Below, piece by piece: positions 1 to 64,000 of a stretch of 64,000 nt of DNA (positions within the stretch are counted from its first letter, which is position 1; each line of letters opens with the position of its first letter). The DNA is from Desulfobacterales bacterium (GTDB lineage: Bacteria; Desulfobacterota; Desulfobacteria; Desulfobacterales; JALSRD01). A program made the translations under genes and the position numbers. Below the pieces are notes generated by a model. The model had not been told where the DNA came from and searched no databases. It saw only the letters and a program-made list of their open reading frames with translations. The stretch is from NCBI GenBank assembly GCA_026984935.1, contig JALSRD010000078.1, positions 62,001 through 126,000 of the forward strand. The letters run 5' to 3'.

Positions 1-604
1 GTTTTTTATCCTGGTCCTCAGGCAGCGGCGAGAGATTGACCACGAAAGAAATCAGTCTGGCACCGTCCATAAGCAGGTAGTACGAAATCAGCAGCATGAA
101 AAAGAAATACACGATGAAATTCAATACATTGGACGCAATGGCGCTGGCCTGTTGGTAGAGGAACAGGCCCACCACTTTGCCGAGGTCCGAGATGGCCCGG
201 TTCAGGTCCTGGCCGGTCAGTTTGAAATTGACATTGGCCAGCAGGGCATTGAGGCGGTCCAGCAGGCGGCTGTGCTCGAAAAAGTGCCTGATCTGGTCGC
301 TGAGCACGGCATTTTTGCCCATCAGATAGAGGCCGTAGGCCTCTTTGGAGAGGATCCCCACGAAGAGCACGATGGGGATGAAGAGCACCAGGAAGATGAC
401 CAGGCAGGTCAACAGCGAAGCCGGCGATGCGCCGATGCGGGTATTCAGGCGCCTGTACAGGGGTGTGAATATCCCCGTGACCACTGCCGCCAGAAACAGG
501 GTTGAGACAAAAGGCCACAGCAACCATCCCAGCAGCAGTGCGGACAGCACGAAGAGCAACAGGAAGAACCACAGCATCATGTATGGCGAAGGGTGTTCAT
601 GCAT
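1..604 (-). CDS. AI-2E family transporter (PerM/YdiK type), C-terminus cut by window edge
   Basis: The minus-strand frame stays open to the first base of the window, so only the N-terminal ~200 residues are seen. It begins with a hydrophobic segment (WFFLLLFVLSALLLGWLLWPF), then a second membrane pair around TCLVIFLVLFIPIVLFVG, a soluble stretch, and a further hydrophobic run (NVLNFIVYFFFMLLISYYLL). This order is typical of the AI-2E/PerM exporter family, inner-membrane proteins of about 350 residues with eight membrane spans. The substrate cannot be told from sequence. I place the start at the ATG ending at 604 because a GAAGG lies about 13 bases upstream; ATGs at 580 and 577 are alternatives closer to the first membrane segment. 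Confidence 0.8.
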   Translation of the reverse strand, partial: MHEHPSPYMMLWFFLLLFVLSALLLGWLLWPFVSTLFLAAVVTGIFTPLYRRLNTRIGASPASLLTCLVIFLVLFIPIVLFVGILSKEAYGLYLMGKNAVLSDQIRHFFEHSRLLDRLNALLANVNFKLTGQDLNRAISDLGKVVGLFLYQQASAIASNVLNFIVYFFFMLLISYYLLMDGARLISFVVNLSPLPEDQDKK

Positions 605-781
605 TGAAATTGCCAAAGCCTTCGGTTGTCGCCGCAAAAGTCAACGGCCCCCGCACGTGCAGACCGCCCGCACGGAAGTTGCGTACGGCCGGCACGGATA
701 CGTCCGGGGTTGCCGTCGGCCGTTCGGGGCAGACGCCCGGCAGAAGCGGATTTGGAATGTAAGGCGCACTTTCCGGGGCGT

Positions 782-937
782 TTATTTGCTGACCAGCCCG
801 CCGGCGATCAGCAGTAAGATGACTTCCCAGATCATGACCGGTACCATGCCGCCGAACAGCGCGTAAGTGATACCGCCGCCAACGATCACCGGTACGCCGA
901 AAACAATCAGAATGCCGAGCTTTCTGCTGGTGTCCAT
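782..937 (-). CDS. small two-span membrane protein, 51 aa
   Basis: This short frame encodes 51 residues beginning MDTSRKLGILIVFGVPVI and ending LLLIAGGLVSK. It has two hydrophobic segments (about residues 8-28 and 34-48) separated by a short polar turn. A CAGGGG Shine-Dalgarno lies 11 bases before the ATG, and the protein is made of clean membrane-type residues in this frame, while the overlapping minus-strand frame is Arg/His-rich and looks like a shadow. It sits about 180 bases upstream of the AI-2E-type transporter in the same direction and could be co-transcribed with it. I do not recognise the family. It may be a small accessory subunit or simply a hypothetical membrane peptide. Confidence 0.55.
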   Translation of the reverse strand: MDTSRKLGILIVFGVPVIVGGGITYALFGGMVPVMIWEVILLLIAGGLVSK

Positions 938-980
938 ATGAAGCATCCCCTGTTTTTTTGATCATTCATGAAATGTTGTA

Positions 981-999
981 ATTGGAAATTGGAAATTGA
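981..999. repeat. short tandem repeat ATTGGAA in intergenic gap
   Basis: The heptamer ATTGGAA is repeated in tandem (ATTGGAAATTGGAAATTG) in the gap between the small membrane protein and the thiolase gene. The gap 938-1122 otherwise shows no gene. Confidence 0.5.
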
Positions 1000-1122
1000 A
1001 GCACCGAAACGGCCATCTGGTGTCCGATCGGCGCCCACGCAGGCATAACGTAATGCGTGCCCGGCCAAAAAGTCCTTTCTTCCCCTCCAGATTGCTACTT
1101 TCCAGTCTCAAGTTTGAGGCTG

Positions 1123-2409
1123 TCAGCGTTCGAGGATCATGGCCATGCCCATGCCGCCGCCGATGCACATGCTGATCATGCCGGTGCTGTATCCCTTGCG
1201 CACCATCTGCCCGACGCCGGTGACCACCTGGCGGGCACCGGTGCAGCCGATGGGATGCCCCAGGGAAATTCCGCTGCCCAGCTCGTTGGGTTTTTCCACG
1301 TCGATGCCCAGTTCGCGCATACAGCCGATGGCCTGGGCGGCGAAGGCCTCGTTGAGCTCGATCAAATCGAGATCGTCGATCGTCATGCCCGCGATCTGCA
1401 ACGCCTTGCGGATGGCCGGCACCGGGCCCAGGCCCATGTAGGCAGGATCGACGCCGCCGGCGGCAAAGGCGCGGATCCTGGCCAGCGGCTGCAGACCGAG
1501 GGTTGCGGCTTTGTCCGCGGTCATCAGCAGCACGCAGGCTGCGGCATCGTTGATCCCCGAGGCATTGCCGGCGGTGACGCTGCCGTCTTTCGCAAAAGCC
1601 GGCCGCAGTCTGGACAGTTTCTCCATGCTGGTGTCCATGGGCCGTTCATCGGTGTCGAAAACGACTTCGCCCTTGCGCGTCTTGATGGTCACCGGCACGA
1701 TTTCCTGGGCGAAAATGCCGTCGGCGATGGCCCGGCGGGCGCGCGTATGGCTCAAAAGCGAAAGTTCATCCTGCTCCCGGCGGCTGATATCGTACAGCGA
1801 AACGATATTTTCGGCGGTCAATCCCATGTGGTAGCCGTAGAAAATTTCGTACAGGCCGTCGTAGACCATGAGGTCGTGGATAGCGCCCACACCGGTCAGC
1901 TCCATGCGGTATCCCCAGCGGGCGTTGGGCAGGGCCATGGGCGCGCGGCTCATGTTTTCGTGCCCACCGGCCAGCACGATATCGGCCTGGCCGGTCATGA
2001 TGGCCGCCGCCGCCTGGGTGATGGCCTTCAGGCCGGAACCGCATACTTTGTTGATGGTAAAGGCCGGCGTTTCCTTGGGAATTCCGGCGCGGATCATGGC
2101 CTGGCGGGCCGTGTTCTGCCCCTGTCCGGCCTGCAGCACGTGCCCCATGACGACTTCGTCCACGGTCACGGGGGTTGCGGCAGCGTCCCAGTCGGCATTT
2201 TCTTTTTCCAAAGCGATGGGTCCGGCATCTTGCAGGCGGTTCGGCGCGGCGGAAGCCGTCCATTCGTCCGTCACGGGACGTAAACCCGCCTTTTTCAGTG
2301 TTTCGCGCATCACGATTGCGCCCAGCTCGACAACCGGTACGCTTTTAAGCCCGCCGCCAAACGATCCAATGGCGGTTCTCGCCCCACTGACTACAACAAC
2401 TTCTCGCAT
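1123..2409 (-). CDS. acetyl-CoA acetyltransferase (thiolase)
   Basis: This is a 428-residue thiolase, catalysing thiolytic cleavage or condensation of acyl-CoAs in the cytoplasm. The N-terminus REVVVVSGARTAIGSFGG is typical. The nucleophilic cysteine is in NKVCGSGLKAI (Cys123), the catalytic Asn/His region in LIELNEAFAAQA and SLGHPIGCTGAR, and the C-terminal CIGGGMGMA carries the second cysteine. The cysteine lies about 35 residues later than in classical thiolases because of an insertion around residues 45-75. A GGGAGG ribosome binding site precedes the ATG. In sulfate reducers such enzymes serve fatty acid, butyrate or aromatic-acid degradation, but no beta-oxidation partner is adjacent, so the exact substrate is open. 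Confidence 0.93.
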   Translation of the reverse strand: MREVVVVSGARTAIGSFGGGLKSVPVVELGAIVMRETLKKAGLRPVTDEWTASAAPNRLQDAGPIALEKENADWDAAATPVTVDEVVMGHVLQAGQGQNTARQAMIRAGIPKETPAFTINKVCGSGLKAITQAAAAIMTGQADIVLAGGHENMSRAPMALPNARWGYRMELTGVGAIHDLMVYDGLYEIFYGYHMGLTAENIVSLYDISRREQDELSLLSHTRARRAIADGIFAQEIVPVTIKTRKGEVVFDTDERPMDTSMEKLSRLRPAFAKDGSVTAGNASGINDAAACVLLMTADKAATLGLQPLARIRAFAAGGVDPAYMGLGPVPAIRKALQIAGMTIDDLDLIELNEAFAAQAIGCMRELGIDVEKPNELGSGISLGHPIGCTGARQVVTGVGQMVRKGYSTGMISMCIGGGMGMAMILER

Positions 2410-2637
2410 GTGTAACCTCCCCCGAAAAGAGCATTCGGATTAAATTGGCCGGGTTCCAGTTTGGGTGCCTCAAAAAGCGAAGCAAAGCTTGGCCTGTATA
2501 AACACAAAAACATACCACAGAACATATGGCAGGTCAATGAAGAAATGTTCCTGATTCTGACGGCTTAGCAGATTTTTTGGTTGCTGGTCCGGGCCGCTGC
2601 GTCCGGGGCAGGTGGTTTGCCCGGGATGCGGCCGGAG

Positions 2638-4575
2638 TCAGCGCGGTGCGGGCGCCGTGCCGCGCTTGAAAAGCGCCTTGACCGCCCGGCGGGCGGAAGG
2701 CGGCAGCGCCTGTCCGGTTGCGGGGTCCATGTAAACCTGGACTGCGTCGTCGGGCATGTCGAAATCTTCGTAGAGCCTGTCGGCCAGTGCCTGCCGCATG
2801 AAGGCGATCCACACCGGCAGGGCGGCCCGGGAGCCGGTTTCGCCACGCCCCAGCGTTTGCGCGTTGTCGCGGCCGATCCAGACTCCGGCGGCAATGGAGG
2901 GCGAAAAGCCAACAAAAAGCGCGTCCCTGAAATTGCTGGTGGTACCGGTCTTGCCGGCCACGGGCCGCTGCAGGATACGCGCCTTTTTGCCGGTACCCTC
3001 CTGGATGACGGCCTGCAGCATATTGCAAATTATGGCGGCACCGGCTCTGGAAAGGGCTGCCGTGACTACCGGTTTGGGGCGCCAGAGCACGTCGCCGTCG
3101 GCGTCGCTGACCTCCAGCACGGCCTGGGGCCGGATGGCGAGCCCGCCGTTGGCAAAGGCTGCATAGGCGGCTGTCAGGTCGATCAGCTTCACCTCCGATG
3201 TGCCCAGGGCCAGTGACAGGTCGGCGGTAAGCGGTGTGGTGATGCCCAGTTTGTGCGCCAGGGCGGCCACCGAGGCCGGCCCCAGAGCTTCCATCAGGCG
3301 CACGGCCGGAATGTTTTCCGACAACACCAGTGCACGGCGCAGTGTCATTTCACCATGATAGCGGTGGGAGAAGTTTTCGGGCTGCCAGTCCTTTCCACCG
3401 GCGCCTTTAAAGACAATGGGCGCATCCAGAAGCAGCCGGTTCTGGGCATAGCCCCTTTCGATGGCGCAGGCGTAAACGATGGGCTTGAACGCCGAACCCG
3501 GCTGCCTGAGCGCCTGGGTGGCACGGTTGAAGGAGCTTTGGGCCCAGTCCCGGCCGCCGACCATGGCCAGGATGCCGCCGGATTTGACGTCCAGTGCCAA
3601 CAGGGCGCCCTGGGGCGGCGGCTGGCCGATGCCGGCCTTGCGCATGCGGGCCTCGAGCGCGGCCAGGCCCGTATCGAGCGCCTGCCGGGCCGCCTGCTGA
3701 AGTTTGTATGACAGCGAGGTGACCACGCGCAGTCCGCCGCGGTAGAGCCGCGCCGCACCGATCTGTTTTTCGAGGATCGATTTGACGGTGTCGACGAAAT
3801 AAGGCGCTTTTAGCGCACCGCTTTTGCGCGGCGCCAGCCTGAGCGGCTGCTGCCGGGCCCGGGCGTAGTCCCGGGAGCTGATGAGGCCCGCGTCTTTCAT
3901 CTGCCTCAGCACGAGATTGCGGCGCGAAACCGCCAGCTGCGGATTGGCCAGCGGGGAATAGCGGCTGGGCGCCTTGGGCAGGCCGGCGATAAGGGCGCAT
4001 TGGGCCAGGTCCAGGGCGCTGACCGGCTTGCCGAAATAGCGTTTGGCCGCGGTCTGCACGCCGTAAGTGCCCGAGCCAAGGTAGATCTGGTTCAGATACA
4101 GGGCCAGGATTTCATCCTTGGTGTAGCGGCGCTCGAGCTGGACGGCCAGGAAAGCCTCGCGTGCTTTGCGCAGCAGACTCTTTTTGGGCGTCAGGAAAAG
4201 GGTTTTGGCCAGCTGCTGGGTCAGCGTACTGGCGCCTTCGACAAAATGACCGGCCAGCACATCTTTGACGGCGGCCCTGAAAATGCCTTTGATGTCGATT
4301 CCGCTGTGATGGTAAAAGTTGCGGTCCTCGGTGACGAGCAGGGCGTCTTTAAGCGCCTTCGGGATTTTGTCCAGCGTCACCGGTTCGCGTTTCTGGCTGT
4401 AGATTTCGGCCAGCAGCACATGATCAGCAGAGAAAATGCGCGTGACCGCCGGCGGGTGAAATGTTTCGAGTGCCCGGATGGAGGGCAGGTCGTGGGTCAA
4501 AGCCAGCAGGATGCCGATGACGACGCCGCTAAGGACGCCGCCGGCCAGCAGCAGGATGATAGAAATTTTTCGCAT
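2638..4575 (-). CDS. penicillin-binding protein 1A family bifunctional murein synthase
   Basis: About 645 residues. A single N-terminal membrane anchor (ISIILLLAGGVLSGVVIGIL) is followed by a GT51 glycosyltransferase domain with the catalytic glutamate motif EDRNFYHHSGID and the STLTQQLAK motif, then a transpeptidase domain with serine motif GSAFKP, LSEN and KTGTT. It polymerises and cross-links peptidoglycan on the periplasmic face of the inner membrane. I start it at the ATG ending at 4575 (MRKISI...), which puts basic residues directly before the anchor. The frame continues upstream to another ATG at 4644, which would add 23 residues. Neither start has a strong ribosome binding site. The enzyme is shorter than E. 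coli PBP1a and lacks its long insert. Confidence 0.92.
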   Translation of the reverse strand: MRKISIILLLAGGVLSGVVIGILLALTHDLPSIRALETFHPPAVTRIFSADHVLLAEIYSQKREPVTLDKIPKALKDALLVTEDRNFYHHSGIDIKGIFRAAVKDVLAGHFVEGASTLTQQLAKTLFLTPKKSLLRKAREAFLAVQLERRYTKDEILALYLNQIYLGSGTYGVQTAAKRYFGKPVSALDLAQCALIAGLPKAPSRYSPLANPQLAVSRRNLVLRQMKDAGLISSRDYARARQQPLRLAPRKSGALKAPYFVDTVKSILEKQIGAARLYRGGLRVVTSLSYKLQQAARQALDTGLAALEARMRKAGIGQPPPQGALLALDVKSGGILAMVGGRDWAQSSFNRATQALRQPGSAFKPIVYACAIERGYAQNRLLLDAPIVFKGAGGKDWQPENFSHRYHGEMTLRRALVLSENIPAVRLMEALGPASVAALAHKLGITTPLTADLSLALGTSEVKLIDLTAAYAAFANGGLAIRPQAVLEVSDADGDVLWRPKPVVTAALSRAGAAIICNMLQAVIQEGTGKKARILQRPVAGKTGTTSNFRDALFVGFSPSIAAGVWIGRDNAQTLGRGETGSRAALPVWIAFMRQALADRLYEDFDMPDDAVQVYMDPATGQALPPSARRAVKALFKRGTAPAPR

Positions 4576-4714
4576 CGTAAATGCAGTCAACGCGGGTTGA
4601 CGGTCCGGCCAAAGGTGGTGTAGAGATGGTCGGCTGTGAATCATCCGTTGCCGGCCGGCAAGTTGGTCATCCTACCGCCGCGCCTGCAACGCAACTGCCC
4701 CGAGAGGTGCACCC

Positions 4715-4990
4715 ATGTCCGATCACCATCATCAAAACGAATCGCAACACCACCATCATGCAGACGAACCGCAACAGGCGCTTGCCTTTGACCAGAAGCT
4801 GGTCAAGCTGCTGGAGCATTGGATCCACCACAACGCCGAGCATGCCCGAAATTACCGGGATTGGGCGCAGAAAGCAAAGGGAAAAAATTTTTCGGCGGCG
4901 GGGTTTCTGATCGACGATGCCGCGGAGATGACCCTGGCCATCAGCCAGAAGTTTGAGGCGGCCATCAAGCTGATCAAAAGCCGCACGTAA
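4715..4990 (+). CDS. small His-rich N-terminus protein, 91 aa
   Basis: This 91-residue protein starts with a histidine cluster (SDHHHQNESQHHHHADEP) followed by a helical region containing WIHHNAEHARNYRDWAQKA. No signal peptide or membrane segment is visible. A GAGAGGTG ribosome binding site sits about 5 bases before the ATG. The N-terminal His run suggests metal binding, as in nickel or zinc chaperones, but this is inference; I do not recognise a named family. It is divergently placed from the PBP1A gene and convergent with rfbD. Confidence 0.75.
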   Translation: MSDHHHQNESQHHHHADEPQQALAFDQKLVKLLEHWIHHNAEHARNYRDWAQKAKGKNFSAAGFLIDDAAEMTLAISQKFEAAIKLIKSRT

Positions 4991-5016
4991 CTCCAGTGCG
5001 CGCCGTTCCGCGGCTT

Positions 5017-5898
5017 TTACTTTGCATAGATCCGGGAAATGGTCTTTTCCAGGCTCTCCTGCCAGGCAATGGTACGGATGCCGAAATGCGCTGCGATTTT
5101 GCTGCAGTCAAGGGCGGAATTCGCCGGCCGGGTGGCGGCAGTGGGATACTGCGCCGTGGTCAGGGGTTTGATGCGCTTCAGCTTGAATTGTTGATGGCGC
5201 CCCGCCAGTTCGAAGATTTTACGGGCAAATCCGCACCAGCTGGCCACGCCTTGGCCGCAGTAGTGGTAGATTCCCCAGGAGATGTCCCGGCTGTCCGCGA
5301 TATGCTGCGCCATGGCGAGGATGGCCGCCGCCAGGTCGGCGGCACAGGTGGGGCAGCCGTACTGGTCGTCGACCACGCCCAGTTCGTTTCGCTCGGCGCC
5401 TAGTTTCAGCATGGTTTGGACGAAATTCTGCCCGTGGACGCTGTACAGCCAGGCGGTGCGTACGATCAGGTGGTGCGCGATGTTCGCCTGTACAGCCCTT
5501 TCGCCATCCATTTTGGTCCGGCCGTATACACTCAGCGGGGCCGGCGGGTCTTCTTCGGTGTAAGGCGTGGTTTTTTTTCCGTCGAAAACGAAATCGGTGG
5601 AAACATGGATCAGCGGGATCTGTATTTCGCGGCAGCAGCGCGCCAGGTTCCGCGGCCCGTCGCAGTTGACCGCCCGGCACAGGTCGGGTTCGGATTCGGC
5701 CCGGTCCACCTGGGTGTAGGCGGCCGCATTGATGACCAGCTCCGGCTGGAAAGCCTCGCTCACGCTCCGGATGGATGTTTCGCTGGTGATATCGATTTCC
5801 GGCAGATCCACTGTCTTGAGCAGAAAGCCCTTCGGCCGGCCCTGAGCCGCAAGCTCCCGGCCCAGCTGGCCGTTACCTCCAATGACCAAAATTTTCAT
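5017..5898 (-). CDS. rfbD: dTDP-4-dehydrorhamnose reductase
   Basis: This 293-residue short-chain (extended SDR) enzyme reduces dTDP-4-dehydro-L-rhamnose to dTDP-L-rhamnose with NAD(P)H, for surface polysaccharide synthesis. The Rossmann motif GGNGQLGREL is at the very N-terminus, DFVFDGKK follows, and the catalytic Tyr-x-x-x-Lys is in VYGRTKMDGE. The C-terminal substrate region RPANSALDCSKI is also typical. It stands alone: rfbA, rfbB and rfbC are not in the window, so the rest of the pathway must lie elsewhere. The end is convergent with the His-rich protein gene, 26 bases away. Confidence 0.93.
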   Translation of the reverse strand: MKILVIGGNGQLGRELAAQGRPKGFLLKTVDLPEIDITSETSIRSVSEAFQPELVINAAAYTQVDRAESEPDLCRAVNCDGPRNLARCCREIQIPLIHVSTDFVFDGKKTTPYTEEDPPAPLSVYGRTKMDGERAVQANIAHHLIVRTAWLYSVHGQNFVQTMLKLGAERNELGVVDDQYGCPTCAADLAAAILAMAQHIADSRDISWGIYHYCGQGVASWCGFARKIFELAGRHQQFKLKRIKPLTTAQYPTAATRPANSALDCSKIAAHFGIRTIAWQESLEKTISRIYAK

Positions 5899-6206
5899 TG
5901 TCTTTCAGACCTCCCCGGCAGTTATTCTGCAGCACGATCTGGAAATTTGCCGATTGACCAGCAGTCTATACCACAAACCCGGGGGCGAGGGCAGCATTTT
6001 TTCGCGGTACGCACAGGATATGCGCCCGGCCGCCGCGGCCGGGCTGTGAGGCGATTGCGACCGTCAAATGTCAGCGCATCGCCATGGCTTTCGCGATTGC
6101 AGTTTTTCTGAAAAGGTGCTATCGGCACCTTTCGGGTGAAGTGCCGGATGCCCGGTACGCAACCCAGGACAGGCAGCCTCCATCCCCGGACATGCAAAGG
6201 AGCCGT
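5899..6206. other. intergenic region with two hairpins
   Basis: About 310 bases between divergent rfbD and the aminotransferase. It holds a GC-rich inverted repeat CCCGGCCGCCGCGGCCGGG near 6027-6045 and an 8-bp hairpin with arms AAAGGTGC/GCACCTTT at about 6112-6133. Neither has a T-run, so they are not classical terminators. No gene is supported. Confidence 0.4.
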
Positions 6207-7532
6207 ATGAAAAAACCCCAGATCAAAACCGCCCTGCCGGGGCCTGCGGCCAAAGCCCTGATCGACGTCGACCGCAAGCATGTTTCCCCGTCATATACGC
6301 GCGGCTATCCACTGGTGGCTGAGAAAGCCAAGGGGCTCTGGATAACGGATCCGGACGGCAATGTCTTTCTCGACTTTACGGCCGGGATTGCCGTTTGTGC
6401 CACCGGCCACTGCCATCCCCGGGTGGTGGCGGCCATTAAAAAACAGGCCGATCGGCTTTTGCACATGTCGGGAACCGATTTTTACTACACCTCCCAGATC
6501 CGGTTGGCGGAAAAACTGGCCTGCTTGGTCCCCGGTGACTGCGACAGCCGGGTCTACTTCGGCAATTCCGGCGCCGAGGCCGTGGAGGCCGCCTTCAAAC
6601 TGGCCCGCTGGTACACCAAACGCGAGCTGAACATCGCTTTTTTCGGAGCCTTTCACGGCCGCACCATGGGCGCCCTGTCACTGACGGCCAGCAAGGTGAT
6701 CCAGAAAAAGCACTACAATCCGCTGATCCCCGGGATTACACACATTCCCTACGCCTACTGCTACCGTTGCCCGTACAACGTCTGCTACCCGTCCTGCGGT
6801 CTGGAGTGTGTGCGCTGGGTGGAGGAATCCCTGTTTCGTACCACCGTGCCGCCCGAGGAAGTCGCCGCCATCTTCGTCGAACCCATCCAGGGGGAGGGCG
6901 GCTACATCGTGCCGCCGCCCGAGTTTCACCAGCGCCTGCATGCAGTTGCCAAAAAGTACGGCATCCTGTACGTGGCCGACGAAGTGCAGGCCGGCATGGG
7001 GCGTACCGGAAAAATGTTTGCCATGCAGCATTTCGGTGTCACGCCCGACATCATTGCCCTGGCCAAGGGCATCGCTTCGGGGATGCCCTTGGGTGCCATG
7101 GTGGCGCACTCCGACATCATGGTTTGGGAAGCCGGATCGCATGCCTCCACTTTCGGCGGCAACCCGGTCTCCTGCAGTGCGGCGCTGGCTACCATCGAAC
7201 TGCTCGAGGGCGGACTGATCCGGAACGCGACCGAGCGCGGCGCACAGCTGATGAAGGGGCTGCGCGATCTGCAGCAATCCCGGGAGTGCATGGGTGATGT
7301 GCGCGGCAAAGGTCTCATGGTGGGCGTCGAGCTGGTCAGGGAGCGCAACACCAAACAGCCGGCGCCGGACTGGCGCAACACATTGGTCCAGAACGCCTTT
7401 AAAAGGGGCCTTCTGCTGCTGGGCTGCGGCGAAAGCACCGTGCGCTTCTGCCCGGCCCTGACGGTTTCCAGTGATGAAATTGACCTGTGCCTGTCGATTT
7501 TCGCCGATGCGCTGGACGAAGTCCTGGCATAG
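6207..7532 (+). CDS. class III aminotransferase (4-aminobutyrate/acetylornithine type, archaeal-like)
   Basis: A 441-residue PLP-dependent enzyme of fold type I. The PLP-binding aspartate is in YVADEVQAGMGRTGK and the Schiff-base lysine in ALAKGIASGMPLG (about Lys287); GNSGAEAVEAAFKLARW binds the cofactor phosphate. A cysteine-rich insert (YCYRCPYNVCYPSCGLECV) is typical of the archaeal-type GABA/ornithine aminotransferase branch. The ATG at 6207 is chosen because AAAGGAG precedes it by 4-5 bases, although the frame is open upstream. Likely donors are 4-aminobutyrate, ornithine or another omega-amino acid; the sequence alone does not decide. It may be monocistronic, since a tRNA promoter follows immediately. 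Confidence 0.88.
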   Translation: MKKPQIKTALPGPAAKALIDVDRKHVSPSYTRGYPLVAEKAKGLWITDPDGNVFLDFTAGIAVCATGHCHPRVVAAIKKQADRLLHMSGTDFYYTSQIRLAEKLACLVPGDCDSRVYFGNSGAEAVEAAFKLARWYTKRELNIAFFGAFHGRTMGALSLTASKVIQKKHYNPLIPGITHIPYAYCYRCPYNVCYPSCGLECVRWVEESLFRTTVPPEEVAAIFVEPIQGEGGYIVPPPEFHQRLHAVAKKYGILYVADEVQAGMGRTGKMFAMQHFGVTPDIIALAKGIASGMPLGAMVAHSDIMVWEAGSHASTFGGNPVSCSAALATIELLEGGLIRNATERGAQLMKGLRDLQQSRECMGDVRGKGLMVGVELVRERNTKQPAPDWRNTLVQNAFKRGLLLLGCGESTVRFCPALTVSSDEIDLCLSIFADALDEVLA

Positions 7533-7564
7533 GCCCTGCACCGGTGGATGTGGACGAAAAAAAC

Positions 7565-7593
7565 TTGTCACGGCCGGTGAATTGATGTAGTTT
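7565..7593 (+). promoter_or_regulatory. putative sigma70 promoter for tRNA-Arg(CCT)
   Basis: TTGTCA is followed after 17 bases by TAGTTT, and the tRNA gene starts 59 bases further downstream. Confidence 0.5.
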
Positions 7594-7652
7594 TTTAGAA
7601 ACAGCCGCACCTTGGCGGATATTACCCCGCACCCCGCTGGAAATCCGCATAT

Positions 7653-7728
7653 GCCCCCGTAGCTCAGTGGATAGAGCAATGGATTCCTAATCCATGTGCC
7701 GCAGGTCCGATTCCTGCCGGGGGCACCA
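7653..7728 (+). tRNA. tRNA-Arg (anticodon CCT)
   Basis: A 76-base cloverleaf. The acceptor stem is GCCCCCG/CGGGGGC, the anticodon stem-loop is ATGGA-TTCCTAA-TCCAT (anticodon CCT, reading AGG), the T-loop is TCCGATT, and CCA is encoded at the 3' end. Confidence 0.95.
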
Positions 7729-7757
7729 ACAAAACAGGAGGGCCGCAGCTTACCGCC

Positions 7758-9713
7758 GTGTGGCAATTGGTCAATATGCAGAGAAGGGGTGATTTGACCG
7801 ACTACGGCCTCAAACGCTATTTCGGATTTGACCGTTTTCTCGCGGGACAGCGGGAAGTGGTTGGCAGGATCATGGCCGGGGAATCGGCGGCGGCCATTTT
7901 CCCCACGGGCGGCGGCAAGTCGCTGTGCTACCAGCTGCCGGCCATGCATCTGGAAGGCATCACCTTGGTGGTGTCGCCGCTGCTGTCGCTCATGAAGGAC
8001 CAGATCGGGTTTCTGGAAGCCAAAAAGATCCCGGCGGCCAGGCTGGATTCCAGCATGGGGCGCGAAGCGTATCAGGCCGCCCTGCAGGGTGCCGTGCGCG
8101 GCCGGATCCGGGTTCTGATGGTTTCGGTGGAGCGCTTCAAGAACGAGCGCTTCCGCGGCCAGCTCAAAAGGATGCAGGTGTCGCTGCTGGTGGTGGATGA
8201 AGCCCACTGCATCTCCGAATGGGGCCACAATTTCCGGCCGGACTATCTGAAGATCCCGATTTATCAGAAGGAGTTTGGCATCCCGCAGGTGCTCCTGCTC
8301 ACGGCCACGGCCACGCCCAAGGTCGTAGAGGATATGTCTGCAAAATTCGGGATTGCACGCCAAAATGTCTTTGCCACGGGATTTTTCAGAAGCAACCTGC
8401 ACCTGAGAGTCCGGTCCGCGCCGGAGGACCGCAAAAAAGCGGTGCTGCTGGAAGCGCTGCAGGAGGAACCATCGGGCCCGGCCATCGTTTACGTGACTTT
8501 GCAAAAGACCGCCGAGGCCGTGGCGCAGTACCTCATCTCCAGAGGAGTGGATGCCAAGGCCTACCACGCCGGCATGCAAACCGATGTGCGGGAAGAGATA
8601 CAGAACCGCTTCATGGGCGGCAGCCTGGATACGGTGGTGGCCACCATTGCCTTCGGCATGGGCATCGACAAGCGCGACATCCGCCGGGTGATTCACTACG
8701 ATCTGCCCAAATCCATCGAGGGCTACAGCCAGGAGATCGGCCGCGCCGGAAGAGACGGGAAAGTGTCGCTGTGCACGCTCATCGGCAACCGCAGCAACGT
8801 GTCGCTGCTGGAAAATTTCGTTTACGGCGATACACCGGAGCTTTCCGGCATCCGCCATGTACTGGAGGTCATCAAAGAGAACGACGGCCGCCGGCTGGAT
8901 GTCCGCCTTTACCGCCTTTCGGTGGCGGCCGACATCCGCCTGCTGCCGTTGAAAACGCTGTTCGTCTACCTGGAGATGGACGGCATCTTAAAGCCCCGCT
9001 ACACCTATTTTGAGAGCTATCCGTTCAAGCCGATCAAAGGTGAAGAAGAAATCACAGCGGCCTTTTCCGGCGAGCGCCGGCGTTTCGTGGAAACCATTTT
9101 CCGCCATACTAAGGCGGGAAGGACCTGGTCGCACCCGCAGATCGACCGGATAGCCGAAGCCTCCGGCTCGGAACGCTCCCGCGTGCTGGCCGCGCTGGAG
9201 TACTTTGACGAAAAAGGCTGGATCGCGTTGCAGCCCAAAACCAGCGTGGATGTCTATGAAATCGTCAAGCGCGATTTCGACGCCGATGAGACCGCCGGGC
9301 GCCTCTTTGAGCTGTTCCGGCAGAAGGAAACCATGGACGTGGCGCGCATCCATGCGATGATCGCCCTTTTCGAGGGCCGCGAATGTCTGGCGATAAAGCT
9401 CTCGCGGCATTTCGGCGAGGCCATCGACCGGTCCTGCGCAAACTGTACCTTTTGCCTGACCGGCAAACCTGCATCCCTGGTAGAGGAGCCGCTGCCGGCC
9501 GTCAGGCGTGCCGATCTCCAAAACGGCCTGCAGGAACTGCTAGATGCGGCCGGGGGGCCGGTGTCCGCCGACCTGGCCGCCCGTTTTCTCTGCGGCATCA
9601 CCACCCCGCGGCTCACCCGGCTCAAGGCCCGGCGGCTCAGCGGTTTCGGCCGCTTTGAGAAACACCCCTATCAGGAGATCAGACGCCTGGCGCAAGGCAA
9701 AGAGCGTGTTTGA
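7758..9713 (+). CDS. RecQ-like ATP-dependent DNA helicase
   Basis: About 650 residues. Helicase motifs appear in order: motif 0 region FGFDRFLAGQREV, Walker A FPTGGGKSLCYQLP, Walker B VVDEAHCISEWGHNFRPDY, motif III LLTATATPKV, then VYVTLQKTAE, motif V ATIAFGMGIDKRDIR and motif VI QEIGRAGRDG. The C-terminal part keeps a zinc-binding remnant (CANCTFC) and a winged-helix-like region. RecQ unwinds DNA 3' to 5' in recombination and repair. The start is uncertain: GTG at 7758 (AGGAGG about 15 bases upstream), ATG at 7776, or TTG at 7794, which has AAGGGGTG close upstream. The zinc-binding region is shorter than in E. coli RecQ, so 'RecQ-like' is the safe name. Confidence 0.9.
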   Translation: MWQLVNMQRRGDLTDYGLKRYFGFDRFLAGQREVVGRIMAGESAAAIFPTGGGKSLCYQLPAMHLEGITLVVSPLLSLMKDQIGFLEAKKIPAARLDSSMGREAYQAALQGAVRGRIRVLMVSVERFKNERFRGQLKRMQVSLLVVDEAHCISEWGHNFRPDYLKIPIYQKEFGIPQVLLLTATATPKVVEDMSAKFGIARQNVFATGFFRSNLHLRVRSAPEDRKKAVLLEALQEEPSGPAIVYVTLQKTAEAVAQYLISRGVDAKAYHAGMQTDVREEIQNRFMGGSLDTVVATIAFGMGIDKRDIRRVIHYDLPKSIEGYSQEIGRAGRDGKVSLCTLIGNRSNVSLLENFVYGDTPELSGIRHVLEVIKENDGRRLDVRLYRLSVAADIRLLPLKTLFVYLEMDGILKPRYTYFESYPFKPIKGEEEITAAFSGERRRFVETIFRHTKAGRTWSHPQIDRIAEASGSERSRVLAALEYFDEKGWIALQPKTSVDVYEIVKRDFDADETAGRLFELFRQKETMDVARIHAMIALFEGRECLAIKLSRHFGEAIDRSCANCTFCLTGKPASLVEEPLPAVRRADLQNGLQELLDAAGGPVSADLAARFLCGITTPRLTRLKARRLSGFGRFEKHPYQEIRRLAQGKERV

Positions 9714-9792
9714 CAGCCCGCTGTGCGCTGGGAACCGCCTCCCGCGCGGCGCAGCGCACGTATCGCGTGATTGGCGTCAAGTTGATTTTGAT

Positions 9793-9993
9793 GATTTCGT
9801 AAAAAGTCCGGATTTTTCGCTTGCGCAAGCCTCGGCGGAAGCTGTGTACCGTTTTGCCAAATTCTGAAAATGCGTCGCTTTTTCCCTCGAAGTATTTGGG
9901 ATTGTTAACGCTCAGCGATGCACAGCTATGCACAGCGCTTTTCGACGAAAAGTCTTGCGATGCACTCGAAACCGGCTTTTTGCGAGTCTGTCA
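9793..9993. repeat. dispersed repeat family, copy A (about 200 bp)
   Basis: The left end reads GATTTCGTAAAAAGTCCGG and the right end CCGGCTTTTTGCGAGTCTG, an imperfect inverted repeat. Inside is CTTGCGCAAGCCT followed by a block with GTTTTGCCAAATTCTGAAAA. The same ends and CTTGCGCAAGCCT recur in copy B (35358-35447); CTTGNGCAAGCCT and the internal CCAAATTC block recur in reverse orientation in copy C (about 52450-52625). The right end covers the stop codon of the adjacent ATPase gene. The gap 9714-9990 contains nothing else that I can recognise. Confidence 0.75.
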
Positions 9994-11091
9994 ATTCTGT
10001 TCGGATGTAAGCCATCTGCGGAAGAAGGGGTCGTGGATCTTCCAGGTTTTATTTTTGTCTAAAAGGCCGGTTTTTTTGATACCCGCCAATGCAGCGGTGA
10101 CCTGTGAGGCCGTTCTGAAGCCGGTTTTGTTCAGGTTTTGGGCGGCGAATATATTTTTTCCGGCCGTCAGCGCCACGAGTTTCAGCGCCCTTTTCTGGTT
10201 CAGGGTCAACGAATCCCACAGGTAGGCATATTCCGGTGTGCGTTTTGCCACCATCTCGCATTTTACGCGATCGAGGTGCTCGAAGGACGGTTCCCTTGCT
10301 TCCCACAGGTTGAAAAAGAACTCCTGAACATACATGGGGTGGTTCTCGCACAGCGCCACGACCTCTTCGATCAGTGCGTCGGCGATGCTTCTCCCGGCGT
10401 TGCGGTACAGCCTTTTAATCCATTTTGCATAGTCGCGCGTTGGGATTCTGCCCAAAGGAAAACTGGTCGCCAGCAGGTAAAAGGCACGTTTGCGGTCGTT
10501 GAACATCTCCGTGATCAGGTGCTTCTGGCTGCCGGCGAAAATGTAGGCGATCCTGTCGTGTTGCTGGATGGATTTCCGCAGGCGCTTTTCAAAGGCATCC
10601 CCGCCATAGGCGGCGACTTCCTGGAACTCGTCGAAGGCCACCGCCAGCTTCTTTTTTCTGGAAAAGGCCTCGATAACGGCGAACAGTTCGTCGATGGTCT
10701 TGTCCTGCGCCGAGCGGTTGAAGACCGGAGACGCCGTGGGCATTCCGGTCAGCGCGTCGACGCTGAAGTTGAGCCCCACGCTGCGGATTTTTTCGCGGAG
10801 CATCTTCATCAGGCGGTCCATCCGTGACTCCAGCGAGCTGATGCCTTTCAAAAAGGCCGCGATAAACTCGTCGGCATGCGTCGTGCCGTAAAGATCGATG
10901 TAGACCGGCGTGATGTTTTTGAGCTCCCGGAACACTTTCAGGATAAGCGAGCTTTTGCCGTAGCGCCGGTGGGAGTAAAGCAGTACGTTCTGCGAACTTT
11001 CGATGTAGCGCCGCATTTCCCGGCGCTCTTTGAGCCGGTCGCAGAAAGCAGGCTCGGCGACAACTCCTGAAAAGCGAAACGGGTTCGGCAT
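9991..11091 (-). CDS. archaeal-type STAND ATPase (AAA/NTPase with C-terminal winged helix)
   Basis: A 366-residue protein. An N-terminal segment FRFSGVVAEPAFCDR precedes a P-loop (LLYSHRRYGKSSLILKVF); Walker B is KLAVAFDEFQEV and the sensor region IAYIFAGSQKHLI. The C-terminal ~100 residues (SLTLNQKRALKLVAL...TASQVTAALAGIKKTGLL...WKIHDPFFRRWL) look like a winged helix. This is the archaeal ATPase (MNS/STAND) family, frequent in archaea and patchy in bacteria, usually of unknown role in signalling, defence or mobile elements. AGGAAAGGAC precedes the ATG. Codon use looks less GC-biased than its neighbours, in keeping with horizontal transfer. Its stop codon lies within the end of a dispersed repeat. 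Confidence 0.85.
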   Translation of the reverse strand: MPNPFRFSGVVAEPAFCDRLKERREMRRYIESSQNVLLYSHRRYGKSSLILKVFRELKNITPVYIDLYGTTHADEFIAAFLKGISSLESRMDRLMKMLREKIRSVGLNFSVDALTGMPTASPVFNRSAQDKTIDELFAVIEAFSRKKKLAVAFDEFQEVAAYGGDAFEKRLRKSIQQHDRIAYIFAGSQKHLITEMFNDRKRAFYLLATSFPLGRIPTRDYAKWIKRLYRNAGRSIADALIEEVVALCENHPMYVQEFFFNLWEAREPSFEHLDRVKCEMVAKRTPEYAYLWDSLTLNQKRALKLVALTAGKNIFAAQNLNKTGFRTASQVTAALAGIKKTGLLDKNKTWKIHDPFFRRWLTSEQN

Positions 11092-11606
11092 GTCCTTTCC
11101 TCCAATTTAATTCAACGTCGCATATACGGCGCGGCAATTCATGCGAAAAACAGCTTTACCGCCATTGGCCGGCTTGCCGTAGAGGGCCGCTGGCGGCTTA
11201 ATCCAGTACGGCTTCTGTTTTTGCCCCTTGGGTTGACTCTGTGGGAGGGCCGACGGCACTGCCGTTATCACGACATAGTAGTAAAGGACGACAGCTACAG
11301 CCTCGATGCCCTGGCCTGCAGTACCCCGATTATTGTAACGTCAGCGTTTACGTAATGCCAGACTCATCTTGAAGGTAAATATATTACGTAATTAGCGTAA
11401 TGTCAACCGGTGTTTGGGCGCCCGCCGGTACACCGAGAAGAGGGCGGCTTTAGGTGATTCTCGCGTGGCCGGTTTTCCCCGTCAGGTCTGAGCGTACTCT
11501 GATTTTGCTCCCCTGCTTTCAGCGGAATAGGGGCCTGTGGAAACCGGCGGAAGCGGTAGGGTTCGCGTGTGCAAAAGGCTGCAAACGGCTTTTGAAAATG
11601 CGCGCG
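11092..11606. other. intergenic region with degraded open frame
   Basis: About 500 bases. On the minus strand, upstream of the ATPase gene, a promoter (11378-11406) is followed by an ATG at 11367 that opens only eight codons (MSLALRKR) before TGA. Beyond that TGA the same frame stays open for about 75 codons without another start near its beginning. It could be a decayed gene or a non-coding leader; I recognise no family. The part from 11410 to 11606 shows nothing I can name. Confidence 0.35.
11378..11406 (-). promoter_or_regulatory. sigma70 promoter with internal operator dyad, upstream of the STAND ATPase
   Basis: On the minus strand TTGACA is separated by exactly 17 bases from TATATT. The whole spacer is an inverted repeat with arms TTACG and CGTAA around a 7-base centre. 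A repressor bound there would sit between -35 and -10. A further ATTACGTAA lies just downstream. The transcript would run through the degraded frame into the ATPase gene. Confidence 0.6.
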
Positions 11607-11960
11607 TTACAGAAAAGTGGATCCGATCCAGGTGGCGATGCGGTTGCCGGCCACCACGAAAAGGGCGATGATAAAAGTTTCGACAGCCACCTTGGTGCTG
11701 ACCGAAGTCAGGATGACGGCCGCCGCCAGGTCGGTGGCGACGGCAAGGCCCAGGCCGGCCATGAGGCCCCAGTGGCGGATCATCCAGGTCATCAGGATGA
11801 GCAGCGGGATGCTGGCAAAGGTCCCCAGGATCACCAGCCAGTAAATGGAAAAGGGCGCCTGCTTGTTGAGCAGGTTGGTCATGGCGCCCAGCCGGGGGCA
11901 CACCACGAAAAAGGCAAAGGCGGACAGTGTGACCACGTAGGAAAGCAGACTTTCGTTCAT
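11607..11960 (-). CDS. small four-span inner membrane protein, last gene of the MerR operon
   Basis: A 117-residue hydrophobic protein with about four membrane segments (residues 5-24, 34-56, 58-80 and 87-108). The N-terminal span contains a single cysteine in VVCPRLGAMTN. The start at 11960 (MNESLLSYVV) is supported by AGGAG 10 bases upstream; the frame stays open further upstream without support. It follows the NHL lipoprotein gene by 52 bases in the same direction and is the last gene under the MerR-type promoter at 15.2 kb. It lacks the vicinal cysteine pair of MerT, so it is not a recognisable mercuric transporter. I do not know the family; an ion-conducting or anchoring role in the operon's envelope system is possible. 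Confidence 0.8.
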   Translation of the reverse strand: MNESLLSYVVTLSAFAFFVVCPRLGAMTNLLNKQAPFSIYWLVILGTFASIPLLILMTWMIRHWGLMAGLGLAVATDLAAAVILTSVSTKVAVETFIIALFVVAGNRIATWIGSTFL

Positions 11961-12012
11961 AAGGGGGGTTGCTCCTTTTTGTTCCGGGTTTGATTTTTGC
12001 CGGCGAAGCGAA

Positions 12013-12999
12013 TTATCGTTCGGGACGGGGTGCGGCGGCAGGTGCAAACTCCTGGATGCGGTTGTTGCCGAAATCCACTATGTACACCTTGCCGGCACCG
12101 TCCGCGGCGACGTCCACCGGGCGGTCGAAAAGGCCGGGCGCCGTTCCGCGGCTGCCGAAGGCCGTTAAAAAGCTGCCGTCGGCGGAAAACTTCTGGATGC
12201 GGTGGTTGTAGAAGTCCGCCACAAAAACATGGCTTCGGGCATCGGTGGCCACGGCCGTGGCCGTTTTGAACCAGCCGTTGAAGCCGCCGGAGATGTTCAG
12301 CGCCAGCGGTCCGCCCCATTTTCGAAGATAGGTGCCGGCTTCGGAAAACACCTGCACGCGGTCGTTGTACGCATCGGCTACGACCAGGTCGCCGGAGGGC
12401 AGCAGCGCGGCATCGGTGGGGTAGTTGAAGCGGCCGGCCGCAATTCCCTTTTTGCCGGTCGTACCGTACTGCCGGATGAACTTCCCGGCGGCATCCAGCA
12501 CCTGCACGCGCTGGTTGAAAAAATCGGCCACATAGAGCCGGCCGGCAGCGTCCACGGACACACCGGCGGGGCCGTCGAAGCGGCCCGCCGCCTTGCCCGC
12601 GCCGCCGATGGAGAAAAGCGCGCGGCCCTTTGTTGAAAAGACCTGGATGCGGTCGTTTGAAAAATCCGCCACGTAGAGCCGCGGGCCGGATAGCGCCAGG
12701 TGCATGGGCCGCTGCAGTTGGCCGGGGCCGCTGCCGGATCTGCCGAACTGCCTCAGAAAGCGGCCCTTTAGGTCAAACACCTGGATGCGGTTATTGCCGG
12801 TGTCGCTGACAAAAACTTCGGAGGCCGATACGGCGATACCCACCGGCGCGTTGAACTGTCCCGGACCCTTTCCGGCCGAACCCCAGACCTGCACCAGGCG
12901 GTAGGGCGGCTCCTGCGGGCCTGGAAACCAGGTGCAGCCGGAAAGCAGGGACAATGCCAGCATGAAGCAGGGCTGCAGGCGGGTCAACAGGCGTTTCAT
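12013..12999 (-). CDS. NHL-repeat lipoprotein (six-bladed propeller)
   Basis: A 328-residue protein. The N-terminus MKRLLTRLQPCFMLALSLLSGC is a lipoprotein signal with lipobox LLSGC, so it is exported and lipid-anchored. Six NHL repeats follow, each with a core such as GPGQFNAPVGIAV...FVSDTGNNRIQVFD, giving a complete six-bladed beta-propeller. NHL propellers usually bind proteins or other ligands and have no fixed catalytic role. Its ATG overlaps the stop of the outer-membrane barrel gene by one base (TGATG), indicating translational coupling. The protein therefore probably acts at the outer membrane with that barrel. No propeller catalytic residues are evident. Confidence 0.9.
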   Translation of the reverse strand: MKRLLTRLQPCFMLALSLLSGCTWFPGPQEPPYRLVQVWGSAGKGPGQFNAPVGIAVSASEVFVSDTGNNRIQVFDLKGRFLRQFGRSGSGPGQLQRPMHLALSGPRLYVADFSNDRIQVFSTKGRALFSIGGAGKAAGRFDGPAGVSVDAAGRLYVADFFNQRVQVLDAAGKFIRQYGTTGKKGIAAGRFNYPTDAALLPSGDLVVADAYNDRVQVFSEAGTYLRKWGGPLALNISGGFNGWFKTATAVATDARSHVFVADFYNHRIQKFSADGSFLTAFGSRGTAPGLFDRPVDVAADGAGKVYIVDFGNNRIQEFAPAAAPRPER

Positions 13000-13931
13000 C
13001 AGAAATTGACACGCACACTGAAGGTGCCGATAAAGTCATTTTCCAGCGCCTGGCCGTTGAGGTCCTGGAAAACCGGCAGTTGAATCGCGGCTTCCACGAC
13101 CATGCGCCGCGTGACGTACTGCAGGCCGGGGGCCACATAGAAGGTCGTGCCGCCGGAGTCCGGATCGTCGATACCGGCCGACACGTTTTTGGCGCGCTGC
13201 ACCAGGTTGCCTTCGAGCACCCCGTAAACAAAGGCCGGCACGCCCGTGCGCAGCGTGCGGGGCCACAGGCGGTACTGAAAGGATGCGTCCAGCCGAATTT
13301 CTTCGCCGAAGCGGAAATCGTCGGCGCGCGTATTGTACTGGTACGCCGCCGCAGCGTCAAATTCCCAGCCCAGGGTCTGCCACGTGGCCACGACACCCGC
13401 AAAAGGATCCCAGGACCCCGAGCCCGGCTGCAGCGGCCGGGGCAGGCGGCCGGAGTCGTCGGCCGCATCGTCTCTGCCGGTGGGCGTTTCCAGGCCTGCA
13501 AAGGGAGCGATGCGCAGGGTGCGCCCCGGCCGATCCCGCTGCCAGAGCGTGTAGCGCGCGAACAGCCGCAGGTCTCCAATTCCGGCAACACTGCGGCTGC
13601 GCCGTCCCGCCGGCAGGCTCGCATCGAGTTTTTTGTTTAGGATCGGCAGCACAGCAAAGGCTGCCAGACGGGGCGTCAGTCCGTACACCCCCACGATGGG
13701 GAAAGCCCACACATCGAGCCGGCGGTCCGCCGGGGTGGGGTCGTCGCCGGCGTGCAGGTATTTCGACTGCACGCGCATGACGGTCTCACCTTTGGCCACG
13801 GGTAGCGCCGTATTGAAGGTGATCGGTGCCGCCAAGGCAGCGGGTGCCGTCAGCGCCGCAGCCGCCGCCAGCACGGCGGCCAGCGGGATCCAAGATCCGC
13901 GGGGATGTTTTGGGGTCATCTTTCTGGCCAT
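12999..13931 (-). CDS. outer-membrane beta-barrel protein (meta-pathway/transporter-like)
   Basis: A 310-residue protein with a signal peptide (AAALTAPAALAAPITF) and alternating beta-strand patterns throughout, ending VRVNF with a terminal phenylalanine as needed for outer-membrane insertion. The overall look, with TFNTALPVAKGETVMRVQS at the start and repeated YGL/FAVLPI strands, fits the PF13557-like 'transporter' barrels found next to metal or aromatic-compound genes. Its start lies inside the 3' end of the HMA-protein gene (16-base overlap), and its stop is coupled to the NHL lipoprotein. It may form a pore or an adhesion site for the lipoprotein. The ligand is unknown. Confidence 0.85.
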   Translation of the reverse strand: MARKMTPKHPRGSWIPLAAVLAAAAALTAPAALAAPITFNTALPVAKGETVMRVQSKYLHAGDDPTPADRRLDVWAFPIVGVYGLTPRLAAFAVLPILNKKLDASLPAGRRSRSVAGIGDLRLFARYTLWQRDRPGRTLRIAPFAGLETPTGRDDAADDSGRLPRPLQPGSGSWDPFAGVVATWQTLGWEFDAAAAYQYNTRADDFRFGEEIRLDASFQYRLWPRTLRTGVPAFVYGVLEGNLVQRAKNVSAGIDDPDSGGTTFYVAPGLQYVTRRMVVEAAIQLPVFQDLNGQALENDFIGTFSVRVNF

Positions 13932-14455
13932 GGGCCCCCTTTCCGGACGCGCTGCGGTGTGATCGTCGGCCGGGCATCCTGCTGTGGCGGGTGAAAGATT
14001 CCCGTGATCCGGACATGGCCTTCTTTCGCAAGTCGATACAGTTGTTCCTGCAGATCTTTTCCGGGATCTTGCAGGCGATAGACTTCCTTTGAGCGGTCGT
14101 CTTCGACAAACCAGCCTCCCTGCCGGTCCATTTTAACCGGTCCGACGATGACGACTTCGATGACGCCGGGCGTAAATCCGGCCTGGCGGATGGCCGCGGG
14201 TATTTCAGAGATGCGGATGGTCTTCCCCGCGAGAGCGTCCATACGCGCCTTGCCGCCCTTGAGGTCCACGGTAACGGATTTGACGCCGGACACTTCCTTG
14301 AGCTTTTTTTCGACGCCGAAGGCGCAGAAAGGACAGGACATGCCGTCAACGGCGACAACGGCGCTGCGCACGCCGGCTGCGGCCGGAGCGGCCCTTAAGG
14401 CCGGCGCCAGAAAGATCGCCGTGATCAGCAGCAGTGTCAGTTTCAAGGGTTTCAT
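13916..14455 (-). CDS. periplasmic heavy-metal-associated (HMA) domain protein
   Basis: A 179-residue protein. Signal peptide MKPLKLTLLLITAIFLAPALRA is followed by an HMA ferredoxin-like fold with metal site GMSCPFCAFGVEK (Cys41 and Cys44), similar to MerP and CopZ. After about residue 100 there is a second region (VIVGPVKMDRQGGWFVED...) not found in MerP, so the protein is more than twice MerP's mature size. A periplasmic metal-binding role is likely, with soft metals such as Hg, Cu or Cd. The ATG at 14455 has AGAAGG upstream. It lies 63 bases after the thioredoxin-fold gene and overlaps the barrel gene. Confidence 0.88.
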   Translation of the reverse strand: MKPLKLTLLLITAIFLAPALRAAPAAAGVRSAVVAVDGMSCPFCAFGVEKKLKEVSGVKSVTVDLKGGKARMDALAGKTIRISEIPAAIRQAGFTPGVIEVVIVGPVKMDRQGGWFVEDDRSKEVYRLQDPGKDLQEQLYRLAKEGHVRITGIFHPPQQDARPTITPQRVRKGGPWPER

Positions 14456-14518
14456 GGGCGCCTTCTTTTCTGTGCAACGCTGCGGGTAAAGGGGCCAAGG
14501 CCCCTTTACCATTCGGCC

Positions 14519-14788
14519 TTACGGCAGCGCCTGGCCGAGTCCGGCGGCTTTCAGCGTGTTTTCGTCGGGTCCCCGGTCTGCACAGCAGCCGGCCAGTTTG
14601 CCGTCGATCACCACGGCCGGAACCGAACGGATGCCCAGCTTCCGGGCCTGTGCGGCCACCGCCGCATCGTGCATGTCGAGAACCTTAACCTCACAGTCCG
14701 GACAGGCATTGCGCCGGACCATTTCCACCGTTTCCGCGCACAGGCTGCAGCCGGCGCTGAAGACTTCAACTTTGCGTTTGGCATTCAC
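14519..14788 (-). CDS. thioredoxin-fold protein with six cysteines, MerR operon
   Basis: An 89-residue cytoplasmic thioredoxin/glutaredoxin-like protein. The active-site CxxC is in FSAGCSLCAET (Cys14 and Cys17), the cis-proline in RSVPAVV, and two further pairs are present: CPDC (29/32) and a vicinal CC (68/69) in KLAGCCADRG. Six thiols in 89 residues suggest binding or transfer of a soft metal ion, or dithiol exchange, rather than ordinary thioredoxin function. The start is GTG; upstream is a very long Shine-Dalgarno, AAGGAGGTGATC, complementary to 12 bases of the 16S rRNA tail, which suggests strong expression. It directly follows merR with a 23-base gap. Confidence 0.88.
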   Translation of the reverse strand: MNAKRKVEVFSAGCSLCAETVEMVRRNACPDCEVKVLDMHDAAVAAQARKLGIRSVPAVVIDGKLAGCCADRGPDENTLKAAGLGQALP

Positions 14789-14811
14789 GAGATCACCTCC
14801 TTTTTATAGCA

Positions 14812-15210
14812 CTATGTATCCAGGGCCGCCAGAATGGGGCAGTTGCGCAACGGCCCGCGGCCCGGGCAGTTCGTTTCCAGCTGTTGCAGGACCTCCAGTA
14901 TCTTTTGCAAAGCTGCGATTTTCTTTTGCACATCCGCCATCTTGGACTGAATGCGCTGCCGTACGTCGCGGCAGCTGCCGCCGGCTTCAGCCCTGATGGA
15001 AAGCAGGTCGGCGATTTCCGTAAGCGAGAAACCCAGCGCCTGGGTGGATTTGATAAACCGGAGGCGCCGCAGGTCGTCCGGGGCGTATTGCCGGTGGCCG
15101 CTGGGATTGCGTGGCGGTTTGGGCAAAACCCCCCTGCGTTCATAGTAGCGCACCGTCGCCGGATTCACTTGGGCCGCTTGGGCCAGTTGAGCGATGGTGT
15201 AAACTCTCAT
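14812..15210 (-). CDS. MerR-family metal-responsive regulator, mercury-type cysteines
   Basis: A 132-residue MerR-family activator. An N-terminal winged helix (YTIAQLAQAAQVNPATVRYY, then GHRQYAPDDLRRL) is followed by the dimerisation helix and a metal loop. Cysteines are at 80 (GGSCRDV), 115 (TNCPGRG) and 124 (RNCPIL). The spacing of 35 and 9 residues equals that of Tn501 MerR (Cys82, 117, 126), where the three cysteines bind Hg(II); this argues for a mercury or closely related soft-metal sensor. It is the first gene of a six-gene operon and has a classic MerR-type 19-bp-spacer promoter directly upstream, so it probably also controls itself. Confidence 0.93.
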   Translation of the reverse strand: MRVYTIAQLAQAAQVNPATVRYYERRGVLPKPPRNPSGHRQYAPDDLRRLRFIKSTQALGFSLTEIADLLSIRAEAGGSCRDVRQRIQSKMADVQKKIAALQKILEVLQQLETNCPGRGPLRNCPILAALDT

Positions 15211-15231
15211 GACTTCTACCCTCCCGTAAAG

Positions 15232-15262
15232 ACTATAAGGTCTGCACCTGAGTGCAGGTCAA
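15232..15262 (-). promoter_or_regulatory. MerR-type promoter/operator (19-bp spacer) of the metal operon
   Basis: On the minus strand -35 TTGACC and -10 TATAGT are separated by 19 bases, the over-long spacer that MerR activators correct by twisting DNA. The spacer contains the dyad CTGCAC-TCAG-GTGCAG. The start codon of merR lies 22 bases after the -10. Confidence 0.9.
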
Positions 15263-15455
15263 GGGGGAAACGATATTTTTTTTAAACTTTTTTTAAACAT
15301 CGCTGAAATTGGTGGCAGGCGGGATGGGCGACGGGCCGCGCAGGTGCGGCGGCGGAGCGATATCGATGTCAGCGGTCCGCCAATTTTGACAAATGCGATG
15401 CACGGCATGTTTGCCTGTGGGAGGACCGGCCGGCTTGGTTTGGGCGGTGGTCGGG

Positions 15456-16340
15456 TCAGCGGCGCTCCAGTTTTGGGTTGAGTTCTTCACGCAGCCAGTC
15501 GGCAAACAGGTTGATGCCCACCACCAGCATCACCAGGGCAAGACCGGGGAATACGATCATCCACCACATGCCGGCGTAGATGTAATTCTTGCCGATGGCG
15601 ATCATCATGCCCAGCGAGGGCTGGGTCATGGGGACGCCCACGCCCAGAAAGCTCAGCGTGGCTTCCAGCATGATGGCCACGCCCAGGTCCACGGCGACCA
15701 CCACCATGACCGGGGGTATGGCGTTGGGCAGCAGGTGGCGCAGCAGCAGGCGCCAGTCGCGGGCGCCGGTGGCCTTGGCCGCCATGATGTAGGCCGCCTC
15801 CTTGACCTCCAGCACGCTGCCGCGCATGGTGCGGGCGTAGCGCACCCAGTCGGCCAGGCAAATGGCCAGGATCACCGTGACGATGCCGCGCTGTTTCAGC
15901 ACTCCCATGAGCAGGAAAGCCATCAGGGTGGTGGAAAAAGAAAACAGGGTGTCGGCGCAGCGCATGACGACGATGTCCAGCCAGCCGCCGTAGTAGCCGG
16001 CCAAAAGCCCCATGGTCACCCCGAAACTGCCGGCCAGCAGCACGACCCCGAAGCCCACGATGATCGAGGTGCGGCAGCCGTAAACGATGGTGGAATAAAT
16101 TCCGCGTCCCTGGTCGTCGGTGCCCAGCACGTACGGGGTCTGTCCGCCTTTCATCCAGATCGGCGGCGTCAGGAAGTGCTCGAGGCTGACCGCTTTGAGA
16201 TCATAAGGGTTCTGGGGCGTAATCCAGGGGGCGGCCACGGCGGCAAAGATGAACAGCGCCACGATGACGCTGCCGAGCATGGCCGACGGGTCGTGCAGAA
16301 AGCTGGACAGCAGCTTGGATTTGATGCGGCGCTCACGCAT
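15456..16340 (-). CDS. peptide/nickel-type ABC transporter permease (DppC/OppC family)
   Basis: A 294-residue inner-membrane permease of the BPD_transp_1 type. The N-terminal region LLSSFLHDPSAMLGSVIVAL and the periplasmic HFLTPPIWMKGGQTPYVLGTDDQG are characteristic of OppC/DppC; the cytoplasmic EAA loop is around YIMAAKATGARDWRLLLRHLLPNA. It is the last gene of the operon and overlaps the end of the DppB-like permease by 8 bases. It pairs with that permease to form the channel through which the binding protein's peptide substrate enters the cell. The specific substrate (di-/oligopeptide, nickel chelate or other) cannot be read from sequence. Confidence 0.93.
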   Translation of the reverse strand: MRERRIKSKLLSSFLHDPSAMLGSVIVALFIFAAVAAPWITPQNPYDLKAVSLEHFLTPPIWMKGGQTPYVLGTDDQGRGIYSTIVYGCRTSIIVGFGVVLLAGSFGVTMGLLAGYYGGWLDIVVMRCADTLFSFSTTLMAFLLMGVLKQRGIVTVILAICLADWVRYARTMRGSVLEVKEAAYIMAAKATGARDWRLLLRHLLPNAIPPVMVVVAVDLGVAIMLEATLSFLGVGVPMTQPSLGMMIAIGKNYIYAGMWWMIVFPGLALVMLVVGINLFADWLREELNPKLERR

Positions 16341-17301
16341 AGCGGATTTTCGGGTTTAAGATCGCGTACAGAATGTCCACGATCGTGTTGATGGAAATGA
16401 TCATGAAAGCCGCCAGCATGATGTAGGTGACCACCACGGGCTGGTCGGATTCGAAAATGGATGTCAGGATCAGGTTGCCCATCCCCGGCCACTGGAAAAT
16501 GGTCTCGGTGACGATGGAGTAGGCGATCACTTCGCCGAACTGCAGCCCGGCCACGGTGACCACCGGAATCAGGACGTTGCGCAGGGCGTGTTTGAAAATC
16601 ACTTTCAGGGGCGGCAGGCCCTTGGCCCAGGCCGTCTTGATGTAATCTTCGGTGAGCACCTCGCGCATGCCGGCACGCGTCAGGCGCAGCAGCACGGCCA
16701 GTTGGAAGGTGGCCAGGGTCACGGCCGGCATGATCAGGTGCTTCCAGCCGTCGACGGTCAGCAGGCCGGTGCGCCAGAACCCGATGGTGACCGTCTGGCC
16801 GCGCCCGAACGGCGGCAGCACGCCTGCGTAAACGGCAAAGATCATGATCAGCAGGATGCCGATCAGGAAGGTGGGCATGGAAATCCCTCCCAGGGATCCG
16901 GCCATGATCAGCCGGTTTTGCCAGGCGCGCGGTTTCAGCGCCACCAGCACCCCCAGGCCCACGCCCATCAGAAAGGCCAGCAGCGTGGCGGTGGTGGCCA
17001 GTTCGAAAGTGGCCGGAAAGCGCTCCAGGATCAGGCCCAGGGCCGGCACCCGGCTGATATAGGACTTGCCGAAATTGCCGTGGGCGGCATTCCAGATGAA
17101 GCGCGCGTACTGGACATAGGTGGGCTTGTCCAGTCCCAGGGCGCGGCGTACTTCCTCACGCTCCTGAAAGGTGGCGTACTTGCCGGCCATGGTCAGCACG
17201 GGATCGCCCATGTAGCGGAAGATGATAAAGCAGATCATCGACACGCCCAGCAGGACCACCAGACCCTGAATCAGACGTTTTGCAATATAAGTTGCCATCA
17301 T
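16333..17301 (-). CDS. peptide-type ABC transporter permease (DppB/OppB family)
   Basis: A 322-residue permease with about six membrane spans. The N-terminus YIAKRLIQGLVVLLGVSMI and FRYMGDPV are hallmarks of DppB/OppB. The EAA loop is DYIKTAWAKGLPPLKVIFKH, contacting the ATPases. It lies between the substrate-binding protein gene and the DppC-like permease. An 89-base gap containing a stem-loop separates it from the binding protein gene, a common device for making more binding protein than permease. Confidence 0.93.
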   Translation of the reverse strand: MMATYIAKRLIQGLVVLLGVSMICFIIFRYMGDPVLTMAGKYATFQEREEVRRALGLDKPTYVQYARFIWNAAHGNFGKSYISRVPALGLILERFPATFELATTATLLAFLMGVGLGVLVALKPRAWQNRLIMAGSLGGISMPTFLIGILLIMIFAVYAGVLPPFGRGQTVTIGFWRTGLLTVDGWKHLIMPAVTLATFQLAVLLRLTRAGMREVLTEDYIKTAWAKGLPPLKVIFKHALRNVLIPVVTVAGLQFGEVIAYSIVTETIFQWPGMGNLILTSIFESDQPVVVTYIMLAAFMIISINTIVDILYAILNPKIRYA

Positions 17302-17346
17302 GCCGCCGGCCCCGGGACACCGCAGCGGCCCGGGGGGTTGCGGGAA

Positions 17347-17364
17347 CGCAGCTTGGAAGCTGCG
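17347..17364. promoter_or_regulatory. intercistronic stem-loop between binding protein and permease genes
   Basis: Perfect 8-bp arms CGCAGCTT/AAGCTGCG with a 2-base loop lie just downstream of the binding-protein gene. No T-run follows, so it more likely protects the upstream mRNA from 3' decay than terminates. Confidence 0.5.
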
Positions 17365-17390
17365 CGCCCGCTGAGTCAGCAGGTTTCAGG

Positions 17391-18932
17391 TTATCTGGAA
17401 ATCTCCTTGTAGACCATCCAGCGATCCGGGCGGGGCGTAAAATGGATGCCTTTGCCCTTTTGCATGGCGTACAGGTCTTCCTGGTAATGCAGTGGAATCC
17501 AGACGATCTGGTCCACCATGGCCATCTTGTTGAGTTTCATGAGGGCCTGTCGACGTTTCTCCGGATTGATAATGTCAGCGGTGGCCTCGAGGGCCCGATC
17601 CAGTTCGGCATTGCTGTAAGCCGCGCCGTTCAGCCCGCCGTAGCCATGTGCATGATCCCGGGTGTGGGCGATCTTGAAATAGGTACGCCCCATGTCGAAG
17701 GTGCCGTCGAACCAGCCGATCAGGTAGAAATCGAGCTTGCCGCCAGTGACTTCCGGGAAAAAGATCGCTTTGGGCTTGACGTCCAGCTTGACCCGGATGC
17801 CGACCTTGGCCAGATAACGGGCCACGGCTTCGGCAATTTGCGCGTCCTGGACATAACGGTCGTTGGGGCCGGTGAGGGTAATATCGAAGCCCTTGGCGTA
17901 GCCGGCTTCTTTGAGCAGTTTTTTGGCCATGGCAGGATCGTAGGCCAGGCGATGAATGTCCGGGTTGTAGCCGATGGTGGGCGGGTCCGGGACCTGTGAT
18001 GACGGGCTGGCATGGCCGCGCATGATCTTCTGGATAATTTCTTTTTCATTGATGGCCATATACATGGCCTTGCGTACGCGCAAATCGGCCCAAGGTGCGC
18101 CGGTTTTATTGCCCAGCGCCAGAAAGATGCACCGGCGGGCCGGCCGGCTGATCACCTGCAGTTTGGGGTTGCTCTTGATTTTGGCATACAGGGCCACCGG
18201 CACACCGGTGACGATGTCCGCCTGGCCGGAGACCAGCGCGGCGAAGCGTGTGGAAGGCTCCTTGATGGGGCGTACCTCGATGTTTTTGATGGACGGCGCG
18301 CCCTCCCAGTAATTTTCGTTGGCTGTCATGCGGATGTAGGAGCCCTTGACCCATTCCACCAGTTTGTAGGCACCCGTGCCGATGGGACGGGTCATGACAT
18401 CTCCCGGCTTGCGGGATTCGGTGGATTCCTTGTCCATGATGAAAATCTGGTGCATGTTGTTGGCAAACCAGGGAATGGGGACCTTGGTCTTGATCACCAC
18501 GGTGTAGTCGCCGATGATTTTAATCGAGGCGATTGTCTTGCCGGTGTTGAGAAACTCGGACACTTCCGGGTTGCTGAGGCGTTCGAAGGTGAACTTCACA
18601 TCCGCGGCCGTAAAAGGGTTGCCGTTGGAAAACTTGACGCCCTTGCGCAGGTAAAATTTCCAGCTCAGCTTGTCGGGGTGTTCCCAGCGCACGGCCAGTG
18701 CCGGCGCCAGCTTACCTTCCGGCCCCTTGCGCTGCAAAAGGCCGTCGAAAAAGTTGGCCATGTAGGACAGGCCGGCATCGGAGTCATCGCCCTGGGGGTT
18801 CATCATGCGCGGAGGTGTGTCCACGGCAACCACCAGCGACGAAGCCGATGAGGCGGCCGGCACTAGGCCCGTGCCAAAGACCACAACTGTTGCACACAGG
18901 CAAATCAGACTTCGCAGAATGTACTTTTTCAT
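17391..18932 (-). CDS. extracellular solute-binding protein, family 5 (peptide ABC transporter)
   Basis: A 513-residue periplasmic binding protein with signal peptide (SLICLCATVVVFGTGLVPAASSA). The family-5 signature region is ALAVRWEHPDKLSWKFYLRKGVKFSNGNPFTAADV, recognisable from RKGVKFSNG onward, and the body has the usual two-lobe layout. It captures the substrate for the adjacent permeases. Its ATG overlaps the stop of the upstream ATPase gene (ATGA), and its GAGGAGGAG ribosome binding site lies within that gene. The gene order, ATPases before binding protein before permeases, is less common than binding protein first. Confidence 0.93.
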   Translation of the reverse strand: MKKYILRSLICLCATVVVFGTGLVPAASSASSLVVAVDTPPRMMNPQGDDSDAGLSYMANFFDGLLQRKGPEGKLAPALAVRWEHPDKLSWKFYLRKGVKFSNGNPFTAADVKFTFERLSNPEVSEFLNTGKTIASIKIIGDYTVVIKTKVPIPWFANNMHQIFIMDKESTESRKPGDVMTRPIGTGAYKLVEWVKGSYIRMTANENYWEGAPSIKNIEVRPIKEPSTRFAALVSGQADIVTGVPVALYAKIKSNPKLQVISRPARRCIFLALGNKTGAPWADLRVRKAMYMAINEKEIIQKIMRGHASPSSQVPDPPTIGYNPDIHRLAYDPAMAKKLLKEAGYAKGFDITLTGPNDRYVQDAQIAEAVARYLAKVGIRVKLDVKPKAIFFPEVTGGKLDFYLIGWFDGTFDMGRTYFKIAHTRDHAHGYGGLNGAAYSNAELDRALEATADIINPEKRRQALMKLNKMAMVDQIVWIPLHYQEDLYAMQKGKGIHFTPRPDRWMVYKEISR

Positions 18933-19957
18933 TTTTGCTCCTCCTCGTGGTTGCTGGGGCTCGGGGCCCCGGTTGTGTACAAAAAACAGCGCACGGCATG
19001 TCCGTCGCCGTTATCCTCGAGTGTCGGCACCTGCCGGTCGCAGATCGGCATGCGGTGAGCGCAGCGGGGGTGGAAATGGCAGCCCGGCGGCGGTTGGATG
19101 GGGCTGGGCACATCGCCCCGGAGAATGATGCGTTCTTTCTTGCGACCCGGTTCGGGAACGGGGATGGCGGACAAAAGGGCCTGGGTGTAAGGGTGCCGCG
19201 GGTCGGCGTACAATTGCCGGTAGCTGCCGGTTTCAACGATCCTGCCCAGGTACATCACCGCGATGCGGTCGCAGATGTATTCGACCACCCCCAGGTCGTG
19301 GGCGATGATGATGTAGGACAGGTTGAATTCCTGCTGCAGATCGATGAGCAGGTTGATGATCTGCGCCTGGATGGACACGTCCAGGGCCGAAACCGGCTCA
19401 TCGCCTACGATGACCTGCGGATTGAGCGCCAGGGCGCGCGCAATTCCCACCCGCTGGCGTTGCCCGCCGGAAAACTCGTGGGGGTAGCGACGTCCGTGTT
19501 CGGGCGACAGGCCGACCTTTTCCAGCAGAAAAGCGATGCGCTCCCCGCGTTGGGGCCCCGGATAGAGGCTGTGGATCTGCATGGGGTCCGCAAGAATCTG
19601 GTTGACCGTCATACGGGGATTGAGCGAGGAATAGGGATCCTGGAAGATCACCTGCATATTCCGGCGCAGCGGCCGCAGCCGGGACGCGGGCAGCTTGCTG
19701 ATTTCGGTGCCCTTGAAGCGCACCGCACCGGCCGTGGGCCGAATCAGCTGCAGGACCGCCAGGCCGGTGGTGGTCTTGCCGCAGCCGGACTCGCCCACCA
19801 CGCCCAGGGTTTCACCTTGTTTCAGGGAAAAGCTCACCCCGTCCACGGCGTAGACATAGCCCACGGTTTTCGACAGCAAGCCCCTTTTGACGGGAAAGTG
19901 CACTTTTAGATTTTCGACTGTGAGCAGCGTCTTCAAGAGCCGGGCATCCTTGTTCAT
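18929..19957 (-). CDS. oligopeptide ABC transporter ATP-binding protein (OppF/DppF type)
   Basis: A 342-residue cytoplasmic ATPase. Walker A is [16 protein letters not shown], the signature FSGGQRQRVGIARAL, Walker B QVIVGDEPVSALDVS, and the C-terminal OppF/DppF extension carries the conserved cysteine-containing CHFHPRCAHRMPIC, which in relatives binds an iron-sulfur cluster. The start at 19957 ([12 protein letters not shown]) overlaps the stop of the partner ATPase (TGATG), and its end overlaps the binding-protein ATG; the frame is open further upstream but without coding character. Confidence 0.93.
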   Translation of the reverse strand: MNKDARLLKTLLTVENLKVHFPVKRGLLSKTVGYVYAVDGVSFSLKQGETLGVVGESGCGKTTTGLAVLQLIRPTAGAVRFKGTEISKLPASRLRPLRRNMQVIFQDPYSSLNPRMTVNQILADPMQIHSLYPGPQRGERIAFLLEKVGLSPEHGRRYPHEFSGGQRQRVGIARALALNPQVIVGDEPVSALDVSIQAQIINLLIDLQQEFNLSYIIIAHDLGVVEYICDRIAVMYLGRIVETGSYRQLYADPRHPYTQALLSAIPVPEPGRKKERIILRGDVPSPIQPPPGCHFHPRCAHRMPICDRQVPTLEDNGDGHAVRCFLYTTGAPSPSNHEEEQK

Positions 19958-20949
19958 CAGGCTGACAGGTACAACCAGCAACGTACTTTGTGATGCGGTT
20001 CCAGCAGCTCCAATGCCGGCAATTGCCGCCGGCAAACCGCCATGGCATCCGGACAGCGGGGGTGAAAGCGGCAGCCTTCGGGAAGGGCCAGCAGCCCGGG
20101 CACCATTCCCTGGATTTCGGAAAGCCTCCGACGCTTTTTTTCCGCCCGGTCGCCGATGCGCGGCATGGATTTGAGCAGGCCCCGGGTGTAGGGGTGCCGC
20201 GGGTGATTGAAAATAGATGCCGTGTCGGCTTCTTCCACCACTTTGCCGGCATACATCACCACCACGCGCCGGGCCATCTCGGCGATGACGCCCAGATCGT
20301 GGGTGATCATCATGATGGCGGTGTCGATTTCGTGTTTGAGCCGCGTCATCAGGTCCAGGATCTGGGCCTGTACGGTGACGTCCAGCGCCGTGGTGGGTTC
20401 GTCGGCAATCAGGATCTGCGGTTGGCACGCCAGGGCCATGGCGATCATCACCCGCTGACGCATACCGCCGGAAAGCTGGTGGGGGTATTCGTGCACGCGT
20501 TTTTCGGGTGCCGGCACCTGGACTCTGGCCAGCATCTCCACTGCCCGTTCCAGGCTCTCGTGGCGGGAACAGTGTTCGTGCAGGCGAAACATTTCGGCGA
20601 CCTGGTCTCCCACGGTGAACACCGGATTTAACGAGGTCATGGGTTCCTGGAAAATCATGGCGATGCGCTTGCCGCGGATGCCGCGCATCTGTTCCATGGA
20701 AAGCTGCACCAGATCCAGCCCGTCGAAAGTGATGCGGCCGGACAGGATTCTGCCGGGCGGATCCGGGATCAGCCGCATGATCGACTGGGCCGTCACGCTC
20801 TTGCCGCAGCCGGATTCTCCCACCACGCCGAGCACTTCGCCGCGGTCCAGGTAAAAGGAGACATCATCCACCGCCCGCGCCACCCCGTCGAAGAGGTAAA
20901 AATAGGTTTTTAACTGCTGTACATCGAGCAGATGGGATGAATGGCTCAT
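19957..20949 (-). CDS. oligopeptide ABC transporter ATP-binding protein (OppD/DppD type)
   Basis: A 330-residue ATPase, first gene of the transporter operon. Walker [20 protein letters not shown], signature [15 protein letters not shown], Walker [15 protein letters not shown] and the C-terminal [12 protein letters not shown] extension identify the OppD/DppD branch. It forms a heterodimer with the OppF-like ATPase. Five genes (D, F, A, B, C) run without a large gap. The M20 peptidase gene lies about 190 bases upstream in the same direction and would fit hydrolysis of imported peptides. Confidence 0.93.
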
Positions 20950-21142
20950 CAGCAGACCTGGTATCCTGGGTGTAGGCGGCCGGAGACGGTCGTCACACTG
21001 TAAAAATCACCTGCCGGCATGTCAATAACATTGTGCCGTGACTGTACATGGCGTGTTGCAGAAAAAGATGCGAGCCCTTATCGTTACAGCTCGTTTGAGC
21101 CAGTGTTCGATACCTTGCGCAAAATTGGTCTCCAAAGCCGTT

Positions 21143-22318
21143 TCACTTGCCAAAATCCGGCGCGGCGACCTGCGCCAGGAAGGCTTCCAGTATGCGGTAG
21201 AGGGTGCCGGCACTGTCGATGCACAGGTGTTCGTCTGCGGCGTGCTGGCTCATTTCGCCGTCGGCTCCCCAGACCACCGCCGGAATACCATGGGCGGCCA
21301 GGTAACGGGCATCGCTGGCGCCGTGCTCGCAACCGGTGCGGGTTTCTGGACCGGCCAGGGCCAGCAGGGCGTCCAGGTAGCGGCTGGGTGCGGACGTGAA
21401 AAGAGGCTCTCTGGCCTCCACGATCACTTCGCCGTTGACTGCCGATCGGAGCTGTTCCAGCAGGGCATCGATGTCGTCGTCTTCGGTGTAGCGGATGTCG
21501 AAAACCGCCTCGGCGCGGTCCGGCACCTGGTTGGCGGCCTGGCCGGCGTGCAGCATACCGAAATTCAGCGTCCGGTGCCAGTGTTCCCCGTTGTCGTCCG
21601 GCGGCGTGCTGAAAAGTGGACGTACGGCAAGATAGTCCCCGATCAGCCGATCGATGGCGTTAATCCCCAGCCAGGGGCGCGACCCATGGGCGGTTTTCCC
21701 ATGGCAGACCAGCCGCAGGCGCAAGATCCCCTTTTCTTTGACCACGATTTTGGCCGGACTGCCACCATCCAGGGCAATGGCAAAATCGGCGCGAATATTG
21801 CCGAGCATCCGGGCAGCGCCGTTGGCCCCGCCGCTTTCTTCGTCGCCGGTGATCAGGATGCCGAAGGGCATAGCCGCCGGGTCGCGGTCCGGCAACCGCC
21901 CCATCCAGTTTTTCGCCAGCGCCAGTGTCAGGGCCACCGCGTATTTGTCGTCGATGCTGCCGCGGCCGTAAAGTCGGCCGTTGCGCACAACGGGCTGGAA
22001 AAGCGCGTCCGGCCCCTCGACGACATCCATGTGCACCATGAACAGCACCGGCGCATGGCCGGCTTCAGGCATTACCAGTATATTGGGGACACCCGCGTGG
22101 TTTTCGCGGCGGTAAGCGATGCCGTTTTGTTGCAGGTAGGATTCGATGAAATCGGCACAGGCCCTGATCTGTTCCGGCCGGGAAGCGGTGGAGCGAAAGC
22201 GGATCATCGATTGGGTCAGGGCGACGATCTCGTCTGTGTTTTTTTCGAAGGCTGCCGGGCCGTCGGAACCGGCCGGCCGGTCGTCGTAACAGGGGCCGGG
22301 CAAAGTTTCGTCTGTCAT
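21143..22318 (-). CDS. M20/M25/M40 family metallopeptidase
   Basis: A 391-residue cytoplasmic zinc peptidase. Metal ligands are in VLFMVHMDVVEG (His), GRGSIDDKYA (Asp), LITGDEESGG (the general-base Glu and metal Glu) and a later C-terminal ligand in DEHLCIDSA. The lid domain lies between, with KTAHGSRPWLG. The start is the ATG at 22318, preceded by AGGAAGG at good spacing. The family includes succinyl-diaminopimelate desuccinylase, carboxypeptidases and dipeptidases such as PepV; here the position next to a peptide importer suggests peptide breakdown. Upstream, a frame ending TGA overlaps its ATG, so it may once have been the second gene of a pair. Confidence 0.9.
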   Translation of the reverse strand: MTDETLPGPCYDDRPAGSDGPAAFEKNTDEIVALTQSMIRFRSTASRPEQIRACADFIESYLQQNGIAYRRENHAGVPNILVMPEAGHAPVLFMVHMDVVEGPDALFQPVVRNGRLYGRGSIDDKYAVALTLALAKNWMGRLPDRDPAAMPFGILITGDEESGGANGAARMLGNIRADFAIALDGGSPAKIVVKEKGILRLRLVCHGKTAHGSRPWLGINAIDRLIGDYLAVRPLFSTPPDDNGEHWHRTLNFGMLHAGQAANQVPDRAEAVFDIRYTEDDDIDALLEQLRSAVNGEVIVEAREPLFTSAPSRYLDALLALAGPETRTGCEHGASDARYLAAHGIPAVVWGADGEMSQHAADEHLCIDSAGTLYRILEAFLAQVAAPDFGK

Positions 22319-22512
22319 TGAAGCCTTCCTGTTGTCTGGGTGCGCAGTATGCGCAGCGGCACGCCGCCGCGGGCGGCAACGGCCCGGCTGTACCGGCTGA
22401 AGGTGTAGTCCACCAGGTAATGCCCGGGCGAATACTGGCTCCAGGCACCGCCGGCGTGCAAGGTGGCCGGCACGTCGGCGCCCTTTCCAGCGGCCAGGCG
22501 GCCGCCCGTGTA
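22315..22512 (-). pseudogene. possible remnant of a class I glutamine amidotransferase (C26 peptidase) gene
   Basis: This minus-strand frame is open for 65 codons between a TGA at 22513-22515 and a TGA that overlaps the M20 peptidase start (ATGA). The translation contains WSQYSPGHYLVDYTFSRY and RAVAARGGVPL, which resembles the N-terminal strand-helix of C26 gamma-glutamyl hydrolases (Y...AV.AAGGVPV). There is no ATG, no catalytic Cys or His, and the frame stops far too early, so it looks like the leftover of a gene that lost its 5' end and centre. The ATGA overlap supports a former coupled pair. The family assignment is uncertain. Confidence 0.35.
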
Positions 22513-22964
22513 TCAGGGCCGGCATGGCGGGCGTTTACGTCCTGTGGCGCCGCTTTCAGGATGGCCGGTGGTTCATAGACGACTCTTCTATCAGATTGTC
22601 GCGCAGCAGGCAATACAGCCGCCGCTTTTAAGGCCCCGGATGCGAATTCCGGGCCCAAAAAAAGGGCATCGATAAAACGATACCCTGAATCAAGGGGGGA
22701 GGATATGTGAAAGGCACTCGCCTGTTGGCAATATAATAATGCATGCAGCCTGGACGTCAACACTTGCGCACTTTTTTTTGTTGGCGCCTCCGGCCTTGCC
22801 CGGGGCTGGCGCGCACCTGCCGGGAGTTTTTGCATGCGTGGGAATTCGGAAAGCTTGCAAAATTGCGATGAATCCGCAAAGATCGGCCCACCGGCGGCCG
22901 GTGAGCCGGGCATTGTGTAGCGCGGTCGGTTCTTCCGGCATATCTGAAAAGAAAACGGTTCGAC
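22513..22964. other. intergenic region upstream of rhomboid gene
   Basis: About 450 bases between the amidotransferase remnant (minus) and the rhomboid gene (plus). It holds a minus-strand terminator-like hairpin (22657-22686) and a second GC hairpin CCCGGATGCGAATTCCGGG next to it. Open frames here have no coding character. Confidence 0.4.
22657..22686 (-). terminator. rho-independent terminator or attenuator on the minus strand
   Basis: Read on the minus strand, arms AGGGTATCG and CGATGCCCT (one mismatch) enclose TTTTAT and are followed by seven T. No minus-strand gene lies directly upstream; the nearest downstream genes are the amidotransferase remnant and the M20 peptidase, so this may be an attenuator in their leader. 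Confidence 0.6.
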
Positions 22965-23828
22965 ATGGTCGTTATTTTAATGGGGCTGGACAAAGATCAG
23001 GCGGAGACGTTCAGCATCGTGCTGGCCTCTGCGGGCATCGACTGTCATCTGCGTTCCGAAGAGCAGGGTTGGGAATTGTGGACAGAAGCCCTGAAACACG
23101 AAGAAGCTCTCACGGTTATCGACCGGTACATTGCCGAAAACCGGGACAAACCCATTGTCCGGGGTTCCGCAATTGTCGAATACGGGCGGACCTTTTCCGG
23201 GCTGTGGGGCGCGCTGATTCTGCTGGCCTGCCAACTGGCCGTGTGGCACAGCGGCATGGGCGATGCGTATGTGGCGGCCTACGGGGCCTCTGCCGAAAAA
23301 ATCCTGCAAGGGGATTGGTACCGCAGTGCCACCGCGCTGCTGCTGCATGCCGATGTGCTGCACCTGGCCGGCAACATCCTGGGGATAGCCCTATTTGCCA
23401 CCGCGGTCTGCTCGGTGGCCGGGTGGGGCGTGGGATGGCTGATGATCCTTTTGTCCGGTATTGCCGGCAACCTGGCCAATGCCCTCTTTTTTCAAAGTGC
23501 GCATTGGTCCATCGGCGCCTCCACCGCTGTGTTCGGGGCTGTCGGCATTCTGTCGGCCGTCCAGTTCGTCAGGAAGATCCGGGAGGCCGGCCAGCGATTG
23601 AAGGCTTTTCTGCCATTCGGCGGTGGCCTGGCCCTGCTGGGGCTGCTGGGATCGGCGCGCCACGCCGATCTGACGGCGCATCTGTTCGGTTTTTCGGCGG
23701 GAATCCTGCTGGGCGCGGCCTACTGCTCGTTTTTTAAACGTGCCCCCGGCCGGCGGGGCCAGACCGCCGCCCTGCTGCTGGTGGCGGGCGTGATGACGGC
23801 GGCCTGGCTGCGCGCTTTCGGCCCGTGA
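22965..23828 (+). CDS. rhomboid family intramembrane serine protease
   Basis: A 287-residue protein with about six membrane spans. The rhomboid fold is marked by HADVLHLAGN (the H..x.N of TM2), catalytic serine in WSIGASTAVFG (about Ser186) and catalytic histidine in HADLTAHLFGFSAG (about His239). About 60 cytoplasmic residues precede the first span and resemble the short domains found before bacterial rhomboids (LDKDQAETFSIVLASAGID...). It cleaves membrane-anchored substrates; none is obvious nearby. Two ATGs five codons apart are possible starts; neither has a strong ribosome binding site. Confidence 0.9.
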   Translation: MVVILMGLDKDQAETFSIVLASAGIDCHLRSEEQGWELWTEALKHEEALTVIDRYIAENRDKPIVRGSAIVEYGRTFSGLWGALILLACQLAVWHSGMGDAYVAAYGASAEKILQGDWYRSATALLLHADVLHLAGNILGIALFATAVCSVAGWGVGWLMILLSGIAGNLANALFFQSAHWSIGASTAVFGAVGILSAVQFVRKIREAGQRLKAFLPFGGGLALLGLLGSARHADLTAHLFGFSAGILLGAAYCSFFKRAPGRRGQTAALLLVAGVMTAAWLRAFGP

Positions 23829-23987
23829 GAAGCACCGCCAGCGCCCTTGACAACCGCTTAAACTTTATTATGTTCAGGGTTTAAAATACATTTTGAAAGG
23901 ATGCCGCCCGTTATTCCCGTGGCAAGAGCGCTGGGATGACGCTGCGGCCCATCATCCAATATCCCGACCCACACAACAGGAGAGCCT

Positions 23988-24290
23988 GTGCGATTCAGCG
24001 TGCCGGTTAAAGATACCCGGACGGTTTGCGAGCTGCTTGCGAAAATGCTGCGCGGCCACGAACTGGACGGGAAGGTCTCCGTAAATGCCCGCAACGGAAT
24101 CGTGGCCGTCGAGATTCGCCATATGGGAACCTCCAGCCTGGTTTTTGAAGCCCGCTCCGCCGGCGGCAGCACGGCCTTTCGCCTGAAGGAGAAGAAAATC
24201 GCCTATCTGCATCGGCCATTTATGGAAATCTTCGAAGGGCGTTTCCGCCGGGTCATCCGCGATCTGGGTGGAGAGATCCGGGAAGCTTGA
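23988..24290 (+). CDS. conserved-looking hypothetical protein, 100 aa
   Basis: A 100-residue cytoplasmic protein starting with GTG; AGGAGAG lies five bases upstream. The sequence is basic and soluble (VKDTRTVCELLAKMLRGHE...AYLHRPFMEIFEGRFRRVI), with no membrane segment and one cysteine. I do not recognise a family. It is followed closely by the TrxR-like flavoprotein gene, whose coding start is 130 bases downstream. Confidence 0.7.
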   Translation: MRFSVPVKDTRTVCELLAKMLRGHELDGKVSVNARNGIVAVEIRHMGTSSLVFEARSAGGSTAFRLKEKKIAYLHRPFMEIFEGRFRRVIRDLGGEIREA

Positions 24291-24418
24291 TCTTTTGCGA
24301 CCGGCCGCTTTTGTTTTTTGGACAGGATGCGCCTGCTTTTGAACGGTCTATATTCGAAAGCGGGGTTTCCAGAAGGCTTTACAGCCTAGCCGATGGTCGA
24401 CAGGGAAACGGAGCAGAT

Positions 24419-25342
24419 ATGCAGCCAGACATAAAAGACGCCTATGACGTGATCATCCTGGGTACCGGACCGGGCGGCCTGCAGGCCGGTATCCATGCCG
24501 CGCGCAGCAAGGTTTCGGTCCTGGTCATGGGACGCGCACAGAAATCGAGCCTGTACCGGGCCCACGTGGAGAATTTCTGCTGCCTGACCGGCGTGGCCGG
24601 CGAGGACATTCTCCAGCAGGGGATGCAGCAGGCCCGGGATGCCGGTGCGGATTTCCTGTATGAGGACGTGGTTAAAACGGGGCACGCGGACGGCGGGTTT
24701 GTTATCCAGACCGAAAGCGGGCGCGAAATTCATGCCCGGGCATTGATTCTGGCCATGGGAATTTCGCGCAACCGTCTGGGGGTGCCCGGTGAAAAGGAGC
24801 TGCTTGGCAAGGGGGTCAGCTACTGCGTGGACTGCGACGCCAATTTTTACAAAGATGCCGCCGTGGCTGTCGTCGGCGATGAATCCGCGGCGGTAAGCGG
24901 TGCGTTGACGCTTCTGTTTTACGCCTCCGAGGTACACCTGGTGGCCGCGAAACTGCAGGTTTCAGAGCGTCTCGAACACCAGCTGCGGCTCTCCGAGGTC
25001 AAGCTGCACCATGGCCGGCGTGTCAGGGAAATCGTGGGTACGCAGCAGGTGGAGGGGCTGGTTCTCGACGATGGCCGGAAACTGGCTGTGCAGGGCGTGT
25101 TCATCGAAACCGGCGCCAAGGGGGCCATCGAACTGGCAGCCACGCTGGGAGTCGCCTTGGACGATGAGAGCTTTCGTTTTATCGTGACCGGTGATGACCA
25201 GCAGACCAACGTTCCGGGCATATACGCGGCCGGCGATATCTGCGGGCCGCCCTGGCAAATGGCCAAGGCGGTGGGTGAAGGCTGTGTGGCCGGACTGGCG
25301 GCGGCCAAGTACGTCAAAAAACTGGCGCGGAAAAAAAACTGA
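24419..25342 (+). CDS. thioredoxin reductase-like FAD-dependent oxidoreductase
   Basis: A 307-residue flavoprotein. FAD-binding GTGPGGLQAG follows the N-terminus, the active-site dithiol is SYCVDCD (Cys136 and Cys139, in place of the usual CATC), and the C-terminal FAD site is VPGIYAAGDICG. The NAD(P)H motif VVGDESAAVSGA lacks the classic GxGxxA glycines (second Gly is Asp), so nicotinamide use may differ and a ferredoxin-, F420- or diflavin-type donor is possible. The ATG at 24419 has GGAG upstream and removes 44 upstream residues without similarity. It could reduce thioredoxin or a related small dithiol protein. Confidence 0.87.
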   Translation: MQPDIKDAYDVIILGTGPGGLQAGIHAARSKVSVLVMGRAQKSSLYRAHVENFCCLTGVAGEDILQQGMQQARDAGADFLYEDVVKTGHADGGFVIQTESGREIHARALILAMGISRNRLGVPGEKELLGKGVSYCVDCDANFYKDAAVAVVGDESAAVSGALTLLFYASEVHLVAAKLQVSERLEHQLRLSEVKLHHGRRVREIVGTQQVEGLVLDDGRKLAVQGVFIETGAKGAIELAATLGVALDDESFRFIVTGDDQQTNVPGIYAAGDICGPPWQMAKAVGEGCVAGLAAAKYVKKLARKKN

Positions 25343-25395
25343 GCAGATGGCGCGGTCCGTTGCCCCCAGATGCCAAAGCTTTCCGCCGATGCGTG

Positions 25396-25423
25396 TTGAC
25401 ATTCGTTCAGGCAGGCTTATTTT
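25396..25423 (+). promoter_or_regulatory. putative sigma70 promoter of a small RNA
   Basis: TTGACA is followed after 16 bases by TATTTT. The next feature is a strong terminator about 45 bases downstream, with no gene between. Confidence 0.5.
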
Positions 25424-25429
25424 AAGTCT

Positions 25430-25506
25430 GGATTGAATTAGCACCGTTTATTCATATCCTCCTTTCTGGGGCGGCAATTCCGAATTTTGGAATTGCCGCC
25501 TTTTTG
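25430..25506 (+). ncRNA. candidate small RNA with anti-Shine-Dalgarno motif
   Basis: The segment between the promoter at 25396-25423 and the terminator at 25470-25505 would give a transcript of about 75 bases. Its single-stranded part carries ATCCTCCTTTC, complementary to Shine-Dalgarno sequences, directly before the terminator stem. C-rich motifs of this kind let trans-acting small RNAs block ribosome binding. This is inference from layout only. Confidence 0.35.
25470..25505 (+). terminator. strong rho-independent terminator
   Basis: A perfect 12-bp stem, GGCGGCAATTCC/GGAATTGCCGCC, with a 7-base loop is followed by TTTTT. Confidence 0.9.
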
Positions 25507-25637
25507 TGTGCCGGCGTCTCCGGCCGCTTTGGAAAAATGGGTAGAAGATTTCCCTGTTTTTCGGAAGCAAAATTCCCATTTACCTTCTTTCCCGTTGCCC
25601 CGGCGATTCTGAAAGGCCGCACAGTATTTCATAACGC

Positions 25638-25739
25638 ATGGTTATTAAATGGTATATTGTGGTCATCGAATTTATGGCACCCATTTTGCTATTACTCTTG
25701 GCATTGAATTGGATCACGGTGGACAGAGACCCGCTGTGA
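25638..25739 (+). CDS. possible 33-aa single-span membrane peptide
   Basis: This frame encodes MVIKWYIVVIEFMAPILL followed by more hydrophobic residues and a polar end (NWITVDRDPL), a plausible single membrane span. There is no clear ribosome binding site, and AT-rich sequence can give such frames by chance. It lies 50 bases before the PilZ gene. Low confidence. Confidence 0.25.
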   Translation: MVIKWYIVVIEFMAPILLLLLALNWITVDRDPL

Positions 25740-25790
25740 AAAAACAAACGAACGCAAGATGTTCGAACAACCAAAACCGGGGAATAAGCG

Positions 25791-26150
25791 ATGCCGAAGG
25801 CAACTCATATGGTAACCAGAAAAGTCGTGCGCAACAACAAGGGCGGCGCTCTGAGAGTGCGCCGGGCATCATCAACGATGCAGTCAACGCGGCCGCAGGG
25901 GCGCCAGAGATCTCATAAGCGCATGCGCTACATGGTCGAAGTGATGTTCGGTACCCAGTTCGGGTCCTTTAAGGGCCTTTTGCACAACCTGAGCCGTAGT
26001 GGCGCTTACATCGAAACTGCAGGTGCCATTCCCGTCGGCGCCAGAGTGCTGGCGACCATTCCTTTTCGTCAGAAAGTCGGCTGGGTTTCCGTTGCCGGCA
26101 GGGTGGTCCGTCGGGACAACGGCGGCATCGGCTTAAGATTTTCCCGTTGA
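25791..26150 (+). CDS. PilZ domain protein
   Basis: A 119-residue protein with a basic N-terminal tail (about 40 residues rich in Arg and Lys) and a PilZ domain. The c-di-GMP binding motif appears as RSHKRMRYMVEV (R...R) and NLSRSGAYIE (the [D/N]xSxxG motif). It probably binds c-di-GMP and transmits the signal to a partner. The basic tail may bind nucleic acid or a membrane surface. The ribosome binding site (GGGGAATAAG) is weak. No diguanylate cyclase is in the window. Confidence 0.8.
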   Translation: MPKATHMVTRKVVRNNKGGALRVRRASSTMQSTRPQGRQRSHKRMRYMVEVMFGTQFGSFKGLLHNLSRSGAYIETAGAIPVGARVLATIPFRQKVGWVSVAGRVVRRDNGGIGLRFSR

Positions 26151-26293
26151 GGCCAGCGCCTCTTCCGATACGTTGCAAAAGTTTTTTGTCCCGTCATCGA
26201 AATCGGCTAAAGGCTTCGATCCGGCCGGCCGATAATATCAACCAAAGACCGGTCTTAACAAAAAAAGTTCCAGACACGTTGCCCCCATAGATA

Positions 26294-26440
26294 TTGCGGG
26301 CGCTTCCCCGGAAAGGAATCCCGCAAGTTCTCAGGATAGCTCCCGGAAAGAGCGGATCCTGGGAGTCTCTGAGGTGAGGTGATGAAATCCGACACCGGGA
26401 TTTCACCGCCGATGACAGGGGGTGGTGGCCCCATCGCAAA
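26294..26440 (+). ncRNA. candidate Moco/Tuco-type riboswitch without downstream gene
   Basis: This stretch folds into an outer stem GCGGG/CCCGC, an internal hairpin GCTCCCGGAAAGAGC inside CAGGAT/ATCCTG, a segment GAGGTGAGGTGATGAAATCC that pairs with GGGATTTCACC, and a 3' part ending GGTGGTGGCCCCATCGC. The combination TCCCGGAAA and CCCATCGC is what I remember of the molybdenum/tungsten cofactor motif (Rfam RF01055), which controls Moco and tungstate genes. An intrinsic terminator follows at 26461. The next gene is on the other strand, so nothing obvious is controlled. Identification is from memory of the motif and unverified. Confidence 0.5.
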
Positions 26441-26460
26441 TCGTGGACTGGGAGAAAAAT

Positions 26461-26492
26461 GTCAACCAGACGGTTTGGTTGGCGTTTTTTTT
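26461..26492 (+). terminator. rho-independent terminator behind the riboswitch-like element
   Basis: The 8-bp stem GTCAACCA/TGGTTGGC with loop GACGGTT is followed by eight T. It is placed like the expression platform of a terminating riboswitch. Confidence 0.85.
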
Positions 26493-26500
26493 GCGCGCCT

Positions 26501-26529
26501 ACCCAATAACCCAATAACCCAATCAACCC
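26501..26529. repeat. short tandem repeat of ACCCAATA
   Basis: The unit ACCCAATA occurs about 3.5 times (the last copies imperfect) between the terminator and the stop of the metallophosphoesterase gene. It is similar in style to the ATTGGAA repeat at 981-999 (reverse complement TTCCAAT). Confidence 0.6.
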
Positions 26530-26530
26530 G

Positions 26531-27736
26531 CTAGCGGGCGGCCACGAGCTTGATGAGGGTGATTTCCGAAGGGGCCCCCAGGCGCAGCGGCGGGCCCCAG
26601 TAGCCGGTACCGCGGCTGACGTAGATCTGGGTGTTTTTGTAGCGGTGCAGCCCGGCAACGAAGGGCTGGAACAGCCCGATCACCATGTTCCAGGGGAAAA
26701 ACTGGCCGCCGTGGGTGTGACCGGAAATCTGCAGGTCAACGCCGGCGGCGGCCGCATCGAATATGCTCCTGGGTTGATGGGCCAGCAGGATCCTGGGGCC
26801 GGCGGCCGGTACGGCCCCAAAAGCCCTGAACGGATCGGAGCGCTGGTCGGGCACAAAATTTCCCGCCCGGTAGTCGGTCACGCCGGCCAGGAAAAGGGAC
26901 GCCGAACCGCGTCGGATCACACGGTGTTCATTCATGAGCACGACAAACCCGAGTTCGCGGACTTTTTGCACCCAGGGCGTTACACCGGAATAGTATTCGT
27001 GGTTGCCGGTGACGAAATAGTTCCCCCGGGCCGACCGCAGATGTTTCAGCGGCGCCACATCGTGCGCCAGCTGGCCGACGGTGCCGTCGACCAGGTCCCC
27101 TGTCAGCACGACAATATCGGCCTGCAGGCCGTTGGCCATTTCCACAACCCGCTCGACGTAGGGCCGCCGGATGGTGGGGCTGACGTGCAGATCGGTGATC
27201 TGCACGATCCGGAAGCCGTTGAAAACCCCCGGCAGCCCGCTGATGGCAACCGGCACGGTCTTTAGTGCCGGGGTTTGCCTGGCGGCGGTGATGCCGTATC
27301 CGGTGAGCAGCGTGGCGGCGGCCGCGACACCGTAATTCGAGGTGACGACCAGGAAGCTCCGGCGGGATGGATCTTCGGGAAGGCGGGTGTCGCCCATCCG
27401 GCGGCTGTGGACGGCCGGACATGTCCGCAGTTTTTTGACAACCGCTGCCAGCAGCAGGAAAAGGTCGCGCAGGACCAGCAGGGTGACGATAAAGCTCAGC
27501 AGGCCCAGCGCCAGGTATCCGGCCCACACGCACAAATCGATGACGGGGTTTTCGACGCCCGCCCGCCGCAGCATGATGGTCAGCGGGATGGAGAGAAAAA
27601 GGGCAACGACGCCGGCGGCGATCAGCGCTTTGCGGCGGCGGCGCAGTCTTGTGCGGACAAAGAGGCGGGTGGCAACATACACCCCCACCAGTGCCGCGAA
27701 AACCGTATAAAGACCGAAAAACAGCGCAAGTTTCAT
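26531..27736 (-). CDS. membrane-anchored metallophosphoesterase (YkuE/YaeI type)
   Basis: A 401-residue protein. About four membrane spans in the first 130 residues are followed by a twin-arginine-like RRSFLVV segment and a calcineurin-like domain with metal ligands in QITDLHVSP, LTGDLVDG, GNHEYYSG, LLAHQPRS and SGHTHGGQFF. The family hydrolyses phosphoesters, in some members lipid-linked substrates at the membrane. The start at 27736 (MKLALFFGLY) fits the first membrane segment; the frame is open for 18 more codons upstream. It stands downstream of the selenoprotein gene by 76 bases in the same direction. Confidence 0.9.
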   Translation of the reverse strand: MKLALFFGLYTVFAALVGVYVATRLFVRTRLRRRRKALIAAGVVALFLSIPLTIMLRRAGVENPVIDLCVWAGYLALGLLSFIVTLLVLRDLFLLLAAVVKKLRTCPAVHSRRMGDTRLPEDPSRRSFLVVTSNYGVAAAATLLTGYGITAARQTPALKTVPVAISGLPGVFNGFRIVQITDLHVSPTIRRPYVERVVEMANGLQADIVVLTGDLVDGTVGQLAHDVAPLKHLRSARGNYFVTGNHEYYSGVTPWVQKVRELGFVVLMNEHRVIRRGSASLFLAGVTDYRAGNFVPDQRSDPFRAFGAVPAAGPRILLAHQPRSIFDAAAAGVDLQISGHTHGGQFFPWNMVIGLFQPFVAGLHRYKNTQIYVSRGTGYWGPPLRLGAPSEITLIKLVAAR

Positions 27737-27812
27737 TGGCGATGGCCGTGCTGCCCGGCGGTGGTGCAACCGGCCGTGCAGATTGCGCAAGACAGGCCCG
27801 CCGCCGGAAACG

Positions 27813-28286
27813 TCATTTTGAATACGCCCCCAGTGTTTTTAAAGCTTCGGGGATCGTCTTTTTGGGGCTGATTTTATACCAGGCGGCCAGTACGCGGCCG
27901 TCTTCGGCGATCAGAAACGACGACCGCACGATGCCCATAAAGGTCTTGCCGTACATTTTCTTTTCTTCCCACGTGCCGTATTGCACCGCGGTCGCATGGT
28001 CCGGGTCCGAGAGCAGGGGAAAGTTCAGCTGGAATTTTGCGTCGAACTTTTTCTGCTTGGGCGGCAGGTCCGGACTGATGCCAACGGCCGCCACACCCAG
28101 AGCCGTTAAGTCGGGCAGCGCATCCCGTACGCTGACAGCCTGGGCGGTTCATCCCGACGTGTTGGCCTTGGGGTAGAAATAGAGCAGCAGCTTCCGGCCG
28201 CGGTAGTCGGCCAGACGCACCGTGTTTTCATGCTGGTCCGGGAGGCTGAAGTCGGGGGCGGGATTTCCGGGTAACAGGCGGGCCAT
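27813..28286 (-). CDS. selenocysteine-containing peroxiredoxin (Bcp/PrxQ type)
   Basis: One continuous reading frame of 157 residues if the in-frame TGA at 28149-28151 is read as selenocysteine. Before it is LLLYFYPKANTSG and after it TAQAVSVRDALPDL, matching the Bcp active site YPKDNTPGCTxEACxFRD with Sec at residue 46, the position of the peroxidatic cysteine in E. coli Bcp. The rest of the fold is present (AVGISPDL, FPLLSDPD, SSFLIAEDGRVL). There is no cysteine anywhere, so no resolving thiol. A hairpin suitable for a bacterial SECIS follows the TGA. AAGGAGG precedes the ATG. It reduces peroxides, presumably with an outside thiol donor, and follows a DadA-like gene by 18 bases. Confidence 0.93.
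28116..28148 (-). promoter_or_regulatory. putative SECIS hairpin in the peroxiredoxin mRNA
   Basis: Read on the minus strand, 14 bases after the TGA codon, CAGCG and CGCTG form a stem around a nine-base loop TACGGGATG. Bacterial SECIS elements are stem-loops directly downstream of the Sec UGA with a G in the apical loop; this one has the right place and size. Confidence 0.65.
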
Positions 28287-28304
28287 GATTTTCCTCCTTG
28301 TTTT

Positions 28305-29555
28305 TTAAAAGCGTGTGAGACGGAAAGGCGCCGGATCGATGTCGGTGGGATGGCCGGTGAGCAGGTCGGCGGCCAGCTTTCCCGTTCCGGTTGCCATGGA
28401 GACACCCATCATGCCGTGGCCGGTGGCGATCAGCAGGTTGCGATGACCGGGCGCGAAGTCGATAATGGGAAGATCGTCGCTGCACATGGGGCGTATGCCC
28501 ACCCACTTTTCCTGTACCGGCGATCCCAAAGGTTCCCGTAAATACAGGCGCGCGGCGGATTCCAGCTGCACGATGCGTGCTGCTTCGACGGTGGTGTTCA
28601 GCCCCGAAAACTCCAGGGTGCCCCCCAGTCGGTAGCCGCTTGACCAGGGGGTTGCCACCACGCCGCGTTCAGCGAAGTAACAGGGGATTGCAGGGCATAG
28701 TCGGGGGCGCTGCATGGTGATGCTGTACCCCTTGGCCGGCTCGATGGGCAGTCTGAGTTTCAGCCGGGACGCGATGGCCGGTGACCAGGCGCCGGTGGCC
28801 AGGATGTAGTGATCGGCGGTGAACCGGCCGCGGGAAGTGCGGGCGGCTTCGATCCGTACCGCGCTGCCAACCAGGCCTTTAAGTGTGCAGTGCTCCTGGA
28901 AAAGAACCCCGCGCTCACACAGCAGCCGTTTCCATGCACTCATCAGACGGTCGGGCCGGAGGTGGGCATCCACGGGGTGATACCAGCCGCCGCAAAGGTC
29001 GTTGCGCAGGGCGGGCTCGCGTTTGACCAGCGCTCGGGAATCCAGAAAGCCGGCTTCCAGGCCGTAGGGCTCCAGCAGGGCATTGATGCGGGCGTAGCGG
29101 GCCAGGGCGCGTTCATCGCTGTGGACCAGCAGCACCCCGCGGGTCTCCCAGTCGCAGCCCAGACGGTGTTCGGCCATCAGATCCAAAAAAAGCATCCGGG
29201 AGTACTTCAGGATCTGGGCCCTGCCCCGTATGGCGCGCTCAAGGTGCGCCGGGTTGCATTTGCCGGCAAATCTCAGAAACCAGAGCAGGCGGCCGCAATT
29301 CAGCTCCGGCTTGATGTAAAGCGGAGAGGTGCGCTGCAAAAGGCGGAAGAATTCCCGGCGCAGGACACCCGGCTGGCACAGCGGCGGCAGGTCGCTGGTA
29401 AAAACCAGGCCGCAGTTGCCGTGCGATGCGCCTGCGCCGACCGTTTCGCGGTCGATGACCCGCACATGACGGCCGGTCATGGCGAGGTAGTGGGCGCAGG
29501 CCAGCCCGATGACACCGGCACCGATAATCAGCACGTCACTGTGGTTTGCGGGCAT
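28305..29555 (-). CDS. FAD-dependent amino acid oxidase/dehydrogenase (DadA-like)
   Basis: A 416-residue DAO-family flavoprotein. FAD motif VLIIGAGVIGLACAHYLA is at the N-terminus, followed by GAGASHGNCGL, and the C-terminus LLIATGHGMMGVSMATGTGKL closes the FAD site, as in D-amino acid dehydrogenase DadA. It probably oxidises D-amino acids, glycine or proline-type substrates at the membrane and passes electrons to a quinone or other carrier. Starts at ATG 29555 or GTG 29561 are both possible. It is followed by the Sec peroxiredoxin, which could remove peroxide formed by the flavin. Confidence 0.88.
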   Translation of the reverse strand: MPANHSDVLIIGAGVIGLACAHYLAMTGRHVRVIDRETVGAGASHGNCGLVFTSDLPPLCQPGVLRREFFRLLQRTSPLYIKPELNCGRLLWFLRFAGKCNPAHLERAIRGRAQILKYSRMLFLDLMAEHRLGCDWETRGVLLVHSDERALARYARINALLEPYGLEAGFLDSRALVKREPALRNDLCGGWYHPVDAHLRPDRLMSAWKRLLCERGVLFQEHCTLKGLVGSAVRIEAARTSRGRFTADHYILATGAWSPAIASRLKLRLPIEPAKGYSITMQRPRLCPAIPCYFAERGVVATPWSSGYRLGGTLEFSGLNTTVEAARIVQLESAARLYLREPLGSPVQEKWVGIRPMCSDDLPIIDFAPGHRNLLIATGHGMMGVSMATGTGKLAADLLTGHPTDIDPAPFRLTRF

Positions 29556-29701
29556 ATTCACCGGAGACTGTCAGGTTATGGGTGGCATAAAAAATTTTTA
29601 TCTTGGCAGGTTTTGCCATAGAAATAAAGGCCAATGTCGGCACACAAGCTCCGCGCCGTCCGATGGCCGCCGACTGCGGCTCCGTTGTGGTGACGCTTCT
29701 C

Positions 29702-30397
29702 TCAGCGAAAGATGATTTTCCAGTTGGCGTTTCCCTGGCCGACAATGATGGCTTCCCTCTGGATCTGGCGGATCACTTTGCCGTCGATGCCCTGGCCTTC
29801 GTGTAAGATCTGGCTGTTGACCACCACAAAGCGTTTCTGTGGATTCGGGTCCCAGGCGATGGCCTGCAGCGTCAGTCCGTGTCCGCTGACCTTGAAGACC
29901 GCCTGGGGCTGCGGCGGCAGACCCTTCTTGGGACGCGCCCTTGGGGCACGTGTCGCAGGGGCCGGGCGGGACGGCGGGTGCTTCGCTTTTGGTGCCTGCA
30001 CAGCAGCGCGTTTCGGCACAGGTGCCGCCGGCGCCTTCGCGGAACGTCTGGCCGGGGCCTGTTGTCGGGCACGCGGAGAACGACCGGCCGGGCGCGCGAC
30101 GACGGCCCTTCTTCCGGCCCGGGCCCGCTGCACGGCCGCCGGTGCGTGGTTCGGTGCCGGCGCAATGCGATAGGATTTCACCGGCGGTGTTACGGGCGCT
30201 TTTGAGAAATGCCGCATCAGCCAGGCACCGGCGGCCAGCAGCAGGATGGCGCAGACCAGGATGGCCCAGCCGATGGATCGGCGCGGGTGGCGCTCGACAC
30301 CCCGGCGCAGTTTGAGCCTGCCGGACCGGATCTGCACCGTTTCGGCGGCTGCAGATTCGGTTTCGACTTTTTTCAGGGCATTTAAAATCGAACTCAA
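29702..30397 (-). CDS. gspB: general secretion pathway protein GspB-like
   Basis: A 231-residue inner-membrane protein starting MSSILNALKKVE, the typical GspB/ExeB start, from a TTG codon with AAGGGT upstream. One membrane span (WAILVCAILLLAAGAWLM) is followed by a long Ala/Pro/Arg-rich periplasmic linker and a folded C-terminal domain (LTLQAIAWDPNPQKRFVVVNS...GQGNANWKIIF). GspA/GspB assist the passage of the type II secretin through peptidoglycan. It lies 12 bases after the GspA gene. The main gsp genes are not in the window. Confidence 0.87.
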   Translation of the reverse strand: MSSILNALKKVETESAAAETVQIRSGRLKLRRGVERHPRRSIGWAILVCAILLLAAGAWLMRHFSKAPVTPPVKSYRIAPAPNHAPAAVQRARAGRRAVVARPAGRSPRARQQAPARRSAKAPAAPVPKRAAVQAPKAKHPPSRPAPATRAPRARPKKGLPPQPQAVFKVSGHGLTLQAIAWDPNPQKRFVVVNSQILHEGQGIDGKVIRQIQREAIIVGQGNANWKIIFR

Positions 30398-30409
30398 AAC
30401 GTGAGACCC

Positions 30410-32161
30410 TTATTGTTGCGAGGCGCCGCCGCCGTGGGGCGGTTCCGGCAGGCGCTGCGGCATTGGTGCCCCTTTGCCGGAGACGATGTGCGGTATAAAA
30501 AAGGTTTTGGCCCGATTGTAGATCAGGATGCTGACGATCGGGTCCAGCACGCCGTTGGTTTTGAGGCCGGCGCGGCGCTGAATCTGTAAAATGGCATGGC
30601 TGCTTTCAGCGTCGAAAACCGGCCCGCTGTCCAGACCCGCATAGCCGATTTTCGCCAAAAGCCTCTTTAAAGCGGCTACCGAGGGGTCGACGGCGTTCAG
30701 CGCAAGATGCTGTGCCAGGCCGTCTGCATTTTTCCAGAAAACAAAGGCCTCGTTGCGCCAGAAGGGGTGGAAGGCATCCATGGAAACCAGCAGTAGCACC
30801 TTTTCGGGGCCTGCCACGATCGTCAGTGACTTTTCGGTGAGCTGAACCACGGCGGCATATACCGGCCGCTTTGCCGCAGGCGCCGAGAGCGTGATGACCG
30901 CCGGCAGGTCCAGGCGTCTGACGAGGCCGAAATTCGTGCTGATGCGCAGCGTCGACAGCCCGTTCAAGCGTGCGCTGCGCCTGAAGAAAACCTCGTCGGA
31001 AACCTTTTCCGGGGCCGGGATTCGGATATGCTCCGGTTGCCACAGGTCCAGTACGGCCGCCAGTGCACTGCGCCGGGAGGTTTGCTCATCCAGTGTCTCC
31101 ACGATTGTCTGCAGAGAGGCCCGCGAGGATGCCCGGTGCGCTTGGACATCCGGTTTTGGCGGTGCCTTCTCCGGCGGCATCCGGACGGCAAAGCGTTGCA
31201 CCGCTGTGCCGGCGGCGGCCGGTGCGGCGCCGGAACGACGCCGATCCGGCAGGCGGCCGGAGAAAACGAACACCAGCGACATGGCCGCCGCCAGGACGAC
31301 AGCCAGCAGCGCGAGCCACAGCATTTTTTTCGGGCGGTAACGGGGGCTGCAGCTCCTGGTCGAAAGCTCGCGGATGGATTTTCTGGCAATCTGCCGGGTG
31401 ATGCGATAGCGACCCAATCCGTAGGCCGTCAGCAGGCAACGGCTGCAGGCGATGTTGACCAGCCTGGGGATGCCGCAGGAATAGCGGTAGATCGCCCGCA
31501 GCGCCGCGCCGGTAAACCGGGCGCGTGGCTGTTGCCAAGAAGCCACCTGCAGGCGGTGGAGCACATAGCTGCAGGTTTCCCTGAAGGTAAGCGGCACCAG
31601 ATGGGCGGTCAGCGTGACGCGCTGGGCCAGCTGGCGCAGCTCGATGGAGTCCAGCATGTCCGCCAGCTCCGGCTGGCCGACCAGGATAATCTGGATCAGT
31701 TTGCTGGTGGTGGTTTCCAGGTTGGAAAGCAGCCGCAGCTGCTCCAGCACGGGTTTGGAGAGGTTCTGGGCTTCGTCGATGAGCAGAATGACTTTTTTGC
31801 CCTCTGATTTCTTGCGCATCAGAAAGGCATTCAGGCAGTCGATGAGGTCCTTGGTGTTGTCCGCCTGCGAGGGCAGGCCGAATTCGTCGTTGATGGCCTT
31901 CAGCAGCTGCAGAGCGTCCAGCTTGGGGTTGAAAATATAGGCCGCTTCGGTGTCTGCGTCCAGGTTCTCCAGAAATACACGACAGAGGGTTGTTTTGCCG
32001 GTTCCGACCTCGCCGGTGATCTCAACGAAGCCGTCTCCCTGGATAGCGGCGAAGGTGAGGTGGGCCAATGCCTCCTCGTGGCTTTTGCTCAAAAAGAGGT
32101 ATTCCGGATTCGGGACCAGTTGGAAAGGCCGTTCTTTGAAGCCGAAAAACTTTTTGTACAT
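30410..32161 (-). CDS. gspA: GspA/ExeA-type AAA ATPase with peptidoglycan-binding domain
   Basis: A 583-residue protein. The N-terminal MYKKFFGFKERPFQLVPNPEY and Walker A EITGEVGTGKTTLCRVFL are typical of the ExeA/GspA family; Walker B is VILLIDEAQNL. A membrane span (MLWLALLAVVLAAAMSLVFVF) separates the ATPase from a periplasmic part, which ends in a peptidoglycan-binding domain (LLAKIGYAGLDSGPVFDAES...ILQIQRRAGLKTNGVLD). It uses ATP to help the type II secretion channel cross the cell wall. Translation of gspB is close behind. Confidence 0.92.
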   Translation of the reverse strand: MYKKFFGFKERPFQLVPNPEYLFLSKSHEEALAHLTFAAIQGDGFVEITGEVGTGKTTLCRVFLENLDADTEAAYIFNPKLDALQLLKAINDEFGLPSQADNTKDLIDCLNAFLMRKKSEGKKVILLIDEAQNLSKPVLEQLRLLSNLETTTSKLIQIILVGQPELADMLDSIELRQLAQRVTLTAHLVPLTFRETCSYVLHRLQVASWQQPRARFTGAALRAIYRYSCGIPRLVNIACSRCLLTAYGLGRYRITRQIARKSIRELSTRSCSPRYRPKKMLWLALLAVVLAAAMSLVFVFSGRLPDRRRSGAAPAAAGTAVQRFAVRMPPEKAPPKPDVQAHRASSRASLQTIVETLDEQTSRRSALAAVLDLWQPEHIRIPAPEKVSDEVFFRRSARLNGLSTLRISTNFGLVRRLDLPAVITLSAPAAKRPVYAAVVQLTEKSLTIVAGPEKVLLLVSMDAFHPFWRNEAFVFWKNADGLAQHLALNAVDPSVAALKRLLAKIGYAGLDSGPVFDAESSHAILQIQRRAGLKTNGVLDPIVSILIYNRAKTFFIPHIVSGKGAPMPQRLPEPPHGGGASQQ

Positions 32162-32218
32162 GCGTGTAAGTTTCCCGAAAAGGCGTTTTGGGGCTTTGGG
32201 GTGGTCTTTTTTCCGGAT

Positions 32219-32587
32219 TCAGCGCGGCAGTTTGACGTCCATCTCTTTACCACCGTATCCATGCACCGAATCGTGCGCACGAATGGTCACATGCTTGACG
32301 CCCGGCGCTATTTTGACATTCTGCAGGCGGCGCGTAAAGGGTTGCTCGTCTTCGTGGGGGTGGTGCAGGATGCGGGTCGCCAGAACGCTGCCGTCCGGCG
32401 CGATGACATCCCATTTGTCGGCGAAATGTTTCCAACCGGTGTCATGGTGTGCAACGGTCACCGAGAAAACAAAGAGGTTTTGGCCTTGGTACAGCACCTT
32501 GACACCGACCACATCAGCCTTTCCGGCCATGGCCGGCACGCTGCACAGCAACATCCATACAAGCGCCAGTCCGGCTGCGGTTTTCAT
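32219..32587 (-). CDS. periplasmic hypothetical protein, 122 aa
   Basis: A 122-residue protein with a clean signal peptide (AAGLALVWMLLCSVPAMAGKA). The mature part is beta-rich (VVGVKVLYQGQNLFVFSVTV...WDVIAPDGSVLATRIL) with histidine-rich patches HHDTGWKHF and LHHPHEDEQ. I do not recognise the family. Its ATG immediately follows the stop of the thioesterase gene, so the two are co-translated. The histidines might bind metal; that is conjecture. Confidence 0.8.
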   Translation of the reverse strand: MKTAAGLALVWMLLCSVPAMAGKADVVGVKVLYQGQNLFVFSVTVAHHDTGWKHFADKWDVIAPDGSVLATRILHHPHEDEQPFTRRLQNVKIAPGVKHVTIRAHDSVHGYGGKEMDVKLPR

Positions 32588-33076
32588 CTATGCCTCCGCT
32601 GCGCGCAGCAGGTGCTCGGGCGCCTGCACCGCCACCACGCGGCCGTTTGCACACAGCGTGCCTTCGGCCAGCAGGCGGATGTCGACGACGACCTTGCGCG
32701 CCTTGATTTCGCTGACTTTGCCGCGCAACTCCAGTGTCGGTCCCAGCGGCGTGGGCTTCAGGTAGTCCACATGCAGCGCTGCCGTGACGTACCGCAAGGG
32801 CGGCAGCGTGTCCATGGGGCGCCCGGCGGCGCGGTAGGCCGCCGCTGCGGCCGTGCCGGTGCCGTGGCAGTCGATCAACGATGCGATCAGTCCGCCGTAG
32901 ACATATCCCGGCATGGCTGTGTGCCGCGGTTGCGGCGTGAAATAACACACGCTCTCGTTTTCGTCATCCTCGGACCAACGGCTCTTGATCTGCAGGCCGT
33001 GGACATTGAGCCGGCCGCATCCGTAGCAGTGGCTCATGCCGTCCGTATAGTAGTCCTGGAATGCCTTTTCTGTCAT
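32588..33076 (-). CDS. PaaI-type hotdog thioesterase
   Basis: A 162-residue hotdog-fold protein. The region HTAMPGYVYGGLIASLIDCHGTG matches the helix carrying the catalytic Asp/Asn in PaaI-family thioesterases, and ALHVDYLKPTPLGPTLELRG the central strand pair. The N-terminus contains a Cys pair (HCYGCGRLNVHGL), common in this subgroup. The likely reaction is hydrolysis of an acyl- or aryl-CoA. It directly precedes the periplasmic protein gene. Confidence 0.88.
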   Translation of the reverse strand: MTEKAFQDYYTDGMSHCYGCGRLNVHGLQIKSRWSEDDENESVCYFTPQPRHTAMPGYVYGGLIASLIDCHGTGTAAAAAYRAAGRPMDTLPPLRYVTAALHVDYLKPTPLGPTLELRGKVSEIKARKVVVDIRLLAEGTLCANGRVVAVQAPEHLLRAAEA

Positions 33077-33188
33077 GGGTTCCTCGCTCTCATGGGTGAT
33101 TGTCTATCCCTGGTCAGATACAGCCTGTCGGCTTGATTCGGGGGGGCCGGGTTTTGCCGTAAACAGGGTGCAACATCCCGCAGCCTGT

Positions 33189-34274
33189 TCATCCATAGCA
33201 CAAAAAGTGGATATTGAAAGGGTCAAAGTCCATGTGCAGAATCCGGATACGCTCAAAGCCCGCTTCGGTGAGCATGGCCTGCGCTTTTTCGCGGCCCCAC
33301 ATCATGCCCAACCCCATGCCGTCGTCCTGCAGCCCCACGGGCATGCAGTGCATCAGGCTGACCGTGTAGAGAAAAGGCCCCATGGGGTGCTGCAGGTTGT
33401 CGGCGGGTTCGCTGTGCGCGTCGATGTCCACCATGGAAAAAATGCCGCCGCCGGCCAGCAGCCGGCGGATGCCGCGCAGCACCCGCAGCGGTCTCCGCTG
33501 ATCGTGGATGGCGTCAAAAGCCGTCACATAGTCAAAGCGGCCGTGAAGGCGGGGGGTGTCGTCGATAAGCGCTGCGTCCAGGTCCATGAATTCCAGGTTC
33601 GCAAGGCCCCGCGCCTGGAGCGTCGAACGGGCGGCTTTGAGGGCTTCGGCAGAGTTGTCGATGCCCACGAAGCGGCTGGCCGGGAAGGCTTCGGCCATCA
33701 GGAGCAGGGCAACGCCTTCTCCGCAGCCCACGTCACACACGCGGATGCCTTGCTGCAGCCGGGAAACCAGGGCGCCGTCTTCGATGGAAGGTAGAAAGGC
33801 TTCCACCAGCAGTTTCTCGTGTTTGGCATTGGCCAGCTCGGACATGAAGGCCTGGAATTGCGGGTAGTGCGAATAGGGGATTCCGCGCCCGCTCTTAAAG
33901 CCTTCGATCACCCGCTCCATGGCCAGGACCGTCAGCAGCGGCATTTCCTGGGCATAGACCGCCAGATTGTCGCTGCCGGCGCTGCGGGTCAGACAGGCGG
34001 CCTGATCCGGCAGGAGGCGGTAAAGGCTCTCGCCGGTGTCCTGGCGGGAAATCTCCAGGATGCCGCCGGTGGCCATGGCCGCCAGCCATTCGGCCACGTA
34101 GCGCCGGCTCAATCCGGCACGCGCGGCGATCACCGCCGCCGGCTGGGGGCTGTCGAAGACCGCCAGCGTGTCGAACAGCCCGGTGCGGTAGCCGATGGCG
34201 ACAGCCAGGTTCAAGGCGCCGCCGTTGAGGATGTCGATCATCTTGTTTGCAAAAGCGCGCTGTCGGGTTGCCAT
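33189..34274 (-). CDS. class I SAM-dependent methyltransferase with winged-helix N-terminus
   Basis: A 361-residue protein. The first ~100 residues form a winged-helix domain (AIGYRTGLFDTLA...VIAARAGLSRRYVAEWLAAM), followed by a Rossmann methyltransferase domain with motif I VCDVGCGEGVALLL, acidic motif II LEFMDLDAA and GRFDYVTAFDAIHDQ. This is the arrangement of O-methyltransferases of the Rv2258c/hydroxyneurosporene type. AAGGTGG precedes the ATG. The substrate is unknown. It is transcribed away from AlgH. Confidence 0.88.
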   Translation of the reverse strand: MATRQRAFANKMIDILNGGALNLAVAIGYRTGLFDTLAVFDSPQPAAVIAARAGLSRRYVAEWLAAMATGGILEISRQDTGESLYRLLPDQAACLTRSAGSDNLAVYAQEMPLLTVLAMERVIEGFKSGRGIPYSHYPQFQAFMSELANAKHEKLLVEAFLPSIEDGALVSRLQQGIRVCDVGCGEGVALLLMAEAFPASRFVGIDNSAEALKAARSTLQARGLANLEFMDLDAALIDDTPRLHGRFDYVTAFDAIHDQRRPLRVLRGIRRLLAGGGIFSMVDIDAHSEPADNLQHPMGPFLYTVSLMHCMPVGLQDDGMGLGMMWGREKAQAMLTEAGFERIRILHMDFDPFNIHFLCYG

Positions 34275-34389
34275 GCCACCTTTTTAGAAGGTTTGGCCGG
34301 AGCTTGTCAAACGCAATTTTCGCTCCCGCAGCCGCCGGCTGACCGCTTTTTCCGGATTTGGACTCCGGATGCAGGCAATCTGAAAATAC

Positions 34390-34418
34390 TTGTTTTTATA
34401 TTTCGAATCGCATAGATT
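34390..34418 (+). promoter_or_regulatory. putative promoter of algH
   Basis: TTGTTT and TAGATT are 17 bases apart; the 3' end of the -10 touches the dyad at 34417. Confidence 0.4.
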
Positions 34419-34444
34419 GCAAATGCATCGGCGCATATTTGCAA
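34417..34444. promoter_or_regulatory. inverted repeat (operator-like) before algH
   Basis: Perfect arms TTGCAAAT and ATTTGCAA enclose 12 bases whose inner part also pairs (GCAT...). It lies at the expected transcription start, 30 bases before the AlgH ATG, and could be a repressor site. Confidence 0.55.
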
Positions 34445-34473
34445 CGCAATTCCATCCACCGCAGGACAATGTC

Positions 34474-35043
34474 ATGCAAACTGAATCAATGGCTTCACTG
34501 AAGGGACATTTTTTAATGGCCATGCCCAGCCTGCGCGATCCGAATTTTTCCGAAACGGTGACCTGCATTTGCGAGCACACCGCCGAGGGCGCGGTGGGTG
34601 TCGTGATCAATCGCCTGCATACTGCCATCAATGCCGGGGACATATTTGAAGAATTGGGCATCGCGTGCCGGGCGGAGGCGGCGGATATTCCCGTCTACTG
34701 GGGTGGGCCGGTGCGCATGGATGAAATTTTCATTCTGCACGGCCAGCCGTCCGACTGGGCCGGTTCGCTGGTGGTGACGGCCGATGTGGCGCTGAATAAC
34801 TCGCTGGACGTACTGCAGGCCATTGCCGCCGGCAGAGGGCCCCGGCCGTCTTTGCTCTGCATCGGTTGTGCAGGCTGGGGACCCGGCCAGCTGGAGGCTG
34901 AAATCGGGGAAAATGCGTGGCTGACATGCCGGATTTTCCGGGACGTGATGTTTGATTTACCGGTTGAAGAGAGATGGAATGCCGCCGTTCGAAAGATGGG
35001 AATCGATCCGGCCCTGCTCTGCGATGCGGCGGGTCACGCCTGA
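34474..35043 (+). CDS. YqgE/AlgH family protein
   Basis: A 189-residue cytoplasmic protein. The start SLKGHFLMAMPSLRDPNF and the motif TVTCICEHTAEGAVGVVINR, then YWGGPVRMDEIFILH and CIGCAGWGPGQLEAEI, are the AlgH/YqgE fold signatures. Its molecular role is not settled: once called a transcriptional regulator, it is conserved without a known enzyme activity. The ATG at 34474 is chosen because the protein begins there in relatives; a CAGGAC lies nearby. It converges with the Cys4 small protein gene with one base between stop codons. Confidence 0.92.
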   Translation: MQTESMASLKGHFLMAMPSLRDPNFSETVTCICEHTAEGAVGVVINRLHTAINAGDIFEELGIACRAEAADIPVYWGGPVRMDEIFILHGQPSDWAGSLVVTADVALNNSLDVLQAIAAGRGPRPSLLCIGCAGWGPGQLEAEIGENAWLTCRIFRDVMFDLPVEERWNAAVRKMGIDPALLCDAAGHA

Positions 35044-35044
35044 A

Positions 35045-35191
35045 CTACATTTTAGCTTTAGCGGTTTTGCGGTTCTTTTTTTTCTTCAGGCAGACTTTGT
35101 CTTTTCTGACGAAGGCGCATATTTTGGGATTGTAGTACTCTTTGCAGTTCAGCGGATTGTACAGTGGACATTCGGGGTGTTTTTCAGACAT
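35045..35191 (-). CDS. small Cys4 protein, 48 aa
   Basis: This 48-codon frame starts MSEKHPECPLYNPLNCKEYY and ends in a lysine-rich tail (LKKKKNRKTAKAKM). Four cysteines at 8, 16, 25 and 34 are spaced evenly (8, 9, 9 residues), like a small zinc or iron-sulfur knuckle. It is compositionally unlike random sequence and converges tightly with algH. A GAGAGTGGG precedes the ATG. I do not know a named family. Probable metal-binding, possibly RNA-binding because of the basic tail. Confidence 0.6.
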   Translation of the reverse strand: MSEKHPECPLYNPLNCKEYYNPKICAFVRKDKVCLKKKKNRKTAKAKM

Positions 35192-35579
35192 AAACCCACT
35201 CTCTCTTTCAGCACCGGCGTTGTCTGGGGACGGATCTTATTTTGCCGGCGTCTTGCAGACATGGTGGCATGCGTTGCGATCTGAAATTGCTAAGTTCAGC
35301 TTCCTTGCTCCCCTTGAGCAGATTCAAAAACTCTGGTTTGCAGACTTAAAATGAGATGATTTCGTAAAAAGTCCGGCTTTCCCGCTTGCGCAAGCCTTTC
35401 CCGAAAAGCCTTGCGATCCGCCCGCAACCGGCTTTTTACGAGCCTGTTAAATAAAACGATACCACAACAGCGCTGTTTTTTCAAGGCTGCTGTGCCGGCT
35501 GCGTGGCAACGGCCGGCGGCGGTGGCCGCAAAAGAGTCTGTGGGACGGACCGGCGCTTTTTCAGACAGGTGGCGAAGAC
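35192..35579. other. intergenic region with dispersed repeat
   Basis: About 390 bases between the Cys4 protein gene and the dynamin-like gene. Apart from repeat copy B nothing definite is visible. Confidence 0.4.
35358..35447. repeat. dispersed repeat family, copy B (short, about 90 bp)
   Basis: The left end GATTTCGTAAAAAGTCCGG and right end CCGGCTTTTTACGAGCCTG match copy A (9793-9993) almost exactly. The centre keeps GCTTGCGCAAGCCT but lacks the block with GCCAAATTCTGAAAA, so this is an internally deleted version. Confidence 0.75.
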
Positions 35580-37844
35580 GTGGAGAAAATGCAGGACTAT
35601 GAAACGGTGAAACGTGAAATTCTGGAAATCAAAAACCAGGCCGGGTCGCTGCTCGCATCGGCCGCCACGGTGCCCGGCCTGTCCGGAGAGCAGTTTGATC
35701 GTTGGCGGCGGACCCTGGACGTCATCGCCGCGCAGATGTCCGAGGATGTCGTCCGTGTGGCCGTGGTGGGTGCCATCAAGTCCGGCAAAAGCACGTTGAT
35801 CAATGCGCTGCTGGGCGGCGACTACCTGAAACGCGGCGCCGGCGTCGTAACCTCGATTGTCACCCGCATTCGCAGCGGCGCGAATCTGAAGGCGACGCTT
35901 TACTTCAAGTCGTGGGATGAAATCAACGCCGATGTCGAACAGGCCCTGGTTCTGTTTCCGGCAGGGGAGTGGCGCAGCCGGAAGGCGGCCTTCGATCTGC
36001 GGCAGACCGGCGACCGGCAGGCGCTGGCGCAGGCGCTGAATGCGTTGGATGCGGATCTGCTCATCCGTGACGGCCGGCGCAACGAAAACGCCGTGCTGCT
36101 CTCATCGTACCTGGAGGGATATGATGATGCCCAGGCGGTGGTCTCTTCCGGAACCGGGGTCAAAATCTTCCAGGGGCCGCATTTCAGCCGGCATCAGCAT
36201 TTTGTGGGAAACGATGCTCTGGCGGTCTACCTGCGCGATGTGCTGCTTGAAATCAAGGCGCCCGGCCTAGATGGCGACGTGGAAATTGCGGATTGCCAGG
36301 GGAGTGACGCCCCCAACCCGCTGCACCTTGCCATGATTCAGGACTACCTGCTGATGACGCATCTCATTGTCTATGTCATCAGCAGCCGCACCGGACTGCG
36401 CCAGGCAGACATCCGTTTTCTGTCCATGATCCGGGAAATGGGGATTCTGGACAACGCCCTTTTTGTGGTCAACTGCGATTTCAGCGAACACGAATCTGTC
36501 GACACGCTCAAAGATCTGGTGGCCAAAACCATCCGGGAGCTGGCACTGCTCAAGCCGGCCCCGAAGGTTTACACCTTTTCATCGCTGTTCAACCTGTTTC
36601 AAAAAGCGGCGTCCGGGCTGAACGCCAAGGACCGGCTGCGGTTCGAACAGTGGCAGGCGGATGCAGCGCTTGGCAGCTTTTCACGGTCCGAAACGCGTCG
36701 TTTTGATGAAGATTTCCGTCGTCAACTCACCGGTGAACGCTACCGTCTGCTGCTGGCCAACCACCTCGAACGCTTAAGCGGCGTGGTCTCCGGTTTGAAG
36801 CGCCGGGCCCGCATCCGGCACGACCTGCTGTTCCGGGATGTGGAGAGTACCCGTGCGCTGGCGGCCCGCGTCGAGCGCCACCAGGAGAAGATCGGGCAGC
36901 TGGCCACCATGGTGGAAAGCACGCTGGATGGGGCGGTCGAAACCGCCAAACGCGACTTGAGAGCCCGTCTGGACCGGCTTTTCGATGATCGCCCCGGCGG
37001 TGTGCTGGGCGATACGCTGGCCTTTATCCGGGACTACCAGGTGTCTTTCAGCGCTTACCGGGAGCACCTCGAAAATAGCGGGTTCAACCAGACGCTGTAC
37101 GTGGTTTACCAGGACTTCAAACAGGCGCTGGACACCTTCATGGCCCGCAAAATCAATCCACGGGTGGTCAAGTTCATCCGTAGCCAGGCCCTGCAGATTA
37201 AGGCGTTCCTGGAATCCGTGGTGGCGCCTTTTGACGATACGGTGGCGGAAGCACTGGCCGCCTACAGCCAGACCATCCAGAGATTCGGCATCGCGCTGGA
37301 TGTCACCGGCCGGGAGAAGTTCCAGGTGCCGGACATCGAAATCGTGCGCCAGCAGGCCGGGCTGAAGCTTCCGGCGGCCGATATCGCCATGCGCTACAGC
37401 GCGCGCATCAGGACCGAGGTGATCGTGCATTTCGGGCTTTCAGCCGCGATGCGACTGATGCGCAGGGTGTTTAAGCGCCAAGTGCAGGAAAAGGACCGTG
37501 AAACGCTGTCGGCACTGAAGCGCAGTGTGCGGCGCATCAAGCACGAAACCGTGAAATCCGTCAGCGAGTACTTTGTCGATTACCGCGAGAACCTGAAATT
37601 CCAATACCTTTTCCGTTTGCTGGACGCCTTCCGCGGCCACCTATCAGAAGAACTGCGGACGCGGTTGCAGAACTATGCCGGCGATTTAGGTGCGCTTTCA
37701 GAGCAGGCGACGGGACGGCGCATGGACAAGCAGAAGGCCGCCATGCTGCTTCAGGAGATGGTGGCGGCCTGCCAATCGCTGGAACAGCGCATCCTGGTGG
37801 TCAGGCAGGAAATATCGCCGTCGGCGGACGAACGCGCCTCCTGA
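35580..37844 (+). CDS. dynamin-like GTPase
   Basis: A 754-residue protein. G1 is VVGAIKSGKSTLINALLG, the G2 threonine region GAGVVTSIVTRI, G3 VEIADCQGSDAP (DxxG as DCQG) and a G4-like NCDF. Long helical regions with coiled-coil character make up the C-terminal half (e.g. FRQLLGGR-like stalk, residues 430-740). Bacterial dynamin-like proteins act on membranes, in cytokinesis, phage stress or membrane repair. Starts GTG 35580 or ATG 35589 are possible. It is monocistronic and convergent with the YcaO-TPR gene (16 bases between the ends). There is no second dynamin gene beside it, unlike the tandem pairs in some bacteria. Confidence 0.87.
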   Translation: MEKMQDYETVKREILEIKNQAGSLLASAATVPGLSGEQFDRWRRTLDVIAAQMSEDVVRVAVVGAIKSGKSTLINALLGGDYLKRGAGVVTSIVTRIRSGANLKATLYFKSWDEINADVEQALVLFPAGEWRSRKAAFDLRQTGDRQALAQALNALDADLLIRDGRRNENAVLLSSYLEGYDDAQAVVSSGTGVKIFQGPHFSRHQHFVGNDALAVYLRDVLLEIKAPGLDGDVEIADCQGSDAPNPLHLAMIQDYLLMTHLIVYVISSRTGLRQADIRFLSMIREMGILDNALFVVNCDFSEHESVDTLKDLVAKTIRELALLKPAPKVYTFSSLFNLFQKAASGLNAKDRLRFEQWQADAALGSFSRSETRRFDEDFRRQLTGERYRLLLANHLERLSGVVSGLKRRARIRHDLLFRDVESTRALAARVERHQEKIGQLATMVESTLDGAVETAKRDLRARLDRLFDDRPGGVLGDTLAFIRDYQVSFSAYREHLENSGFNQTLYVVYQDFKQALDTFMARKINPRVVKFIRSQALQIKAFLESVVAPFDDTVAEALAAYSQTIQRFGIALDVTGREKFQVPDIEIVRQQAGLKLPAADIAMRYSARIRTEVIVHFGLSAAMRLMRRVFKRQVQEKDRETLSALKRSVRRIKHETVKSVSEYFVDYRENLKFQYLFRLLDAFRGHLSEELRTRLQNYAGDLGALSEQATGRRMDKQKAAMLLQEMVAACQSLEQRILVVRQEISPSADERAS

Positions 37845-37860
37845 AGCAAGTGCCCGCCGG

Positions 37861-39588
37861 TTAGCACGTCAGCGCTGCCAGGCCCCGGCGGGCAAACTCA
37901 ATGCCCGGATCCAGTTCGAGTGCCATCCGGTAGTATTGGATCGCCTGCTCGCGATCTCCCAGCTCCCGGTAATTGACGGCGATGTTGGCGTAATCGATGG
38001 CCGAGGAAGGGTCAATGGCGGTCAGCTGTTTGAAGCACGCAATGGCATCGGCATGCGCTTTCAGCTTGAAATGGCAAAACCCCATCAGGTTTAAGATCTC
38101 CGTCCCTTCAGGATCGTAGCGCCGGCCCTCGGCGAGCACCGTGAGCGCCCGGCGGTAGTCCTGCATCTCCTTGTAGCAGACGCCCATGTAGGCGTAAATG
38201 CTGGCCATGTCCTGGGGCTGCGGATCAAGCGCCAGCGCGCGCTCGAAATGGGCCAGTGCCTGCCGGTGGTCGGCCTGCTTCAGGTGGCAGTCCCCCAGGT
38301 AAAACTGAACGAAGTATTTGCCGGGCAGGCGCGCGTCGATTTCCTGCAGCCTGGCGATGGCGCGTGCGGGCGACGGGCCTGCGGCCACGAGCTTGGCCGC
38401 GAACATGGCCACGCTGGTCGCCGCCGCGCGTTCTCTGAAATGGGCGCCCGGAATGATGGTGTAAAAGGCCGGGACCTGCAGGCGCGGATGCGTGGTGTCG
38501 ATGGTATAGACGGGCAGGTTCTGTTTTGCCAGCGTCTGCAGACAGCGTTCGATCTCCACTTTGATGTTGTCGTCGGAAAGATCGGGCAGGCTGTCGATGT
38601 CCACCTGCCGGGGGGCGTGCGTGATGAAGTCCATGTCGGCAATGCGGTCCGGCTTGGGGAGGCCGCTGGCCACGTAGCGGCCGGCGCTGTTGAAGTCTCC
38701 GGCCAGCTGCGCCACTTCGGTCAGCGCCCGGCTCAGCGCTTTTTCGGGAGACGGCGTGGTGCCGGCCGTCCACACGATTTCGCTGGCTTTGGGAAAAGTG
38801 GCCGGGTCGTAAGCCAGGATGCCTACGGTCGGAATGCCCGTGTCCAGTGAAAAGTCGGAGAGGTACAGCACGATGCCGGCGCGGCGGTACTTCTGGATCA
38901 TGTCGCGCACCACGGGATCTTTGGCTGAATCCGGACGGATGAGGGGAACTCTCAGACGCTTGCGGCTGACCAGTGCCGACACGTGGCGTTCGACGATTTC
39001 GCAGATCCCCTGCAGCAGGGCTTCTTCGGCGCAGTTGCCGGCCGAGGGGCCGTTGAATTCGTTGATGGCGAAAAACCAGTCGAAGGGCAGCAGCACCGGT
39101 TGTCCGGCCGTCAGATCCCACCCCCGGGCCCACTGCATGGGCAGCGTCTCGAAAATACCGCGGGCGGCCTCCAGGTCACCGGAAGTGTCATGCACCGAGG
39201 CGGCGATCTGCTCGAAGGGGATCGACTGGCGCTTGAACTGTGCCCATGTGCCGCGCTGAAAATTCTCCGGGTTGCTGCGAAAACTGAAAAAAGAGAAGCG
39301 TTCGGCAAGCTCCATTACGGCGGAGGCTTCGGACTGCTCAGGCGTGGCGCCCTTGCCCATTTGTTTACGGGTGCCGGTGAGGTTGGCGGCATCCCGGCCG
39401 CAAAAGCTGAAAAAAACGGGGATATCCAGCCGGCCGTTGTCGATGCGCACCGTGCGCTCCAGGATGTCCAGGTCGAGGGTTTTAAGCTTCTGTTTGAACC
39501 GCCGGACCGTCTCTTCCGGGGACAGCACTTTGTCCTGGTCCAGTGTAAAGCGCTTAAACGCGTCTTTGAGAATAATACCAGGTGCCAT
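37861..39588 (-). CDS. YcaO-domain protein with C-terminal TPR repeats
   Basis: A 575-residue protein. The YcaO domain (about residues 50-400) has ATP/Mg sites in QSEASAVMELAERFS and NCAEEALLQGICEIVERH and the downstream SRALTEVAQLAGDF. TPR repeats (about residues 400-570) follow, e.g. ALAHFERALALDPQPQ and AIQYYRMALELDPGIEF. YcaO enzymes use ATP to activate backbone amides, making azoles, thioamides or amidines; TPRs would recruit a partner or substrate. No precursor peptide, TfuA partner or dehydrogenase is beside it. The ATG at 39588 has AGGAGG upstream. In E. coli the standalone YcaO relates to RimO-dependent S12 modification, so a house-keeping role is also possible. Confidence 0.92.
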   Translation of the reverse strand: MAPGIILKDAFKRFTLDQDKVLSPEETVRRFKQKLKTLDLDILERTVRIDNGRLDIPVFFSFCGRDAANLTGTRKQMGKGATPEQSEASAVMELAERFSFFSFRSNPENFQRGTWAQFKRQSIPFEQIAASVHDTSGDLEAARGIFETLPMQWARGWDLTAGQPVLLPFDWFFAINEFNGPSAGNCAEEALLQGICEIVERHVSALVSRKRLRVPLIRPDSAKDPVVRDMIQKYRRAGIVLYLSDFSLDTGIPTVGILAYDPATFPKASEIVWTAGTTPSPEKALSRALTEVAQLAGDFNSAGRYVASGLPKPDRIADMDFITHAPRQVDIDSLPDLSDDNIKVEIERCLQTLAKQNLPVYTIDTTHPRLQVPAFYTIIPGAHFRERAAATSVAMFAAKLVAAGPSPARAIARLQEIDARLPGKYFVQFYLGDCHLKQADHRQALAHFERALALDPQPQDMASIYAYMGVCYKEMQDYRRALTVLAEGRRYDPEGTEILNLMGFCHFKLKAHADAIACFKQLTAIDPSSAIDYANIAVNYRELGDREQAIQYYRMALELDPGIEFARRGLAALTC

Positions 39589-39992
39589 ATAAGCATTGCC
39601 TCCTGTGGGCGATTGCCGCGGCGCTAGGCCGGCGGTGAATTTGAGCCCTTGTCGCCGAACCGGTGCCTGCACGCCCGCCCGGCATGCAGGCGCGCGGCGC
39701 ATCGGTTCTAATTGCAGTTGCTGTGCTGCTGGCTTTCACCGAGGCGGCGGCCTCCGTCCGTCTTCCCGGTCGGCGGCGTGGCGCAAACCACGACAGATCC
39801 GCGCTATTGCGCCGCTCCCGGCCTTGCCGGCCAGGCTTTGCCGGGACAGGCTGGATGGCCTCGGCCCATCACCGTATTTTCAGTCCGGCCATCTCCGTAT
39901 CGCTGAAACGCGGTTGACCGGCCGGTGAAAGTCTGCTACAAGTTTTGGCCGCAACACGGAAAACAGGAACCGGAAGGTTCCTTAAACCTTGT
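39589..39992. other. intergenic region before tRNA-Ala
   Basis: About 400 bases. A plus-strand frame from 39663 begins with a hydrophobic stretch (SVLIAVAVLLAFTEAAAS) but continues with Arg/Pro-rich sequence typical of out-of-frame GC-rich DNA, so I do not call it. A tRNA promoter lies at 39914. Confidence 0.4.
39914..39942 (+). promoter_or_regulatory. promoter of tRNA-Ala
   Basis: TTGACC and TACAAG are separated by 17 bases; the tRNA starts 51 bases downstream of the -10. Confidence 0.55.
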
Positions 39993-40068
39993 GGGGATGT
40001 AGCTCAGCCGGGAGAGCGCAGCGTTCGCAACGCTGAGGTCAGGGGTTCGATCCCCCTCATCTCCACCA
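39993..40068 (+). tRNA. tRNA-Ala (anticodon CGC)
   Basis: 76 bases with acceptor GGGGATG/CATCTCC, anticodon stem-loop CAGCG-TTCGCAA-CGCTG (anticodon CGC, reading GCG), T-loop TTCGATC and encoded CCA. Confidence 0.95.
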
Positions 40069-40084
40069 CAATTAAATCAATAAG

Positions 40085-40120
40085 TTGGGCCGATTTTAAA
40101 AAGTCGGCCCAAGTCTTTTT
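40085..40120 (+). terminator. rho-independent terminator after tRNA-Ala
   Basis: TTGGGCCGA and TCGGCCCAA form a perfect 9-bp stem followed by GTCTTTTTT. Confidence 0.9.
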
Positions 40121-40615
40121 TGGTCCTACCTAGAGGCCACCCGTTCAAAATCTCCGCCCAAGTGCTGATGATATCAGGCCGGGGAAGCCACGCCCCGGCC
40201 GTTTGTTTTTATGCCATCCCTGCGTATGTACTATACCTTCCGGGGCATGAAAAGGCAATGTTCATTGGAGACGTTGGGAACGATTCGGTGCGGTCTGCGG
40301 GCGGCTGCCCTTTTTGGGAATCCATCTGTCGGCGGAACAACTTGTGGAATCTTTTTCCCATTTTAGGGCGGCGGCGAAACAACTTTGGGTATAAAAGGTA
40401 ACAATCGGCCGGTCTTATCCAGGCACCCCATGTTCCGGCGGCGTACTTGCACCTGTGTTTGTGCCTTCTGTGGAAATACGCCGAAACTGGCATTTTTGTT
40501 GCTTGTGCAAGCTAGAGAGCTGGTGTCATGTCTGGCCGGCGGCCGAACCGGAAGCCGGCGATGGCTTGAAACATGTATCTGCCAACCAACCTGTAACCTG
40601 AGGAGTCAGCATACA
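40121..40615. other. intergenic region, no gene supported
   Basis: About 500 bases after the tRNA terminator. Open frames on both strands here are short and lack ribosome binding sites; a GGTATAAAAGG at about 40388 could be part of a promoter for the small gene downstream. Confidence 0.4.
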
Positions 40616-40801
40616 GTGGGTGCTTCATTTGCGGATAACGGCGGGCGGCGGTCCGGTATTGAGCGGCGCGAATTTTCCTATGCCGGATACCTGCCGGAAC
40701 GTCGGAAGGGAAAAGACCGCCGCAGTGGACAAGACCGGCGGGCGCATGTACCGGTCCGCCGGCAGGACGAACGCCGGGCTGTTTTTCTAAAAGATGCCTG
40801 A
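40616..40801 (+). CDS. small Arg-rich protein with RRxGxxRR repeats, 61 aa
   Basis: A 61-residue basic protein starting from GTG with GAGGAG ten bases upstream. It repeats an arginine motif: GGRRSGIERREF, PERRKGKDRRSGQDRRA, VRRQDERRAVF. Such R-R-x-G-x-[DE]-R-R strings occur in small proteins of Deltaproteobacteria, often next to signalling or PilZ genes, without known function. A terminator follows directly. The frame is open upstream to 40385, but that part has no coding character. Confidence 0.6.
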   Translation: MGASFADNGGRRSGIERREFSYAGYLPERRKGKDRRSGQDRRAHVPVRRQDERRAVFLKDA

Positions 40802-40830
40802 CGGCCTTGCGCAAGACCTTTTGTGATTAC

Positions 40831-40868
40831 AGGCAGGCTCGCCGGTTGCCGGCAAACCTGCCTCTTTT
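40831..40868 (+). terminator. rho-independent terminator after the Arg-rich small gene
   Basis: AGGCAGG/CCTGCCT with an inner GCCGG/CCGGC hairpin, followed by CTTTT. Confidence 0.75.
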
Positions 40869-41256
40869 AACGGGTTGCGTTTTGCGGACGGCCGTCAGCT
40901 TCCGCTTGACTTCGAGCGTTTTTGTGGTGTAAAAACAATCGCGGGCAGGGTTTTCGCAACAATTCCCCCCACAGATATTTGCGTTGGGCCATGCGACCGG
41001 CAGGACACGAAACGCTGGGATGTCAAACATATTCCGGGCGTTGGCGGCACAGCCGGAGCAGATGCGTGGGCGTTTATCATGTGGTGCTGTTTTAAGCGGA
41101 CCACTTAGCTGCAGAAACGAGAACTCAGGTGCCAAACGCGACCAAGCGCAGAGAGGCAATCCGAAAAGCTCTGCGTTTTTTTCGTTACGACCACCAGCCG
41201 GGCGGCAGGGCTACGATACTTGAAAAAGTTTGGCCGCCGCAATGCGGAGAATCAAC
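40869..41256. other. leader region of hisB
   Basis: About 390 bases without a supported gene. It contains the terminator-like hairpin at 41147. A micro-frame at 41081 (MWCCFKRTT) has no histidine run, so it is not a classical his leader peptide. Confidence 0.4.
41147..41182 (+). terminator. terminator or attenuator before hisB
   Basis: CGCAGAG and CTCTGCG pair around a 15-base loop and are followed by seven T, 75 bases before the hisB start. It could end an upstream transcript or attenuate his expression. Confidence 0.65.
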
Positions 41257-41844
41257 ATGCCGCGAACAGCCAGTGTATCCCGCCAGACCCGGGAGACGGA
41301 TATCCGGGTAACCTTGAACCTCGACGGTGCAGGGCAGGCCGATATTGACACCGGGATTCCCTTTTTCGACCACATGCTGACCCTGTTTGTGGTGCACGGT
41401 TTCTTCGATGTGCAGCTTACCGCGCGCGGCGACTTGGCAGTGGACTTTCATCATACCGTGGAGGATGTGGGCCTGGCGCTCGGGGATGCCCTGCATCAGA
41501 CCCTGGGGGACAGAAGCGGTATCCGGCGTTTCGGACATCGTGTGACCCCCATGGATGAAGCGCTTGCCGCCGTCAGCATCGATCTCTCCAGACGCCCCTT
41601 TTTGGTGTACCACCTGCCGCTGGAGCTGGGAAACGGAAGCCGTTTTGACGGCTTGCTGGCCAAGGAATTTTTCCGGGCGTTCAGTCAGCGCGCGGGTATG
41701 AACCTGCACATCAATGTCCAGTACGGCGAAAATGAACATCACGTGCTGGAGGCCGTCTTCAAATCAACCGGCAGGGCGCTGGCCCAGGCGGCGGCGCTGC
41801 AGCGCCGGACTGCGGGCGTGCGCTCATCCAAGGGAAGTTTGTAA
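41257..41844 (+). CDS. hisB: imidazoleglycerol-phosphate dehydratase
   Basis: A 195-residue monofunctional IGPD (no phosphatase domain). The metal-binding histidine motifs are DTGIPFFDHMLTLF, DFHHTVEDVGLALG and the C-terminal NEHHVLEAVFKSTGRAL. It converts imidazole glycerol phosphate to imidazole acetol phosphate in histidine synthesis, using Mn. The ATG at 41257 has GGAGA six bases upstream. It begins a short cluster with a lipoprotein gene and hisA; other his genes are elsewhere. Confidence 0.95.
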   Translation: MPRTASVSRQTRETDIRVTLNLDGAGQADIDTGIPFFDHMLTLFVVHGFFDVQLTARGDLAVDFHHTVEDVGLALGDALHQTLGDRSGIRRFGHRVTPMDEALAAVSIDLSRRPFLVYHLPLELGNGSRFDGLLAKEFFRAFSQRAGMNLHINVQYGENEHHVLEAVFKSTGRALAQAAALQRRTAGVRSSKGSL

Positions 41845-41885
41845 ATCATGGCCGTGGCCGGGCGGTCCTTCACACGGGGATTTCG

Positions 41886-42596
41886 ATGAAGCCAAATCAG
41901 AAAGTGCTGTTTGCATGCGGATCCACCCTGCTCGCGCTGTTGCTGCTCGCCGGCTGTACACCGAAGGTCGTGCCGGTTGCTTCGGGCGCCGCATCGTTTA
42001 AGGTCCGCAAAATCCTGATCCTGCCTTTTACCGACATGGCGTCGATCTACGGCCAGGGCGAAAGCGTGCGCTGCCCGCTGTGCGGCAGCATGTTGACGAC
42101 CGGACCGGTGAAGAAAGGCGGTGTCGCCTTTTTGACCGCCAAGCTCAAAGAAATGGTGGAAAAAAAAACCGGCATTACCCTGATTCCCACCCAGCGGGCA
42201 CTGGGTGTATATACCACGCTGCTGAATCAGAACGGCCTGCCGTATCCCGAGGTCGATATCGTCGCCAAGACCGGCCGACACTTTGGCGCCGACGCTGTGC
42301 TGGCGGGCAACCTGTACCGCTTCAAGGAACGTGACGGAACGGATTATGCCGTTAAAACACCGGCTTCAGTGGCTTTCACACTGGTGTTGGTGCGGGTCAG
42401 CGATGGACGTGTCATCTGGAGCGGCATGTTCGACGAAACCCAGCAGCCGCTCTTTGAGAACATTTTCAAGCTCGGTCTTTTTTTTAAACGCAAAGGGAAA
42501 TGGGTTACAGCGGAGGCGCTTGCCGTCCAGGGGCTCGGGCAGGTGCTTGAGGAGCTTCCCCTGAAGCCCGCCTTCCCTTCCGGCGACAGCTCATGA
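41886..42596 (+). CDS. lipoprotein between hisB and hisA, 236 aa
   Basis: A 236-residue lipoprotein: signal LFACGSTLLALLLLAGC with lipobox, then a domain starting VRKILILPFTDMASI and containing GADAVLAGNLYRFKERDGTDYAV and VRVSDGRVIWSGMFDETQQ. This looks like the LpoB/GNA1162-type lipoprotein fold (TolB N-terminal-like domain) that binds other envelope proteins. A cysteine pair CPLCG is near residue 62. The gene end overlaps the hisA start by four bases (ATGA), so it is translationally coupled to histidine synthesis, which is unexpected. A link to the pathway is not evident. Confidence 0.85.
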   Translation: MKPNQKVLFACGSTLLALLLLAGCTPKVVPVASGAASFKVRKILILPFTDMASIYGQGESVRCPLCGSMLTTGPVKKGGVAFLTAKLKEMVEKKTGITLIPTQRALGVYTTLLNQNGLPYPEVDIVAKTGRHFGADAVLAGNLYRFKERDGTDYAVKTPASVAFTLVLVRVSDGRVIWSGMFDETQQPLFENIFKLGLFFKRKGKWVTAEALAVQGLGQVLEELPLKPAFPSGDSS

Positions 42597-43333
42597 TCGT
42601 CATTCCGGCAGTGGATATCAAAGGCGGGCAGTGTGTGCGCCTGCAGCAGGGCCGCAGCGAGGCAGCAACCGTTTTTTCCGATGACCCCCTGGCCATGGCC
42701 CGGCGCTGGGTCGCGGCGGGTGCGCGCCTGATCCACGTTATTGACCTGGACGGCGCTTTTTCGAAATCCCCCCGAAACCTGGCCGGCATCCGCCAGATCG
42801 TCGCTCGCACGGATGCCGCTATTCAGGTGGGCGGCGGAATTCGAAACGCCCGGACCATCGCCATGTACCTCGAATTGGGGGTAGAGCGGGTCATTATCGG
42901 TACCGCCGCCATCGAAAATCCCACGCTGGTTGAACGGGCCTGCAGGGAACATCCGGGCCGCATCGTGGTCGGCATCGACGCGCGCAACGGGTATGTGGCC
43001 ATCGAGGGCTGGACCCAGACCACTTCCATGCCGGCCGTTGACCTGGCCCGGCGGTTTGAAGACTGCGGTGTCTGTGCCATCAATTTTACCGATATTTCCA
43101 GGGACGGCATGCAGACCGGCCCCAATCTCGAAGAGACCCGCCGGGTTGCCGAGGCGGTTTCCATACCGGTGATCGCATCCGGCGGCGTATCCACCCTGAC
43201 CGACATCCGGAACCTCATGGCCCTTGAACCGCTGGGAGTCAGCGGCGTTATCACCGGACGGGCCATTTACAGCGGTTCGCTGGACCTGGCGGAGGCGATT
43301 GCATTGACCCGTAAAACATCCAAAGAGGGGTAG
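42593..43333 (+). CDS. hisA: HisA isomerase (ProFAR isomerase)
   Basis: A 246-residue TIM barrel. MIVIPAVDIKGGQCVRL carries the catalytic Asp, the second catalytic Asp lies in NFTDISRDGMQTGPN, and phosphate sites are in IQVGGGIRNA and VIASGGVSTLTDI. It isomerises ProFAR to PRFAR in histidine synthesis. Its start overlaps the lipoprotein stop by ATGA. Confidence 0.95.
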   Translation: MIVIPAVDIKGGQCVRLQQGRSEAATVFSDDPLAMARRWVAAGARLIHVIDLDGAFSKSPRNLAGIRQIVARTDAAIQVGGGIRNARTIAMYLELGVERVIIGTAAIENPTLVERACREHPGRIVVGIDARNGYVAIEGWTQTTSMPAVDLARRFEDCGVCAINFTDISRDGMQTGPNLEETRRVAEAVSIPVIASGGVSTLTDIRNLMALEPLGVSGVITGRAIYSGSLDLAEAIALTRKTSKEG

Positions 43334-43344
43334 GTGTTTTTGAT

Positions 43345-43497
43345 ATGGCGGCCGGGACGTATTTTGATCCAGCGCACCATCTGGCCATGTCCGCCGGCTG
43401 CTGTGATGCGCGCGTCTTGCCGGAACATCTGCTTCGATCCCTTGACAACGATTCATTCCATAATTATTTTCGTTTACTTGATAAAAATCCAACGTAA
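43345..43497 (+). CDS. possible 50-aa protein downstream of hisA
   Basis: The frame reads MAAGTYFDPAHHLAMSAGCC and continues LPEHLLRSLDNDSFHNYFRLLDKNPT, a mixture of acidic and hydrophobic residues unlike typical shadow frames. AGGTG lies nine bases before the ATG, and the gene is 11 bases behind hisA. It overlaps the promoter called for dnaG. Family unknown; it may be a real small protein or chance. Confidence 0.4.
   Translation: MAAGTYFDPAHHLAMSAGCCDARVLPEHLLRSLDNDSFHNYFRLLDKNPT
43442..43470 (+). promoter_or_regulatory. putative sigma70 promoter of dnaG
   Basis: TTGACA is followed after 17 bases by TATTTT. The dnaG start lies about 160 bases downstream. The rest of the 43334-43633 gap holds only the possible 50-aa frame. 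Confidence 0.5.
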
Positions 43498-43633
43498 CGC
43501 ATCGACCTTTCAACGTATCCGTGTGCGTGCGCTTTTCCGGCCGGCTGGCTCGAGAAGCCGGCAATCGTATCGTGTGGGTATCCCTTCCGTGGTTTGACGA
43601 CAGTTCCGCTGCGGCTGTTTTGGAGGGTGCTTC

Positions 43634-45412
43634 TTGCCAAAGTTTATCCCCGAGGAAAAAATAGCGGAAATCCGGGACGCGGCCGATATCGTCGATTTTA
43701 TTTCAGATACGGTGATTCTGAAAAAAACCGGCCGGAATTTTATCGGCCTGTGCCCCTTCCATGCCGAGAAAACCCCGTCTTTTACCGTCAGCCCGGAAAA
43801 ACAGATTTTTCACTGTTTCGGCTGCGGTGAGGGCGGTAATGTGTTTACGTTTCTGATGAAGTCCGAGGGCCTTGCCTTTCCCGAGGCGCTCAAGAAGGTT
43901 GCCGCCCGCTGCGGCATCCAAATGCCGGCACGGACCATCGGCGGCGACCGCGGCAAAAATTCCGGAGAGCGTGAGCGTCTTCTGGCGGTCAACCGCCTGG
44001 CCCTGGATTTTTTCAGGCAGAACCTGGCGCATGCAGACAGGAGCCGCCGGGCGCGGGCCTATCTGCTCCGGCGCGGTATCGACGCCGAGGCCATGGATCG
44101 TTTCGGCGTCGGTTATGCGCCGCCGGGATGGGAAAATCTGGCCAACTACCTGGTGCGCCGCAAAGTGGCGGCCCGCTGGGGCGCCATGTGCGGCCTGCTG
44201 GTCGCAAGAAAGGAGCGCGACGGGTACTACGATCGTTTCAGGGACCGCATCATGCTGCCGATTTTCGATCTCAGCGGCCAGGTCGTCGCCTTCGGTGGCA
44301 GGGTCATGGACGACAGCGTGCCCAAGTACCTCAATTCGCCTGAGACGCCGGTTTTCAGCAAGGGGCGCACGCTTTTCAACCTGCACCGGGCGCGCAGCAA
44401 GTGCCGCCAGGCGGACAGCGTGCTGATTGTGGAAGGCTATTTCGATTTGATCTCCCTGGTTCAAAAGGGCATCGAAAACGTCGTGGCGACCCTCGGTACG
44501 GCACTGACCGGCGACCATGTGCAGCGCCTCAAAGGGTGCACCCGCAATATGGTGCTGGTTTTCGACGGCGACGCCGCCGGACTGCAGGCGGCCCGGCGCA
44601 GCTATGCCGTTTTCGCCAACCGGGGTGTCAATGCAAAGGTCGTTGTACTGCCTGCAGGCCACGATCCCGACTCCTACGTGCGCCAGTTCGGGCGCGACGG
44701 GTTTCTGCGCAAAGTCGAAACCGCCGAGGGCATCGTCACTTTTCTGATCGATGCCGCCATCCGCCGGCATGGGGACTCCATCGCGGGCCGGGTACGGGCG
44801 GTGGACGAACTGATGCCGGTGTTGGCCGCCATTGACGACCGGGTGGCACGTTCGCTGTACCTGCGGGAGCTGGCCGAGCGTGTGGGCGTGCCCGAAGCGG
44901 ATATTCTGCAGCGCCTGCGGCGGACACCCGCCGGCAAGGTTGTTGGCAAGGGCGGCGTGGCCGGGGCAACGGCCGATGGCCGGCCGGCCGCCGGCTGGGT
45001 GGGCAGTTTGCGCATCGAAAGGCAGATCGTGGCCATGATGCTCCATTTTCCGGAAATCATACCTGAAATCCGGCGGCGGGGCCTGCTGGACCGCTTTCAG
45101 AGCGAAACTTTGCAGCAGGCCGGCCGCCTGGTGATGGAGAGCGACGCGCCGCTGGCGGCACGTATCGGTGAATTGTCACCGGACCGGGCGGATGAAGGTG
45201 TCTTGAAGGTGTTGACCTCGCTGGCGGTGGCCGATGAAAAATGGGACCACAATGCCTGCCTGCGCCTGATGGACCAGTTCGATGCCAGCTGCCGCCGACA
45301 GCAGGACGATCTGCTGAAACAAATTGCCGCGGCTGAGGAGCGCGGAGACCAGGAACTGCTCTTCAAGCTGCTGAAAGACCGGCAGACACAGGCGGGCGGA
45401 GGAACAACGTAG
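43634..45412 (+). CDS. dnaG: DNA primase
   Basis: A 592-residue DnaG. The zinc-binding domain has LCPFHAEKTPSF and FHCFGCGEGGNVF. The catalytic core follows with the TOPRIM motif VLIVEGYFDLISLV, and ATLGTALTGDHV, MVLVFDGDAAGLQAA and PAGHDPDSY. The C-terminus is the helical DnaB-interacting domain. Translation starts at TTG with GGAGGG upstream at good spacing. It makes RNA primers for replication. The gene precedes rpoD as in the macromolecular synthesis operon, without rpsU. Confidence 0.96.
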   Translation: MPKFIPEEKIAEIRDAADIVDFISDTVILKKTGRNFIGLCPFHAEKTPSFTVSPEKQIFHCFGCGEGGNVFTFLMKSEGLAFPEALKKVAARCGIQMPARTIGGDRGKNSGERERLLAVNRLALDFFRQNLAHADRSRRARAYLLRRGIDAEAMDRFGVGYAPPGWENLANYLVRRKVAARWGAMCGLLVARKERDGYYDRFRDRIMLPIFDLSGQVVAFGGRVMDDSVPKYLNSPETPVFSKGRTLFNLHRARSKCRQADSVLIVEGYFDLISLVQKGIENVVATLGTALTGDHVQRLKGCTRNMVLVFDGDAAGLQAARRSYAVFANRGVNAKVVVLPAGHDPDSYVRQFGRDGFLRKVETAEGIVTFLIDAAIRRHGDSIAGRVRAVDELMPVLAAIDDRVARSLYLRELAERVGVPEADILQRLRRTPAGKVVGKGGVAGATADGRPAAGWVGSLRIERQIVAMMLHFPEIIPEIRRRGLLDRFQSETLQQAGRLVMESDAPLAARIGELSPDRADEGVLKVLTSLAVADEKWDHNACLRLMDQFDASCRRQQDDLLKQIAAAEERGDQELLFKLLKDRQTQAGGGTT

Positions 45413-45563
45413 TATCTATCCGGAAACGGGCGCCGCGCTTCAGCATATCAAGACACACAAAAATGACGACAGGCGTCACGTGGATCTCGTGGTCCTGAGA
45501 AATGTTTTAAACGCAACCCTGATATCGGGCAAAAACCCTTTGTGGAGGGGTACGACCTGAATC

Positions 45564-45592
45564 TTGCACAGACAATTTTGAAAACTTATAAA
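45564..45592 (+). promoter_or_regulatory. sigma70 promoter of rpoD
   Basis: TTGCAC and TATAAA are 17 bases apart, about 270 bases before rpoD. The rest of the 447-base gap 45413-45859 holds no gene; a frame at 45613 overlapping rpoD has no ribosome binding site or coding character. Confidence 0.7.
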
Positions 45593-45859
45593 ATTGCAAT
45601 GTTATCTCATGGTTGTCTATGGATGAAGCGCGATATTTTTTAGCGTCATTGGAATGTTCGGAAACCTTCCATTTTGACTTCAAAATTGTCTGCCCTGCGG
45701 GAGCGCCGATTTTACCGCCTCTACTGTGTTGCAGGGCATTTGCGTCTGTATACTACAGCTGCATGCCCTGCGCCTTGAATAGGCGGCAAACGCGACGCTT
45801 GCAAAATTCAGGTACGAACTGGGCACTTTCAGACGAGAAACAGGGGGAGGCTTGGGTGT

Positions 45860-47632
45860 ATGGCGAAAAAAGATTCCAGCAAAAAACAGCATGATCAGAA
45901 AGAAGCCCGCAGGGCCATTGCCGAACTGATCAAGCGGGGCAAGCGGGAAGGTCTGCTGACTTACGAACAGATCAATGCGCGGCTTCCCGAGAGCATGCTG
46001 TCCGCCGATCAGATCGATGAGACGCTGATGGTGTTTGAAAAGGCGGGCATCGAAGTGATTGACGAAAAGAAAAGCAAAGCCGCCCACAAGGCGACGCCGG
46101 GGGGCGGGAAAAAATCCGTCAAGTCCGCTGCCGGGGCGGTGGATTTCGGCAGTGTGACCGATCCGGTCAAGATGTATCTTCGCGAAATGGGCATGGTCAC
46201 CCTGCTCAGCCGCGAAGGGGAAGTGGAGATTGCCAAGAAAATCGAGGCCGGCGAGCGGGAGGTGTTGCGGGCCCTGGTGGACACCGCCTCTGCAGTGGAG
46301 GTGATTCTCAAACTGGGGCGGGGTGTCGAGAGCGGGGAACTGCGGCCGAAGTACGTGCTCCGTGATCTGGACGAGGGCGATACCTATGTCGATGAGGTCA
46401 TGCAGACGGAGCGGTTTGTCAGGACCATCCATGCCATCGATGCCATTCAAAGCGAGAACAAGCGCCTGCGCGAACGCCTCTTCAGCTGCAACCTGAAGCC
46501 CGAAGAGGCCCGTCGGGTACGGCGCAGCATCAACCGGCGCAACAAGAAGATATTCGACCTGCTCAAGGACTGGCGCTTTGAGGGCAGTGTGCTCGACAAA
46601 ATCGAAGCCATCGTCAGAGAACAGATCGCCTGGTTTGACAGCATGAACCGCATGGTGACGATGTGTGCCGAGAGCCTGAACGTGCGGGTGATGGAGCTGC
46701 GCGAACATCTTTACAGCCGCAAAGAGTTTGTCGCCTGGCTGAAGCCCAGGTGCGGCCTTTCGCCGGAAGATTTGGGGCTGCTCTTTGATGAGCTGAACCG
46801 CATTACGACGGAAATCAGCGAGCGGGAATTCTCCCTCAAGGCCAACAGCCGTTCCCTGAAACGCGTCGCCGCACTCGTCGATGAGGGCCGCCGCAGGGCA
46901 AAGCTCGCCAAAAGCGAACTGACCCGCGCCAATTTGCGCCTGGTGGTCAGCATTGCCAAAAAATACACCAACCGTGGACTCCAGTTCCTGGATCTGATCC
47001 AGGAGGGCAACATCGGGCTGATGAAAGCCGTGGATAAATTTGAATACATGCGCGGCTACAAATTCAGCACCTATGCGACATGGTGGATCCGCCAGGCAAT
47101 CACGCGCGCCATCGCCGACCAGGCGCGCACGATTCGCATTCCGGTGCACATGATCGAAACCATCAACAAGCTCATTCGCACGTCGCGCTACCTGGTGCAG
47201 GAGCTGGGGCGCGAACCCAAGCCCGAAGAAATTGCCGAAAAAATGGAAATTCCGCTGGACAAGGTCCGAAAAGTGCTGAAAATCGCCCGGGAGCCCATTT
47301 CCCTGGAAACCCCCATCGGTGAAGAAGAGGACAGCCACCTGGGGGATTTCATCGAGGACAAGAAGTTTATGCTGCCATCGGATGCGGCTGTCAACCTCAA
47401 CCTGGCCGAACAGACACGCAAAGTACTGGCGACCCTGACACCCAGGGAGGAAAAAGTTCTGCGCATGCGCTTCGGTATCGGTGAAAAAGCCGACCACACG
47501 CTCGAAGAGGTGGGCCAGGATTTTGCCGTGACCCGCGAACGCATCCGGCAGATCGAGGCCAAGGCGTTGCGCAAACTACGGCACCCCACCCGCAGCTGCA
47601 AGCTGAAAAGTTTTATCGACACCCAGTCCTGA
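45860..47632 (+). CDS. rpoD: RNA polymerase primary sigma factor
   Basis: A 590-residue sigma70. Region 1.1 is at the N-terminus ([20 protein letters not shown]), region 1.2 in [17 protein letters not shown], region 2 in [20 protein letters not shown] and [19 protein letters not shown], region 3 in [14 protein letters not shown] and region 4 in [21 protein letters not shown] non-conserved insert lies between regions 1.2 and 2.1, as in most proteobacteria. GGGGGAGGC precedes the ATG. The large N-terminal insert has no special features. Confidence 0.97.
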
Positions 47633-47700
47633 TCGGCTGTCCACCTGACAGACCGCCGTTTTGGTTCACCGCAAATGCCGTGCCCGGCCGGATGTATCTG

Positions 47701-47729
47701 TTGACAAAATGGGGCGCCGGCGATAGAAA
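47701..47729 (+). promoter_or_regulatory. putative promoter of tRNA-Met
   Basis: TTGACA and TAGAAA are separated by 17 bases, ending 22 bases before the tRNA. Confidence 0.5.
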
Positions 47730-47750
47730 CAGGCGTTTTTGCGGATTTAC

Positions 47751-47823
47751 GGGCCCATAGCTCAGCTGGCAGAGCCACCGGCTCATAACCGGTCGGTCCC
47801 TGGTTCGAATCCAGGTGGGCCCA
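47751..47823 (+). tRNA. tRNA-Met (anticodon CAT)
   Basis: 73 bases: acceptor GGGCCCA/TGGGCCC, anticodon stem-loop ACCGG-CTCATAA-CCGGT, T-arm CCTGG-TTCGAAT-CCAGG. CCA is not encoded (ATAC follows), unlike the other tRNAs here. The matched 1-72 pair (G-C) points to the elongator rather than the initiator. Confidence 0.93.
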
Positions 47824-47926
47824 TACTTTGAATCTGCGTGGCGGGCTGCGGCCATGGGCCGTGCCGCGGCTTTTCCCGGCCGGGCGAAAACCGCAGTCCA
47901 TCGCCGAAGGTGTGTGGCGTATATTC

Positions 47927-48751
47927 ATGCCTGTAAGAATTTCAGATGTCATGGCCCTGATGGAGCAGATCGCTCCCGCACGGCTTGCCCAGCCATGGGA
48001 CAACGTGGGGCTGCAGGTGGGCAGCCCGGCCTGGCCGGTGCGCACCATACGGGTGGCGCTGGACCCGGCGCTGGATGTCATCGCGGCGGCCTGCCGGGAC
48101 CGGGTGGACCTGGTCATCACCCATCATCCACTGATTTTCAAGCCCTTGAAGCGCATCGATCCGGCATCGGAACAAGGCGCCGTGATCCGGGAGGCCGTGA
48201 CGCACCAGACGGCTGTTTTTTCCGCCCACACCAATCTGGACGCTGCTGTGGGCGGCGTCAATGAGGTTTTGGCCTGCCGTCTGGGAATCGAACATGTGCG
48301 CCCGCTGGTTTCCGGTGAACCTTCCGGTGTGCGGTCACCGGCAGACGAAACCCAGGGTCTGGGGCGGATTGGCGATCTGAAATCCCCGCAGCTGCTGACC
48401 GACTTCGCGCGCAGCGTCAAAACGCGCCTGGGGCTTGCGCATGTCAGGGTGTCCGGTAGCCCGGAACTCGACGTAAAGCGTGTGGCCGTCTGTTCCGGGA
48501 GCGGGTCGGGCCTGCTGGAAGACTTCCTGGCTTCGGATGCCCAGGTGTATGTCAGCGGCGATCTGCACTACCACAACGCCAGGGATACCGTGGCCGCCGG
48601 CAGGGCGTTGATTGACGTGGGGCACTTTGCATCCGAAGTGGTTGTGGTCGAGGCCCTGGCCAAACGCCTGCAGGAAGCCTGCAGCCAAGCGGGCCTGGCC
48701 GTGACCGTACAGGCGTGCCGTCTGGAACGTGACCCCTTTCGCACCCTGTAA
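47927..48751 (+). CDS. Nif3-like dinuclear metal centre protein (YbgI/YqfO family)
   Basis: A 274-residue protein of the Nif3/DUF34 family. Metal-site motifs are [20 protein letters not shown] (HH), SAHTNLDAA and, near the C-terminus, [11 protein letters not shown] and DVGHFASEV. The family forms toroidal hexamers with two metals; proposed roles include GTP cyclohydrolase-like or metal-insertion functions, still unsettled. The start ATG 47927 fits the family N-terminus. It is in the rpoD-rnpB block, next to the zinc-ribbon coiled-coil gene. Confidence 0.92.
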
Positions 48752-48813
48752 TTCCTGAAATCCTGCCGGCCGTGCGCCAGGCATCAGACCGGAAAACCCC
48801 GGGAGATGGCACC

Positions 48814-49530
48814 ATGATGGAACAGATCGATCTTTTGCAGAAGCTGCAGCACAACGAGAGCCGCTGCCGCCGCATACAGGCGGACATGCGGAAACGCACC
48901 GCGCGTCGGCGGGAACTGGAAGACGCACTGCAGCGCTTCCGGGTGTCGGTTTCGGCCGAATCCGAAAGAATCGACGAAATCGGAAAAAGGTATCGCAGCC
49001 TGGAATCCGACGCCAACCAGATCGTATCGCAGATCGCAAAGAGCAAGGCCAAATTGCGGGCGGTTAAAAATAACAAGGAATACCAGTCGCTGCTCAAAGA
49101 GATCGATGAGCTCAAGAGGAAGCATTCGAGCGTGGAAGACGAGATGCTCCAGTGCCTGGAATCCACCGATACGGCGAAGCAGGCCGCAGATGCCAAAAAA
49201 GAGGAGCTTGCAGAGCTCACGCGCCGGGTTGCGGACGAAGCTGAACAGATCGAACAGCAGCAGGCCCGGGCAAAAACTGAAATCGCGGCATTGAAAACGC
49301 AGTGGGAAGAAATCGCCCGGCGTGTCGAACCGCCGTTGATGGAGACTTTTGCGAAAATCAAGGCCAAGCAGGCCGACGGGGTTGCCATTGTACGGGTGGA
49401 AAATGCCGTCTGCCTGGGGTGCAATGTCAATATCCCACCGCAGATGTACAACGAGCTGCAGCGCAAGGACAGCCTGAAATTCTGCCCCAACTGCCAGCGG
49501 ATCATCTTCTGGCAGGCCGACAGCGCCTGA
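48814..49530 (+). CDS. coiled-coil protein with C-terminal C4 zinc ribbon
   Basis: A 238-residue protein: about 170 residues of coiled coil (heptads such as YRSLESDANQIVSQIAKSK) followed by a zinc ribbon with VCLGCNVNIPPQ and KFCPNCQRI. This is the DUF164/zf-RING_7 family, usually found beside nif3 genes. Function unknown; a structural role in RNA or chaperone biology has been proposed. GGGAG precedes the ATG. rnpB begins 110 bases downstream. Confidence 0.9.
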   Translation: MMEQIDLLQKLQHNESRCRRIQADMRKRTARRRELEDALQRFRVSVSAESERIDEIGKRYRSLESDANQIVSQIAKSKAKLRAVKNNKEYQSLLKEIDELKRKHSSVEDEMLQCLESTDTAKQAADAKKEELAELTRRVADEAEQIEQQQARAKTEIAALKTQWEEIARRVEPPLMETFAKIKAKQADGVAIVRVENAVCLGCNVNIPPQMYNELQRKDSLKFCPNCQRIIFWQADSA

Positions 49531-49575
49531 CCGGAATCTTTTTTGGCGCCCCTTGATATCGAAAGCCCGGGCAGC

Positions 49576-49604
49576 TTTACGAACGGGCCGCGTTCCGGTA
49601 TAAT
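49576..49604 (+). promoter_or_regulatory. promoter of rnpB
   Basis: TTTACG and a perfect TATAAT are separated by 17 bases, about 37 bases before the RNase P RNA. Confidence 0.75.
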
Positions 49605-49641
49605 ACATTGTCTGTGCAAGATTGAGGTAATACAGCCACAT

Positions 49642-50025
<384 letters not shown>

Positions 50026-50151
50026 TGTTTTTTGGGCGCCGCGTCTGTTGGGTTCGTGGACACGGTAAATCGGAAAGGCATCGCGTTGGTCTGCAATCGG
50101 TGCTTCGGCCAACGTCCGCTTTTGCAGGGTCAGGCAGGTTTTTTAACAAGC

Positions 50152-51486
50152 ATGGAACGTTTGAACAACCAGAAAGCCGTTACGTCGACAACGGCTTGTA
50201 AGATTTCGTTTGACGAAAAAATTCGCATTTTTTCACACGATTTCTTAAAGTGCTGCTTGTACGTTGCCGATGCGCCGGCGCATGGCTTTGCCTTTACCAA
50301 GATGCTCTATTCCAGGTTCATCGGCACTTCCCAGGTGCTGGAAGATTTCCTGGACTTCCACGGTGCCAAGAACAGCCAGAAATGGTATTTCTACCGCGAA
50401 TTGACGGCTGCCGTGCGGCACATCAGCCTGGCGAGCTATTCGCTGAAACACATCAACAACCGCCTGGTGTTTTACGATCTGCCGGATACCGGGGCCTTTG
50501 CACGTGAGGGAGAAAAGACCCACGCTTTTTTCAAGACCTGCCTGCACCGGCTGGCGCCCGTAATTCTGGAAGAGGCCCGGCGCCTGGAGGTCGATATCCC
50601 GGACGGCACCTGCGATCCGGGCGAATTCCCGGCGATCACCACCGGCGAGATGCTGCCCTACGATATTGACGATGAGAGCAAGGATCTGCAGAAGGAAAAC
50701 ATCGTCAAAATTGCCAGCCAGTTTCTGAACATTGCTGAAAATTTCGAAAAATTCGGCTTTTACGAACCCTTCCCACTGGAAAAAATCCGGGCCATCATTC
50801 CCGCCAAGGTCAATGAGGTTCAGATCCGCAGATTCGAGATGCTGGTTCACAATCTGCAGTCGCTTTTCGACACCTATGTCATCCACGGTGGATACCGCTA
50901 CGGCAACCGCAAGCTCAAGCAGCTGCGCAGCTTTTTTTCGGTGGTGTTCCACCTGCTGCAGATGATCGGCCGCCTGTTGCATTTTTATGAACGCCACCTG
51001 TACGAAGCCGGGTACAAGCATGTCTACCGCAAGGCCCAGCAGCAACTGCTGGATATCATCGATGCGCCGATGCTGGTGGACCGCACCATCAATTTCGGAC
51101 TTTACTACGTATGCCACTTTCTGAACACCGGCAGGGCCCTTGCCAGCGAGATCCTGAATGAAAATATCGAGCGTTCGCGAATCACCGTGGGTATCCCGGT
51201 CAAGCTGGGTTTTCACAGCCGGCCCAGCCTGCTGGTGGCCAAAATTGTTCAGCACTACGGCGGCAAAGTGGAGCTGGTCGTCAATGGCGACCGGTTCGAT
51301 GCCAGCAGCGTACTGGATATCCAGTGGGCCGGGGGCAAGATCAGCAAGGAGAAAATTGAACGGGTGGTTTTCGAAGGTGACAGCCGAGCCCTGCGGGACA
51401 TTAAAATCCTGGCCGGCGTGAATTACGGCGAGGACAGCATGGGAAAAGGTGTGCCGCTGCCCAAGGAGCTGCGGTACCTGCAGTGA
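50152..51486 (+). CDS. large N-terminal domain fused to HPr-like domain
   Basis: A 444-residue protein. The last ~90 residues form an HPr fold: ITVGIPVKLGFHSRPSLL has the phospho-histidine motif H-x-R-P (His355), followed by GGKVELVVNGDRFDAS and IKILAGVNYGED. The first ~340 residues are helical and match no family I recognise (e.g. YSRFIGTSQVLEDFLDFHG). HPr carries phosphoryl groups in the PTS. Here it is fused to a large domain and no EI or EII is in the window. It may be a regulatory phospho-acceptor. The ATG at 50152 is chosen in absence of a strong ribosome binding site. Confidence 0.85.
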   Translation: MERLNNQKAVTSTTACKISFDEKIRIFSHDFLKCCLYVADAPAHGFAFTKMLYSRFIGTSQVLEDFLDFHGAKNSQKWYFYRELTAAVRHISLASYSLKHINNRLVFYDLPDTGAFAREGEKTHAFFKTCLHRLAPVILEEARRLEVDIPDGTCDPGEFPAITTGEMLPYDIDDESKDLQKENIVKIASQFLNIAENFEKFGFYEPFPLEKIRAIIPAKVNEVQIRRFEMLVHNLQSLFDTYVIHGGYRYGNRKLKQLRSFFSVVFHLLQMIGRLLHFYERHLYEAGYKHVYRKAQQQLLDIIDAPMLVDRTINFGLYYVCHFLNTGRALASEILNENIERSRITVGIPVKLGFHSRPSLLVAKIVQHYGGKVELVVNGDRFDASSVLDIQWAGGKISKEKIERVVFEGDSRALRDIKILAGVNYGEDSMGKGVPLPKELRYLQ

Positions 51487-52208
51487 GCACGATGCTCTCA
51501 GAGTCCCGGGCACCGCATGCCGCCGCCGCCGTGGTCGCCGCCGGCCGCGGCCGGCGCATGCAGTCCGCCGGACGCAAACAGTACCTGCAGCTGGCGGGGG
51601 TCCCTATTTTGAGGCGCACGCTGGAGGCTTTCGCCGCCTGTGCGCTGATCCGGCACATCTATCTCGTGATTCCGCACGACGATTTTGCCTATTGCCGGCA
51701 GGAAATCCTGCCGCCGGGCGCTAAAGCGCCGATTACCCTGGTGGCCGGCGGTGCCGAGCGACAGCACTCCGTGGCAAACGCCATTGCCGCCTGCGATGCG
51801 GCGGTGGAGATTCTGGTGGTCCACGATGGTGTGCGCCCCTTCGTCACGGCCGGGCAGATCGCTGCCTGCATCGGGGGCGCCTCGGAGACCGGTGCCTGCA
51901 TCCTGGCGCTGCCCGCCGTGGAAACCGTCAAGCAGGTGGACACCTCGGGCCGCATTCAAAAGACCCTCCCAAGGGATACACTCTGGCTGGCGCAGACGCC
52001 CCAGGCCTTCCGGCTGGCGCTGCTCCGGCAGGCACACCGGCAGGTGGCCGGAGAAAAGCTCGCCGGCACCGATGACGCCATGCTGGTGGAGCGTCTGGGC
52101 GTATCGGTCAAGGTGATCCCCGGAAGCCGTTACAACCTCAAGATCACGACCCGGGAGGACCTGCTGCTCGCCGAAGCGCTGTTGCAAAGCGGCCAGCTGC
52201 CCCTTTAA
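51483..52208 (+). CDS. ispD: 2-C-methyl-D-erythritol 4-phosphate cytidylyltransferase
   Basis: A 241-residue IspD. The nucleotide motif AAVVAAGRGRRMQSAGRKQYL is at the N-terminus, then VAGGAERQHSVANA, VVHDGVRPFV and LKITTREDLLLAE. It makes CDP-ME in the MEP isoprenoid pathway. The start is GTG, overlapping the stop of the HPr fusion gene, or ATG 51492. ispF is not directly downstream. Confidence 0.94.
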   Translation: MSTMLSESRAPHAAAAVVAAGRGRRMQSAGRKQYLQLAGVPILRRTLEAFAACALIRHIYLVIPHDDFAYCRQEILPPGAKAPITLVAGGAERQHSVANAIAACDAAVEILVVHDGVRPFVTAGQIAACIGGASETGACILALPAVETVKQVDTSGRIQKTLPRDTLWLAQTPQAFRLALLRQAHRQVAGEKLAGTDDAMLVERLGVSVKVIPGSRYNLKITTREDLLLAEALLQSGQLPL

Positions 52209-52232
52209 AAGCCCCCCGGCCGCCGGCCGCGG

Positions 52233-52261
52233 TTGACATGCGTACTCCGCTTCCTTAGTTT
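52233..52261 (+). promoter_or_regulatory. putative sigma70 promoter downstream of ispD
   Basis: TTGACA and TAGTTT are separated by 17 bases. It could serve the AhpF-like gene 400 bases downstream or an unannotated RNA. Confidence 0.5.
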
Positions 52262-52449
52262 AGGACAGAACTTGCCATGGCCCGCCGAAATGGCCTTGCA
52301 GCCCAAGGTCCGGGGAAAACCGCCCGGCGGGGTTAAGGCCTGCGGCCGTTTCCGCCCGGGAAAACCCGAAACGGGAAATACCAACAGCATCTGGACGCCC
52401 CGGTGCCCCACCGGCAAACGCCGCCGATGGTGCAGGGTTTTAAAATGAT

Positions 52450-52625
52450 CGACGCGTAAAAAGTCGGTTTATAGCGCCCTTCGGGATTTTTCGGCAAAAG
52501 GCGCGGTGCCCATGCGCATTCGAAAATGCCGGATTATTTGAAGCGCGTAGCGACAACGTTTTCGGAATTTGGCGCAACGTTGCACAGTTCCCGGAAAGGC
52601 TTGTGCAAGCCTGACATACTGACTT
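52450..52625. repeat. dispersed repeat family, copy C (reverse orientation)
   Basis: Read on the minus strand it has CTTGCACAAGCCT and GCCAAATTCCGAAAAC as in copy A, and a CGTAAAAAGTC-like end at 52456. It is more diverged than copies A and B. Confidence 0.6.
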
Positions 52626-52661
52626 TTAATAAAATATCGAGAATGCACGGAGATTTTGAAA

Positions 52662-54311
52662 ATGGAAAATGCAATCAACCGGGAGGACCAGCCGGCGGCC
52701 GAAACCAACGAAGCCTATCTCAAGCAGCTCAGGGCCACCTTCGAACGCCTGCCCAACGATATTCATCTCTACCTGTTTACGCAAAGAGGGAAGGACGATG
52801 TGTTCTGCGACGCCGCGCGGCAGACAGTGCGCGCTTTCCGCCAGCTGACCGAGAAGATTCAGTTCAGGGAGTTCAACCTGGACCACGAACTGGCCGGCAA
52901 GTGGAACGTGACGTCCTCTCCGACCCTGCTGGTAGAGCCCGAGCGCTACGCCATCCGCTGGCTGGGGGCCCCCATGGGTGAGGAGGGGCGCAGTTTCCTG
53001 GAGACCCTTCTGCTCGTGGGCCTGGGAGAGAGCAACCTCACCGAGCAGTCCAAAAAGGTCATCGCCCGGGTGGATGCGCCGCGCCGGCTCAAAGTCTTTG
53101 TCAGTGCAACCTGCCCCTACTGCCCCCAGCAGGTGGTCAACGGCGTCAAGGCGGCCATCGAAAAACCGCAGCAGGTTTCGCTTGAAATCGTCGATATCCA
53201 GTGCCACCCCGAACTCGCCGATCAATACGCGGCGCACAGTGTGCCCCAGGTGTTCGCCAACGAGATGCTCATCGGTATGGGCGCCCAGGCCGAAGAGGTC
53301 TTTGCGCTGTCTTTGCAGAAGATGGAGCCGCAGACGGTTTTTATCCCCGACAGTGATGCCGAGCGGGTCGAAACCGACCTGCTGATCGTGGGCGGCGGGC
53401 CGGCCGGTCTGACGGCCGGCATCTACGCCGTGCGCAGCGGTCTCAAGGCGGCCGTGGTGGAGCGCGACGCCCTGGGCGGGCAGGTGGCCACCACACCGGT
53501 CGTCGAGAACTATCCGGGCTTCACCCAGGTGGGGGGTAAAACACTAGTCGATATCATGGTGACCCACGCGCTGCAGTACGTGCAGATTTTCCAGGGGGAG
53601 GAGGTTCTGGAGGTGGACCCGCGGCCACCGTTCGAGGTGCAGACCAGCCGGCGGCGCTTCACAGCCAAAACCATCCTTTTGGCGACCGGCGCGCGGCACA
53701 AGCACCTGGAGGTTCCCGGGGAAAAGCGTTTTGCCGGGCGCGGTGTGAGTTACTGTGCCACCTGCGACGGGCCTTTGTTCAAGGACCGCCGGGTGGTCAT
53801 GGTGGGCGGCGGCAACAGTGCGGTTACCGAGGCGCTGTACCTCCACCACATGGGCGTTGCCGTGACGCTGATCCACCGCCGGGACAAACTGCGCGCACAG
53901 GAGTTTCTCGTTTCCCAACTGGTCGAAAACCACATTCCCGTTTTGTGGAACACCGAAATCAGGGAAATCCGCGGCGGCCAGCGCGTCGAGGAGATCCAGG
54001 TGGTCGACAACCAGAACGGCGAGGTGCGCGCGGTGAAAACCGACGGTGTCTTTGTGGCCGTCGGATATACGCCGGCCGTGGGGCTCGCCCGCAAAATCGG
54101 TCTTGAACTGACGCCGGACGGCTATATCCGGCACGACGGCAAGCACCGCACCAGCATACCGGGGATTTACTCCGCCGGGGATGTGGAGGGCGGCTACAAG
54201 CAGATCGTCACGGCAACGGGTATGGGGTCTGCGGCCGCCATGACCATCTTCGAAGACCTGATCAACCCCTACTGGCAGAAACGCACCGACCAGGTCCGGC
54301 ATGCGCGCTGA
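52662..54311 (+). CDS. AhpF-like flavoprotein (two thioredoxin folds fused to thioredoxin reductase)
   Basis: A 549-residue protein. The first ~200 residues hold two thioredoxin-like folds, the second with active site CPYC (about 151-154). A TrxR-like FAD domain follows: LIVGGGPAGLTAGIYA, dithiol SYCATCD (about Cys365/368), NAD(P)H motif VVMVGGGNSAVTEA and IPGIYSAGDVEGG. This equals AhpF/PDO-TrxR fusions, which pass electrons from NAD(P)H to a peroxiredoxin. The ATG at 52662 has CGGAGA nine bases upstream. No AhpC is beside it. The Sec peroxiredoxin at 27.8 kb would be a possible acceptor in principle. Confidence 0.92.
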   Translation: MENAINREDQPAAETNEAYLKQLRATFERLPNDIHLYLFTQRGKDDVFCDAARQTVRAFRQLTEKIQFREFNLDHELAGKWNVTSSPTLLVEPERYAIRWLGAPMGEEGRSFLETLLLVGLGESNLTEQSKKVIARVDAPRRLKVFVSATCPYCPQQVVNGVKAAIEKPQQVSLEIVDIQCHPELADQYAAHSVPQVFANEMLIGMGAQAEEVFALSLQKMEPQTVFIPDSDAERVETDLLIVGGGPAGLTAGIYAVRSGLKAAVVERDALGGQVATTPVVENYPGFTQVGGKTLVDIMVTHALQYVQIFQGEEVLEVDPRPPFEVQTSRRRFTAKTILLATGARHKHLEVPGEKRFAGRGVSYCATCDGPLFKDRRVVMVGGGNSAVTEALYLHHMGVAVTLIHRRDKLRAQEFLVSQLVENHIPVLWNTEIREIRGGQRVEEIQVVDNQNGEVRAVKTDGVFVAVGYTPAVGLARKIGLELTPDGYIRHDGKHRTSIPGIYSAGDVEGGYKQIVTATGMGSAAAMTIFEDLINPYWQKRTDQVRHAR

Positions 54312-54331
54312 GAAGTTCCGGCACGCGGGGC

Positions 54332-55282
54332 CTATAGGCGCGAAAACGCCTGCTGTAGAGTGGCAGCCGTTCTGCCGCCGTGTCTTTGCCGATGCAGGAA
54401 CGTAATGACCGCGTCCAGGCCGGGCAGGCCCGGTCGGGCGCCGGTTTTCAGGCAGGTCAGCGCAGCGGCCGCACTGGCAAAATCCAGCAGCGCAGGCCAG
54501 GGCAGGTTGCGCGCCAGTCCGGCGGCAAAGGCCGCGTGAAAGGCATCGCCGGCACCGGTGGTATCCACGGCGCTGATTGGAAAAGCCGGCAGATGCCCCT
54601 TGCGGCCCCCCTTTTTCCAGACCAGACCTTCCTTGCCGCATGTGATGATTACCGACCGGTTTGCGCGGCTGCCGATACGGTCCAGCGCAGCTTCGGCATC
54701 ATGGCAGCTGCTGAACTGGCGGGCAAAAGTCTGTGATGCCACCAGGTGGTCCACACGGCCGGCGAGCTGTCGGGTCCCGACGTTAAGCGAACCCGCATCC
54801 AGCACTGAAATTGCGCCTGCGGCCGTCCTCTGCAGCAGATCCAACGAGGCGTGCGGCTCATGGCCGTCCATGAGCAGAACCCGCGGCGCCGGGTCGGCGG
54901 TGCCGGGCGCGGCGGTGAGCGGCGGCGTGTCCCTGCGGTAGTTGACCACCGAGCGCAGACCGTCAGGTGTGACGAGGATGGCCGACAGCGGTGTGGGGTG
55001 TTCCCCGCGTACCAGCAGGCGGGTGTCGACGTTGTCCGCTTGCAGTTCTGCCGCGTGGCGCCGGCCGAACAGGTCGTTGCCAAGGTAACCGCAGAAGGCC
55101 GCCCGCAGGCCCAGCCGTGCAACGGCTACCGCGGCATTGGCCGCCGGTCCGCCGCCGCTGGCGGTCAGAGTGCGGGCCAGCATCTTTTCATCGGCGCCGA
55201 TCAGGTGATCGACGGAAAAGATCAGGTCGAAACAGGCGTGGCCGGCGCACAGAACGTCAATGGGATGTGAAAACGGCTGCAT
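54332..55282 (-). CDS. PfkB-family carbohydrate kinase
   Basis: A 316-residue kinase of the ribokinase fold. GGGPAANAAVAVARLG is the first PfkB signature and DTTGAGDAFHAAFAAG the second, with the catalytic Asp. The substrate (sugar, nucleoside or related) is not evident. The start is ATG 55282 without a strong ribosome binding site. It converges with the AhpF-like gene, 20 bases apart. Confidence 0.88.
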   Translation of the reverse strand: MQPFSHPIDVLCAGHACFDLIFSVDHLIGADEKMLARTLTASGGGPAANAAVAVARLGLRAAFCGYLGNDLFGRRHAAELQADNVDTRLLVRGEHPTPLSAILVTPDGLRSVVNYRRDTPPLTAAPGTADPAPRVLLMDGHEPHASLDLLQRTAAGAISVLDAGSLNVGTRQLAGRVDHLVASQTFARQFSSCHDAEAALDRIGSRANRSVIITCGKEGLVWKKGGRKGHLPAFPISAVDTTGAGDAFHAAFAAGLARNLPWPALLDFASAAAALTCLKTGARPGLPGLDAVITFLHRQRHGGRTAATLQQAFSRL

Positions 55283-55411
55283 GCCCGTGTTTTATTGCGT
55301 GACGCAATATGCCTGTCAACGCTTTTTTAGGCTCCCGCCGGCGCCGCGCATTGCAGGCCCACGGGATTGACAGCTGTTGCGGCGCCGTGATAGGCTTTTA
55401 ACAGGGTGTTC

Positions 55412-56635
55412 TCAGGACGTTGTCTGCAGGTGCGTGCGATTGATCACCAGGTTCAGATCCGGCTGGATGAACTCCAGGCGCCCGGTTTCAAAGGGGAGGT
55501 AGACCAGCAGGTAGCGTTGTGGATCGATCAGGATGTCGGATAGTCGGGGCAGCAGGCGGCGCGCGGGCTTGGCAAATCCCGCCAGGATGATCTTCAGGCT
55601 GTCCAGGGCTTCTGCCACCGGCAGGGTGACGGGGGCAACCTCACCGTGCGGCAGACTGCGGGTGAAGTTGTCGCGCGGTGGTGCCAGGGTGGCCTGGGTG
55701 GCGGCACGCAGGAAGGTTTTGGGGCGCAGGCTGAAAGCCGGTGACCAGAAACGGAAAGCACGATGCTGCCAGTCCGGCTGCATCGCCACGGGCAGATTCG
55801 CAAGCCGGGCCAGATCCGCATAGGAGGAGAGTGCGACGCCGGAGACGCGGGCGGCGATGCGCCAGAAGGGGAAGTAGCGCAGCCCGTCTCGCGACGCACT
55901 CTTGAGCGTAGCGAAGTTGATTTCTTTAAAGCCATCGGCCGTGGCCTGCCACATGCTGTCGCAGTTGCGGCAGGCCAGTGCCAGCGTGTCGCGTTCTCCG
56001 GCCAGGTCCCAGCCGCAGGACGGGCACAGCGCCGGCAGAAAATGCAGCGGCCAGTGCGATTTGACGCTCGGCAGCCGGCCCAGCGGCGTTTCGTGTCCTG
56101 CAGAGGTCGGCAGCGGCTGGTTTAAAACCGCGTCGTAGAATCTGCCTTTTTCGTAAAACGGCGCGTAAATCAGACTCAGCGCATCACCGACGTAGGCCTG
56201 GTGAAAAACCGGCCGGGGCAGGGATTTGTGGAACTGCTCCTGAAAAGTCTTCACCACCTGCCCGTGGGCCAGGCGGGGTTCGATAAAGCCGCCGCTTGCC
56301 GCCGGTGTAACGAATTTCATCTTCAGCGCCTGGGTGCGCAAACCCACGGAGATCGGCAGTGTGGCCAGCTCCAGTGCCTGGTGGCTGACGTCGATGCAGC
56401 GATGGCGCACGCCCGCTTGGGTTGCGGAAAACAGCGTCCCCTTGTAGCGCCAGTAGGGAACGTATATCAGGTCCGCGTTTTCGGGGGCATGATGCGGCAG
56501 CAGGTAACGGAAGTAATCGCTGCGGGTCAGGTAGGATTTGACCCGGCAGAAGCTGCAGGTGAAGAGACGCTCGGTTTCCTCTAAGATGGCCGGTGCACCG
56601 CATTGCGGGCACTGATGTTCGATAAGCAGTTTCAT
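55412..56635 (-). CDS. zinc-ribbon protein, partner of SPFH protein?
   Basis: A 407-residue cytoplasmic protein. An N-terminal zinc ribbon (HQCPQCGAPAILEETER...FTCSFC) and a central second one (LCPSCGWDLA...LACRNCDS) stand in a large uncharacterised domain with YVPYWRYKGTLFSA and YFPFWRIAARVSG. The repeated 'PYWR/PFWR' pattern suggests two related halves. No catalytic motif is seen. The protein could be a membrane-peripheral partner of the SPFH/zinc-ribbon protein encoded 0.6 kb away on the same strand; a DUF4124 gene on the other strand lies between. Start 56635 gives MKLLIEHQC; 56644 is an alternative. Confidence 0.75.
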   Translation of the reverse strand: MKLLIEHQCPQCGAPAILEETERLFTCSFCRVKSYLTRSDYFRYLLPHHAPENADLIYVPYWRYKGTLFSATQAGVRHRCIDVSHQALELATLPISVGLRTQALKMKFVTPAASGGFIEPRLAHGQVVKTFQEQFHKSLPRPVFHQAYVGDALSLIYAPFYEKGRFYDAVLNQPLPTSAGHETPLGRLPSVKSHWPLHFLPALCPSCGWDLAGERDTLALACRNCDSMWQATADGFKEINFATLKSASRDGLRYFPFWRIAARVSGVALSSYADLARLANLPVAMQPDWQHRAFRFWSPAFSLRPKTFLRAATQATLAPPRDNFTRSLPHGEVAPVTLPVAEALDSLKIILAGFAKPARRLLPRLSDILIDPQRYLLVYLPFETGRLEFIQPDLNLVINRTHLQTTS

Positions 56636-56722
56636 ACGGCGCAAGAAGGACCCGCCGCGGGACTTTTCCGCCCGGGGGTGGGGGTGACATTAAGCGATGG
56701 CATGCGTACCGCGGGGGGCTGA

Positions 56723-57277
56723 ATGATGAAACGTTTGCTCAGGGCCTGGATTGTCATATTTGCGATACTGTTTCTGGCGCCGCCGCTTTGGGCCGCCTAT
56801 TACAGTTACAGGGACACCAACGGGGTGCTGCACTTCACCGATCGACTGGACAACGTGCCTGACGACCTGCTGCCCCGGGTGAAATTCCATCCGGACGTAC
56901 CGTCCGCCGCCAGCCCGCCGGAGCCTGCCGGCAAAGCGGCGCCGGCACCGTCCGAAAACCTCAATCTGCCCCCCGTGAAAACGCCGCGGGACCACACCAT
57001 CGAAGCACTGAAGCGTCAGCGGGCGCAGCTGTTTGCCCGCTATCGCCGGTTGGTCGAAGAGCGGAAACGGCTCACAAAAATGTACGCCGCCATTCCGCAT
57101 CGCCCGCGCATCCGTTCGCGCAAGCGCCACAAGGTCTTCAACAAGAAGGCCCTGGACTTCAACCAGCGGGTGGCGGCCTATGAGAATGCACGCCGGGCCT
57201 TCAACAGCCGGCTTCCGGGGTACGGTGTGGAACCTCTGCCGGCGGTGCCCCGGCTGGCAAACAGGGTCCAGCGCTAG
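56723..57277 (+). CDS. DUF4124 domain protein, secreted
   Basis: A 184-residue protein with signal peptide (IVIFAILFLAPPLWA) and a DUF4124 domain at the mature N-terminus (YYSYRDTNGVLHFTDRLDNV), then a Pro/Ala linker and a helical C-terminal part rich in Arg and Lys. DUF4124 proteins are periplasmic, with unknown role. Its 3' end overlaps the SPFH gene end by four bases in convergent orientation. Confidence 0.85.
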   Translation: MMKRLLRAWIVIFAILFLAPPLWAAYYSYRDTNGVLHFTDRLDNVPDDLLPRVKFHPDVPSAASPPEPAGKAAPAPSENLNLPPVKTPRDHTIEALKRQRAQLFARYRRLVEERKRLTKMYAAIPHRPRIRSRKRHKVFNKKALDFNQRVAAYENARRAFNSRLPGYGVEPLPAVPRLANRVQR

Positions 57278-58464
57278 GTCGTCGGATCTGCCGGCTTTTC
57301 CCCGGTCTGTCGGGCCTGATGTTTTTCGCCGCACTGGTTGCAGAAAAGCGCATCCGGCAGGTTTTCGTGGCCGCACTGCGTGCAGGCCCAGGGTGCCTGC
57401 TGACGGTCTGCAGGATGGCCGCAACGCGGGCAGAACTTGGCCGTCGGCGTCAGGTTCTTGCCGCATTGTGTGCAGCGCTGGAACACCAGTTGCTGGTGGC
57501 CGCAGTGCGGACAGAATCTGGCCTGCGGCGGAACCGGTGCGTGACACTCTTCACAGGCAAAACCACCCGGGCTTTCATCGCCGGGTGTGCCCGATTTGGC
57601 GACGGCGCCTGTTCCGGTGAAGTACTGGGCGAACATGGCCGGCATCATGAGCCCCATACCGGCGCCCATACCCATGCCGGCTCCGGCGCTGCCCTCGTTT
57701 TCAGCCGCCTTTTCCATGGCCATGGCGGTTTTCATCTGCATCAGCTTGTTCATGTCCTGAAAGACGCCCATGCGGCTGCGGTCGTCGATGGCCTGCTGCA
57801 CTTCCGGCGGCGGCGTCACGCTGTTGATATACACGTGATTCAGCCCCAGACCGAAACGGCTGAAATCCTGTTTCAGGCGTCCGGCCAGGCCCTCGGAGAG
57901 CTCGTCGTATTTGGCGGGCAGGTTCAGCAGCGAATCGATGCGCTCCCCCATAAAGTCGTTGAAACGGGAGACGATCACGCGGTTCAAGTACTCTTCGATT
58001 TCCTCGGTGGTGAAAACCCCCTGCGTCCCCACCAGAGAGTTGACGAACAGCACGGGCTGAACAACCTGCAGGTTGAAGACGCCGAAAGCCCGCAGGCGCA
58101 CCAGGCCCAGCTCGGAATCTTTGAAAGCCACCGGATCGCGGGTGCCCCATTTCAGATTGGTGAAGACCTTCAGGTTGATAAAGTAAACTTCGGCCCGCAG
58201 CGGACTGGTCATGCCCCAGGGGGCGCTGAGGATCTTGGTCAGAATCGGGATGTTGGCGGTTTTCAGCGTGTGCCGTCCGGGGCCGAAAGCGTCCAGAGCG
58301 CGGCCCTGGTAATAAAAGACCGCGGCCTGATTGTCGCGTACGGTCAGCTGGGCGCCATACTTGATTTCGCCGGAGCCCTTTTCAGGCAGGCGGTGGACCA
58401 GTTCCTTGCCGGTATTGTCAAACCACTCCAGAACTTCCAGAAAAACCAGGTTGTCGTTTCCCAT
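57274..58464 (-). CDS. SPFH-domain protein with C-terminal zinc ribbons
   Basis: A 396-residue protein. The SPFH (stomatin/prohibitin-like) domain covers about residues 20-260 (YGAQLTVRDNQAAVFYYQGR, VYFINLKVFTNLKWGTRDPV, LGLNHVYINSVTPPPEV). A Gly/Met-rich linker (AGAGMGMGAGMGLMMP) leads to four CxxC zinc-ribbon halves (ACEECHAPV, FCPHCGHQ, RCTQCGKN, FCPRCGHP, ACTQCGHE, FCNQCGEK). This resembles YdjI/'virion core protein' types of bacteria. Start 58464 has GGGAGAG upstream. Possible role in membrane microdomain or stress; unknown. Confidence 0.88.
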   Translation of the reverse strand: MGNDNLVFLEVLEWFDNTGKELVHRLPEKGSGEIKYGAQLTVRDNQAAVFYYQGRALDAFGPGRHTLKTANIPILTKILSAPWGMTSPLRAEVYFINLKVFTNLKWGTRDPVAFKDSELGLVRLRAFGVFNLQVVQPVLFVNSLVGTQGVFTTEEIEEYLNRVIVSRFNDFMGERIDSLLNLPAKYDELSEGLAGRLKQDFSRFGLGLNHVYINSVTPPPEVQQAIDDRSRMGVFQDMNKLMQMKTAMAMEKAAENEGSAGAGMGMGAGMGLMMPAMFAQYFTGTGAVAKSGTPGDESPGGFACEECHAPVPPQARFCPHCGHQQLVFQRCTQCGKNLTPTAKFCPRCGHPADRQQAPWACTQCGHENLPDALFCNQCGEKHQARQTGEKPADPTT

Positions 58465-58937
58465 CTCAAAACTCTCCCGTTGTTTGCGGTAGGTGCCGGT
58501 TGTCAACGTTCACGTATCGATATGCAAACTTTGCGCCAGCACCCGGATGGTCCCTGTTAGAGGCCGCCAAGCCGTCAGTGGCGCCTGGAGAAAATCCGGC
58601 TGATGCGGACGACTTGCCGGCTTTCACTGTCTTGGCCGGTAGTTGCAATCAGGCAGCAGGGCTGCAAAAGCCCGCACGTTGATCCGCAACAATAACTCGG
58701 CAAGCAGGCATGTATGACAAAAAACGGCCACAAAGGTGCCGTTTATCGTCATGTGTTTGGCGGTGCCGGCGGACCGGCAAAGACCCTGAAAAGAGGTGGG
58801 ATCGGTTTCCCGGCCGGCCACGCTTTGGCATTGACGTTGGCGGTAAATTAAGCTATATGAGAAAAGATAGGGATTTATGTATGCATTGGTGCGCAAAAAG
58901 AGGATCGCGGCCGATTTGTTCCGCTTTGCGGATGTTT
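58465..58937. other. intergenic region, no gene supported
   Basis: About 470 bases upstream of the SPFH gene and 3' of tRNA-Arg. A plus-strand promoter-like pair TTGACG-17-TATATG lies at 58831-58859 with no gene close behind it. Frames here lack coding character. Confidence 0.4.
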
Positions 58938-59014
<77 letters not shown>

Positions 59015-59413
59015 ATTTCGAAAAATTTCCCATACCATAGCAGGCCGAGGATGTCCATAGCGAAAACCGGCTACCGGCACCGTTCGTCAATCGCTTTGGG
59101 AAACTTCGCGGGCTGCCGACACGCCTGCAGCGCCATCCGGAAATGATGCTCTTCGCCATCGCTTCCCCTTTGCCCAGTGGTCAGATCTGGAAATGCGGTG
59201 CCACAACAAAGTTGTCATGGCAATCGGTCTGGCATGGGGCGTGAACCTGGAGGCGCGGTGGAAATGTGGCGTTGCTTTCGCCGCCCGCCGGGGGGATTGA
59301 TTGACGGATGCATGCCGGCGGATATACAGAGCAGTACATTTTGGCACTTTAGCAGATGAATATGCATCCCGGCGGGTGAATTTCCGGGTTGCGCGTAACC
59401 ATAAAGAAGACCC
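59015..59413. other. leader region of the RpoH-like gene
   Basis: About 400 bases. It holds the promoter at 59301 and a direct repeat: GGATGCATGCCGGCGG at about 59306-59321 and ATATGCATCCCGGCGG at about 59359-59374. No gene is supported. Confidence 0.45.
59301..59328 (+). promoter_or_regulatory. promoter of the RpoH-like sigma gene
   Basis: TTGACG and TATACA are separated by 16 bases; a direct repeat of ATGCATNCCGGCGG flanks the start region and may bind a regulator. Confidence 0.55.
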
Positions 59414-60403
<990 letters not shown>

Positions 60404-60507
60404 TGCGGCCCCGGAAACCGGGCACCAGGTGCCGCTCCGCCGCCGGAGCGGACCGATGGAGCGGGAAAAGCCCCTGAATGCGGATATATCGAAAAGGTTG
60501 GAGATGG

Positions 60508-62268
60508 ATGCCTGTTAAACGAATCAAATGGATGCTCGTGCCATGCCTGCTGCTGGCCCTGGCGGGCTGCGCGGTCCATGCACCAGCTTCATCAAACCCC
60601 GGAGCGTCGCCGCAACCCGGGTCGCAGACGGTTTCAGCGGCACAGGTGGCGCAGCCCGAGGCACTGTCGCCGGACGCGGCGCGCTACTATTATTTCATTC
60701 GGGCGCAGATGTACCGCCGGCAGGGCAAAATCGACCGCGCCATCTCCTATCTGCACAAGGCGCTGGCGGCGGACCCGCGGTCGGCCTATATACGGCAGGA
60801 GCTGGCGCGTATGCTCCTGCGGCAGCGGGAAACGGACCAGGCCCTGACGCTGACCCGTGAACTTCTTGACAAGAACCCCGAAAACATCGCAGCCCTGATC
60901 ACCTACGCCGAGATCCAGGAGGTGCGCAAGAACCTTGACGAAGCCCGCAAAACCTATGAGAAGGTGATCGCGGCGGACCCGCAGCGCAAAAACATCTACA
61001 TCCATCTGGGCAGCCTTTACCGCCAGGCCGGTGACAACCAGCGGGCCCTGCGGGTGTACCGCAAGCTGGTTAAAAATTTCCCCGATTCGTATGTGGGCTA
61101 CTTTTTCATCGGCAAGATTTACAAAGAGATGGGCAAAGACCAGCTGGCACTGAAATCTTTTCAAAAAACACTGGAACTGGAGCCGGATCTCGAGGAACCG
61201 CGTTTTGAAATCATAGCGATCTACCGCAAGGCTGCACGCACCAAGGATGTGCTGTCCCAGTACAGGGAAATATTAAAACGCAATCCGGACAACATCCGGG
61301 CTGCCATGGGATTGGGGCTTTTCAATACAAAAATCGGCCACCGTGAACAGGCCGCGCGGATCTTTGGGGATCTGGGCAAGCGCAGCCAGTCGGATGTCAA
61401 TGTCGTTGCCAGACTGGTGCGCCTCTACGTGGATACCAAGGACTACGCTTCCGCCATGACGATTTTAAGGGGTATGCTGGCCGCCGCACCCCAGAGCGAC
61501 CAGCTGCACTATGTGGCCGGTGTCGTGTGCGAGGCGCAGGAAAAGACGGCGGCAGCCCTCTCCCATTTCGGTCAGATCCAGGCGGATTCCCGCTTTTTTC
61601 AGGCGGCCGTGCAGCACCGGATATACCTCTACCAGCGTCAGCAGCGCAGTGCCGAGGCGCTGAAAGTGGTTCGGGATGCCATTTCCCGGCAACCTGAGAA
61701 CGCTGTCTTTTATCTTTACCTGGGCAGTATCTACGAGCAGGCGAAAGAATTCAAAAAGGCCGAGACGGCCTTGAAACAGGGTCTTGCAAAAGATCCTGAA
61801 AATGCACGGCTCTATTTCCGCCTGGGGGTTGTCTATGACAAGTGGGGCCGCCGGCAGGATTCCATCGCGGCCATCAGGACCGCCGTGCGCCTGGACCCCA
61901 AGAATGCCAGTGCACTCAACTACCTGGGTTATACCTATGCCGATATGGGCATTCATCTGGACGAGGCGGAACGTCTGATACGGCAGGCCCTCCGGTACAA
62001 ACCCAAAGACGGCTATATAACCGACAGCCTGGGGTGGGTTTTCTACAAAAAGGGAAACTACCACGAGGCCCTGAAATATCTCCGGAGCGCGGCCGGCCTG
62101 GTATCGGACGACCCGACCATCCTGGAGCATCTCGGCGATGTCTACAGGAAGCTGAATGATCGTGACAAGGCGCTTAAATACTACCAGCGGTCGCTTCTCA
62201 AAAGAAAAAAGGATAAAGACAAGATCGAGAAAAAAATCAGAGAACTGCGTGAAAAACCAGCGTCATAG
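60508..62268 (+). CDS. TPR-repeat lipoprotein
   Basis: A 586-residue lipoprotein: signal MLVPCLLLALAGC with lipobox, a short linker and then about 14 tetratricopeptide repeats over the whole length (e.g. AISYLHKALAADPRSAYI, ALKSFQKTLELEPDLEEP, ALKYLRSAAGLVSDDPTI). TPR arrays mediate protein binding; such envelope TPR lipoproteins often act in polysaccharide or outer-membrane assembly. GGAG precedes the ATG at 60508. The last 20 bases overlap the LolB-like gene. Confidence 0.9.
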   Translation: MPVKRIKWMLVPCLLLALAGCAVHAPASSNPGASPQPGSQTVSAAQVAQPEALSPDAARYYYFIRAQMYRRQGKIDRAISYLHKALAADPRSAYIRQELARMLLRQRETDQALTLTRELLDKNPENIAALITYAEIQEVRKNLDEARKTYEKVIAADPQRKNIYIHLGSLYRQAGDNQRALRVYRKLVKNFPDSYVGYFFIGKIYKEMGKDQLALKSFQKTLELEPDLEEPRFEIIAIYRKAARTKDVLSQYREILKRNPDNIRAAMGLGLFNTKIGHREQAARIFGDLGKRSQSDVNVVARLVRLYVDTKDYASAMTILRGMLAAAPQSDQLHYVAGVVCEAQEKTAAALSHFGQIQADSRFFQAAVQHRIYLYQRQQRSAEALKVVRDAISRQPENAVFYLYLGSIYEQAKEFKKAETALKQGLAKDPENARLYFRLGVVYDKWGRRQDSIAAIRTAVRLDPKNASALNYLGYTYADMGIHLDEAERLIRQALRYKPKDGYITDSLGWVFYKKGNYHEALKYLRSAAGLVSDDPTILEHLGDVYRKLNDRDKALKYYQRSLLKRKKDKDKIEKKIRELREKPAS

Positions 62269-63028
62269 GCCGGCTTGCGGCGTTCTGGCGCTGATGGCGG
62301 GCATCCTCTTTTGCCTGCCGTCCTGCAGCCAGTTGGCTGTGCGGCCCACTGGGATTGCAGGGCAGGCGGCCGGTGACTGGCTGGCGGTGATTCGTTCCCG
62401 CGGCAGCGGGCTGAAGACTTCCAAGGGGATCGGCCGGTTTTCCTTCCGCGACGCCCGCCGACGCCAGAGTGCACGTTTTGCCTGGGCGGCCCAGTACCCG
62501 TCGAAAATCCGTCTGCAGGTGTTTACCGTCACCGGACAGCCGCAGTTGATACTGGCGGCCGACGGTGCGTACGTACAGGTTTTTTCCGTACCGGAGAACC
62601 GGGTTTACCGGAAGTCCGCCGGCGACCCGCTGCTGCAGAAAATCATCGATCTTCCCGTGAGCCTTGAAGACGTTATCCAACTGCTCTTAGGGCGCATTCC
62701 GCTGCGGCCATATTTGCGCGCCGATGTACGTCCCGCTGCCGCGGGAAAGGGATGGGTCATACGGCTGAAAAAATCCTGGGGCAGCATCGGCGAAGAGATT
62801 TATCTGGATGCGCAGCGCCGGGTGCAGCGGCTGCAGTTTTTCAGTTTGAGCGGGAAACCGGCCTACGGGGTGCGGCTGGCCGAAAGCCGCCGGATCGGAG
62901 GATTCGACACCCCCAGACGTCTTGTCCTGACGGGGCCGGGCCCAAAATACATACAGCTGGTGGTGGAAAGGTTCTGGGTCAACCCGGAGATACCGCCGGC
63001 TGTTTTCCGCCTCAAAGTGCCCGCGTGA
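62249..63028 (+). CDS. LolB-like lipoprotein (DUF4292-like)
   Basis: A 259-residue lipoprotein. From the GTG start the basic residues VKNQRHRPACG lead into a hydrophobic core (VLALMAGILFCLPSC) with lipobox. The body is beta-rich: GIGRFSFRDARRRQSARFAW, PSKIRLQVFTVTGQPQLILA, DGAYVQVFSVPENRVYRKS, as in LolB/DUF4292 outer-membrane lipoprotein carriers. It may accept lipoproteins at the outer membrane, which would match the adjacent TPR lipoprotein. Its start lies within the end of that gene. Confidence 0.82.
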   Translation: MKNQRHRPACGVLALMAGILFCLPSCSQLAVRPTGIAGQAAGDWLAVIRSRGSGLKTSKGIGRFSFRDARRRQSARFAWAAQYPSKIRLQVFTVTGQPQLILAADGAYVQVFSVPENRVYRKSAGDPLLQKIIDLPVSLEDVIQLLLGRIPLRPYLRADVRPAAAGKGWVIRLKKSWGSIGEEIYLDAQRRVQRLQFFSLSGKPAYGVRLAESRRIGGFDTPRRLVLTGPGPKYIQLVVERFWVNPEIPPAVFRLKVPA

Positions 63029-63038
63029 TGCAACGCCT

Positions 63039-63530
63039 ATGCAATCGCAAACTGTGGAACAGGCACCTGCCGGGATACGGTTTACGGCCGAGGCCACCCT
63101 TGGGAGGCTCGCCCGCTGGCTGCGCATGCTGGGCTTTGACACCTGTTACGCGTCCGGGCTTTCAGCGCCGCAGTTCGCCGCCCTGGCGGACAGCGGCAGG
63201 ATACTGCTGACGCGCACACGTCGGGTTAAGGAGCGCCTGCCGGCGGAATGTTTTGTCTTTATTGCGGACGATGACCCTTTTCGTCAGATGGCCCGGGTAC
63301 GGCGGCAGCTGGGCATCCAGCGGCATCAGGCCCGTCCGTTTTCGCGCTGCGTGCGCTGCAACCGGCCGGTGCAGCCCATAGACCGGGATGCGGTTTATGC
63401 GCGGGTGCCCGATTACGTTTGGGAAACGCATACCCGTTTTTCCACCTGTCCGCAGTGCGGCAGGATTTACTGGCAGGGAAGCCACCGCCGGCGCTGCCTG
63501 GAAATTATAGAGAAACTGTTTAGCGCGTGA
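63039..63530 (+). CDS. Mut7-C RNase-domain protein with zinc ribbon
   Basis: A 163-residue protein. The Mut7-C (PIN-like) domain has the acidic residues in RWLRMLGFDTCY and RILLTRTRRVKERL, followed by a zinc-ribbon-like pair RCVRCNRP and STCPQCGRIYWQGSH. It may cleave RNA; in Mut7 it acts on small RNAs. The stop overlaps the GTG of the ATP-grasp gene (GTGA). Confidence 0.88.
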   Translation: MQSQTVEQAPAGIRFTAEATLGRLARWLRMLGFDTCYASGLSAPQFAALADSGRILLTRTRRVKERLPAECFVFIADDDPFRQMARVRRQLGIQRHQARPFSRCVRCNRPVQPIDRDAVYARVPDYVWETHTRFSTCPQCGRIYWQGSHRRRCLEIIEKLFSA

Positions 63531-64000
63531 ACAACACACCTATAGCAGTGGCGCTGGAAAAGCGGCTGCGCCGCTGTCGCAACGTGCTGACACTGGGCGT
63601 TAGGCCCAATTTCAGCGATTACGGCCCCGAAGATGTGCAGCGTATCCTTGCCGCACCCAGGATCTACTATCCGTCCGCTTTTTACGCCGGCCTGTTTGAC
63701 GCCCTGGGCAAACCCACCTTCCCCAGTTACCATAATTACAAGTGTGCCCAGGACAAGATCCGCCAGAGCACCCTGTTTGCCATGGCCGGGATCCCGCATC
63801 CGAAAACGCGGTTTTTTTACGGTAAGCGGCAAAAGGGTCGGATCGGTGAATTTTTCGATTTTCCCCTCGTGGGCAAGATCCCGCGCGGCTCCTCCATGGG
63901 GCGTGGTGTTTTTTTGCTCAAAGACAAGTCGGCGTTGGATGCCTACTGTGAAAGGACGCACGTGGCCTACATCCAGGAGTATCTTCCCATCGACCGGGAC
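63527..64000 (+). CDS. ATP-grasp protein (RimK-like), C-terminus beyond the window
   Basis: The 158 codons seen start at GTG, coupled to the Mut7-C gene. The sequence contains RIYYPSAFYAGLFDALGKPTF, then YHNYKCAQDKIRQSTLFAMAGIPHPKTRFF and FPLVGKIPRGSSMGRGVFLL, which are the ATP-grasp lid and phosphate loop of the RimK/ribosomal S6 modification type. Ligase of amino acids or similar to a carboxylate is expected. The active-site C-terminal half is missing. Confidence 0.85.
   Translation, partial: MNNTPIAVALEKRLRRCRNVLTLGVRPNFSDYGPEDVQRILAAPRIYYPSAFYAGLFDALGKPTFPSYHNYKCAQDKIRQSTLFAMAGIPHPKTRFFYGKRQKGRIGEFFDFPLVGKIPRGSSMGRGVFLLKDKSALDAYCERTHVAYIQEYLPIDRD

Follow-up and report, generated by a model that had tools for sequence, protein, structure and literature searches.

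A MerR-controlled operon encoding a periplasmic HMA protein, an outer-membrane barrel and an NHL propeller as a putative mercury-linked trans-envelope module

Mercury resistance has been described as a process of the inner membrane and the cytoplasm, with passage through the outer membrane assumed to be passive, and we know of no protein of the mer system that has been assigned to the outer-membrane step. Outer-membrane channels of the COG4313 family are 12-stranded and narrow and have been implicated in the uptake of hydrophobic molecules (PMC4493636). Here we analyzed a stretch of 64,000 nucleotides (the window) that carries an operon in which a barrel of this type is encoded together with a mer-type regulator. 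We lean towards reading this operon as a trans-envelope module under MerR control that is linked to mercury, or possibly to soft metals more broadly, and would act beside the classical mer system.

The operon is located on the minus strand of the window (15262-11607) and starts with a MerR-type promoter/operator (15232..15262, minus strand), in which TTGACC and TATAGT are separated by a 19-nt spacer. The promoter contains the dyad CTGCAC-TCAG-GTGCAG with two 6-bp arms and a 4-nt centre, and such a long-spacer promoter with a dyad is what is expected of a mer operon. No such element arose when the upstream region of 200 bp was shuffled base by base 200,000 times, and the same promoter architecture precedes the related operons in loci L069, L086, L022, L053 and L065. 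The genes that follow are tightly packed: the MerR gene and the thioredoxin gene are 23 bp apart, the thioredoxin and HMA genes 63 bp, and the NHL gene and the sixth gene 52 bp, while the HMA and barrel genes overlap by 16 bp and the stop codon of the barrel gene overlaps the NHL start. The gene parts, their order, the three regulator cysteines and the promoter with its dyad, all listed in the original prediction for this DNA, are each present in the window sequence.

The regulator (14812..15210, minus strand) is a MerR-family protein of 132 aa with cysteines at positions 80, 115 and 124 and no others. Aligned with the solved proteins 4ua1 (a Bacillus-type MerR) and 5crl (a mercury MerR), they match the three cysteines of each, with the predicted mer-type spacing of 35 and 9. 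The best NCBIfam model is TIGR02051 MerR with 131 bits, which is under the curated cut-off of 150.85; ZntR models come next with 109-113 bits. Most gammaproteobacterial modules encode a different regulator class that is devoid of the first metal cysteine of MerR and scores best to ZntR/CueR (L003:10902-11303 and L022:4351-4752; also L051, L053, L054, L056, L058, L060 and L061). The gene for this class stands at the end of the module, and the protein carries a C-terminal C-x5-GCPI motif. At the operon start, L053, L022 and L065 have a dyad of the CTGGAG-N4-CTCCAG type, with full or five-base arms.

Downstream of the regulator, a thioredoxin-fold protein of 89 aa (PF13192; 14519..14788, minus strand) contains six cysteines at positions 14, 17, 29, 32, 68 and 69, forming two CxxC motifs and a CC pair, a pattern that is kept in L086. 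It is predicted to be cytoplasmic; inspection of the sequence by eye revealed no signal peptide. The next gene encodes a predicted periplasmic HMA protein of 179 aa (PF00403; 13916..14455, minus strand) with a CPFC metal motif (C41, C44). Its score against the MerP model (NCBIfam TIGR02052) is 30.6 bits, below the cut-off of 92.55, and copper chaperones are better matches to the HMA domain than MerP is. A C-terminal extension of about 80 aa (13916-14160) is absent from most homologues.

The outer-membrane beta-barrel (PF13557 / COG4313-like, 310 aa, no cysteine; 12999..13931, minus strand) scores 62.6 bits against the Pfam family Phenol_MetA_deg (PF13557), for which the gathering score is 22. 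The strand count of its structural model fits the 12-stranded type and the best PDB matches are FapF and Pput2725 (4rl8), although confidence in the model is low (pLDDT 60). The following gene encodes an NHL-repeat lipoprotein of 328 aa (12013..12999, minus strand) with the lipobox LLSGC (C22) and six Pfam NHL stretches, modelled as a six-bladed propeller (pLDDT 87) that is close in structure to the NHL domains of Thin and TRIM71. The membrane anchor of this protein varies: a lipobox is found in the window, L021 and L067, and in most gammaproteobacterial loci a W-IPS-EP-type motif follows a helix at the N-terminus. In L004 (8878-9853) and L067 (8479-9382) the NHL gene is split into two frames, which reflects either a genuine interruption or an error in the assembly. 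In the barrel set no cysteine is conserved and any histidine is conserved in at most about half of the proteins; the NHL set likewise has no conserved cysteine and no histidine conserved beyond about half, and one methionine is kept. Conserved thiols of the module are thus restricted to the HMA and thioredoxin proteins, which suggests that the barrel is probably a conduit and the propeller a scaffold.

The sixth gene (11607..11960, minus strand) encodes a small membrane protein with three transmembrane segments; its start is best read as the ATG at 11960, giving 117 aa. No counterpart was found in the related loci, and only three distant homologues (L088, L089 and L090) were present in 242 relatives; in two genomes of the order, the homologue immediately follows a feoB-like gene. 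We therefore rejected this gene as a member of the module and regard it as a lineage-specific addition from a rare family. The six frames of the predicted six-gene operon exist as described, but the conserved core consists of five genes. Beyond the operon, an ATPase gene (9991-11091) is preceded, at about 11330-11410 of the window, by a strong sigma-70-like promoter (11/12) accompanied by repeats of a palindrome resembling TTACGTAA.

We investigated the distribution of the barrel in several genome samples. The window genome is the sole positive of 194 genomes from its order, the barrel being absent from the 193 others sampled; a sampled relative of the same genus is without it, and a search for the HMA protein gave no match in 57 other genomes of the order. 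Barrel-positive genomes amount to 8 of 395 in a sample of the phylum (own genome counted), 16 of 369 in a sample of the gammaproteobacterial class and 6 of 295 in one order of that class, E-value limits that also let in some weak relatives applying to all three counts. A contig scan with the barrel returned two named loci; one Cellvibrionaceae and one Pseudomonadales genome are the named examples. The combination of HMA, barrel and NHL genes recurs in Gammaproteobacteria and in other members of the phylum of the window. To compare neighbourhoods, genes within 8.5 kb were recorded for 24 loci with strong barrels (at least 42% identity) and for a weak-barrel control of only eight loci. An HMA gene was found at 23 of the 24 strong loci, an NHL gene at 15 (it is missing at nine) and a gene for a MerR-type regulator also at 15, versus none of the eight control loci in each case.

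The closest arrangement is found in L086, from a different family of the same phylum, which has the exact order MerR-Trx-HMA-barrel-NHL behind the operator CCCTGTAC-CGGG-GTACAGGG, of the form GTAC-N4-GTAC with the core GTAC-CGGG-GTAC. In L069, MerR-Trx-MerT-MerP is followed by HMA-barrel-NHL on one strand, and in gammaproteobacterial versions a gene for a CcdA/DsbD-type protein comes after the thioredoxin gene. The conserved neighbourhood proposed as a check of the prediction was thus found in distant relatives, although relatives of the same order are without the module. In a barrel tree the window protein groups with members of its own phylum, and at least two changes between phyla are forced, an indication that the module has moved horizontally.

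Related genes were also searched for on plasmids. On the Marinobacter salarius plasmid pSMR5, genes for an HMA protein, CcdA and a P-type ATPase accompany a truncated barrel (L006:8604-9330), and at a distance of about 4 kb the plasmid carries an Hg(II)-responsive merR together with a Tn3 transposase gene. The plasmid barrels of Ruegeria and Manganitrophus (first Manganitrophus locus inspected) were weak matches and were left out. Searching plasmids with the NHL protein by tblastn yielded generic NHL proteins only.

Genes for MerA, MerT or MerT-like proteins lie within 8.5 kb of 15 of the 24 strong barrels and of none of the eight weak ones (p=0.002). A MerT-like gene occurs together with HMA and barrel genes at eight loci; a complete set of merR, merT, merP and merA adjoins the module in L021 and L054, merA adjoins it in L055, L057 and L067, and merT in L003, L057 and L058. 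MerA above the curated cut-off was detected in 14 of 23 barrel-positive genomes versus 1 of 26 barrel-negative ones (p=1.4e-5), the latter being chosen manually within the same searched sets, with no phylogenetic matching; several of the nine positive genomes without MerA are draft genomes. L086, with a gene order identical to that of the window, has no MerA above the cut-off.

The window operon itself contains no merA and no match to MerT, as had been predicted. However, the genome of the window encodes a second mercury locus on another contig (L082:7616-12040, corresponding to about 35.6-40.0 kb of G000:C37). The MerA of this locus scores above the curated cut-off and has a CC motif at its C-terminus, and an ECF sigma/zinc-finger pair precedes a MerT-MerP fusion. 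Reduction is therefore missing from the operon and not from the cell. The predicted envelope system, controlled by MerR, reaching from the cytoplasm to the outer membrane and linked to mercury or soft metals, is supported; the claim that it works without reduction fails at the genome level, given MerA and the MerT-MerP fusion on C37 and MerA in 14 of 23 other barrel-positive genomes. At the C37 locus, the ECF sigma factor gene and genes for a zf-HC2-like protein and the MerT-MerP fusion are divergent from a group that encodes MerA, a fragment of a CopZ-type zinc domain and a DsrE-like protein. The genes next to this locus are sigma-factor and not merR genes; a DsrE-like gene comes after merA in L067 too. 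As judged from these gene associations, mercury is the best-supported candidate substrate of the module.

The barrel and the propeller might lie beside a minimal MerR-Trx-HMA unit by chance, or might be cargo without a link to it, such as a channel for the uptake of aromatic compounds, that is transcribed with this unit; PF13557 is mostly tied to the uptake of hydrophobic compounds, and NHL proteins are common. The presence of HMA and NHL genes at strong and not at weak loci, the overlap of the genes and the recurrence of the same set in two bacterial phyla largely refute this reading and make it very improbable. The module could also serve some other soft metal, for example Cu(I)/Ag(I) or Zn/Cd/Pb, its mer neighbourhood merely reflecting the frequent clustering of metal resistance genes on mobile DNA. 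The regulators devoid of the first cysteine, which score best to ZntR/CueR, and the genes for a CusA-type RND pump next to four of the loci make copper or silver possible; in addition, the HMA domain is closer to copper chaperones than to MerP. Against this stand the three-cysteine MerR and mer-type operators of the window, L069 and L086, the eight loci with a MerT-like gene beside HMA and barrel, and the genome-wide enrichment of MerA, and we consider another metal unlikely.

Efflux or periplasmic detoxification independent of MerA, in line with the original prediction, in which the HMA protein would trap Hg(II) or another soft metal in the periplasm and the barrel would let the metal out through the outer membrane, fits the lack of an inner-membrane carrier in the window operon, the lack of MerA above the cut-off in L086 and in eight other positive genomes, and the proximity of several loci to genes for P-type ATPases or CusA pumps. 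Yet the operon encodes no energy source, those COG4313 channels to which a role has been assigned serve uptake (PMC4493636), and MerA and MerT, proteins of import and reduction, are strongly enriched, which renders this explanation rather unlikely. Regarding direction, import toward MerA is slightly favoured over export or periplasmic trapping because of the association with MerA and MerT and the uptake role of COG4313 channels.

For the mercury-linked module we propose the following mechanism. MerR would bind Hg(II) in the cytoplasm and switch on the operon. The 12-stranded, COG4313-type barrel might provide a narrow path through the outer membrane for small neutral or complexed mercury species, and the periplasmic HMA protein could take the metal on its CPFC thiols in a MerP-like manner, held together with the barrel by the membrane-anchored NHL propeller, which has no conserved thiol or imidazole ligand. 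The metal would then be handed to an inner-membrane MerT-type carrier and to MerA, here encoded on another contig, while the cysteine-rich thioredoxin protein may buffer Hg(II) or keep partner thiols reduced in the cytoplasm. In Gammaproteobacteria, the CcdA/DsbD-type protein could relay reducing power to the periplasm. We tentatively propose that a dedicated outer-membrane channel and a periplasmic scaffold may be part of bacterial mercury resistance: an HMA-barrel-NHL cassette that has spread horizontally and is subject to MerR-type regulation would carry mercury through the outer membrane. If true, such a conserved, regulated module with an outer-membrane barrel of its own would add a step to mercury handling; it would be relevant to the uptake of mercury by anaerobes, where methylation is governed by uptake, and the module supplies a testable gene set in Gammaproteobacteria.

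The original prediction knew of no described system of such composition, and we likewise found none in the open-access literature (subscription journals being outside the search), where the combination is not described and searches for NHL or propeller proteins with mercury, MerR or mercuric reductase returned nothing relevant. NHL proteins are mentioned neither in a survey of mer diversity (PMC8261052) nor in the text on MerG/orf4/orf5 of strain K-62 (PMC3737084).

Among known systems, the classical mer operon (merR-T-P-A, Tn501/Tn21 type) shares with the window operon the spacing of the three MerR cysteines and the long-spacer promoter with a 4-nt-centred dyad; the periplasmic HMA protein would hold the role of MerP, and mer genes adjoin several homologous loci. 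In contrast to the classical operon, the window operon is without merT and merA and adds a thioredoxin, an outer-membrane barrel and an NHL propeller, and its HMA protein is extended at the C-terminus and carries the CPFC motif. Efflux loci regulated by ZntR, CueR or CadR have MerR-family regulation in common with the module, whose gammaproteobacterial regulators are nearest to ZntR/CueR, and like some module loci they have CusA or P-type ATPase neighbours, whereas the window operon contains no efflux pump and its regulator is MerR-like. COG4313/PF13557 channels (Pput2725 4rl8, SphA and TcpY) and FapF resemble the window barrel in length, in PF13557 membership and, according to a structure search with the low-confidence model, in the 12-stranded fold, but identity to solved members is about 13-17%, and the window barrel is paired with an HMA protein and COG4313 channels with aromatic or sphingosine gene sets. 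The fold of the NHL protein, from a high-confidence model, is that of the propellers of Thin, TRIM71 and Brat and of the lumenal NHL domain of SOQ1; unlike these, the window protein is bacterial, predicted to be membrane-anchored in the periplasm and encoded in a metal operon, with no RNA or ubiquitin context. Taken together, we regard the module as a real and apparently undescribed variant of a mer-type system, built from known component families under mer-type regulation.
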